Assembly (NCBI GenBank): GCA_016290835.1
Contig: JAEEVG010000026.1
Span: 1-32,919, forward strand
Direction of reading: 5' to 3'
Origin: Bacteroidales bacterium
GTDB taxonomy: Bacteria > Bacteroidota > Bacteroidia > Bacteroidales > UBA932
Length of the DNA stretch: 32,919 nucleotides
A program made the translations under genes and the position numbers. Of the stretch, positions 1 to 32,919 are shown piece after piece. The notes beneath the pieces are model-generated. The model saw nothing but the letters and a program-made list of their open reading frames with translations. It was not told where the DNA came from and made no database searches. Every line of letters begins with the position of its first letter. Within the stretch, counting starts at the first letter, position 1.

Positions 1-129
1 CTGCGCAACGTGGACGCGTCCGTGGTGAAGAGCCAGCGGGCTCCCCTGCTCCTGGGCCAGAGCGCGATGGAGCGCTTCGGAACCATCACGATCGACAACC
101 AGCACAACAAACTCATCATCAAACACTAA
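1..129 (+). CDS. Retropepsin-like aspartic protease, C-terminal fragment
   Basis: The window opens inside a reading frame; 42 codons remain before the TAA at 127-129. The translated tail contains APLLLGQSAMERFG followed by TITIDNQHNKLIIKH. This resembles the C-terminal end of bacterial clan AA (retropepsin-like) aspartic proteases, where a conserved LLG(Q/M)S segment is followed by a short beta-strand end. The catalytic DTG motif would lie upstream, outside the window, so activity cannot be judged. The next gene starts 3 bases after the stop, so the two are probably co-transcribed. The family call rests on a short stretch and is moderately sure. Confidence 0.6.
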   Translation: MRNVDASVVKSQRAPLLLGQSAMERFGTITIDNQHNKLIIKH

Positions 130-132
130 ACT

Positions 133-762
133 ATGTTAGGACTGATTATCTGCCTGGCAGTATTCTGCTTTGCACTGCTGCTTCTGCTTGTTCGTCAGAA
201 CGATAGGAACGTGAAGACTGCCAACGAGAACGGCGTTCTCAAGGGCCGTTTGGAGACCATACAGGCAAGCCATGCTTCCCAGACCTCGCTGGAGGACCCG
301 GTGTCTGTCGAGGGCATTGAAATGGCCGTGCGTTATTCCGGGTACGTCCCCGAGAAGAGCGAGCACTGGGTCCGGTTCCTGGCGGCCGGTGACCCTTTTT
401 ATGTCGAGACCGACCGGCTTCCGTCGGTCTTCATTTTCCGGGAATACTACATCAAGCCCGAGGAGCTGGAGATGGATCTGTTCCGGCATGCGGCGCATCT
501 GATGTCAGACGAGCTGATCATGGTGAAGGCTTTCATCTACGACGATTGGGAAGAACCCACTTTACGCTTTGCCATTGCCGCCATCGATGCCAACAACGCC
601 AGTTTACGGGAGAACCTGACCCGGTACGTCACCCTGATTTACAATGGGCGGGACAAGATGCACGAGATCTACGCGAAGCTTGTCAAGGAGAGGAAAGACG
701 CTTCCTTTTCGGTCAATCCTTACCTGCCGGCTAAAAGTTCGGAATCCAAAGTAATATCTTAA
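133..762 (+). CDS. Unknown membrane-anchored protein, 209 aa
   Basis: Family not recognised. Residues 1-20 form one strongly hydrophobic segment with no lipobox or clear cleavage site, which suggests a single N-terminal membrane anchor. Residues 21-50 are polar and probably helical, and a mixed alpha/beta globular domain of about 140 residues follows. It has acidic patches (EELEMDLF, YDDWEEPTLRFAI) and no obvious catalytic motif. The ATG lies 3 bases after the upstream protease stop, so the pair is probably one transcript. A hairpin with a T-run follows at 773-822 and may end that transcript. The acidic alpha/beta domain loosely recalls small chaperone-like or YbjN-like folds, but this is only an impression. 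Confidence 0.75.
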   Translation: MLGLIICLAVFCFALLLLLVRQNDRNVKTANENGVLKGRLETIQASHASQTSLEDPVSVEGIEMAVRYSGYVPEKSEHWVRFLAAGDPFYVETDRLPSVFIFREYYIKPEELEMDLFRHAAHLMSDELIMVKAFIYDDWEEPTLRFAIAAIDANNASLRENLTRYVTLIYNGRDKMHEIYAKLVKERKDASFSVNPYLPAKSSESKVIS

Positions 763-772
763 CGGCACCCAA

Positions 773-822
773 GGTCCGCCTGCCATACGGCGTGAAAGGT
801 GGCGGGCGGACCTGCCGTTTTT
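773..822 (+). terminator. Rho-independent terminator-like hairpin
   Basis: Arms at 773-785 (GGTCCGCCTGCCA) and 800-812 (TGGCGGGCGGACC) pair along 13 positions with one G-U type mismatch across a 14-nt loop. Five T residues follow at 818-822. This is a plausible terminator for the 133-762 gene. The ATG of the next gene is only 13 nt beyond the T-run and I see no promoter in between, so downstream expression would need read-through or a promoter hidden in the hairpin. Confidence 0.6.
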
Positions 823-834
823 CTGCAAATAACG

Positions 835-1734
835 ATGGCTATCTTATTTGTTCTCATCTTTATACTCCTTTTCGGCGCTTTCTCCAGTCTTACCGTTGAC
901 CGGTCCCTGGAGGAAAGGGGCAAGCCCGAATCCCGAAAGAAGCGGAAACGGCCCTATGTCTGCAGATACACTCATTTCAATCCCAATCCGACAGAGGCGG
1001 CAGACGAGGAGACGGGAGAATCGAAGAACTGGACGAAAGGAGATTGTGTCGTCAGGGCGTTCTGTGGATTGCTCGATCTCTCCTGGGAAGAAGTCTTCAA
1101 CGATTTGTGCAGAATAGGGGCCGATTGCCATAATCTTCCGAATTCGTTTGAAGTCATCGACCGTTATGCCAACGAACACGGGTATTCAAAGAGAACGCTG
1201 CGCCCCCAAGTGAGCGTGTCCGAGTTTGCCGGAACGCATAATGGGTCTTATCTTCTGTTGCTGCGCGGCCACGCTGTGTGTGTCAGGGACAGCGAGGTCC
1301 TTGACACGGGAGATTGTGGGCGTGGAAAGGTCAAGACTTACTACGAAAAAGGAGCCCCCTCGGCAGAAGGGACCCGTCGGGATCCTGAAGCCGGGGAAGA
1401 AGAGGACCCTGTCATTCGGGCGCTTTGCGAAGTGACGGAGGACTCCTGGGACAGCGTTTTCTCCGACCTGTGCCGAATTGGATTGGATAAACACGATATG
1501 CCGGATTCCAGCCAGGTAATCAGGCAGTACCTAAAAGAAAAAGGGTTTGTCAGACGGAAACTCCCCGCCCCGATGACCCTCGCAGAATTCGCCGACTCCC
1601 ATAACGGCTGCTATCTGATCCCGTTACGCTGGGGATCAAATCCTGACCTGACTTGCGTCAAAGACAACAAAACACACGATGACAGGAGCCAGGAATTCCG
1701 GCCGATCAAGGCCTATTATGAAAGAAAAAAGTAA
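835..1734 (+). CDS. Membrane-anchored protein with tandem cysteine-protease-like domains, second copy degenerate
   Basis: A 299-aa product. An in-frame GTG at 799 falls inside the terminator stem, so ATG 835 is preferred; it begins a hydrophobic segment (residues 1-21) that should anchor the protein, followed by a very basic stretch (30-39). Two homologous repeats follow, about 65-172 and 188-299. Repeat 1 has Cys71 in GDCVVRAF, His146 in RGHAV and Asp157 in LDTGDC, an arrangement like papain-fold (CA clan) cysteine proteases. Repeat 2 aligns along its length (SDLCRIG against NDLCRIG, FADSHNGCYL against FAGTHNGSYL), but Pro192 replaces the Cys and the Gly-His pair is lost. It is probably an inactive regulatory or substrate-binding copy. 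The family assignment comes from motif layout alone. Confidence 0.7.
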   Translation: MAILFVLIFILLFGAFSSLTVDRSLEERGKPESRKKRKRPYVCRYTHFNPNPTEAADEETGESKNWTKGDCVVRAFCGLLDLSWEEVFNDLCRIGADCHNLPNSFEVIDRYANEHGYSKRTLRPQVSVSEFAGTHNGSYLLLLRGHAVCVRDSEVLDTGDCGRGKVKTYYEKGAPSAEGTRRDPEAGEEEDPVIRALCEVTEDSWDSVFSDLCRIGLDKHDMPDSSQVIRQYLKEKGFVRRKLPAPMTLAEFADSHNGCYLIPLRWGSNPDLTCVKDNKTHDDRSQEFRPIKAYYERKK

Positions 1735-1745
1735 CTGAATCTGAT

Positions 1746-2771
1746 ATGGCATTTTTTTCCCAAGAGTTGGCCATCGATCTGGGCACGGCCAACACAGTAA
1801 TCCTCAAGGACGACGGGGTCGTCCTCGACGAGCCCAGCATCATCGCCGTAGAGTCAAAGACCGGCAAACTGGTGGCGATAGGCAAGGAGGCGCAGTTGAT
1901 GGAAGAGAAAACCAATCCGCGCATCTACACCATCCGCCCGATGATGAACGGTGTCATCGCGGACTACGATGCCGCCGAGAAGATGCTCACCGGCTTCATC
2001 AAGAAGGCAACCGGGAGCAAACGGTCGGGACTTTTCGCGAAACGCCTCCGGATCGTCATCGGCGTGCCCGGCGGCGCCACGCAGGTGGATATGCGTTCCA
2101 TCCGTGACTCTGCGGAGCATGCAGGCGCGCACGACCTCTACCTGATCTACGAGCCGATGGCCTCGGCGCTCGGCATCGGCCTGGACGTGACCGCCCCCAA
2201 CGGCAACATGGTCGTGGACATCGGCGGAGGCACGACGGAGATCGCGGTCATCTCCCTGGGCGGCATCGTCGAGTCATCCAGCATTCACGTGGCAGGCAAC
2301 GAACTCACCACGGACATCGTGGATTTCCTGGAGCAGCAGCATAACATCAACATTGGCAGGACCACGGGCGAACAGATCAAGTTCGCGGTCGGGTCCGTCC
2401 TTCCGGAACTGCCGCCCGAGGAGGAGCCCGAAGGCTACCTGGTGGAGGGCAAGAACATCGCCACGGCGTATCCGATGTCTGCAACCATCACCTACCAGGA
2501 GATCTCCTCCTGCATGGACAAGACCATCACCAAGATCGAAAGCGAGATCATCCGCGTCCTGCAGCGCACGCCTCCGGAGCTCTATTCCAACATCGTCCGC
2601 AACGGCATCTGGCTGGCCGGCGGCGGGGCCTTGCTGCGCGGCATCGCCAGGCGATTCACCGACCGCGTCAACATCAAATTCCAGGTGGCCGAAGACCCGC
2701 TCAAGGCCGTCGCCCGCGGCACCTGCCTCGCCCTAAAAAAAACCGAAGAATACCCTTTCTTGATGAAGTAG
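1746..2771 (+). CDS. mreB: Rod shape-determining protein MreB
   Basis: A 341-aa actin-like ATPase that polymerises under the inner membrane and guides cell-wall synthesis. Visible landmarks are the phosphate-1 loop (AIDLGTANTVI, near residue 8), TIRPMMNGVIADYDAAEKML, VIGVPGGATQVDMRSIRDSA, the phosphate-2 motif VVDIGGGTTEIAVISLGGIV, and the adenosine-binding IWLAGGGALLRGI near the C terminus. Length is normal for MreB. The N-terminal MAFFSQ is short and gives a weak membrane tip. The gene sits 11 bases after the duplicated protease-like gene and is followed by a 323-base intergenic region, not by mreC and mreD, so it is uncoupled from the usual operon here. Confidence 0.95.
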   Translation: MAFFSQELAIDLGTANTVILKDDGVVLDEPSIIAVESKTGKLVAIGKEAQLMEEKTNPRIYTIRPMMNGVIADYDAAEKMLTGFIKKATGSKRSGLFAKRLRIVIGVPGGATQVDMRSIRDSAEHAGAHDLYLIYEPMASALGIGLDVTAPNGNMVVDIGGGTTEIAVISLGGIVESSSIHVAGNELTTDIVDFLEQQHNINIGRTTGEQIKFAVGSVLPELPPEEEPEGYLVEGKNIATAYPMSATITYQEISSCMDKTITKIESEIIRVLQRTPPELYSNIVRNGIWLAGGGALLRGIARRFTDRVNIKFQVAEDPLKAVARGTCLALKKTEEYPFLMK

Positions 2772-2800
2772 AATGTTTGTGGAATGAAGAGTGAGACCAA

Positions 2801-2932
2801 CAGATCCGCACAAAAACGCCTTTCTGCGGCTTTCTGGCTGCGGATCTCCCCCCTTTTTTCGCCCGTTCAGCCCGATTCCAGGGGGAGATCCGCACGCAGA
2901 GCGGCCCCAGAGCCCGATTCCCTGCGGATCTG
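2801..2932. repeat. Four-site palindromic element (AGATCCGCA quartet)
   Basis: The 9-mer AGATCCGCA occurs at 2802-2810 (direct), 2839-2847 (inverted), 2886-2894 (direct) and 2923-2931 (inverted), with gaps of 28, 38 and 28 nt. The inner pair extends to a perfect 14-bp inverted repeat (2839-2852 with 2881-2894) and the outer pair to 10 bp (2801-2810 with 2923-2932). A nested cruciform or RNA fold is therefore favoured over two side-by-side hairpins. An 11-bp direct repeat, AGCCCGATTCC, lies at 2869-2879 and 2911-2921. It may end mreB transcription, but its geometry matches the unlinked element at 11816-11943, which argues for a repeat family. Confidence 0.85.
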
Positions 2933-3066
2933 TCACCCCTCTGACAGCCTCCCCTGCTGTTCATTTCTATGAACATCTTTTGCACCGCGTAAGTGATTGA
3001 TTTTCAGCAGACGCAAAAGATATCAGGAAAGTATTAACAATGCCATTTTTCAGCAGTCAAAACGCT

Positions 3067-3074
3067 TATCTTTG
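3067..3074 (+). promoter_or_regulatory. Bacteroidetes-type -7 box for dnaB
   Basis: TATCTTTG fits the TAnnTTTG -7 consensus of Bacteroidetes and lies 20 bases before the dnaB ATG. No clean TTTG -33 element is seen; a T-run at 3045-3049 occupies roughly that place. Confidence 0.6.
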
Positions 3075-3094
3075 CTGAAAAACTACCCCCTATT

Positions 3095-4600
3095 ATGACC
3101 AAGGAAACCAGCAAATACAACAGCCGGAAGGCCCGGGGCGCGGATACCCTGACGGCCGTGGCGGGCGAGACGGGGCACCGGCCCCCGCAGGCGCCGGAGG
3201 TGGAGGCCGCCGTGATCGGCGCGATGATGATCGACGACGAGAGCGTCTTCAAGGCCGTCGAAGCCCTGAAGGAGAAGTGCTTCTACAACCCCAAGCTCCG
3301 GCTCATCTTCTCCGCCATCGTCGGCCTCTTCCGCGAGCGGACGGCCGTGGACCTCGTGACGGTCACGGAACGCCTCCGCCTCGACGGCACGCTCGCGACG
3401 GTGGGCGGCCCGGCGCTGCTCGCCGAGCTCACCGACCGGGTCAGCAGCGCGGCCAACATCGATTTCTACATCAAGATCCTCCAGCAGAAGACCATCCAGC
3501 GCGACCTCATCGAAGCAGGCTACGGCATCCTCAGGAACGCCTTCGACGAGACCTGCGAGGTGGAGCGCCTCATCGAAGAGACGCAGTCGTCGGTTTTCCA
3601 GGCGGTGCAGGGCAATATCACCGCCGGCTACGTGGAGATCGGCGACGCCGTGAACCGTTCCCTGCAGCGCATCCAGGCGCAGCAGGAGGCGCACGGGCTC
3701 ACCGGCGTGCCGTCGGGCTTCCCTTCCCTGGACGAGATCACGATGGGCTGGCAGCCCGGAAATCTGATCATCATCGGCGCGCGCCCGTCGCACGGCAAGA
3801 CCGCCCTCGGCCTGAACATGGCCCGTTTCGCCGCCGTGGAGCGGGGCATCCCCGTTGCCTTCTTCTCCCTGGAGATGACGGATATGGAACTGGCCGACCG
3901 GCTCATCGCCACGGAGTCCGGGATCCCCTCCGAGAAGCTGCGCGGCAGGAAACAAATGGAGCAGAAGGACTGGCAGCACCTGGAGCAATCCATCCGCCGG
4001 CTGGCTGTAGCGCCCCTTTACATAGACGAGACTTCCGCGCTCAGTATCACGGAGTTCAGTTCGAAGGCCAAGCGGATGGTAATCGAGAAGGATGTGAAGA
4101 TTATCTTCGTGGATTATCTGGGGTTGATGACGGCGCCCGCGACGAACGCCTCCTACCGGGAGCAGGTGATCTCGGAGGTGTCGCGCCAGCTGAAGGCCAC
4201 GGCGAAGGAGCTCAATATCCCCGTGGTCGCGATGGCGCAACTGAACCGCAACATCGTGGGGCGGCTGAACTCGTCGATGGGCCGGCCGCAGCTGAGCGAC
4301 CTGCGGGACTCCGGTTCCATCGAGCAGGACGCGGACATCGTGATCTTCATCAACCGCCCGGGGCTGATGGGCAAGAGCGAGGATCCGGACGATGCGGAGC
4401 TGCTCATCGCGAAGAACCGCGCCGGACGCCTCGGGGAAATCGATATGCGTTTCATCGGGGACCAGGTCCTCTTCGTCGAAGACACGCGTTCCCTGGCCGA
4501 CCTTGCCCGGAATATGGAGAAAACGCCGGCGCCGCCCGCCTTCGATCCTTTCGCAGGATTCGGGGGCGTCAACCCGGAAGATTTCTATAAAAATGCGTAA
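3095..4600 (+). CDS. dnaB: Replicative DNA helicase DnaB
   Basis: A 501-aa hexameric 5'-3' helicase that unwinds DNA at the replication fork. The N-terminal domain (about 30-150) includes APEVEAAVIGAMMID and the primase-interacting helical region. The C-terminal RecA-like ATPase starts near residue 200 with GVPSGFPSLDEITMGWQPG, then Walker A GARPSHGKT (about 228-236), Walker B IIFVDYLGLM, the H3-like MAQLNR and SDLRDSGSIEQDADIV. The usual Gly-Lys-Thr loop is intact, although SHG is less common than the AMG or SMG seen in many relatives. A Lys/Arg-rich tail of about 25 residues precedes the N domain. The ADP-ribosylglycohydrolase gene follows 12 bases later on the same strand. No intein is present. 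Confidence 0.96.
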   Translation: MTKETSKYNSRKARGADTLTAVAGETGHRPPQAPEVEAAVIGAMMIDDESVFKAVEALKEKCFYNPKLRLIFSAIVGLFRERTAVDLVTVTERLRLDGTLATVGGPALLAELTDRVSSAANIDFYIKILQQKTIQRDLIEAGYGILRNAFDETCEVERLIEETQSSVFQAVQGNITAGYVEIGDAVNRSLQRIQAQQEAHGLTGVPSGFPSLDEITMGWQPGNLIIIGARPSHGKTALGLNMARFAAVERGIPVAFFSLEMTDMELADRLIATESGIPSEKLRGRKQMEQKDWQHLEQSIRRLAVAPLYIDETSALSITEFSSKAKRMVIEKDVKIIFVDYLGLMTAPATNASYREQVISEVSRQLKATAKELNIPVVAMAQLNRNIVGRLNSSMGRPQLSDLRDSGSIEQDADIVIFINRPGLMGKSEDPDDAELLIAKNRAGRLGEIDMRFIGDQVLFVEDTRSLADLARNMEKTPAPPAFDPFAGFGGVNPEDFYKNA

Positions 4601-4612
4601 CTTTAGGCCATT

Positions 4613-5473
4613 ATGTTAGGAGCACTTACCGGAGACACCGTAGGCTCGGCTTACGAGTTCTGCAACACGAAGGACTATAACTTCAGGCTTTTCCTGTCGG
4701 AGAGCGCATACACGGATGATAGCATCATGACGATGGCGGTCGCGGACTGGCTGCTGCGTGACCCGTCGCACAGCTATCAGGCGCTGGAGGATAGCATGGT
4801 GGAATTCGCGAAGAACTGCCCTTGCCCGATGGGCGGGTACGGGACCGGATTCTACCGTTGGCTGTTCTTCCCGAAGGAGCTGTGGGTGTTCGACGACAAG
4901 TATGGCGCACTCCCCTACAAGTCCACTGCCGGACGGCATCCCTACGGTTCCTGGGGGAACGGTTCCGCAATGCGCGTGAGCGCGGTGGGCTGGTTCTTCG
5001 ATACGCTGGAGGAGACGGAGCGCGTGGCGAAGATTTCTGCCGAAATCACGCACAACCATCCGGAGGGGATCAAGGGGGCGCAGGCGACGGCCGCGGCCAT
5101 TTTCCTGGCCCGGACGGGCAAGTCGAAGCAGGAGATCTGCGCGTACATCGAGGAGCGTTTCGGCTACGACCTGCACAAGACCTGGGAGTACTGGCATCCG
5201 ATCTACGGCTGGGAGGACAGTTGCCAGGGAACGGTGCCGCAGGCGCTGATCTGTTTCCTGGATTCGACGGATTTCGAGGATGCGATCCGCAAGGCGGTGT
5301 CGCTGGGCGGGGATTCCGACACGCTGGCGTGTATCACCGGCGGCGTGGCGGAGGCCTTCTACGGCGGCGTGCCCGAAGCCATGGCCTCCCGCGTCCTGGT
5401 GAAGGTCCCTGCGGCCTTCAAAAAGATCCTCGACGCGATGAAGAAGAATACGGCCTACGATTGTTTGGTTTGA
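4613..5473 (+). CDS. ADP-ribosylglycohydrolase (DraG/ARH family)
   Basis: A 286-aa member of the family that removes ADP-ribose from proteins or small molecules using a two-metal centre. The metal ligands are visible: Asp8 in LTGDTVGSAYE, Thr34-Asp35-Asp36-Ser37 in AYTDDSIMT, and the C-terminal GGDSDTLACITGG around residue 231. No signal peptide is present, so it is cytoplasmic. It starts 12 bases after dnaB and has no promoter of its own in that gap, so it is probably read from the dnaB transcript. No matching ADP-ribosyltransferase gene is in the window, so the substrate is unknown. Confidence 0.9.
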   Translation: MLGALTGDTVGSAYEFCNTKDYNFRLFLSESAYTDDSIMTMAVADWLLRDPSHSYQALEDSMVEFAKNCPCPMGGYGTGFYRWLFFPKELWVFDDKYGALPYKSTAGRHPYGSWGNGSAMRVSAVGWFFDTLEETERVAKISAEITHNHPEGIKGAQATAAAIFLARTGKSKQEICAYIEERFGYDLHKTWEYWHPIYGWEDSCQGTVPQALICFLDSTDFEDAIRKAVSLGGDSDTLACITGGVAEAFYGGVPEAMASRVLVKVPAAFKKILDAMKKNTAYDCLV

Positions 5474-5495
5474 TGGGGGTTTTTGCTTATTTTTG
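5464..5495 (+). promoter_or_regulatory. Promoter for the GH43-like lipoprotein gene
   Basis: TTTG at 5464-5467 and TATTTTTG at 5488-5495 are separated by 20 bases, a near-ideal Bacteroidetes -33/-7 pair. The box ends 25 bases before the ATG at 5521. The -33 element overlaps the end of the preceding coding region. Confidence 0.7.
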
Positions 5496-5520
5496 AACTT
5501 GAATCAATTACGATAGCCTT

Positions 5521-6537
5521 ATGCATCTGAAATCCCTGGCTTTCCTGACCGTCGCCCTGGCGGTCCTGGCGGTTTCCTGCGGCCCCCGCACGAAGCAGGC
5601 GGAGCGCATCCGGGCCGACTCCCCGCTCTACATCGACCCCGTTTACAACGGTTCCACCGACCCGATGGTGTGCTACAACCCCAACACCAAGACCTATTAC
5701 ATGTACTACACCAGCCGGCGCTCCAACGTGGAGGGACTGGGCGGCATCGAGTCCGTGCACGGTTCGCCCATCGGCATCGCCGAGTCCCGCGACGGCGGCG
5801 CCTCCTGGACCTACCTGCGCGACGCGGACATCGACTATGCCCCGGATCCGAATCCGACCTACTGGGCCCCGGAAGTCATCTGGCACGAAGGGAAGTTCCA
5901 CATGTACCTGACCTACGTGCCCGGCATCTTCGACACCTGGGAGCACCCGCGCGACATCGTCCACCTGACCAGCACCGACGGCATCTCCTGGCACACCGAG
6001 TCCGTCCTCGACCTGGCCGTGCGGAAGGTCATCGACGCCTGCGTGGCCCAGCTCCCTGACGGCACCTGGCGGCTCTGGTACAACAACGAACCCGACGGCA
6101 AGACCATCTTCTACGCCGACAGCCCGGACCTCTACCACTGGACCGACAAGGGGAAGGTGCTCTCCATCGAGACCCGGGGCGAAGGCCCGAACGTCTTCAC
6201 GCTGGGCGGGAAGACCTATATGATCGTGGATGAGTGGAAGGGGCTCTCCATCTTCACGACGGAGGATTTCGACAATTGGACCAAGCAGGAAGGACGCTAC
6301 CTCGTCGATGGCATAGATGGCCAGATGAGGGGCAACCACGCCGACGTGGAAGTCGTAGACGGCCACGCTTATATGTTCTATTTCAGCGGCATCCGCGAGA
6401 CCGATCCCGAAACCGGGCAGCCGGTCCGCCGCCGGGGCTCCGCCGTATATGTGGCCGAACTGATCCAGGCCGAGGACGGGACCCTGTCCTGCGACACCAC
6501 CCAGCCCTGCCTGATCAACCTCTGCGCAGACAAGTAA
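5521..6537 (+). CDS. GH43-like five-bladed beta-propeller glycosidase, lipoprotein
   Basis: A 338-aa product with a lipoprotein signal: hydrophobic residues 5-18 end in AVSC with Cys20 as the lipidated residue. The mature part shows repeated propeller-blade patterns: STDPMVCYNPNTKTYYMYYT with candidate base Asp47, YWAPEVIWHEGKFHMYLTY, WRLWYNNEPDG and HAYMFYFSG. These are typical of the GH43/GH32/GH117/GH130 superfamily. Families in this clan cannot be separated by eye and the substrate is unknown; an arabinan- or xylan-type side chain is common for GH43. It has its own promoter and is followed 26 bases later by a small lipoprotein gene. It is probably exposed in the periplasm or on the outer membrane. 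Confidence 0.8.
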   Translation: MHLKSLAFLTVALAVLAVSCGPRTKQAERIRADSPLYIDPVYNGSTDPMVCYNPNTKTYYMYYTSRRSNVEGLGGIESVHGSPIGIAESRDGGASWTYLRDADIDYAPDPNPTYWAPEVIWHEGKFHMYLTYVPGIFDTWEHPRDIVHLTSTDGISWHTESVLDLAVRKVIDACVAQLPDGTWRLWYNNEPDGKTIFYADSPDLYHWTDKGKVLSIETRGEGPNVFTLGGKTYMIVDEWKGLSIFTTEDFDNWTKQEGRYLVDGIDGQMRGNHADVEVVDGHAYMFYFSGIRETDPETGQPVRRRGSAVYVAELIQAEDGTLSCDTTQPCLINLCADK

Positions 6538-6563
6538 TAGACAACTAATCCCAAATAACAGTT

Positions 6564-6917
6564 ATGAAAAGACTTGCTATCCTGGCCCTGACGGCCATTC
6601 TTTCCCTCCTGATCGCCGCATCCTGCAGCCCGACCTCCTTCTCGGCGAAGTTCCGCATCTTCGTGAACGAAGTCGAGGCCCGCTGCCCCAAGTACACAGC
6701 CGAAGACTGGGAGGAGGCGAACGCGACCTACGACCGCCTGATGGAAGAATTCAAGAAGAAGCGCCTCACGATGTCCCGCTCCGAAGTCCAGGAGGTCAAA
6801 GACAACATGGTCCGCTTCCAGGAGCTCGAAGCCAACACCCCCGTCCAGACCGAAAGGGAGCCGGAGGTCGAGGTGAACGTCAAGGAAGTGGAAGACTTCC
6901 TCAAAGGCAACCGCTGA
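6564..6917 (+). CDS. Small helical lipoprotein, paralogue of the gene at 13169-13570
   Basis: A 117-aa product with a lipoprotein signal ending IAASC (Cys21). The mature chain is charged and helical, with a core that reads FVNEVEARCPKYTAEDWEEA and continues through VQEVKDNMVRF. The same pattern occurs in the 133-aa lipoprotein encoded at 13169-13570 (FVDNVEKNYSNYSQEDWEAA), so the two are paralogues. Such small Bacteroidales lipoproteins are usually annotated as hypothetical or DUF proteins; I do not assign a function. The gene follows the GH43-like gene and converges on the dehydrogenase fusion with only 12 bases between the stops. Confidence 0.75.
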   Translation: MKRLAILALTAILSLLIAASCSPTSFSAKFRIFVNEVEARCPKYTAEDWEEANATYDRLMEEFKKKRLTMSRSEVQEVKDNMVRFQELEANTPVQTEREPEVEVNVKEVEDFLKGNR

Positions 6918-6929
6918 GACCGTCCAGGC

Positions 6930-9566
6930 TCAGCGTTCGAATAGCTTCAGCAGCTTCATTTTCAACTCCCCCGCTTCGCCACCGTAAGGGTGCTCGCGGA
7001 GGGGGAGGTTGAAGCGTGTGCTGCCGCGCAGGACGGTCTGCGGGTGGGTGAATTCCCGGAAGCCCCATTCGCCGTGGTAGGCGCCCATGCCCGAGTGGCC
7101 GGTGCCGTTGAAGGGTACGCCCTTGACCATCATGTGGATGCAGACTTCGTTGATGCAGCCGCCGCCGAATTGCTGGGTGCGCATCACGCGTTCGGCCCAG
7201 CGGATGTCCCGGGTGAAAAGGTACATCGCCAGGGGGTGTTCGCGGTCTGCGATGGTCTCCATCAGCGCATCCACCTCAGCGTCCTTGAAGGGGACGACGG
7301 GCAGCAGCGGGCAGAAGAGTTCGTGCCGGACGATGTGCTCGTCGATGCCCACAGGGTAGATGATCGTGGGGGCGAAGCGGCGGGTCTGCGGGTCGCCGGT
7401 GCCGCCGTGCAGGATGCGGTCGCGATACTCATCGGCGAGCCGGGCGCATTTCTCGTAGGCGGCGTCGGTGATGAGTTTGGGATAGTCGGGGTTCTGCTCG
7501 GCGCTCTCCCCTATCTGCCGGATGAATTCCCGCCGGAGGGCCTCCAGGAAGGGCTCCGCCACTTCTTCGGCCACGGCGATCTGGTTGATGTTGATGCAGA
7601 TCTGGCCGGCGTTGCAGAGTTTGAAGAAGGCGATCTTGCGGGCGGCGTCGGGCAGGTCCGCGTCCTTCCTCACGACGCACCAGTTGCCGGTCTCGCCGCC
7701 GAGTTCCAGGGCCACGGGGGTGAGGTTCCGGGCGGCTTCGGTGAGGACGTGCTTGCCCACCGCCGGGGAGCCTGTGTAGAAAATCTTGTCGAAGCGTTGC
7801 GCGAGGCAGAGGTCGGCCACGTCGTGCCCGCCGTCGATGAGGGTGACGTACTCGGACGGGAAGACTTCGGCGAAGAATTTCTTGAGGGCGGCGGTGCTGG
7901 CGGCGGATTTGCTGCTGGACTTGATCACGACGGTGTTGCCGCCGGCCATCGCCGCGGCCACCACGCCGATGGTGAGCAGGATCGGGAAGTTGAAGGGGCT
8001 GATCACCAGGGAGACGCCGTAGGGCATCTTATAGACTTTGGTGAGCAGGCTCGGGAAGCACATCAGGCCGCTGAAGTGGCATTCGGGGCGGGCCCAGCGG
8101 CGCAGGCCGCGGAGCATTTCGTTGATTTCGACGATGATGGGGCCGACGTCGCAGAGGTAGGCTTCCACGCGGCTGCGGCCGAGGTCCGCGGCGAGGGCGT
8201 CCTCGAATTCCCCCGCGTGGGCGATGACGGCGGCCTTGAGGCGCTTGAGCTGCTTGATGCGCCAGCTGACAGGGAGCGTAGTGCCTGTGCGGAAGAAGCG
8301 CCGCTGGGCGGCCACGATGTCCCGGATGACGGGGTCCGTGTAGGCCGGGGCGTCTTGCCGGTCGGTCCGGGTGACGGTCAGCAGGATCTCTTTGATCTGC
8401 TCGTTGCTGAGGGTGACTGGGGCGGAGTAGTTGATGGAGTCCGCGACGATCATCGGGATCAGTTCATCGTGGTCCCAGGGCCGCACGGGCGGGTCGATCC
8501 GGTCCAGGCCGCACTGCTTCAGCAGGTCCCGGACGGCCTGCAGGAAGGCTTCCGCGGCCTGCTCTTCGGGGGCGTCCTCCGCGGCCAGGGCGCAGTAGCG
8601 GGCCGCGCGGGCGTATTTCCCGCGGCAAGCTTCCCGCTGGTATTCCAGGACGGGCAGGAGCATCAGGGAAATGGCGACGCCGTGGGGCAGGTGGTATTTG
8701 GCACCGATGCTGTGGGCAAAGGCGTGCACATAGCCCGCCAGCTGGGTGTTGATGGCGTTGCCGCCGTACATCGCGGCGCGGCACATCCCCAGACGCGCTT
8801 CCACATTCTCCGGGTCCTGCATGACCACGGGGAGATGCTGCAGGATGAGGCGTATGCCTTCCAGAGAGAGTTTCATATCTTCCTCGTCCGTCTGGGTGTC
8901 GCTGACGACGCCTTCGATGCAGTGGCTGAGGGCGTCCACGGCGCAGGCGGCGGTGACCTGCTGCGGGGCGTGGACGGTGAGTTCGCTATCCAGCACGACG
9001 TGGGTGACGTTCAGCCCGATCAGTACGGTGGAGCCTTTGATGCCCTGCTCGTTCATCACCACGGCACCGACGGTCATTTCGGCGCCGGTGCCGGCGGTGG
9101 ACGGGACGTTGATGACGGGCAGGGAGCCGCCCGGCACGGGCAGGAATTTCAGCAGGAGCATTTTCACCGGGAGGTGGGGCATCTTCACGCCGGCGGCGAT
9201 CATCTTGACGGTGTCCATCACGGAGCCGCCGCCGAGGGCGATGATGGCTTCGGCACCGGTCTCGAGGGCCAGTTTGCGGCCGGCTTCGATGTAGGCGATG
9301 GTGGGCTCGGAGTGGATGTCGGCGTAGGTGGTGAAGCCGATCCCGGCGGCCTGCAGGGAGTCTTCGATGGCCCGGGTGAAGCCGAGCTGGCCGAGGGTGC
9401 GGTCGGTGACCAGCAGGACCTGTTTGTAGCCGCTCTCGCGGCAGATTTCACCGATCCGGGCGCGGGCGCCGTGGCCTTCGGAGACCTCGGGTTCGGGGAT
9501 CGGGATGGCGTGGATGACTTTGCCGGGGAGGCGGTGGATGGTTTTTCTGAGATGATAGGTTTCCAT
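6930..9566 (-). CDS. Iron-type alcohol dehydrogenase fused to class 3-like aldehyde dehydrogenase, reverse of AdhE order
   Basis: An 878-aa cytoplasmic protein. Residues 1 to about 415 are an iron-containing alcohol dehydrogenase: GGGSVMDTVK for NAD(P), STAGTGAEMT, VDALSHCIEG (near 212), and the metal-binding HAFAHSIGAKYHLPHG (about 279-295). Residues about 425-878 are an aldehyde dehydrogenase closest to ALDH3: SPFNFPILLTIG, GNTVVIKSSSKSA, FTGSP-like FYTGSPAVG, catalytic Glu in ELGGETGNW (near 620), catalytic Cys in NAGQICININ (near 656), and the C-terminal PFNGTGHSGMGAYHG. Both active sites look intact. AdhE has ALDH first and ADH second and uses a CoA-acylating ALDH, so this is a separate fusion. 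It may interconvert an alcohol, an aldehyde and an acid with local NAD recycling; the substrate is unknown. The gene begins 6 bases after the GH2 stop, in one operon. Confidence 0.9.
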   Translation of the reverse strand: METYHLRKTIHRLPGKVIHAIPIPEPEVSEGHGARARIGEICRESGYKQVLLVTDRTLGQLGFTRAIEDSLQAAGIGFTTYADIHSEPTIAYIEAGRKLALETGAEAIIALGGGSVMDTVKMIAAGVKMPHLPVKMLLLKFLPVPGGSLPVINVPSTAGTGAEMTVGAVVMNEQGIKGSTVLIGLNVTHVVLDSELTVHAPQQVTAACAVDALSHCIEGVVSDTQTDEEDMKLSLEGIRLILQHLPVVMQDPENVEARLGMCRAAMYGGNAINTQLAGYVHAFAHSIGAKYHLPHGVAISLMLLPVLEYQREACRGKYARAARYCALAAEDAPEEQAAEAFLQAVRDLLKQCGLDRIDPPVRPWDHDELIPMIVADSINYSAPVTLSNEQIKEILLTVTRTDRQDAPAYTDPVIRDIVAAQRRFFRTGTTLPVSWRIKQLKRLKAAVIAHAGEFEDALAADLGRSRVEAYLCDVGPIIVEINEMLRGLRRWARPECHFSGLMCFPSLLTKVYKMPYGVSLVISPFNFPILLTIGVVAAAMAGGNTVVIKSSSKSAASTAALKKFFAEVFPSEYVTLIDGGHDVADLCLAQRFDKIFYTGSPAVGKHVLTEAARNLTPVALELGGETGNWCVVRKDADLPDAARKIAFFKLCNAGQICININQIAVAEEVAEPFLEALRREFIRQIGESAEQNPDYPKLITDAAYEKCARLADEYRDRILHGGTGDPQTRRFAPTIIYPVGIDEHIVRHELFCPLLPVVPFKDAEVDALMETIADREHPLAMYLFTRDIRWAERVMRTQQFGGGCINEVCIHMMVKGVPFNGTGHSGMGAYHGEWGFREFTHPQTVLRGSTRFNLPLREHPYGGEAGELKMKLLKLFER

Positions 9567-9572
9567 GGTTTG

Positions 9573-11450
9573 TTATTTGGGCATCGAGGCGATGACTTTC
9601 CGGTTGACGGTGCGGAGCTGTTCTTCGTCCATTTTCGTTATTTTGCGGTCGTAGGTCATCAGACCGTTGACTTCGCCTTCAACGTCGGTGGTCTGGGTAT
9701 AGACGGCGGCGGAAACGCCTTGCGGGATGGTGCCGATGAGTTCTTCGGCGTAGGCGCTGTATTGGCGGAGGACGTCCTCGCCGCTCTTGTATTCGATGTA
9801 GCCCCAGTTGCGGTCAGTCTGCCATAGGTGGCCTTCGACGGGCCAGCCGATGCCGCCGTATTCCCCGAGGACGTCGATCTGCAGGCCTTCGGAGTTGAAT
9901 TTCATTCTGGGGTTGGGGTAGTTGTGGCTGTCGAAGATGTCGCCGACCGGGTAGGAGTTGCCGCCGGAGGCGGAGTTGATCAGGCGCGTGGGGTCGGCTT
10001 TCCGGGTGAATTCGACGACCTGTTCCGTGTCGAACTGGCACCAGGATTCGTTGAAGGGGACCCAGACGAGGATGGAGGGGTGGTTCCGGAGCTGGGCGAT
10101 GATCTCGCCCCATTCTTTGTAGTAGGTGGCCTTGGCGGTGTCGGTCAGGTTGCGGTCGTCTTCGGGCGAGGCCCATTTGTATTGTACCCAGCGGCCGCCG
10201 CGGGTGCCGCCGATCGAGGGCATGTCCTGCCAGATGGCGATGCCCAGGACGTCGGCCCAGTAGTACCAGCGGGCGGGTTCGACCTTGATGTGTTTGCGTA
10301 TCATGTTGAAGCCAAAGTCCTTGGTCTTGACGAGGTCGAATTTGAGAGCTTCGTCGGTGGGGGCGGTGTAGAGGCCGTCGGGCCACCAGCCCTGGTCCAG
10401 GGGGCCGTACTGGAAGTAGGGTTCGTTGTTCAGGCCGAGGCGTTTGAAGTCCTGGCTGTCGGTGACTTCGGAGCTTTTGCGGAAGGCGGTGTAGCCGCGG
10501 ACCTGGTCGAGGGTCTTGTTGCCCTGCTTGAGGCGGATGTCGAGTTCGTAGAGGGCCGGGGTTTCCGGGGACCAGAGCCGGGGGTTGTCGAGTGTCAGGC
10601 GGACGGGCTCGCCGGGAACGGCTTTGACCGTTGCGACGGGGGCGGTCTCGTTGGGTTTGTCGGCGTCGTAGCCTTCGCGGAGGGCGATTTCGAGGGCGTC
10701 CGCAGGGCCGTCGGTGAAGACAGTGAGTTCGAGGGTGGCGGTGTCGATGTCGGTTCCGGGGCCGAGGTCGGGGACGGCGAGGTAGTCGGTGATGGAGGCG
10801 CCGCGGACGGGCTCGATCCAGACGCTCTGCCAGATGCCGGTGACGGGGGTGTACCAGATACCGCTGGGGTTGGTGACCTGCTTGCCGGAGGGTTGTTCAC
10901 CGCAGTTGGTGCGGTCGAGGACGCGGAGCTTCAGCTGCTGTTTTCTGCCGGGTTTCAGGTAAGGGGTGATGTCGAAGGAGAAGGCGGTGTAGCCGCCGGT
11001 GTGGGTGCCGGCGAGCCGGTCGTTGACATAGACTTCGGCAGACCAGTCAACGGCTTCGAAATTGAGTTTGACGCGGCCGCGGCGCCAGGCGGCGGGGACT
11101 TTGAAGGTGGTAGCGTACCAGAGGGCTTCGTCCGCGCCGACGCGCCGGCCGACGCCCGAGAGGGAGGATTCGATGCAGAACGGGACCAGGATGCGGCCGT
11201 CCCACTGGCCGGGCTGGGGGGCGTCGGCGGGCGTGACGGCGTAGTCCCAGAGGCCGTTGAGGGAGGCCCAGGTTTCGCGTACGAGCTGGGGGCGGGGGTA
11301 TTCGGGGTGAGCGTTGGCCGGGTTAACTTCGGCGGTCCAGGGGGTCTGGATGGGGATCTCGGCAGGGGCCCAGGTGCTTTGATCAATCTGGCTGTTGCAG
11401 GCGGCGGCGAGCAGCAGCGCCGCAGCAGAAAGGGTTATCAGTTTCTTCAT
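9573..11450 (-). CDS. GH2 family glycoside hydrolase, lipoprotein
   Basis: A 625-aa product. The frame extends 7 codons upstream, but the ATG at 11450 begins a clean signal MKKLITLSAAALLLAAAC with Cys18 as the likely lipidated residue. The GH2 domains follow: an N-terminal jelly roll (WASLNGLWDYAVTP, WYATTFKVPAAWRRGRVKLNF), an Ig-like domain, and a TIM barrel. The acid/base Glu is in WVPFNESWCQF (near 466) and the nucleophile Glu in LGEYGGIGWP (near 529), so it should be a retaining beta-glycosidase. The C terminus is short compared with E. coli LacZ. It probably acts outside the cytoplasm on galactosides, glucuronides or similar sugars. It is first in an operon with the dehydrogenase fusion. 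Confidence 0.88.
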   Translation of the reverse strand: MKKLITLSAAALLLAAACNSQIDQSTWAPAEIPIQTPWTAEVNPANAHPEYPRPQLVRETWASLNGLWDYAVTPADAPQPGQWDGRILVPFCIESSLSGVGRRVGADEALWYATTFKVPAAWRRGRVKLNFEAVDWSAEVYVNDRLAGTHTGGYTAFSFDITPYLKPGRKQQLKLRVLDRTNCGEQPSGKQVTNPSGIWYTPVTGIWQSVWIEPVRGASITDYLAVPDLGPGTDIDTATLELTVFTDGPADALEIALREGYDADKPNETAPVATVKAVPGEPVRLTLDNPRLWSPETPALYELDIRLKQGNKTLDQVRGYTAFRKSSEVTDSQDFKRLGLNNEPYFQYGPLDQGWWPDGLYTAPTDEALKFDLVKTKDFGFNMIRKHIKVEPARWYYWADVLGIAIWQDMPSIGGTRGGRWVQYKWASPEDDRNLTDTAKATYYKEWGEIIAQLRNHPSILVWVPFNESWCQFDTEQVVEFTRKADPTRLINSASGGNSYPVGDIFDSHNYPNPRMKFNSEGLQIDVLGEYGGIGWPVEGHLWQTDRNWGYIEYKSGEDVLRQYSAYAEELIGTIPQGVSAAVYTQTTDVEGEVNGLMTYDRKITKMDEEQLRTVNRKVIASMPK

Positions 11451-11455
11451 GATTA

Positions 11456-11463
11456 CAAAAATA
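11456..11463 (-). promoter_or_regulatory. -7 box upstream of the GH2 lipoprotein gene
   Basis: On the minus strand this reads TATTTTTG, matching TAnnTTTG. It ends only 5 bases before the ATG at 11450, so if it is the real promoter the mRNA would have almost no 5' leader. Confidence 0.55.
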
Positions 11464-11624
11464 CGAAACATACGCGGGAATTCCGCGCCCTTCCCCTACA
11501 TAGAAGTATTAAAACACCTCACTCGTCCATGATAAGTTATTGATTTATGAGAGGTAGGGTTAATTCTTCTAAATCTATATTTTAAGTTGGTTTTCCGCCC
11601 GAGAGCGGCGGGAGGAGCGGGCCT

Positions 11625-11651
11625 CCGCCTCGCGGGTGCGAGGCTCGGTGG
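11625..11651. repeat. Left arm block, partner of 12261-12287
   Basis: The block contains the small hairpin CCTCGC-GGGT-GCGAGG. Its inverted partner at 12261-12287 has the same stem with loop GGAT. The two 27-base blocks differ at only two positions, one in the loop and one that changes a G-U pair to a G-C pair. Confidence 0.8.
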
Positions 11652-11740
11652 GGCCCGCGGGTGCGGTGGTGTTCTGCGAGGGGCTGTGGGTCTGGCGGGA
11701 CTGGGGGCACCAGCGCCTCGCTTTACGCGGCTCGGCGCTT

Positions 11741-11787
11741 AGCGGGGCCGCCGCCGAGAGTTCGGCAGGCTCTCGGCGGGCCCCGCT
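11741..11787. repeat. Large hairpin in left arm
   Basis: AGCGGGGCC (11741-11749) pairs with GGCCCCGCT (11779-11787), and GCCGAGAG (11753-11760) pairs with CTCTCGGC (11770-11777), across a 9-base loop. The corresponding hairpin in the right arm is at 12125-12171. Confidence 0.8.
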
Positions 11788-11814
11788 TGCCCGGGCCAAA
11801 TCCCATTCCAGAAA

Positions 11815-11943
11815 CAGGTGTCCACAAAAACGCCATTGTACGCGATATTTGTGGACACCTGTCGGGCTTTATGGCTGGAATCGGCCATTTGAGGGGATAG
11901 GTGTCCACTTTTTTTGCTCCAGAAGGCGATTTTCTGGACACCT
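11815..11943. repeat. Four-site palindromic element (AGGTGTCCA quartet)
   Basis: The 9-mer AGGTGTCCA lies at 11816-11824 (direct), 11852-11860 (inverted), 11899-11907 (direct) and 11935-11943 (inverted), with gaps of 27, 38 and 27 nt. The first pair extends to a perfect 14-bp inverted repeat (11815-11828 with 11848-11861). The second pair has an added 6-bp inner repeat, CCAGAA/TTCTGG. Order and spacing match the quartet at 2802-2931, although the repeated word differs. Both first sites are followed at once by CAAAAACGCC. Confidence 0.85.
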
Positions 11944-11999
11944 CTCTACAAAATGGAGTCAACGTCCGCTAGAGATAATCTCGGCGGCCTGGAAGTGTA

Positions 12000-12079
12000 C
12001 GAAACGTCCCATAAAATGTCAGGTTACGTGCGTTTTAGGGCTTTTTTGCACGAGACGTCCCTATTTCCGGGACGTCTCG
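12000..12079. repeat. GACGTCCC half-site cluster with hairpin
   Basis: CGAAACGTCCC (12000-12010) and CGAGACGTCCC (12051-12061) are near-identical direct copies. The latter is followed after 7 bases by its exact inverse GGGACGTCTCG (12069-12079), a strong 11-bp hairpin. This cluster sits in the right half of the element where the AGGTGTCCA quartet sits in the left half, but it does not keep the same spacing. Confidence 0.75.
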
Positions 12080-12124
12080 CACACCTAGCCCCTTTTCTGG
12101 GGCCTTCTGGCCCTTTGCCGGGCG

Positions 12125-12171
12125 AGCGGGGGCGGCTGAGAGCCCTCCAAAGCTCTCAGCCGCCTCCCGCT
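12125..12171. repeat. Large hairpin in right arm
   Basis: AGCGGG (12125-12130) plus GGCGGCTGAGAGC (12131-12143) pair with GCTCTCAGCCGCC (12152-12164) plus CCCGCT (12166-12171), with one bulged T and an 8-base loop. It is the counterpart of 11741-11787 on the other strand, with the same outer hexamer and a covarying inner stem. A second hairpin, CCGCCGAGC (12174-12182) with GCTCGGCGG (12191-12199), follows directly. Confidence 0.85.
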
Positions 12172-12260
12172 AACCGCCGAGCCGCGTAATGCTCGGCGGT
12201 GGCGCCCCGATCGCAGCCACTGGCTCTATCGTCGGCTCCACTAACCATCCACCGCGGGAG

Positions 12261-12287
12261 CCGCCGAGCCTCGCATCCGCGAGGCGG
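12261..12287. repeat. Right arm block, partner of 11625-11651
   Basis: This is the inverted, nearly identical copy of the left block (25 of 27 positions). Together they give the ends of the element an unmistakable inverted-repeat relation. Confidence 0.8.
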
Positions 12288-12338
12288 CGACCGCCCCGGC
12301 CCCGCCGCCGTCGGGCGGCAAAGTGACGTGCCAAGGCT

Positions 12339-13172
12339 TCAGGGGTTGGGGGCGAGGTAGTGGGTTTGGGCGTAGAGGAAGGCGGCTTCGAAGTTCTCGA
12401 TGGCGGTGCGGGTGGCGGGGTTGAGGGGGAGATAGATGTCGAAGGCGTGGAAGAGGCCGTCGAAGGTGTCGCAGGTGGCGGGAATGCCGGCGAGGCGGAG
12501 GCGGTCGAAGTAGTCGATAGTTTCAGAGTAGAAGGGGTCGCCGGAGCAGACGAAGGTGTAGGCGGGCGGGAGGCCTTCGAAGTTGGTTTCCCGGGCCGGG
12601 GCGGCGTATTTGGGGACGTCCGGAGTGCCGTACAGTTCGCCGAGGTAGCGGCTCCAGCCGAAGTGGTTGAGGCGGGTGTTCCAGACGATGTTGTGGTTGT
12701 CGCGGGAGCTGGGGGTGTCGCGGTCGTCGATCATCGGGTAAAGGGGCATCTGGAAGGCGATGTGGATCTCTCCCCTGTCCCGGGCAAGCAGGCAGAGAGC
12801 GGCGGCGAGGCCGCCTCCGGCGCTCTCGCCGCCCACAAAGATCTGGTCGCGGCGGATGCCGAGCGTCTCAGCGTTGTCCACCATATAGCGGAGGGCCGTG
12901 TAGCACTCCTCGAGGGCGACGGGATAGTGGTGAGCCGGCGAAAGGCTGTACTCGGGGCTCACGACCACGGCGCCGAATTTCTTGACGAGGCTGCGAGGCC
13001 GGCCGAGCAGATGGGCCATCGCGGCCATGCCGGTGACATAGCCTCCGCCGTGGATCCAGAGGACGCCGGTAACGGCCCCCCCGGCGGCGGGGGCGTCATC
13101 GTCCTCGTCGCCGGGGCGGTAGACCAAAAGCTTCAGTTGGTGGCCGTCCGGGCAGGGAATGTGGAGGGTCAC
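12339..13172 (-). CDS. Alpha/beta hydrolase, HSL-type esterase
   Basis: A 277-aa cytoplasmic hydrolase of the hormone-sensitive-lipase type. Visible features are the oxyanion-hole motif WIHGGGYVTG (His41-Tyr45), the nucleophile elbow GGESAGGG (Ser117), an acid in CSGDPFY and the catalytic His in GLFHAF. No signal peptide is present. The start is GTG at 13172, which overlaps the TGA of the upstream lipoprotein gene as GTGA, so translational coupling is likely. It is last in the pgeF-lipoprotein-esterase unit and ends 17 bases before the large structured element, whose hairpins could serve as terminator. The substrate is not evident. Confidence 0.88.
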   Translation of the reverse strand: MTLHIPCPDGHQLKLLVYRPGDEDDDAPAAGGAVTGVLWIHGGGYVTGMAAMAHLLGRPRSLVKKFGAVVVSPEYSLSPAHHYPVALEECYTALRYMVDNAETLGIRRDQIFVGGESAGGGLAAALCLLARDRGEIHIAFQMPLYPMIDDRDTPSSRDNHNIVWNTRLNHFGWSRYLGELYGTPDVPKYAAPARETNFEGLPPAYTFVCSGDPFYSETIDYFDRLRLAGIPATCDTFDGLFHAFDIYLPLNPATRTAIENFEAAFLYAQTHYLAPNP

Positions 13173-13570
13173 TTGGCTTCCTCCGCAGGAGCGTTCTGGC
13201 TGCCGCCGAGCTCCTGGATGAAGTCTTTGACACCCTGGAGCAGGCCGGGGAGTTCATCTCCGAGCTCCTGGATGGTGCCGGTGATGCTCTCGGCGCCGGC
13301 ACGGAGGGCGATGCCCGCATAGCGGCCCATGGCGGAGCGGACCTGCTTGATCTGATCCTGGGTGAGGGAGCCCTTCTTCTCCTGGTATTCGTTGCAGAGG
13401 GCTTCGAATTTCTCGCTGGCGGCCTCCCAGTCTTCCTGGCTATAGTTGGAGTAGTTCTTTTCGACGTTGTCCACGAACTTATCCATCCGCTCGGGGAGCG
13501 GTACGAGGTTGCAGGAGGCGACAAGCATTACGGTCAGGGCCGCCAGCAAAGCGGCAAAGAGATGTTTCAT
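13169..13570 (-). CDS. Small helical lipoprotein, paralogue of the gene at 6564-6917
   Basis: A 133-aa product with lipobox LVASC (Cys20). The mature chain shares the core FVDNVEKNYSNYSQEDWEAA and KIKQVR-like helices with the lipoprotein at 6564-6917. It then adds a C-terminal helix (ITGTIQELGDELPGLLQGVK) with amphipathic spacing, which the shorter paralogue lacks. The function is unknown. It lies 12 bases after pgeF and overlaps the esterase start by 4 bases, so all three are one unit. The outer membrane or periplasm is the probable location. Confidence 0.78.
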   Translation of the reverse strand: MKHLFAALLAALTVMLVASCNLVPLPERMDKFVDNVEKNYSNYSQEDWEAASEKFEALCNEYQEKKGSLTQDQIKQVRSAMGRYAGIALRAGAESITGTIQELGDELPGLLQGVKDFIQELGGSQNAPAEEAK

Positions 13571-13582
13571 TGTATCAAATCT

Positions 13583-14266
13583 TTAAATAAGTCTGATGAA
13601 GGAGATGGTGCGGCCGGTGGCAAGGCCTTCGCGGCGGGCGGAGTAGAAGTCGGGGTCGGTGTAGGTGTCGATGCCGCAGACCTGGATGTTGGCGCTGGGG
13701 ACGCCGGCCTCCTCGAGGAGCCAGCGGTTGGCTTTGAAGAGGTCGAGGTGGTGTCCGTGGGACATGGGCTCGCCGGGGCGGCCCGGGCTGAAGTACCAGA
13801 TGTCCTCGAGCGGGAAACCCTGCTCTTTGAAGAACTGGACCACCTCTTCGCCGACCTGGAAACTGGCGGGACCGATGGCCGGACCGATGGCGATCCGCAG
13901 CTCCTCGGGGCGGCTTCCGAAACGCTGTTTCATCTCGAAGAGGACCTTCTGCGAAATGCGCTGGATGGTCCCCTTCCAGCCGGAATGGACGGCCGCCACG
14001 ACCCGCCGCTGGGCGTTGTAGATGAGGATGGGAACGCAGTCCGCCGTGTGCACGCCCACGGCGACGCCGGGCAGGGCGGTCATCAGGGCGTCGTAGCCGT
14101 TGAGCTCCTCCTTGCTCTTCCCGGGGCGGTCCACCATCGCCACGCGGAAGCCGTGGACCTGGTGCGCCTCGATGACGGGATACGGCAACACGCAGTCGCG
14201 GCGGGTGGAAAATGCCTCGACTCCGGGACCGAGATCATAACGGAGAAGTGTTTCGGCTGTGGTCAT
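13583..14266 (-). CDS. pgeF: Purine nucleoside phosphorylase PgeF (YfiH/DUF152, laccase-domain family)
   Basis: A 227-aa member of the YfiH/DUF152 family, first described as polyphenol oxidase and later as a zinc-dependent purine nucleoside phosphorylase/adenosine deaminase; the family has also been linked to removal of wrong residues from peptidoglycan precursors. The metal triad is visible: His in GVHTADC (near 73), Cys77 in TADCVPI and His94 in VHSGWKGT. The downstream IGPAIGPASFQVG and the C-terminal CGIDTYTDPDFYSARR are also typical. The ATG at 14266 lies 8 bases after a -7 box. It is first gene of a three-gene unit. Confidence 0.92.
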   Translation of the reverse strand: MTTAETLLRYDLGPGVEAFSTRRDCVLPYPVIEAHQVHGFRVAMVDRPGKSKEELNGYDALMTALPGVAVGVHTADCVPILIYNAQRRVVAAVHSGWKGTIQRISQKVLFEMKQRFGSRPEELRIAIGPAIGPASFQVGEEVVQFFKEQGFPLEDIWYFSPGRPGEPMSHGHHLDLFKANRWLLEEAGVPSANIQVCGIDTYTDPDFYSARREGLATGRTISFIRLI

Positions 14267-14581
14267 AGCAGGAGCAAATATACATTTTTTTCATAAAAAT
14301 GTGCTTTTGGCGCCAGCGGGGGCCATTTTTCTGCAAAAACAGTCATTTCGGGCGGAAAAGCGCCCATTCGGGAAAATGCAAATCTGCGTGGATCAGCAGG
14401 TTGACAGGCGGCAAAACACTTTTGTTACAAAGAAATACCCCCTTCCGGAGCCCCAAAATAGGCCGAAAGGGGGTTAACTTCTTTGTTTTGTCCGCTGATC
14501 CTGAACCGCTTGAATAAAAAACGGCCGCGGACAAAAAAAATCAAAATCTTTTCAACAATTTTTGAACAATCCTCCGCCGGA
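14267..14581. other. Intergenic region pgeF-phzF with a long nested hairpin (14390-14501)
   Basis: No gene is seen in these 315 bases. Nested inverted repeats run GGATCAGC (14390-14397) with GCTGATCC (14494-14501), CAAAGAA (14428-14434) with TTCTTTG (14479-14485), and CCCCCTT (14438-14444) with AAGGGGG (14467-14473). GC-rich flanks surround A/T-rich inner parts. It follows the end of the PhzF gene on the minus strand and may end that transcript, though it lacks a clean T-run. It does not share the four-site geometry of the other two elements. Confidence 0.65.
14275..14282 (-). promoter_or_regulatory. -7 box for pgeF
   Basis: The minus strand reads TATATTTG, an exact TAnnTTTG match, in an AT-rich stretch and 8 bases before the pgeF ATG. 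No good -33 TTTG is visible. The predicted leader is only a few bases. Confidence 0.6.
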
Positions 14582-15367
14582 TCAGAGATCGAAGGGGATT
14601 TCGCCCACCAGGAAGGGCTGGACCTGCCCGGTGAGGAAGACCCGCTCCCCTGCCAGCCGGACCCCGACCGAGCCGCCGCGGGCGGAAATCTGCCGGGCGC
14701 GGAAGACGGTCTTGCCGAGAATGGAAGCCCAGACCGGGGCGAGGTAGGTGTGGGCGCGGCCGGTGACCGGATCCTCGGGGACGTCCACCTTGGGATAGAA
14801 GCAGCGGGAGACGAAATCGTACGCCTCGGAGGGAGTCGTGAGGATGAGTCCCAGGCCGGGCACGCGCTTAATCAAGTCGGCATCGGGCCGGAAGGCGCGC
14901 AGGGCTTCCTCGCTCTCCACCAGGGCCACGGTGTCTCCCCCGTCGTACCAGGCCTCGAGCGCGAGTCCGGAAGTGGCCTCCAGCAGCGCGGGCGTGAGGG
15001 GCACGGGGCGCACTTTCCCCTTCGGGAAATCCATCGTGAAGCCGTCATGCCCGGCGCGGACGATGAGTTCGCCGCTGAGGGTGCTGAAATGCATCTCCCC
15101 CACCCCCGGGTCGGCATAGCGGTGCAGGACGAAGGCGGTGGCGAGGGTGGCGTGGCCGCAGAGGTCCACCTCTCCCCCGGGGGTGAACCATTTCAGGTCG
15201 TAGTGCCCGGGACCCGTCCGGACCACGAAGGCGGTCTCGGAGTAGTTGTTCTCGATGGCGATCTGATGCATCAGTTCCACCGGCGGCATCTGCCGGCACG
15301 GCAGGACCCCGGCGGGGTTGCCCGTGAAGAGCTTTTCAGCGAAGGCATCCACAACATAAAGATTCAT
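14582..15367 (-). CDS. PhzF family isomerase-like protein
   Basis: A 261-aa member of the PhzF/diaminopimelate-epimerase fold. The N-terminal YVVDAFAEKLFTGNPAGVLP and the catalytic Glu44 in NNYSETAFV are clear. The second-half motif FTPGGEVDLCGHATLA is also typical, as is the C-terminal EDPVTGRAHTYLAP. Most members outside phenazine clusters have unknown substrates, and no other phenazine gene is present here. It is the last gene of the gdhA unit, 13 bases after the DUF1460 gene. Cytoplasmic. Confidence 0.9.
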   Translation of the reverse strand: MNLYVVDAFAEKLFTGNPAGVLPCRQMPPVELMHQIAIENNYSETAFVVRTGPGHYDLKWFTPGGEVDLCGHATLATAFVLHRYADPGVGEMHFSTLSGELIVRAGHDGFTMDFPKGKVRPVPLTPALLEATSGLALEAWYDGGDTVALVESEEALRAFRPDADLIKRVPGLGLILTTPSEAYDFVSRCFYPKVDVPEDPVTGRAHTYLAPVWASILGKTVFRARQISARGGSVGVRLAGERVFLTGQVQPFLVGEIPFDL

Positions 15368-15380
15368 AACCGAAAGAATA

Positions 15381-16307
15381 TTAGCGGGTTAATCGGAGCA
15401 CCGTCACGCCGCTGATGCGGCGGTTGGCCTGCAGGTAGGCGTCCAGGGAGCGGGGCTCCACGATGACCTCGCCGGCAGCGGAAGATGCGTGGATGAAGCC
15501 CAGCGGAGCGCCTTCCCGTTCGCGGTAAGCGATGACCACGTGGGAGTAGTCCAGTCCCTCGATGGACGTGGAGAAACAGAGGATGTCCCCGCTGCGGATC
15601 TGTCCCTCGGCCGTGGCAAGCCGCTCCCGGGGAAGGTAGCGGCGCGGCAGCCGGGAGACCTCCTGCTCCACGGCGGCGATGCGTTCCCGCATCCGCTGCG
15701 CGGAAGGCGATTCGCCTTTGAGCGGGGCGTAGCTGTCCGGATGCGCGGTCATGAAGTTGACGGGACGGGTGTCGGGGATGCCCCCGAGGCGCTCGGTGAT
15801 GTCTTCGAACAGGCCCTCGCGCACGCCCTGGGCGATCCATTCGGTGGTGTAGTGCAGGCGCGAGGCGTAGCCGTCGGGGATGCCCCCGCGGTAGCGCGAT
15901 GCCCGCAGGGTCCGGGCCAGGTCTTCGAAGGTAGCCCCGGAGCCGCAGCGCTGCACGGTCTGCACGAGCCCCAGGCAGGTCTCGGCGAAGAGGATGCAGT
16001 CGGTGCGGGTGAGGTAGATGCGCAGGCGTTCTTCGCGGCCCTCCTGGGTGCCGGAAACGTATTTCTGGCCGAGCAGGCGGCGGGCGGCGCGGACCATCAG
16101 GTCGGCGCCGGACGTGGAGGCCGGCCGGGCCCCGAGCTCCTGCAGCACCAATTTCGCCAGGGCGATATCCTCGGCGGTGCTGCTATAAAGCTGCGTTTCA
16201 ACGGGTTGCGCCGTCGCGGAAAGGCTCAGCAGGAGCCCCGCGAACAGCGTCAGGAGAGCCCTCTGCAGCCTATTGCTGCTGGCGGGCGCGAAGGATGCGG
16301 CGGACAT
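15381..16307 (-). CDS. DUF1460 N-acetylmuramoyl-L-alanine amidase-like protein, secreted
   Basis: A 308-aa protein of the DUF1460 (NlpC/P60-like) family, which trims peptidoglycan fragments in Bacteroidales. The frame is open from 16361, but the Met at 16307 precedes a signal peptide with a basic n-region and LTLFAGLLLSLSATAQ, so I chose it. This start still overlaps the 3' end of the upstream esterase by 38 bases. The catalytic Cys is in TRTDCILFAETCL and the partner His residues in LDYSHVVIA and FIHASS. A GDILCFST segment and a C-terminal SGVTVLRL complete the domain. Periplasmic action on cell-wall peptides is likely. Confidence 0.85.
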   Translation of the reverse strand: MSAASFAPASSNRLQRALLTLFAGLLLSLSATAQPVETQLYSSTAEDIALAKLVLQELGARPASTSGADLMVRAARRLLGQKYVSGTQEGREERLRIYLTRTDCILFAETCLGLVQTVQRCGSGATFEDLARTLRASRYRGGIPDGYASRLHYTTEWIAQGVREGLFEDITERLGGIPDTRPVNFMTAHPDSYAPLKGESPSAQRMRERIAAVEQEVSRLPRRYLPRERLATAEGQIRSGDILCFSTSIEGLDYSHVVIAYREREGAPLGFIHASSAAGEVIVEPRSLDAYLQANRRISGVTVLRLTR

Positions 16308-17085
16308 TGTCTTTGAGGATTTGGACGGCGGGGTCGGCCATGTTGCCGTGGGTGAAACCATCCAGTTCGTAGATGGTGGCGTCGGGGTGTCCGACCATCT
16401 GGAAGAGGCGCCAGAAATAGGCCGTCTCCTCGTAGCGGCCGTAGAGCTCGAGGTTGCGGTCGCCGCTGATGATTACGATGGGCGGGGCGTCCTTGCGCAC
16501 GTGGGCCAGCGGGGCGTATTCATCGATGAGGGGCTGGTACGGGGTCATCCCGATGGTCTGGCGGTAGTTGTAGTGGCTGAGCACCTGGCCGCTGAAGGGA
16601 ATGAGACCGGCCACGCGGTCGGCGTCGATGCCGTATTTCGCGAGCCAGCGTTTGTCCAGGCCCAGCAAATCGATGAGGTAGCCGCCGGCGGAGTGTCCGG
16701 AGAGGAAGATCTTGTCCGGGGAGCCGCCGTAGCGGGCCACGTTGTCGAAGGCCCAGGCCACGGCCGCCGCGGCGTCGTCGATGCAGTTGGCGATGGTGCC
16801 CTTGGGGATGAGGCGGTAGTTCGCGGAGACGACCACGTAGTTGCTCTCCTTGAGGTCGCGGGGGATGGAGGTTTTCTCTCCCCCGGTCAGGCCGCCGCCG
16901 TGGAACCAGACCACGACGGGCAGGTCCCTGGCGTCTTCCGGGGCATAGACATCGAGCTTGCAGCGTTCCTGCAGATAGGCGTCGGTGGCGGAGGAAGCAT
17001 ACTGGATGTCTTTGGCCACCTGGGCTGAAGCGATGCTGCAGATAACAAGCAGCAGAATGGTAACGGTTAATAGTTTGCGGTGCAT
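16270..17085 (-). CDS. Secreted alpha/beta hydrolase (esterase)
   Basis: A 271-aa esterase-like hydrolase with a cleavable signal peptide (hydrophobic LLTVTILLLVICSIASAQ). The oxyanion motif WFHGGGLTGG, nucleophile Ser132 in SGHSAGGY, an acid in ISGDRNLE and His in GFTHGNM form a complete catalytic set. It resembles the BD-FAE / xylan esterase-like group of Bacteroidales, but the substrate is not shown by the sequence. It lies 7 bases after the large PEP-synthase-like gene and overlaps the start of the DUF1460 gene, so it belongs to the gdhA unit. Confidence 0.88.
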   Translation of the reverse strand: MHRKLLTVTILLLVICSIASAQVAKDIQYASSATDAYLQERCKLDVYAPEDARDLPVVVWFHGGGLTGGEKTSIPRDLKESNYVVVSANYRLIPKGTIANCIDDAAAAVAWAFDNVARYGGSPDKIFLSGHSAGGYLIDLLGLDKRWLAKYGIDADRVAGLIPFSGQVLSHYNYRQTIGMTPYQPLIDEYAPLAHVRKDAPPIVIISGDRNLELYGRYEETAYFWRLFQMVGHPDATIYELDGFTHGNMADPAVQILKDNVRRILRARQQQ

Positions 17086-17092
17086 ATTGGTT

Positions 17093-20035
17093 TTATTTGA
17101 TCAAGGCTTTTCCGGCGCGGCCGTCGATGCAGATCTGCAGCTCCCGGTCGAAGTGCACGAGGCGCAGGTACGTGGTCTCGAACTCGGCGCTCATCGCGTC
17201 GAGCCGGGCCGCGTCGAAGCATTCGCCCGGACGGGCGAAGGGGTTCACGTTGACGTAGCCGGCGTTGAAGGAGGTGAGGTTCTGGAAGAAGTGGGTGCCC
17301 TGGCTGGGGTCCACCCGGAAGTGGTCCAGGCAGCACTCCACGATGGCGCGGGCTTCGGAGATGTCGCCCCACTGGACGGGGACGCCCAGCGAGGGGATGC
17401 TGCTCCCCCAGCGGCCGTAGCCCACGAGCACGAAGTTGCGGCCCTCGGTGCGCATCCGCGCATTGAGCGCCTTGAGCTCGGCGGCCATCTCCCGGGTCTT
17501 GAGGGTGTCGAACGCCTCTTCGCGCAGGTAGATGATGTCGCGCACGCCGCTGATCCAGCCCGGGCCGATGGCGCTCTCGGAACTGATCAGAGGGTCGGAG
17601 CAGTCCACGGTGTTCCAGTCCACCTCGGCGCCCAGGCCGTCCACCGAGATGGGCCGCACCTGCAGGACGTTGAAGATGGCGAGCGCCTCGGGGCCGCGGT
17701 CCAAGTTGGCCGCATACTCGATCTCCACACCGCATTTGACCTCCCGCTGCATGATCTCGAGCAGGACGTTCAGGATGTCCGCGAGCGGGAAGGTGTTGTA
17801 TTTAAGGATGTGCGCGAAGGTCACGAATTTCGGGCCGTTCGGGGCCGGAGAATCCACGATGCGCATGTTCTCGTAGTCATAGGTGGAGACCACCCGGGCG
17901 AAGTTGCGGAAGGAGCCGCATTCGGTGATGGGGATGCGGTCGAGGTTGACCCCGTCGTCGACGGAAGTCTTGAATTTGTCCGGCTGGAGGCTGAGGGCGT
18001 ACATCGCCTGCTGGGTCTCCGTCATCGTCAGCTCGGGCGTGGAGGTCTGCAGGACGTTGCGCGGATAGCGCGGGGAGAAGCGGAGGACCTGGTCGCCGTC
18101 CACGACGGCCTTGCCCAGGCCGAAGGCCACTTTCGCGACGCCGTCTTCCGGGGTCTCGTAGCCGATGGGATAGAAGTTGACGCTGCGGGCCACGCCGGAG
18201 AAGGTCGGGAAGTAGTAGCCGCGGTCTTCGCTGCCGCAGACTTCCTGCAGGACGATGGCCATTTTCTCTTCGGAGATGACGTTGGCCGTGGCGGTGATGT
18301 AGCCTCTTGAGGAAGCGTAGTAGACCGAGGCATAGACGCTCTTGATGGCCTTCGACAGGAGGCGGAGCTCCTGGTCCTCATTCTCCGTGTGCGGGATCAT
18401 ATAGGTCGAATAGACGCCCGCAAACGGCTGGTAGTAAGAGTCTTCGAGCTTGGAGGAGGAGCGCACGGCAAGGGGCTTGCGGACGTGGCGGATGAAAATG
18501 CGCAGGGCGTCCATGAGCTCCTGCGGGAGGGTGGAGGCCACGAATTCGGAGAGGATCTCGGCGTCGGTGAGGTCGGCGTTGATCACGTATTGGAGGCCGT
18601 TCTCCTTGATGAAGCGGTCGAAGTATTCGGTGGTGACGACCAGGGTCCGCGGCACGAGGACGCGCACGTCTTCCCATTTGTCGTAGAGGTCGTATTTCTG
18701 CAGGATGTGGTTCAGGAACGCCAGGCCGCGGGCCTTGCCGCCCAGCGAGCCCTTGCCCAGGCGGGCGAACCAGATGGCGTCGTTGTAGGTCTCGGGGTCG
18801 AAGCGGGCCACGACGCCGAGGCCCTGGCTGATGCGGTAGTCGCGGATCATCCGGAGGTTCATCTCGCGGATGTGGGCGACGTCGTCGTCGGAGTGGACGC
18901 GGATGGGGCGGAAGAGGTCGCCGATGGAGAAGATACCCCGGCCGTAGAGCCAGCGGGAGATGTAGTTCTTCTCGGCGAGGACGCGCAGGGACCGGTCGGA
19001 CATCGTGGCCACGACCTGCTCGAATTCGTAGAGGTTCTTGGCGCGGGCGGTTTCCAGGCCGGTGTCGGGGTCGGTCACGATGAAGTCGCCGAAGCCGAAT
19101 TCGCGGCCGATGTATTCAGAGACGTCGTGGGTGAGGGTCTTGGAGCTTTTGCGGGCGAAGCCGACGCCGAGCTGCTCGGCCACGGCGCGCATGCTGGCCT
19201 GCGAGGATTGCATCAGGAAGGGCATCGTGGGGTTCTCGCCGCGGACGAGCCGGCAGAGGTCGATGCCCGCGTCGATTTTCTCCATCTCGGGCTTGTCGCC
19301 TTTGTGGATGACGAAGCCGATGTCGGAGATGATGCCGATGATGTTGTGCTTGTATTTCTGGTAGTAGTCGTAGGCCTCGTCGTAGCAGGTGGCCATCAGG
19401 ATCTTGGGGCGGGCGCGCTTGCGCAGGAACTGCTGTTCTTCGTTGAGCGCGTCGCGGACGGCGGCGCTGTTCTGCTGCAGGACGAGTTTGTAGAGGAGCG
19501 GGAGGTAGGTGGAATAGTAGCGCACGGAGTCTTCGACCAGCAGGATGACGCGGGCGCCCATCTCCAGGCAGTCGTGCTCGGCGTTGAGCTTGTCTTCGAG
19601 GAGCTTGATGATGGCGATGAGCACGTCCGTGGAATTGTTCCAGCAGAAGACGTAGTCGATGCCGGCGTGGTCGCGCTCGACGATGTGGCGGTAGATTTCC
19701 TTCGAGAAGGAGGAGAGCAAGACGATCGGGGTGTCGGGCAAGAGCTCCTTGGCCTGGCTCGAGAAGCCGAACACGTCGAGTTTCCCGACGTTGTACATCG
19801 TGATGATGAGGTCGAAGTGCTTGTCCTCCTTGAGCACCTCCAGGGCGTCCAGCGTAGATTCTGCGCGGACGATGCTGGGCGGGTTGCTCAGGTTGAGCTC
19901 CGAGTAGTCCTGTGTGATCTGGGCTTCGATGTGCCCGTCCTCCTCAAGGGAGAAGCTGTCATAGTTGTTGCAAACCAGGAGGATTCGGCGAATCCTCCTG
20001 GTCATCAATCGAGTATAATCCGTGTTGTTGCTCAT
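17093..20035 (-). CDS. PEP-synthase-like ATP-binding protein with receiver-like N-terminal part, no phosphohistidine domain
   Basis: A 980-aa cytoplasmic protein. The N-terminal part has two receiver-like segments: about 15-155 (IRRILLVCNNYDSFSLEED, HFDLIITMYNVGKLDVFG, DTPIVLLSSF) and about 160-320 (RVILLVEDSVRYYSTYLPLL, GIISDIGFVI). The PPDK_N/PEP-synthase ATP-grasp domain spans roughly 460-800, with GKGSLGGKARGLAFLN, PLAVRSSSKLEDSYYQPFAGVYSTY and an ILNVLQVRPIS segment. The swivelling phosphohistidine domain and PEP/pyruvate barrel of true PpsA are absent, so it cannot run the full PEP synthase cycle. Similar long proteins occur in Bacteroidetes, usually labelled PEP synthase. It follows gdhA by 6 bases. 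A regulated kinase or phosphotransfer role is inference. Confidence 0.85.
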   Translation of the reverse strand: MSNNTDYTRLMTRRIRRILLVCNNYDSFSLEEDGHIEAQITQDYSELNLSNPPSIVRAESTLDALEVLKEDKHFDLIITMYNVGKLDVFGFSSQAKELLPDTPIVLLSSFSKEIYRHIVERDHAGIDYVFCWNNSTDVLIAIIKLLEDKLNAEHDCLEMGARVILLVEDSVRYYSTYLPLLYKLVLQQNSAAVRDALNEEQQFLRKRARPKILMATCYDEAYDYYQKYKHNIIGIISDIGFVIHKGDKPEMEKIDAGIDLCRLVRGENPTMPFLMQSSQASMRAVAEQLGVGFARKSSKTLTHDVSEYIGREFGFGDFIVTDPDTGLETARAKNLYEFEQVVATMSDRSLRVLAEKNYISRWLYGRGIFSIGDLFRPIRVHSDDDVAHIREMNLRMIRDYRISQGLGVVARFDPETYNDAIWFARLGKGSLGGKARGLAFLNHILQKYDLYDKWEDVRVLVPRTLVVTTEYFDRFIKENGLQYVINADLTDAEILSEFVASTLPQELMDALRIFIRHVRKPLAVRSSSKLEDSYYQPFAGVYSTYMIPHTENEDQELRLLSKAIKSVYASVYYASSRGYITATANVISEEKMAIVLQEVCGSEDRGYYFPTFSGVARSVNFYPIGYETPEDGVAKVAFGLGKAVVDGDQVLRFSPRYPRNVLQTSTPELTMTETQQAMYALSLQPDKFKTSVDDGVNLDRIPITECGSFRNFARVVSTYDYENMRIVDSPAPNGPKFVTFAHILKYNTFPLADILNVLLEIMQREVKCGVEIEYAANLDRGPEALAIFNVLQVRPISVDGLGAEVDWNTVDCSDPLISSESAIGPGWISGVRDIIYLREEAFDTLKTREMAAELKALNARMRTEGRNFVLVGYGRWGSSIPSLGVPVQWGDISEARAIVECCLDHFRVDPSQGTHFFQNLTSFNAGYVNVNPFARPGECFDAARLDAMSAEFETTYLRLVHFDRELQICIDGRAGKALIK

Positions 20036-20041
20036 ATTCGG

Positions 20042-21397
20042 TTAAACCAATCCCTGGTCCACCATCGCGTTGGCCACCTTGATGAAGCCGGCGATGTTGG
20101 CACCCTTGACGTAATTGATGTAGCCGTCGGGCTCCGTGCCGTACTTGAGGCAGGCGGCGTGGATGTCCGACATGATACGGTGCAGGTGCTGGTCCACTTC
20201 CTCGCGGGTCCATTTCTGGCGGATGGAGTTCTGGGTCATCTCCAGACCGGAGGTCGCCACGCCGCCGGCGTTGGACGCCTTGCCCGGCGAGTAAAGCATC
20301 TTATTGGACTGGAAGATGGCGATGGCCTCGGGGGTGGAAGGCATGTTGGCGCCTTCGACGACGCACCAGCAGCCGCCCTTGACCAGGTTCTCGGCATCGG
20401 CCTTCTCGATCTCGTTCTGCGTGGCGCACGGGAGGGCGATGTCGCAGGCGATGCGCCAGGGACGCTCGCCCGGGTAATAGGTGGCCTGGGGATATTTGGT
20501 GGCGTATTCTTTGATACGGCCACGGCGGATGTTCTTGAGTTCGAGCACGTAGCGGAGCTTCTCTTCATCCAGTCCTTCAGGGTCGTGGACGAAGCCGTCG
20601 GAGTCGGACAGGGTCACGACCTTGGCGCCCAGCTGCATGGCTTTCTGGGCGGCGTACTGGGCCACGTTGCCGGCGCCGGAGATGACGACGGTCTTGCCCT
20701 CGAAGGTTTCGTTGCGGGTCGCCAGCATTTCCTGGGCGAAGTAGCAGACGCCGTAGCCGGTGGCCTCGGTGCGCAGCAGGCTGCCGCCCCAGGCGACGCC
20801 CTTGCCGGTGAGGGTGCCGGTGAATTCGTCGCGCAGGCGCTTGTACTGGCCGAACATGAAGCCGATTTCGCGGCCGCCGACGCCGATGTCACCGGCGGGA
20901 ACGTCGGTGTCGGCGCCGATGTAGCGCTGGAGTTCGGTCATGAAACTCTGGCAGAAGCGCATCACTTCGGCGTCGGATTTCCCTCTCGGGTTGAAATCGG
21001 AACCGCCTTTGCCGCCGCCCATCGGAAGGGTGGTGAGGGAGTTCTTGAAGGTTTGCTCGAAAGCAAGGAATTTCAGGATGCTGAGGTTGACGCTGGCGTG
21101 GAAACGAATGCCGCCCTTGTAGGGACCGAGGGCGCTGTTCATCTGGACGCGATAGCCGCGATTGATGTGGATTTCGCCTTTGTCGTCGGTCCAGGGGACG
21201 CGGAACATGATGACCCGCTCCGGCTCGACCATTCGCTCAAGGATCTTGAGATCCATCAGGTAAGGATAAGAGGTGACATAAGGTGCTACACTTTCCACCA
21301 CCTCCCGGACAGCCTGGTGAAATTCTTTTTCGCCAGGATTGCGTGCGATCAGTTCATCCATGAACCGGTCGACGTAGTTCTGTGTGAATTTGTCCAT
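20042..21397 (-). CDS. gdhA: NADP-type glutamate dehydrogenase
   Basis: A 451-aa hexameric enzyme that forms glutamate from 2-oxoglutarate and ammonium. The catalytic lysine motif LPMGGGKGGSDFNPRGKSD, the substrate region GPYKGGIRFH and the Rossmann motif VISGAGNVAQYAAQKA with DSDG afterwards follow the E. coli GdhA pattern, which suggests NADPH. Length is typical of the short bacterial form. The gene has a clear promoter at 21424-21431 and a hairpin upstream. It is first in a five-gene unit (PEP-synthase-like, esterase, DUF1460, PhzF). Confidence 0.96.
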   Translation of the reverse strand: MDKFTQNYVDRFMDELIARNPGEKEFHQAVREVVESVAPYVTSYPYLMDLKILERMVEPERVIMFRVPWTDDKGEIHINRGYRVQMNSALGPYKGGIRFHASVNLSILKFLAFEQTFKNSLTTLPMGGGKGGSDFNPRGKSDAEVMRFCQSFMTELQRYIGADTDVPAGDIGVGGREIGFMFGQYKRLRDEFTGTLTGKGVAWGGSLLRTEATGYGVCYFAQEMLATRNETFEGKTVVISGAGNVAQYAAQKAMQLGAKVVTLSDSDGFVHDPEGLDEEKLRYVLELKNIRRGRIKEYATKYPQATYYPGERPWRIACDIALPCATQNEIEKADAENLVKGGCWCVVEGANMPSTPEAIAIFQSNKMLYSPGKASNAGGVATSGLEMTQNSIRQKWTREEVDQHLHRIMSDIHAACLKYGTEPDGYINYVKGANIAGFIKVANAMVDQGLV

Positions 21398-21423
21398 AAT
21401 GAGGGAATTTAACTAACCGGATT

Positions 21424-21431
21424 CAAATATA
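21424..21431 (-). promoter_or_regulatory. -7 box for gdhA
   Basis: The minus strand reads TATATTTG, an exact TAnnTTTG match, preceded by a T-rich stretch in the -33 area. The box ends 26 bases before the gdhA ATG. Confidence 0.65.
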
Positions 21432-21452
21432 ATAAAAAAACTGAAAAACCAC

Positions 21453-21481
21453 GCGCGTGCGAGCAGATTTTTCGCACGCGC
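21453..21481. promoter_or_regulatory. 10-bp inverted repeat upstream of gdhA
   Basis: GCGCGTGCGA (21453-21462) and TCGCACGCGC (21472-21481) are exact inverses across 9 bases. The repeat lies just upstream of the gdhA promoter, so it could be an operator. It has no downstream T-run on either side in the position expected for a terminator. Confidence 0.5.
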
Positions 21482-21499
21482 CCCGGGCGGACGCTGAAT

Positions 21500-21577
21500 T
21501 TTTGTCAGGGGTTTGTGACAAAATGTCTTGATTTTCAGGGAGTTATGGGGTAAAGTGGGACATTTTGGCGCAAAATG
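21500..21577. promoter_or_regulatory. Palindromes upstream of hsp20, candidate heat-shock operators
   Basis: TTTTGTCA (21500-21507) and TGACAAAA (21516-21523) form an 8-bp inverted repeat. A 17-base palindrome follows: CATTTTG (21561-21567), GCG, CAAAATG (21571-21577). They share the AAAATG/TGTC-like halves and sit 100-170 bases before the hsp20 ATG. No TAnnTTTG box or CIRCE element is seen, so regulation of hsp20 probably differs from the standard promoter. Confidence 0.4.
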
Positions 21578-21674
21578 GCAAGTGGTCTGGGGATTGTATT
21601 CTTCTAAGGCGTCACCGCACGATGCGGGACAAGAAAAAAAAGTTAAACAACATTAAAGTATAGGAGATTTGATT

Positions 21675-22106
21675 ATGTATCCAGTTAGAAGAAACCAGGC
21701 TTGGATTCCGAGCATTTTCGGAGACCTGTTCGATGATTTCGCCGTGATGCCTGCCAAGCAGTTCGCATCCCCCGCCGTCAACATCAAAGAGACCGACCAC
21801 GCTTTCGAGATCGAGATCGCGGCCCCGGGCATGACCAAGGAAGACTTCTCCATCCGTGTCGACAACGACGAGGAACTGGTCATCGCTCTCGAGAAGAAGA
21901 ACGAGCGCAAAGATGAGAAGAAGAACGAGAATTACCTCCGCCGCGAGTTCTCCTACACGTCCTACCACCAGGCATTCACCCTGCCCGAGAACATCGACGT
22001 CGAGAACATCAAGGCCGGTATGAACAACGGCGTCCTCGGCATCGTGCTGCCCAAGAAGACCCCGGAGAAGCAGATTCCGGCTTCCCGCCAAATCGCGATC
22101 GAGTAA
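21675..22106 (+). CDS. Small heat shock protein, Hsp20/alpha-crystallin family
   Basis: A 143-aa ATP-independent chaperone that holds unfolding proteins. The ATG at 21675 is preferred over a TTG two codons upstream; it has AGGAG at 21663-21667, an unusually good Shine-Dalgarno for this group. The alpha-crystallin domain runs from about 35 to 125 (SPAVNIKETDHAFEIEIAAPG, FSIRVDNDEELVIALEKK, NYLRREFSYTSYHQAFTLP), with the conserved NGVLGIVLPKK near the end. The C-terminal tail lacks a clear IxI anchor; its closest match is QIAIE. It is transcribed alone and is followed by a terminator. Confidence 0.93.
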   Translation: MYPVRRNQAWIPSIFGDLFDDFAVMPAKQFASPAVNIKETDHAFEIEIAAPGMTKEDFSIRVDNDEELVIALEKKNERKDEKKNENYLRREFSYTSYHQAFTLPENIDVENIKAGMNNGVLGIVLPKKTPEKQIPASRQIAIE

Positions 22107-22136
22107 CGCGCGCTCCCGCCCGCTGTTTCCAAAGCG

Positions 22137-22181
22137 GCCGCCGCTGTGGGTACATTCCCCGCAGTGGCGGCTCTTTTATTT
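22137..22181 (+). terminator. Terminator after hsp20
   Basis: GCCGCCGCTGTGGG (from 22137) pairs with the complementary arm ending GGCGGC at 22171, about 14 bp with two G-U pairs and a short loop. TCTTTTATTT follows. It lies 30 bases after the hsp20 stop and overlaps the 3' end of nhaC on the other strand. Confidence 0.75.
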
Positions 22182-23447
22182 CCGCTCGAAGAGGATGGAG
22201 ACGATGGCGCAGAGGCCCATCAGGAAAGGATAGTAGAGGTGCGGAATGATGGCGGCCGGGGAGATGGCCGCCAGGCCCGAGGCCATCAGCAGCTGGGCGC
22301 CGTACGGGATGAGGCCCTGCACCAGGCAGGAGAAGGTATCCAGGAGGCTGGCGGTCTTTTTCGGCGACACGCCGAAGCGCTCCGCGATGTCGTGCGCGAT
22401 GCCGCCCGTGGTGATGATGGCCACGGTGTTGTTGGCGGTGCAGAGGTTCGCCAGGCTCACGATGCCGGCGATGGCCGCCTCGGCGCCCTTCTTTCCGCGG
22501 ATCCCGCGGGAGAGACCGGAGATGATGAGGTCCAGTCCCCCGCCGGAGCGGATGAGTTCCAGCAGGCCGCCGGCGAGCAGGGTGACGATGATCAGGTCGG
22601 ACATCCCCGAGATGCCCGTGCCCACGGCACCCAGCCAGCCTACCCAGTCGAGGCTGCCGGTCACGAAGCCGAGCACGGTGGCGGCGACGATGCCGGCGGA
22701 CAGCACCAGGGTGACGTTGAGCCCGCACAGGGCGAGCACGATGATGAGCAGATACGGGAGCACGAGATACCATTGCGCGGCGCTGTGGACGGGGGCCTCG
22801 GCCACCTGTCCGCCGCGGATGAAGTAGATGACCGCGACGGCCACGAAGGCCGGGAGCACGATGCGCAGGTTCGCGCGGAACTTGTCGCGCATCTCGCAGC
22901 CGGCCGCCCGGGTGGCGGCGATGGTGGTGTCGGAGATGAAAGAGAGGTTGTCGCCGAAGAAGGAGCCGCCCACGATGATGGCGACCATATACGGCACCGG
23001 GAAGCCGCATTGCTCGGCGATCCCGGCGGCGATCGGCACCAGGGCCACGATCGTGCCCACGCTCGTGCCCATCGCCATCGAGATGAAGCAGGCGGTCACG
23101 AACAGCCCGGCGAGCAGCCAGCGCGCCGGCACCACGGAGAGCATCATCGACACGGTGGCGTCCACGGCGCCGATGCTGCGTGCGATCTCGGCGAAGGCCC
23201 CCGCCAGCAGGAAGATCCAGATCATCAGCAGGACGTTGGGATGCCCTGCTCCGCGGGAGAATGCGGCCAGGCGTTCGGTCAGCGGGCCCCGCGCGACAGC
23301 CACGGCATAGACCCCCGCCACCAGGAACGCGGCGGATACGGGGACTTTGTAGAAGTCGCCCGCCACCAGCGAGGAGACGAGGTAAACGAGCAGGAAAACC
23401 GCCAGAGGGCTGATGGCCAGGAGGCCTCGGGACACACTACCTTTCAC
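22176..23447 (-). CDS. nhaC: Na+/H+ antiporter, NhaC family
   Basis: A 423-aa integral membrane protein with about 10-12 hydrophobic segments. It has the NhaC signature around SMAMGTSVGTIVALVPIAAGIA, GGSFFGDNLSFISDTTIAATRAAGCEMRDKF, and a mirrored second half with LCTANNTVAIITTGGIA. It should exchange sodium for protons and help in pH and sodium control. The start is GTG at 23447, because the only nearby ATG is followed at once by a stop. The promoter lies at 23470-23477. It is divergent from the MBL gene and convergent with hsp20. Confidence 0.92.
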   Translation of the reverse strand: MKGSVSRGLLAISPLAVFLLVYLVSSLVAGDFYKVPVSAAFLVAGVYAVAVARGPLTERLAAFSRGAGHPNVLLMIWIFLLAGAFAEIARSIGAVDATVSMMLSVVPARWLLAGLFVTACFISMAMGTSVGTIVALVPIAAGIAEQCGFPVPYMVAIIVGGSFFGDNLSFISDTTIAATRAAGCEMRDKFRANLRIVLPAFVAVAVIYFIRGGQVAEAPVHSAAQWYLVLPYLLIIVLALCGLNVTLVLSAGIVAATVLGFVTGSLDWVGWLGAVGTGISGMSDLIIVTLLAGGLLELIRSGGGLDLIISGLSRGIRGKKGAEAAIAGIVSLANLCTANNTVAIITTGGIAHDIAERFGVSPKKTASLLDTFSCLVQGLIPYGAQLLMASGLAAISPAAIIPHLYYPFLMGLCAIVSILFERK

Positions 23448-23469
23448 CTTTTTACATTTTTTAGGAATG

Positions 23470-23477
23470 CAAATATA
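23470..23477 (-). promoter_or_regulatory. -7 box for nhaC
   Basis: The minus strand reads TATATTTG, an exact TAnnTTTG match, ending 22 bases before the GTG start. It lies within 20 bases of the candidate box for the divergent MBL gene, so the two promoters are almost superimposed. Confidence 0.6.
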
Positions 23478-23488
23478 AATAAAATCCG

Positions 23489-23496
23489 TATCTTCG
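23489..23496 (+). promoter_or_regulatory. Weaker -7 box for the MBL lipoprotein gene
   Basis: TATCTTCG differs from TAnnTTTG at one base and lies 21 bases before the ATG at 23518. A similar TTCG-ending box precedes the gene at 27080. Confidence 0.4.
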
Positions 23497-23517
23497 TTTC
23501 ATTAACCACCGATTGAT

Positions 23518-24267
23518 ATGAACAAAATGATCTCCATCCTGCTTACGGCTTCGCTGGCCGCCTGTGCCCAAACTCCCGAGTCCCCCTACCCCGTCGTGAA
23601 GTTCAACAAAGACGGCGGCGCCAAGGCGGACGCCGTCGCCGTGTCGATGATCCACCACGGCTCCATCGCCCTTGCCTACAAGAATTTCCAGATCCAGGTC
23701 GATCCCGTCGCCAAGATGGGCGGGAGCGAGGTTGATTATTCGTCTTTCCCGAAGGCGGATCTCATCCTGGTGACCCACGACCACGGCGACCACCTCGATC
23801 CCGGCGCCATCGAGCTGCTGTCCAAGGACGGCACCCGGGTGATCCTCAACACTTCCAGCCAGCAGAAGCTCGGCCGCGGGGAGGTCCTCGCGAACGGAGA
23901 GAGCGTGGAGGTCGGGCCGGTGAAGGTCCTCGCCGTGCCGGCGTATAACAATACCGAAGGGCATCTGCAGTTCCACCCGAAGGGGCAGAACAATGGGTAT
24001 ATCCTGGAATTCAACGGGCTGCGGATCTATGTGTCCGGCGATACGGAGGACATCGAGGAGATGGCCAGTTTCGCGCCCATCGACGTGGCCTTCCTGTCGG
24101 CGAACCAGCCGTACACGATGACCGTGGAGCAGTGTGTGCGTGCCGCCAAGGCGCTCAAGCCGCGCACCCTCGTGCCTTATCATCTTTCGAATACGGACGT
24201 GCAGGCGATCAAAGACGGTCTGGCGGATACCGGGATTGAGGTGCTGCTGTTCGAAGAACTGCGCTAA
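23518..24267 (+). CDS. MBL-fold metallohydrolase, lipoprotein
   Basis: A 249-aa product with lipobox SLAAC (Cys16). The metallo-beta-lactamase fold is shown by the metal motif THDHGDHLD (near 90), a His in NNTEGH, an Asp in YVSGDTEDIEE and the final His in VPYHLSN. The overall pattern, with SMIHHGSIAL near the start, matches the UlaG/YtnP-like MBL group rather than beta-lactamases. The substrate is unknown. Lipid anchoring would place it outside the cytoplasm, which is unusual for UlaG-like enzymes. The nucleosidase gene follows 21 bases later. Confidence 0.88.
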   Translation: MNKMISILLTASLAACAQTPESPYPVVKFNKDGGAKADAVAVSMIHHGSIALAYKNFQIQVDPVAKMGGSEVDYSSFPKADLILVTHDHGDHLDPGAIELLSKDGTRVILNTSSQQKLGRGEVLANGESVEVGPVKVLAVPAYNNTEGHLQFHPKGQNNGYILEFNGLRIYVSGDTEDIEEMASFAPIDVAFLSANQPYTMTVEQCVRAAKALKPRTLVPYHLSNTDVQAIKDGLADTGIEVLLFEELR

Positions 24268-24288
24268 GCGCTCCCCTGTCTTGATGCT

Positions 24289-24912
24289 ATGAAAACAGGT
24301 TTGATCGTTGCGATGGCCTCGGAGTACGAGGCGCTGCGCCGGGCCGGGGTGAGCGGCGTGGTAAAGTCCGGCATCGGCAAGGCGGACGCCGCCCGCGCCA
24401 CCACGGAGATGATCCTGCGGGACCGTCCCGATTGCATTATTAATTCGGGCTGCGCCGGCGCCGTGGCCCCCGGGCTGCGGATGTTCGATATCGTCGTGGG
24501 GGCGCAGACCGCCTACCACGATGTGTGGTGCGGAGACGGGAGCGTCCCGGGGCAGATCCAGGGGCTCCCGCAGCGTTTCGACGCCGATCCCGCGCTGCTG
24601 CGCACCGCACTCTCCCTCCAGGCCGCGCGACCGCTGCACAGCGGGCTCATCTGCACCGGGGATCAGTTCCTCACCACCCCCGAGGACGATGCCCGCGTAC
24701 TGGGGATCTATCCCGACGCGCTGGCCTGCGATATGGAGTCCGCGGCCATCGCCCAGGTGTGCCGGCACTACGGGGTGCCGTTCCTGAGTTTCCGGCTGAT
24801 CAGCGATTCGCACGATTCGCATGCGGAGGCGGAGGCTTCCTACCGGGATTTCTGGGAGCGGATCGCGGATGATTCTTTCTCTTTCCTGAAATTGTTGATC
24901 GACAAGTTATGA
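24289..24912 (+). CDS. mtnN: 5'-methylthioadenosine/S-adenosylhomocysteine nucleosidase-like protein
   Basis: A 207-aa PNP/UDP-phosphorylase-fold protein. AMASEYEAL (Glu12) at the start, INSGCAGAVAPGLRMFDIVVG, CTGDQFL, CDMESAAIAQV and the final LISDSHDS match the MTAN active site (two Glu and one Asp). The enzyme would split MTA, SAH and 5'-deoxyadenosine to adenine and a thioribose. It is slightly shorter than E. coli Pfs (232 aa). The stop TGA overlaps the ATG of the next gene as ATGA, so the two are translationally coupled. Confidence 0.88.
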   Translation: MKTGLIVAMASEYEALRRAGVSGVVKSGIGKADAARATTEMILRDRPDCIINSGCAGAVAPGLRMFDIVVGAQTAYHDVWCGDGSVPGQIQGLPQRFDADPALLRTALSLQAARPLHSGLICTGDQFLTTPEDDARVLGIYPDALACDMESAAIAQVCRHYGVPFLSFRLISDSHDSHAEAEASYRDFWERIADDSFSFLKLLIDKL

Positions 24913-25526
24913 TGGACGACGCGAGTTCTGGCGGGCCTGGGGGCCTTGGGGTGCCGTCCCGGGCCGAACTGGCCGCCGATTTCTTTTTGCAAGGTTATAA
25001 TTGCGGCCAGGCCGTCGTGCTGGCCTTTGCGGATCGCTATGGGCTGTCCCGCGAGGAGGCGGCGCGGATCGCCGGGGCATTCGGCGGCGGGATCGGGCGC
25101 CAGCGCCTGACCTGCGGGGCCGTGCTCGGGATGAGCGTGCTGGCGGGCTTCGAGGAAGGCGCCGTCGATCCGGCCGACAAAGCGGCACAGAAGCGTTGCT
25201 ACGAGCTGGTCCGGGAGCTCTGCGAGGGGTTCAAGGAGCAATATGGCTCGACCGTCTGCGCCGAGATCCTGGGGCTTCCGGGTTATGTGAAGTCGGAAGG
25301 GCCCGCCCAGCACCTGCCGGTCCCCGAGGCCTTCCGCGCCCGTCCCTGCGCCCTCAAAGTCCAGATTGCCGCCGCCCTCTTCGACCGCTGCCTCCGGGAC
25401 AAAACCCGCGGGACGGAGCCAGGTGCGGGTGCCGCCGGGCCGGGAACGGGGACGGGTGCCCAGCGGGTGTTGGGCCCCGGCGCGCACCCCGACGTCCCGC
25501 CCCCTCCCCCCGACCTCACCGCCTGA
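24909..25526 (+). CDS. C_GCAxxG_C_C family redox-type protein with a Pro/Gly-rich tail
   Basis: A 205-aa protein. Residues 15-155 carry the spaced cysteines and glycines of the C_GCAxxG_C_C family: YNCGQAVVLAF, GAFGGGIGRQRLTCGAVLG and GSTVCAEILG. Members are presumed redox or metal proteins of unknown role. From about residue 163 the chain becomes low-complexity (GAGAAGPGTGTGAQ, PPPPPDL) with very GC-rich codons, unlike the family, which usually ends earlier. The tail may be translated former intergenic DNA after loss of an earlier stop. It overlaps the nucleosidase gene by 4 bases. Confidence 0.8.
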   Translation: MMDDASSGGPGGLGVPSRAELAADFFLQGYNCGQAVVLAFADRYGLSREEAARIAGAFGGGIGRQRLTCGAVLGMSVLAGFEEGAVDPADKAAQKRCYELVRELCEGFKEQYGSTVCAEILGLPGYVKSEGPAQHLPVPEAFRARPCALKVQIAAALFDRCLRDKTRGTEPGAGAAGPGTGTGAQRVLGPGAHPDVPPPPPDLTA

Positions 25527-25570
25527 CCGCCCCCCAACCACCACTTTCCACTCCGCTGGGGTGCGCCAGA

Positions 25571-25588
25571 GCCCGATAGAGATCGGGC
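25571..25588. terminator. Short hairpin between convergent genes
   Basis: GCCCGAT (25571-25577) pairs with ATCGGGC (25582-25588) across AGAG. It lies between the C_GCAxxG gene and the convergent ThrE gene. No T-run follows on either strand, so its terminator role is weak. Confidence 0.4.
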
Positions 25589-25620
25589 CGAAGCACCGGC
25601 GGCGAAAGCCCTGGGTTCAG

Positions 25621-25666
25621 CGGCAGAAACCGGGAAGAAGCGGCAGAAACCGGGAGGAAGCGGCAG
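25621..25666. repeat. 20-bp tandem repeat, 2.3 copies
   Basis: CGGCAGAAACCGGGAAGAAG (25621-25640) is followed by the same unit with one change (25641-25660) and six more bases. It lies in the non-coding gap just before the ThrE stop. It is a simple local duplication and too short for a CRISPR or iteron call. Confidence 0.85.
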
Positions 25667-25683
25667 CGGCGAGGGGCCGGGAC

Positions 25684-26985
25684 TCAGTGGACGGAGCGGC
25701 CGAGGTGGGGGCGGCGGCCGGAGAAGATGCGCTGCGGGAGTTCCATCGCGAGGATGATGCCGAGGACGATGGCGACGGCGGCTTTGGCGGCGCCGAAGCC
25801 GGTGCTGAGGGCGAGAGACAGTTGGGCGGAGACGAAGTAGTAGGTGCACCAGAAGATGCCGGCGCCGGGCACGAGCGGGAAGATACCGCAGAGCAGGAAG
25901 ACCTGGGCGGGGCATTTTTGCCGCACGGCAAAGATGCGCGAGAGAATGCAGACCAGCACCGAGGAGAGGATGATGGACACAGCGGGGCCGAAGCCGGCGT
26001 AGCGCACCAGCACGAGATAGAGGCACCAGCCGACGGCGCCGACCAGTCCGGCCGTGGCGTATTGCGCCCGGGGCACGCCGAAGAGGGCGGCGAAGGCAAA
26101 GGTGCCGACGAAGGCCGCCGCGGTCTGGACTGCCAGGCTGAAGGTCTGAGGGCTCACGCTCATCCCCTGCAGAGCAATCATCCCGCCGTTGGCCCAGCCG
26201 TCCACCAAGAAGCTGAACGACACGCCGAGCGCGATGCAGAAGAAGCCCAGCATGGCGTCGGTCAGGCGTGTCAGGCCGGCGATGTAGTCGGAGTTGGCGA
26301 GGTCCCGCACGCCGTTGACGAAGGGCACGCCGGGGATCAACGGCATGATGGAACCGATGATCATATTGCTCAGGCTTTCGCCGAAACCGATCCTGTAGAA
26401 GAAGAGGCACAAGAGCGTGGCGAGCAGCGCGTTGCACACCCCGCCAACAATCTTGGAAAGGAAGCGGGAACTCACCAGGAGAATGAAAGCATAGAGCAGG
26501 GCGCCCACCGTGAAGGCGGCCGCGCAGTCCATCCAGCCGCCGCCGAACACGACGCAGAATCCGGCCGCGCCGAGGGCCGAGGCGAGGACCTGTTCCCAGA
26601 CCGGCTTCGGGGGCGCATTGCGGATGATGCGCAAGCGCTCGCGAGCCTGCTCGAGGGTGCAGAGGTCGAAGTGGATATCGTAGCTGAGGCGGTTGACCGC
26701 CACCACCTTGGAGAGCTGGATGGCGCGCAGGGGGATGAATTCCACGTTGGCATAGGTCTCGGCCTGGGCGCCGGACTTGCGCAGTTTATCCATCGTCCCG
26801 GTGGTGAAAATGCCGTTGCTGAGCACGAAGAAATTGCTCGAATCCACGCCGTAATGCGTGGCGATGCGGGACATGATGTCCTCGACCCGGGAGATCTCCG
26901 CGCCGTTCTCCAAGAGGATGTGGCCCGCCTCGGCGGCCACTTCAAGCACTTCGGACAAGCGTCCGTCCTGTCGTTGTTCTTCCAT
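25684..26985 (-). CDS. Threonine/serine exporter family (ThrE) membrane protein
   Basis: A 433-aa protein. The N-terminal part (about 10-130) is the cytosolic ThrE domain: GHILLENGAEISRVEDIMSRIA and FVLSNGIFTTG. About ten hydrophobic segments follow, including the GSIMPLIPGVPFVNGVRDLANSDYIAG motif of the first membrane block and the VLVCILSRIFAVRQKCPAQVFLLCGIFPLVPGAG second block. Both ThrE halves, split into two proteins in some bacteria, are fused here. It should export threonine, serine or related molecules. ATG 26985 is preferred; a TTG three codons upstream lies inside the -7 box. It ends near tandem repeats. Confidence 0.88.
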   Translation of the reverse strand: MEEQRQDGRLSEVLEVAAEAGHILLENGAEISRVEDIMSRIATHYGVDSSNFFVLSNGIFTTGTMDKLRKSGAQAETYANVEFIPLRAIQLSKVVAVNRLSYDIHFDLCTLEQARERLRIIRNAPPKPVWEQVLASALGAAGFCVVFGGGWMDCAAAFTVGALLYAFILLVSSRFLSKIVGGVCNALLATLLCLFFYRIGFGESLSNMIIGSIMPLIPGVPFVNGVRDLANSDYIAGLTRLTDAMLGFFCIALGVSFSFLVDGWANGGMIALQGMSVSPQTFSLAVQTAAAFVGTFAFAALFGVPRAQYATAGLVGAVGWCLYLVLVRYAGFGPAVSIILSSVLVCILSRIFAVRQKCPAQVFLLCGIFPLVPGAGIFWCTYYFVSAQLSLALSTGFGAAKAAVAIVLGIILAMELPQRIFSGRRPHLGRSVH

Positions 26986-26991
26986 TGTGTG

Positions 26992-26999
26992 CAAAGATA
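26992..26999 (-). promoter_or_regulatory. -7 box for the ThrE-type gene
   Basis: The minus strand reads TATCTTTG, an exact TAnnTTTG match, ending 6 bases before the ATG. The transcript would be leaderless or nearly so. Confidence 0.6.
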
Positions 27000-27009
27000 C
27001 AATAATTGG

Positions 27010-27041
27010 TTTGTTTATCTCGCTTTTTTTTCCTACTTTCG
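27010..27041 (+). promoter_or_regulatory. Candidate promoter for the rhamnogalacturonan unit
   Basis: TTTG at 27010-27013 and TACTTTCG at 27034-27041 are 20 bases apart. The second box departs from TAnnTTTG by one base. It lies 38 bases before the ATG at 27080 and close to the divergent ThrE promoter. Confidence 0.45.
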
Positions 27042-27079
27042 AATGCTAATCACACCCGCAACCAATTCAAACCTCTATT

Positions 27080-29128
27080 ATGAAACCGTTATTCAAATCT
27101 GCACTTCTCACCTTTGCGGCGACGATCTGCCTGGCCTCCCCGCTCCTTGCACAACAGCAGCGCCCGGCCCAGCGCCCCGACCCCGCCGCCCAGGTACAGG
27201 AAGTCATCGACCGTATCTTCAACTACATCGACGGCTGCACCCCCGTGGCCGTGGTGGACGGAGACGGCAAAGTCCTGCGCGACTACAAGAAAATCGACGA
27301 GCGGAGCTCCCTGCAGCGCGGCGATTTCGGCATCAACACCTACGAGTGGGGCGTGACCTACTCCGGCCTGCTGCTCGCCAGCGAGGTCACCGGCGATGCC
27401 AAATACAAGAAGTATGTCTATGACCGGCTCAAACTCCTCGGCGAGATCTATCCCTATGTCAAGGAGTACTACGACGCGACCGGCTACCAGATGCGCCTGG
27501 GCCCGCTGGAGAAGCCCAAGTGGCTGGACGACTGCGGTTCGATGACCGCGGCGATGATCAAGGCCACCCTCGCCGACCCGGCCCAGAGCCGTGCCTTCCG
27601 CGCCCTGCTCGACAACTGGTTCGAGTTCGTGATGTATGAGGAGTACCGCCTCGGCGACGGGATCCTGGCCCGCAACCGGCCGACCACCAATTCCGTGTGG
27701 CTGGACGACATGTACATGGGCATCACCCCGATCGCCTACCGCGGCCGGCTGAGCCAGGCCGAGCGCGGCGACCTCACCCAGAAATACTACAACGAGGCCA
27801 TCAACCAGGTCCTCCTCTTCAAGAAATACCTCTGGGTCCCCGAGAAGAATCTCTACCGCCACGGCTGGATCGAGGGTATGGCAGAGCATCCAGATTACCA
27901 CTGGGCCCGCTGCAACGGCTGGGCCGTCCTGACGATGTGCGACGTACTCGACGTCGTGCCGGAGAGCACCCAGGGCTGGACCGAGGTCCGCGACCTGCTG
28001 GTCAGCCTGCTGCGCGGCATCGCCCAGTACCAGTCCCCCGAGGGCACCTGGCACCAGCTCATCAACAACACCGAATCCTACCTGGAGACCAGCGCCAGCG
28101 CCATGTTCGTGTACGGCTATGCCCACGCGATCAACAAGGGCTGGCTCGACCGCACGGCCTACCAGGACATCGCCCGTTCCGGCTGGGCCGGCGTGGCGAA
28201 GCAGGTCAACGAGAAGGGCCAGGTGGAGAATACCTGCACGGGCACCGGCCTGGGCTGGACCAACACCTTCTACATGAGCCGCCCGGTGAGCGTGTTCGCG
28301 GCCCACGGCTACGGCCCGGTGCTGCTGGCCGCCTGCGAGCTGCTCAAGATGTACAAGACCCCCGCCGCCCCGGCCGCTCCGGGCGCGCAGGGCGCATTCC
28401 CCGGCATGGGCCGGCGTCGCGATGAAAGCAAGCCGATGGTCTTCCTCGCAGGTGATTCGACCTGCAAGAACGGCCAGGGCACCGGCACCCTCGGCCAGTG
28501 GGGCTGGGGCAGCTTTTTCGCCGAATACCTGACCGACGCTGTGAGCGTCGAGAACGACGCCGTGGGCGGCCTGAGCAGCCGCACTTTCTACGAGGGCACC
28601 CAGTGGCCCCTGATCCGGGACAATGTCCGCAAGGGTGACATCGTGATCATCCAGTTCGGCCACAACGACATGGCTCCCCTCGGCACGGGCCGTGCCCGCG
28701 GCACCCTCGAAGGCACCGGCGACAAGCCGCAGAACGTGGTAATGGAGCGCAACGGCGCCCACCAGGATGTCTATTCCTACGGCCACTATGTCCGGATGAT
28801 GGTCCGCCAGGCCAAGATGCGCGGGGCCATTCCCATCGTGGTCTCCCCTACACCGCAGAACAACTGGACCGGCGAGAAGAAGATCCGGCGCTTCACCGAC
28901 ACCTTCAACGCCTGGTGCCGCCAGGTGGCCCAGGAGGAAGGCGTGACCTTCATCGATTTCAACGACATCTGCGCCGCCGAATATGAGAACATGGGCCGCA
29001 CCAAGGCCCAGCGGGACTACTTCGCCGACAGCGTCCACACCCGCGAAGCCGGCGCCCGCCTCTACTGCGAGGTCCTCGCAAAAGCCCTGAAAGACCAGAA
29101 CACAGCCTTAGCCAAATATGTTAAATAG
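27080..29128 (+). CDS. GH105 unsaturated rhamnogalacturonyl hydrolase fused to CE12 acetylesterase
   Basis: A 682-aa secreted protein with a signal peptide (LTFAATICLASPLLAQQQ). Residues about 30-430 are a GH105/GH88 (alpha/alpha)6 barrel (DYKKIDERS, TYEWGVTYSGLL, WLDDMYMGITPIAYRG, HGWIEG, WARCNGWAVLTMCDVL). A Pro/Ala/Gly linker spans about 430-452. Residues about 453-682 are an SGNH/CE12 rhamnogalacturonan acetylesterase: Ser in LAGDSTCKNG (near 457), GLSSRTFYEG, Asn in QFGHNDM (near 530) and the Asp-His pair in FADSVHT (near 650). One polypeptide would deacetylate rhamnogalacturonan I and cleave its unsaturated ends. The next gene overlaps its end by 11 bases. Confidence 0.9.
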   Translation: MKPLFKSALLTFAATICLASPLLAQQQRPAQRPDPAAQVQEVIDRIFNYIDGCTPVAVVDGDGKVLRDYKKIDERSSLQRGDFGINTYEWGVTYSGLLLASEVTGDAKYKKYVYDRLKLLGEIYPYVKEYYDATGYQMRLGPLEKPKWLDDCGSMTAAMIKATLADPAQSRAFRALLDNWFEFVMYEEYRLGDGILARNRPTTNSVWLDDMYMGITPIAYRGRLSQAERGDLTQKYYNEAINQVLLFKKYLWVPEKNLYRHGWIEGMAEHPDYHWARCNGWAVLTMCDVLDVVPESTQGWTEVRDLLVSLLRGIAQYQSPEGTWHQLINNTESYLETSASAMFVYGYAHAINKGWLDRTAYQDIARSGWAGVAKQVNEKGQVENTCTGTGLGWTNTFYMSRPVSVFAAHGYGPVLLAACELLKMYKTPAAPAAPGAQGAFPGMGRRRDESKPMVFLAGDSTCKNGQGTGTLGQWGWGSFFAEYLTDAVSVENDAVGGLSSRTFYEGTQWPLIRDNVRKGDIVIIQFGHNDMAPLGTGRARGTLEGTGDKPQNVVMERNGAHQDVYSYGHYVRMMVRQAKMRGAIPIVVSPTPQNNWTGEKKIRRFTDTFNAWCRQVAQEEGVTFIDFNDICAAEYENMGRTKAQRDYFADSVHTREAGARLYCEVLAKALKDQNTALAKYVK

Positions 29129-30929
29129 AAAACTCTTCGTCAGTATCGCCCTGGCAGCGGTGCTGTCTTTGTGCGCCTCGGCCGATCCCGCCATCAACAA
29201 TATCGCCGGACGCAATGCCCGCTCCCTCGACGGGGTATGGAATGCCATCGTCGACCCCTACGAGAACGGATACTACAACTACCGGATGCAGCCGATGGCA
29301 CCCGGGAGCACCTTCTTCGCGGACCTGCATTTCTATGCCAATCCGACCCGCCTGATCGAGTACGACTTCGACGCCGCCGGCACCCTCAACGTGCCCGGAG
29401 ACTGGAACACCCAGCGCGAGAAGCTGTATTACTATGAGGGCACCGTCTGGTATCGCCGCCTCTTCGATGCGGCCCCGAAGCCGGACACCCGCTATTTCAT
29501 CCATTTCGACGGGGCCAACTACGAGACCATCGCCGGCCTGAACGGCCGCATCCTCGGCAAGCACGTGGGCGGCTTCACGGCCTTTGATTTCGAGATTACG
29601 GACCAGATCCGCGCCGGAGAGAACTCGCTGGTGATCAAGGTGGACAACAAGCGCCACGCCGACGGCGTGCCCACCATCAACACCGACTGGTGGAACTACG
29701 GCGGCATCACCCGCAGCGTGCACCTGGTGGAGGTCCCGCAGACCTTCATCCGCGACTATGTCGTGCGCCTGAGCGCCGACCGCAATTCCATCGAGGGCTG
29801 GATCCAGCTGGACGGCCCGCAGACCGCCCAGACGGTCAAGGTGGAGGTGCCGGAGCTGAAACTGAGCGTCACGGCGCGCACCGGTGGCGACGGGCGGGCG
29901 AGCTTCATCGTTCCCCTGCCCCGCAAGTCCGGTATCCGGCTGTGGTGCCCCGAGGATCCGAAACTCTATGAGGTGGTCGTCTCCTCGGATACCGACCGCG
30001 TGACCGACAAGATCGGTTTCAAGACCGTGACCACGCAGGGCACCAAGATCCTGCTCAACGGCAAGGAGATCTTCCTCAAGGGCATTTCCATCCACGACGA
30101 GCGGCCGGGCGCCGCGGCGGGACGCGCCTTCAGCGCGGAGCACGCGCACACCACCCTCGGCTGGGCCAAGGAGATGGGCTGCAATTTCGTGCGCCTGGCG
30201 CACTATCCCCACAACGAGCAGATGGTCCGCGCGGCGGACGAAATGGGCATGCTGGTGTGGTCCGAGATCCCCGTGTACTGGACCATCGACTGGAACAGCG
30301 CGGAGACCTACGCCAACGCCGAGAATCAGCTCTGCGAGATGATTGCCCGCGACCACAACCGCGCCTGCATCATCATCTGGTCCGTAGCCAACGAGACCCC
30401 ACGCTCCCCGGAGCGCCTCGCCTTCCTGGGCAAACTGATCAACAAGACCCGCGCCCTGGATCCCACGCGGCTCGTGTCCGCGGCGATGGAGAAGGATGAG
30501 ACTTCCCCGGGCCAGCTCACCCTGGTCGACGAGCTGATGAACCTGACCGACCTGCTGAGTTTCAATCAGTATGTGGGCTGGTACGACGGGGCCGTCGAGA
30601 AATGCGACCGCGTCCAGTGGACCTTCCCGGTAGAGAAGCCGGTCATCCTCTCCGAGCTGGGCGGCGGTGCGAAGTACGGCCGCCACGGCAATCCGAACGA
30701 GCGCTTCACCGAGGAGTATCTGGTGCGTCTCTACGAGGCCAACATCCGGATGATGAAGAACATCCCCGGGCTTGCGGGCTGCACCCCGTGGATCTTGAAG
30801 GACTTCCGCTCCCCGCGCCGGGCTCTCGAAGGCATCCAGGATGACTTCAACCGCAAGGGTCTCCTGTCCGAGAAGGGCGAAAAGAAAGACGCATTCTACA
30901 CCCTCCAGAGCTGGTATCAGTCTTTCTGA
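29118..30929 (+). CDS. GH2 family glycoside hydrolase, secreted
   Basis: A 603-aa retaining glycosidase with a signal peptide (SIALAAVLSLCASA). GH2 domains appear in order: sugar-binding jelly roll (SLDGVWNAIVDPYENG, GTVWYRRLFDAAP, DTDWWNYGGITRSV), an Ig-like domain (about 200-290) and a TIM barrel opening with KGISIHDERPGAAAGR. Glu426 in VANETP is the acid/base and Glu513 in LSELGGG the nucleophile. The pattern is close to beta-glucuronidase/beta-galactosidase members of rhamnogalacturonan loci. The start overlaps the GH105-CE12 stop by 11 bases, and the HAD gene follows after 4 bases, so the three are one unit. It is not closely similar to the GH2 at 9573-11450. Confidence 0.9.
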   Translation: MLNRKLFVSIALAAVLSLCASADPAINNIAGRNARSLDGVWNAIVDPYENGYYNYRMQPMAPGSTFFADLHFYANPTRLIEYDFDAAGTLNVPGDWNTQREKLYYYEGTVWYRRLFDAAPKPDTRYFIHFDGANYETIAGLNGRILGKHVGGFTAFDFEITDQIRAGENSLVIKVDNKRHADGVPTINTDWWNYGGITRSVHLVEVPQTFIRDYVVRLSADRNSIEGWIQLDGPQTAQTVKVEVPELKLSVTARTGGDGRASFIVPLPRKSGIRLWCPEDPKLYEVVVSSDTDRVTDKIGFKTVTTQGTKILLNGKEIFLKGISIHDERPGAAAGRAFSAEHAHTTLGWAKEMGCNFVRLAHYPHNEQMVRAADEMGMLVWSEIPVYWTIDWNSAETYANAENQLCEMIARDHNRACIIIWSVANETPRSPERLAFLGKLINKTRALDPTRLVSAAMEKDETSPGQLTLVDELMNLTDLLSFNQYVGWYDGAVEKCDRVQWTFPVEKPVILSELGGGAKYGRHGNPNERFTEEYLVRLYEANIRMMKNIPGLAGCTPWILKDFRSPRRALEGIQDDFNRKGLLSEKGEKKDAFYTLQSWYQSF

Positions 30930-30933
30930 TCGG

Positions 30934-31578
30934 ATGGTCAGGCACCTGATATTCGACTTTGACGGCACGCTGGCCGACACCACTACGGGCATCGTTCTCT
31001 GCACGCAGCAGACGCTGCGGGAGATGGGCCTGCCGGTGGCGTCGGCCGAGCGTATCCGGGCCACCATCGGCCTCCCGCTGCGGGAGTGTTTCGAGCGCGG
31101 CACGGACACGCCGCCGGAGCGCCTGGACGAGGCGGTGGTGGTGTACCGCCGGCTTTTTCCCGGCATCGCCATCCCCCGCACGGTGCTCTACGAGGGAGTT
31201 CCGGGCACGCTCGCGGCGCTGCGCGAACGGGGTCTCACCCTGAGCATCGCCACCTCCCGCAGCGGCAAGACCCTGCGCGAACTGCTCGCCGTGCTGGGGA
31301 TTGCGGAGCATTTCTCCTGCCTCGCCGCCACGGAGGAAGTGGTCCATCCCAAGCCTGCGCCCGACTTGGCCCTGCTCCTGCTGGAGCGGACAGGCTTCGG
31401 GGCGGCGGAGACCGTGGTCATCGGGGATACCATCTTCGATCTGGAAATGGGCCGGCGGGCGGGCTGCCGCACCGTCGGGGTCACCTTCGGCAACCAGGAC
31501 CGTCCCCAGCTGGAGACGGCCTCCCCGGACTGGATCGTGGACCGTTTTCCGGATCTGCTGGACATCCTTGATGCATAA
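30934..31578 (+). CDS. HAD-superfamily hydrolase, phosphoglycolate phosphatase-like
   Basis: A 214-aa product. The frame extends upstream inside the GH2 gene, but the ATG at 30934, just after the GH2 stop, directly begins the HAD motif I IFDFDGTLADT (Asp8 and Asp10). Motif II is IATSRSG, motif III the Lys in HPKPAPDL, and motif IV IGDTIFDLEMGRRAG. The helical cap between motifs I and II is of the Gph/beta-phosphoglucomutase type, and the order fits a phosphatase. The substrate is unknown; its place after carbohydrate hydrolases suggests a sugar phosphate. Cytoplasmic. Confidence 0.9.
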   Translation: MVRHLIFDFDGTLADTTTGIVLCTQQTLREMGLPVASAERIRATIGLPLRECFERGTDTPPERLDEAVVVYRRLFPGIAIPRTVLYEGVPGTLAALRERGLTLSIATSRSGKTLRELLAVLGIAEHFSCLAATEEVVHPKPAPDLALLLLERTGFGAAETVVIGDTIFDLEMGRRAGCRTVGVTFGNQDRPQLETASPDWIVDRFPDLLDILDA

Positions 31579-31581
31579 AAA

Positions 31582-31612
31582 TTTGGATTTCCATTTTTAT
31601 TTGATACCTTTG
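31582..31612 (+). promoter_or_regulatory. his operon promoter
   Basis: TTTG at 31582-31585 and TACCTTTG at 31605-31612 are 19 bases apart, the best -33/-7 pair in the window. The box ends 6 bases before the leader-peptide ATG. Confidence 0.75.
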
Positions 31613-31618
31613 CGAAGA

Positions 31619-31660
31619 ATGACGACGATCCGCGCATACCACCATCACCACCGAGTCTGA
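31619..31660 (+). CDS. hisL: his operon leader peptide
   Basis: A 13-residue open frame, MTTIRAYHHHHRV, ends in TGA at 31658-31660. Four consecutive His codons (31640-31651) are the classic sensor of histidyl-tRNA supply: a ribosome that waits there lets the operon be read. It lies between the promoter and the attenuator hairpin and 98 bases before hisG. The predicted start of transcription is at or just before the ATG, so the leader would be translated from a leaderless mRNA. Confidence 0.85.
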   Translation: MTTIRAYHHHHRV

Positions 31661-31737
31661 CAGATCCGGTAGGTCGGTGCGTGTGTGACGCGACGCGATA
31701 GTGAGGCTTGCCGGTGTGTATCCGGCAAGTTTTTTTT
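31649..31737 (+). terminator. his attenuator
   Basis: CTTGCCGG (31707-31714) pairs exactly with CCGGCAAG (31722-31729) and is followed by eight T residues (31730-31737), a strong intrinsic terminator. Upstream, CACCGA (31649-31654), which overlaps the last His codons, can pair with TCGGTG (31674-31679). Stalling on the His codons would break that pair, as expected for attenuation. The exact antiterminator pairing is not evident by eye. Confidence 0.8.
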
Positions 31738-31759
31738 GTGAAATGTAGTTAGTAGAAAT

Positions 31760-32611
31760 ATGCTCAGATTAGCCATCCAATCCAAGGGCCGCCTCAACGA
31801 AGAGAGCACCGCTTTGTTGCGCGAGATCGGGATCGATATCGACGACAACCGCCGTAAATTCCTCTCCCAGGCCCCCAATTTCCCGCTGGAAGTCCTTTAT
31901 TTGCGGGACGACGATATCCCCCAGGTCGTCGCGGCCGGCACCGCCGGTCTCGGCATCGTGGGACTCAACGAGGTCGAGGAGCAGGGGCTCGACGTGCAGG
32001 TGGTCAGCAAGCTCGGGTTCGGCGCCTGCCGCCTGTCGCTGGCCGTGCCCCGCAGCGCGGACTACGACGGCCCGCAGTGGTTCGCGGGCAAGCGCATCGC
32101 CACCTCCTACCCCAGGATCCTGCGCGCCTGGCTCGAAGAAAAGGGAGTCCAGGCCCGGATCGAAGTGATCAAGGGTTCCGTGGAGATCGCCCCGGCCGCC
32201 GACATCGCCGACGCCATTTTCGATATCGTCTCCTCGGGCGGTACGCTGGTGTCCAACGGGCTGCGCGAGGTCGAGCAGGTGTTCTGGTCCGAGGCCGTGC
32301 TGATCTCCAGCGGGAAGTTGGACGCCGAGCAGCAGGCCCTGCTGGACGAGCTGCTTTTCCGCATCAGTTCCGCCCAGATCAGCCGCCGCAAGAAATACAT
32401 CCTGATGAACCTGCCGCAGAGCGCGGTGGAGGAGGCCACGCGCATCCTCCCCGCGATGCGCAGCCCCACCGTGATGCCGCTCGCCGCCGAGGGCTGGTGC
32501 TCGATGCACTCCGTGGTGGAGGAGGCCGACCTCTGGGACAAAATCCGCCAGCTCAAGGCCATCGGCGCCGAGGGCATCCTGGTGCTGAATATTGACAAAA
32601 TCATTCCGTAG
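31760..32611 (+). CDS. hisG: ATP phosphoribosyltransferase, long form
   Basis: A 283-aa enzyme for the first step of histidine synthesis: ATP plus PRPP gives phosphoribosyl-ATP. The catalytic part shows LRLAIQSKGRLNEES, AGTAGLGIVGLNEVEEQG and the PRPP loop DAIFDIVSSGGTLVSNGLREVE. The C-terminal regulatory domain (about 210-283, MNLPQSAVEEATRILPAMRSPTVMPLA) marks the long, histidine-inhibited form that needs no HisZ. It is controlled by the attenuator upstream, and hisD begins 3 bases after its stop. Confidence 0.97.
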   Translation: MLRLAIQSKGRLNEESTALLREIGIDIDDNRRKFLSQAPNFPLEVLYLRDDDIPQVVAAGTAGLGIVGLNEVEEQGLDVQVVSKLGFGACRLSLAVPRSADYDGPQWFAGKRIATSYPRILRAWLEEKGVQARIEVIKGSVEIAPAADIADAIFDIVSSGGTLVSNGLREVEQVFWSEAVLISSGKLDAEQQALLDELLFRISSAQISRRKKYILMNLPQSAVEEATRILPAMRSPTVMPLAAEGWCSMHSVVEEADLWDKIRQLKAIGAEGILVLNIDKIIP

Positions 32612-32614
32612 CTT

Positions 32615-32919
32615 ATGGAGACCTTTCTGAATCCCGCCCGTGCGCAATGGGACGCCCTTTGCCGGCGCCCCGCAAGCGAGAATCCCCTCGTGCGGGAGCG
32701 CGTGGAGAAGATCCTGCAGCGCGTCCGCGAGCAGGGCGACGAGGCCCTGCGGGCGCTTTCGCTCGAGATCGAGGGCCGCGCGCTGGAGGCGATCGAAGTC
32801 AGCCCGTCGGAGGTGGAGGCGGCCTGTGCGGCCGTCAGCGGGGAGGTGAAGGCGGCCGTCGCTGCGGCGGAGCGCAACATCCGCGCCTTCCACGAGGCCC
32901 AGATGCCGCGCGAGGTCAG
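32615..32919 (+). CDS. hisD: Histidinol dehydrogenase, N-terminal fragment
   Basis: Starts with ATG at 32615, 3 bases after hisG, and runs open to the window edge (101 codons). The N-terminal sequence (METFLNPARAQWDALCRRP, VRERVEKILQRVREQGDEAL, AAVAAAERNIRAFHEAQMP) has the look of HisD, where these helices precede the NAD- and zinc-binding core. The catalytic residues lie beyond the window. It carries out the last two steps of histidine synthesis. Confidence 0.93.
   Translation, partial: METFLNPARAQWDALCRRPASENPLVRERVEKILQRVREQGDEALRALSLEIEGRALEAIEVSPSEVEAACAAVSGEVKAAVAAAERNIRAFHEAQMPREV

Follow-up and report, generated by a model that had tools for sequence, protein, structure and literature searches.

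Two four-site elements of a Bacteroidales genome as probable REPINs of one RAYT clade with lineage-specific words

Layout and folding of the two elements

The window, that is, the whole stretch of 32,919 nucleotides analyzed here, contains two REPIN-like elements, in each of which a word occurs at four sites in alternating orientation. The first element, of 130 bp (2802..2931, plus strand), is built on the word AGATCCGCA, with sites at 2802-2810(+), 2839-2847(-), 2886-2894(+) and 2923-2931(-) and gaps of 28, 38 and 28. Its sites 1 and 2 (AGATCCGCA / TGCGGATCT) comprise REP hairpin 1 with a 28-nt loop (2802..2847, plus strand), and sites 3 and 4 comprise REP hairpin 2 in the opposite orientation (2886..2931, minus strand); the 38-nt linker in between (2848..2885) has C-rich and G-rich edges by which the inner stem is lengthened to 14 bp in the nested fold. 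The second element, of 128 bp (11816..11943, plus strand), is built on the word AGGTGTCCA, with sites at 11816-11824(+), 11852-11860(-), 11899-11907(+) and 11935-11943(-) and gaps of 27, 38 and 27. Here, both hairpins are 45 nt long (11816..11860, plus strand, and, in the opposite orientation, 11899..11943, minus strand), the stem of the first being lengthened to 13 bp by CAAA/TTTG, and the 38-nt linker (11861..11898) contains a short hairpin, ATGGC..GCCAT. The order, coordinates and gaps of the four sites reported in the earlier note proved exact on re-measurement, as did the presence of CAAAAACGCC directly after the first copy of the word in both elements (2811..2820 and 11825..11834, both plus strand). 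This loop start is a feature of the family, and the 10-mer occurs 15 times in the source genome, in 5 cases inside elements of this family, as assigned by reading. The two elements score 90.5 and 144 bits, respectively, with the covariance model (CM) R1, both being among its 36 training sequences.

The equal order and spacing had been claimed to exceed chance, and a scan for word sets of fixed geometry bears this out. The scan used 8-mer words, gaps of 25-33, 34-44 and 25-33, and at most one mismatch per comparison. It covered 772,967 bases, or 29% of the 2,656,203-base source genome, and produced 10 hits of constant spacing, 9 family members and 1 stray, versus 0 in each of five Markov-1 randomizations of that sequence; 20 of the 40 scanned stretches were picked largely for hits in earlier searches, so the sample is non-random and the hit rate does not scale to the whole genome.

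With DNA parameters, the nested fold is lower in energy than the side-by-side fold both in the 2.8 kb element (-32.2 vs -26.3 kcal/mol) and in the 11.8 kb element (-29.9 vs -27.9 kcal/mol), and it is also the RNA minimum-energy fold of both elements on both strands. Hence the nested preference previously proposed at 2.8 kb stands, whereas the side-by-side preference proposed at 11.8 kb does not, and different fold preferences of the two elements are not supported. The RNA folds are very stable (z of -6.4 to -8.0) and covariation is seen in both, as could be the case if the elements were structured regulatory RNAs or terminators, with hairpins that act in transcripts and words that covary to preserve the stem. 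We consider this very improbable because the covariation (8 pairs for each fold; 21 and 27 cells) agrees with one fold about as well as with the other and favors neither, as expected of any four-fold palindrome, because an Rfam search of the window gave no match, and because the copies are scattered across ten contigs.

Copies, relatives and words of the family

A search of the source genome for the 11.8 kb element listed 35 matches, namely, 13 near-complete copies including the element itself, 1 truncated copy, and 21 short or secondary matches that were left out. The 13 near-complete copies are dispersed over 10 contigs and share the inverted doublet geometry. In a crude ORF check, 11 of the 14 copies lack an ATG-initiated ORF of more than 100 aa across the center; in the other 3 (L021, L026 and L027), an ORF of 125-205 aa, possibly a gene, spans it. 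For the 2.8 kb element, a direct DNA search of the source genome detected a single full copy plus a short fragment on contig C39; the remaining listed matches are short or lie inside the element itself. No match beyond the source genome was found by direct DNA search of 81 genomes, the source included, and the relatives of this element surfaced only via the word-pair pattern and the CM. The gene order around the element, at mreB-dnaB, differs in the three relatives read, leaving no empty site for comparison.

The four sites are identical or close within elements, which is what the recombination, conversion or hairpin copying suggested in the earlier note would produce if it equalized them with no dedicated protein; L019, L021 and L025, with a changed but still matching inner pair, point the same way. 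Across 32 AGGTGTCC copies, however, the inner pair changed together in 3 cases versus 2.0 expected (p=0.31) and the other pairs gave p>=0.44, so that the likeness of the sites holds but concerted change of site pairs beyond expectation does not. As the sole explanation, such a process appears unlikely, although conversion may contribute secondarily by helping words to switch.

The CM was derived from 36 elements after 15 of 51 geometry hits (5 elements belonging to the GAGGATTC/GAGAAATC group and 10 weak hits attributed to chance) had been excluded from the alignment, which biases it toward AGGTGTCC. It matched 27 of 120 genomes of the genus at E<=0.001, 23 of these outside the training set; that the 36 training elements match follows by construction. 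About twelve words were read across the genus, listed by hand with those of G044, G114, G181, G219 and G272 omitted, on a nearly fixed geometry of 29-30 / 37-38 / 29-30 (8-mer count). The G219 word, CGATGTACC, lacks the otherwise constant CA. Four equal sites at near-constant spacing are also what one would expect of an array of double-strand sites for a DNA-binding regulator with fixed helical spacing, but the loops enclosed by sites 1-2 and by sites 3-4 are also conserved from copy to copy, and a RAYT (REP-associated tyrosine transposase) gene is flanked by elements, so we give this reading next to no credence.

The AGGTGTCC word pair was detected in 9 of 300 genomes, with family members in the source genome, G015, G112, G140, G232 and G282. 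The hit in G209, which keeps the hairpin length and the 38-base linker, may be a decayed member; those in G088 and G227 were rejected because the loop or length differs. G015 and G232 contain AGGTGTCC elements, their best RAYT matches being at E 2e-10 and 1.7e-12, respectively, and no close RAYT was found in either (77% and 95% complete). The AGATCCGC word pair was likewise detected in 9 of 300 genomes, of which the source genome and G097 hold family members; the other 7 showed no family-like loop and were taken as chance hits. For this pair, the matched stretches alone were read, plus the locus in G097.

In G097, AGATCCGCA recurs in the same order with a spacing of 28/37/28, fused to a broken RAYT, a 72-aa fragment. 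This fragment is 54-61% identical to the RAYTs with AGGTSTCCA (AGGTGTCCA-type) words and 58% identical to the G295 RAYT (word AGGTGAACA), versus 36-39% for the GAGGATTCC/GAGAAATCC group. The tree places it with the AGGTSTCCA RAYTs at a support of 0.70 and with the group of these plus G295 at 0.98. The earlier description of the two elements as unlinked is true in the sense that they belong to two different word lineages.

The RAYT gene and its flanking elements

The RAYT gene of the source genome (C57:4660-5577) lies between two elements (C57:4475-4617 and 5637-5781), a layout that is also present in related species: 7 of the 15 compared RAYTs (the source genome's own, G282a, G112, G209a, G209b, G295 and G296) have family elements on either side no more than about 170 bases away, and one further RAYT, G097b, has one element close and the other 0.9 kb away. 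Of 20 stretches put through a motif scan, many of them only about 1 kb long, 6 showed a RAYT. The RAYTs of this clade are about 305-309 aa proteins with a long C-terminal part and a THxH motif; the C57 RAYT and its closest relatives also share the YVLRNG motif. The HUH histidines H50 and H52 and the tyrosine Y109 are invariant in all 10 aligned clade members, and from its place in the alignment, Y109 is probably the catalytic tyrosine.

These proteins are poorly captured by current family models. Against NCBIfam NF047646 (REP_Tyr_transpos), the C57 RAYT gave E 7.8e-6 and 25.8 bits, below the curated cut-off of 80, and its G282 orthologue gave E 3.2e-9 and 36.8 bits, also below it; three other clade members had no match at E 0.1, and over the seven RAYTs tested, three fell below the cut-off and four had no match. 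The RAYTs of G282, G140 and G088, the three tested against Pfam, showed no match, a PF01797 search of the source genome missed the C57 gene, and a PDB sequence search with the C57 protein matched no solved structure. The RAYTs on C31, C18 and C52, which PF01797 did find, were rejected as partners: the flanks of the first two bear other words, and that of the third holds only a different hairpin. The G088 RAYTs, from a wider group, are accompanied by hairpins of another build.

Protein distance and word distance correlate across the 15 RAYTs (r=0.46, p=0.0007) and also with one RAYT per word (11 RAYTs, r=0.31, p=0.03). The G044 word is one letter off AGGTGTCCA, yet its RAYT is 25-27% identical to that group. 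The correlation, together with the Y1/HUH RAYT gene between elements in the source genome and in relatives, argues against MITEs with long terminal inverted repeats mobilized by an ordinary DDE transposase, an origin that the long outer stem of the nested fold and the rarer change of outer sites (4 and 3 of 32 copies, versus 10 and 17 of 32 for the inner sites) might otherwise suggest. We find such an origin hard to credit.

Probable co-divergence of RAYTs and words, and comparison with known systems

Both elements are very probably REPINs of one Bacteroidales RAYT clade in which every RAYT lineage has a word of its own on a near-fixed geometry; family membership, the layout of the gene between elements, the catalytic motifs and the correlated divergence of proteins and words all appear at the level of sequence. 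Each REPIN would be an inverted REP-hairpin doublet, the basic BIME unit, each half being an imperfect hairpin of about 45 nt with the word as its 9-bp stem. The RAYT, of the HUH/Y1 type and about 305-309 aa long, would recognize these hairpins in single-stranded DNA, presumably reading the stem word, cleave them, and copy the doublet to new places in the genome. The cognate RAYT of the AGGTGTCCA lineage would be the C57 gene between two copies, and the AGATCCGCA element would be an orphan of a related lineage, the RAYT of which appears to survive, broken, in G097. A genome with traces of two RAYT lineages would then display two words at one spacing, and co-divergence of RAYT and REP is the best reading of a shared geometry with differing words. 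The earlier suggestion of a factor that recognizes variable words at a fixed spacing fares well to the extent that a RAYT family with lineage-specific words lies near or between the elements; recognition itself is a likely extension of that arrangement.

The family belongs to the REPIN kind already known, as a variant that lacks the GTAG foot and has RAYTs that escape Pfam (in the three tested). As in the REP-RAYT/REPIN systems of Pseudomonas fluorescens, Stenotrophomonas and E. coli, the REP doublets are inverted and dispersed, and the RAYT is flanked by cognate REPs; in the accessible text on these systems, several REP classes track RAYT lineages, and hairpin and clover are discussed as alternative REPIN folds (PMC3116915, PMC3686654). 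Unlike in those systems, there is no GTAG/GTGG foot: GTAG was found in 0 of 144 flanks of the 36 elements (0/72 inner, 0/72 outer), the commonest inner 4-mers being GGGG and CGAC (20/72 each). Further differences are the REPs, which measure 45-46 nt and combine long loops with word stems of 9 bp, the low copy number (13 near-complete) and the length of the RAYT with its long C-terminal part. RAYT classes with atypical structures have been described (PMC6006769), and, in the portion of that paper available, TnpAREP subclass 2.6 resembles the present clade in its occurrence in Bacteroidetes and in that atypical secondary structures, which recur at other places in the genome, border its genes; that subclass, however, is described as 179 aa long with the motifs NH[LIV]H and YIH[QN]NP, which sets it apart from the about 305-309 aa proteins with THxH and YVLRNG-type motifs seen here. 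The TIRYT (TIRtron) arrangement, in which Y1 transposase genes lie between long inverted repeats that, as far as the available text goes, carry a GGGGWSAS motif and occur as dispersed families as well (PMC3733652), is similar too, but each flank in the present family is a two-hairpin doublet with a fixed linker.

How RAYTs recognize REPs, and how REP words switch while the RAYT is kept matched, are treated as open in the accessible parts of the literature. Because this family offers many related RAYT-word pairs on an almost constant geometry, stem recognition could be separated from spacing and loop. Tentatively, and with considerable doubt, we can imagine a specificity code in which about five stem bases (word positions 3-7, before the CA common to the words compared) are swapped en bloc on all four arms as the RAYT changes, geometry and loops staying almost unchanged, with the C-terminal part of the protein, rather than a GTAG guide, reading them; if this code were true, at least 11 natural protein-word pairs within one genus would be at hand for studying word switching ("orthoswitch"). 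Since such RAYTs escape current family models or score too low in them, repeats of this kind are likely under-annotated in rumen and gut Bacteroidales.

Copies of the elements and their partner gene

The two four-site elements of the window, at 2802-2931 (2.8 kb) and 11816-11943 (11.8 kb), are members of a real, non-chance family of REPINs (inverted REP doublets), with a REP-associated tyrosine transposase (RAYT) encoded in the same genome, GCA_016290835.1. The earlier note described them accurately: the order of the sites (direct, inverted, direct, inverted), the identity of the 9-mer word within each element and the gaps (28/38/28 and 27/38/27) are all exact, and CAAAAACGCC is, as claimed, common to both. 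A scan for this geometry with relaxed words, covering a non-random sample of 772,967 bases (29%) of the genome, yielded 10 matches, nine of which are REPIN family members, compared with none in any of the five Markov controls; there is thus an excess over random sequence, the lack of which the earlier note had named as grounds for dismissing the pattern.

The 11.8 kb element is represented by 13 near-complete copies over ten contigs, with one further copy, on contig C39, truncated such that the second hairpin is gone. A covariance model (CM) built from 36 elements detected at least 15 places in the genome (at least 28 matches counting both strands), which, among the matches listed, include the 13 near-complete copies, the 2.8 kb element and C101:31055-31184, a decayed element with a third word (AGGTTTACA). 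As a pair, the 2.8 kb word AGATCCGCA is confined in this genome to the window element; C39 carries a 22-base match to that element.

In the relative G282, two complete elements of this family enclose a 309-aa gene, whose product matches the NCBIfam REP-associated tyrosine transposase model (E 3.2e-9, below the curated cut-off) and no Pfam model. The orthologue of this RAYT in the genome under study, C57:4660-5577 (68% identical), is located exactly between two elements, C57:4475-4617 and C57:5637-5781. The HUH histidines and the tyrosine at the expected place are invariant in 10 of 10 aligned members of the RAYT clade.

Several other repeats occur in the same genome. At window 12000-12083, starting 57 bases past the 11.8 kb element, there is a different repeat (ACGTCCC ... 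GCACGAGACGTCCC ... GGGACGTCTCGCAC), a close likeness of which flanks another RAYT on contig C31 (L083), pointing to a second REP-like system in the window. A larger G+C-rich palindrome mosaic (window ~11590-12300) surrounds the 11.8 kb element, and blocks of this mosaic are found again next to the C31 RAYT and close to further copies of that element. Additional direct-inverted-direct-inverted elements, with words like GGTGAAGGTCC/GGGGAAGGTCC, are found at L094:9554-9663 and L095:8965-9074 (7-mers spaced 21/40/21) and at L096:11723-11826 (15/46/15). Short CGGGGTG...CACCCCG hairpin arrays are present at L087:3948-4080, L090:11722-11803 and L100:7105-7186, on contigs that also bear AGGTGTCC elements; in L087 and L090, the loop is CGCCAGAGCCCGATT and the step is 51 bases.

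Divergence of words and RAYTs

Of the 120 genus genomes searched, 27 gave CM matches, and 23 of those had contributed nothing to the training set. Fourteen of the 27 supplied 20 stretches for inspection, picked by score and spread; six of the 20 contain RAYT-like frames, and further words (among them GGATATCCA, GCGTTTGCA, GCGAATCCA and AGGTGAACA) lie beside or around RAYTs. In G209, one RAYT has AGGTCTCCA elements on both sides and another has GAGAAATCC elements on both sides; GAGGATTCC adjoins a second RAYT of G282 and accompanies a RAYT of G097, close on one side and 0.9 kb off on the other. When its words are taken one base inward, the GAGGATTCC group has the spacing of AGATCCGC, 30/38/30. 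Across twelve hand-listed words, positions 8-9 are invariably CA (12/12), position 6 is T in 10/12 and position 5 is the most variable. There are misfits: the spacing differs in elements of G219, G181 and G272, CC closes the word of G219, and the hairpins at the G088 RAYTs are of a different build. Family hairpins also form a tandem array in L290 (G148 C105; word GGAAATCCA, CM matches every ~83-84 bases). Other RAYTs of the genus, at loci L109, L116 and L126 (G037, G016 and G033, respectively), are surrounded by hairpins in tandem or in pairs that differ in spacing and have words of their own.

Judging from the sequences compared, word and protein diverge in a correlated manner: r=0.46 for 15 RAYTs (permutation p=0.0007) and r=0.31 for one RAYT per word (n=11, p=0.03), with words assigned by the author from RAYT flanks and with one protein a fragment, G315 cut at the stretch edge, G044 short and G295 trimmed at an internal start. 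G044 runs against the trend, its word being one letter away and its protein 25-27% identical. In the tree, the AGGTCTCCA RAYT of G209 is placed among those of the AGGTGTCCA group, the position that a recent word change would give it.

No RAYT of the 2.8 kb lineage was found in the genome under study (94% complete). In G097, a AGATCCGCA element with the same site order, gaps of 28/37/28 and one letter changed in site 3 is fused in frame to a RAYT remnant lacking both ends (L154:1501-1860, contig C7). This 72-residue fragment is 54-61% identical to the RAYTs of AGGTSTCCA elements and 58% to the G295 RAYT (AGGTGAACA), compared with 36-39% for those of the GAGGATTCC/GAGAAATCC group, and in the tree it joins the AGGTSTCCA RAYTs with support of 0.70 and these together with G295 with 0.98. 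These identities and the tree placement put the 2.8 kb element in a related lineage. The gene adjoining this element (window 1746-2771) is MreB-like and has a 62% identical paralogue on C13; among 41 genomes, at E<=1e-100, 4 have two matches to it, 35 have one and 2 have none.

Alternative folds

Covariation backs both alternative pairings about equally, that is, sites 1-2 and 3-4 side by side (8 pairs, 21 cells, score 0.130) and nested outer and inner pairs (8 pairs, 27 cells, score 0.149), with much of the signal coming from a few sequences with other words. The observed pairs, cells and score were reached in 0/500 shuffles for either fold, and the number of further pair types in 38/500 for side by side and 4/500 for nested. 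The earlier note had favored nesting at 2.8 kb, which DNA parameters bear out (by 5.9 kcal/mol), and the side-by-side fold at 11.8 kb, where nesting is instead ahead by 2.0; RNA folding puts nesting ahead in both elements and on both strands. The 32 AGGTGTCC copies include 4 and 3 with altered outer sites and 10 and 17 with altered inner sites, and no site pair co-changes above expectation. For REPINs, hairpin and 'clover' forms have been described, the clover being proposed as the recognized one (PMC3116915).

Range and relation to known systems

The exact three-site pattern, searched for in 84,980 named species genomes, a set from which records of the genome under study are possibly absent, was found in 22 stretches. 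Twenty come from metagenome-assembled genomes titled Bacteroidales or Bacteroidia, several of which mention rumen or omasum; the other two, by title alone, are from Limisphaerales and Clostridiales.

Published work already covers REPINs, RAYTs, REPtrons, genomes with several REP classes and the switching of classes (PMC6006769, PMC3686654, PMC3116915, PMC3733652, PMC8266576). Among open-licence papers, titles and abstract starts revealed none on REPs of this build, which is weak evidence of absence. The family, its partner gene and the correlated divergence are established from sequence; by analogy with known RAYT biology, we infer that the partner RAYT would recognize, cleave and move these elements. 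The REPIN/RAYT kind of system is known, and what is new is the variant found here.
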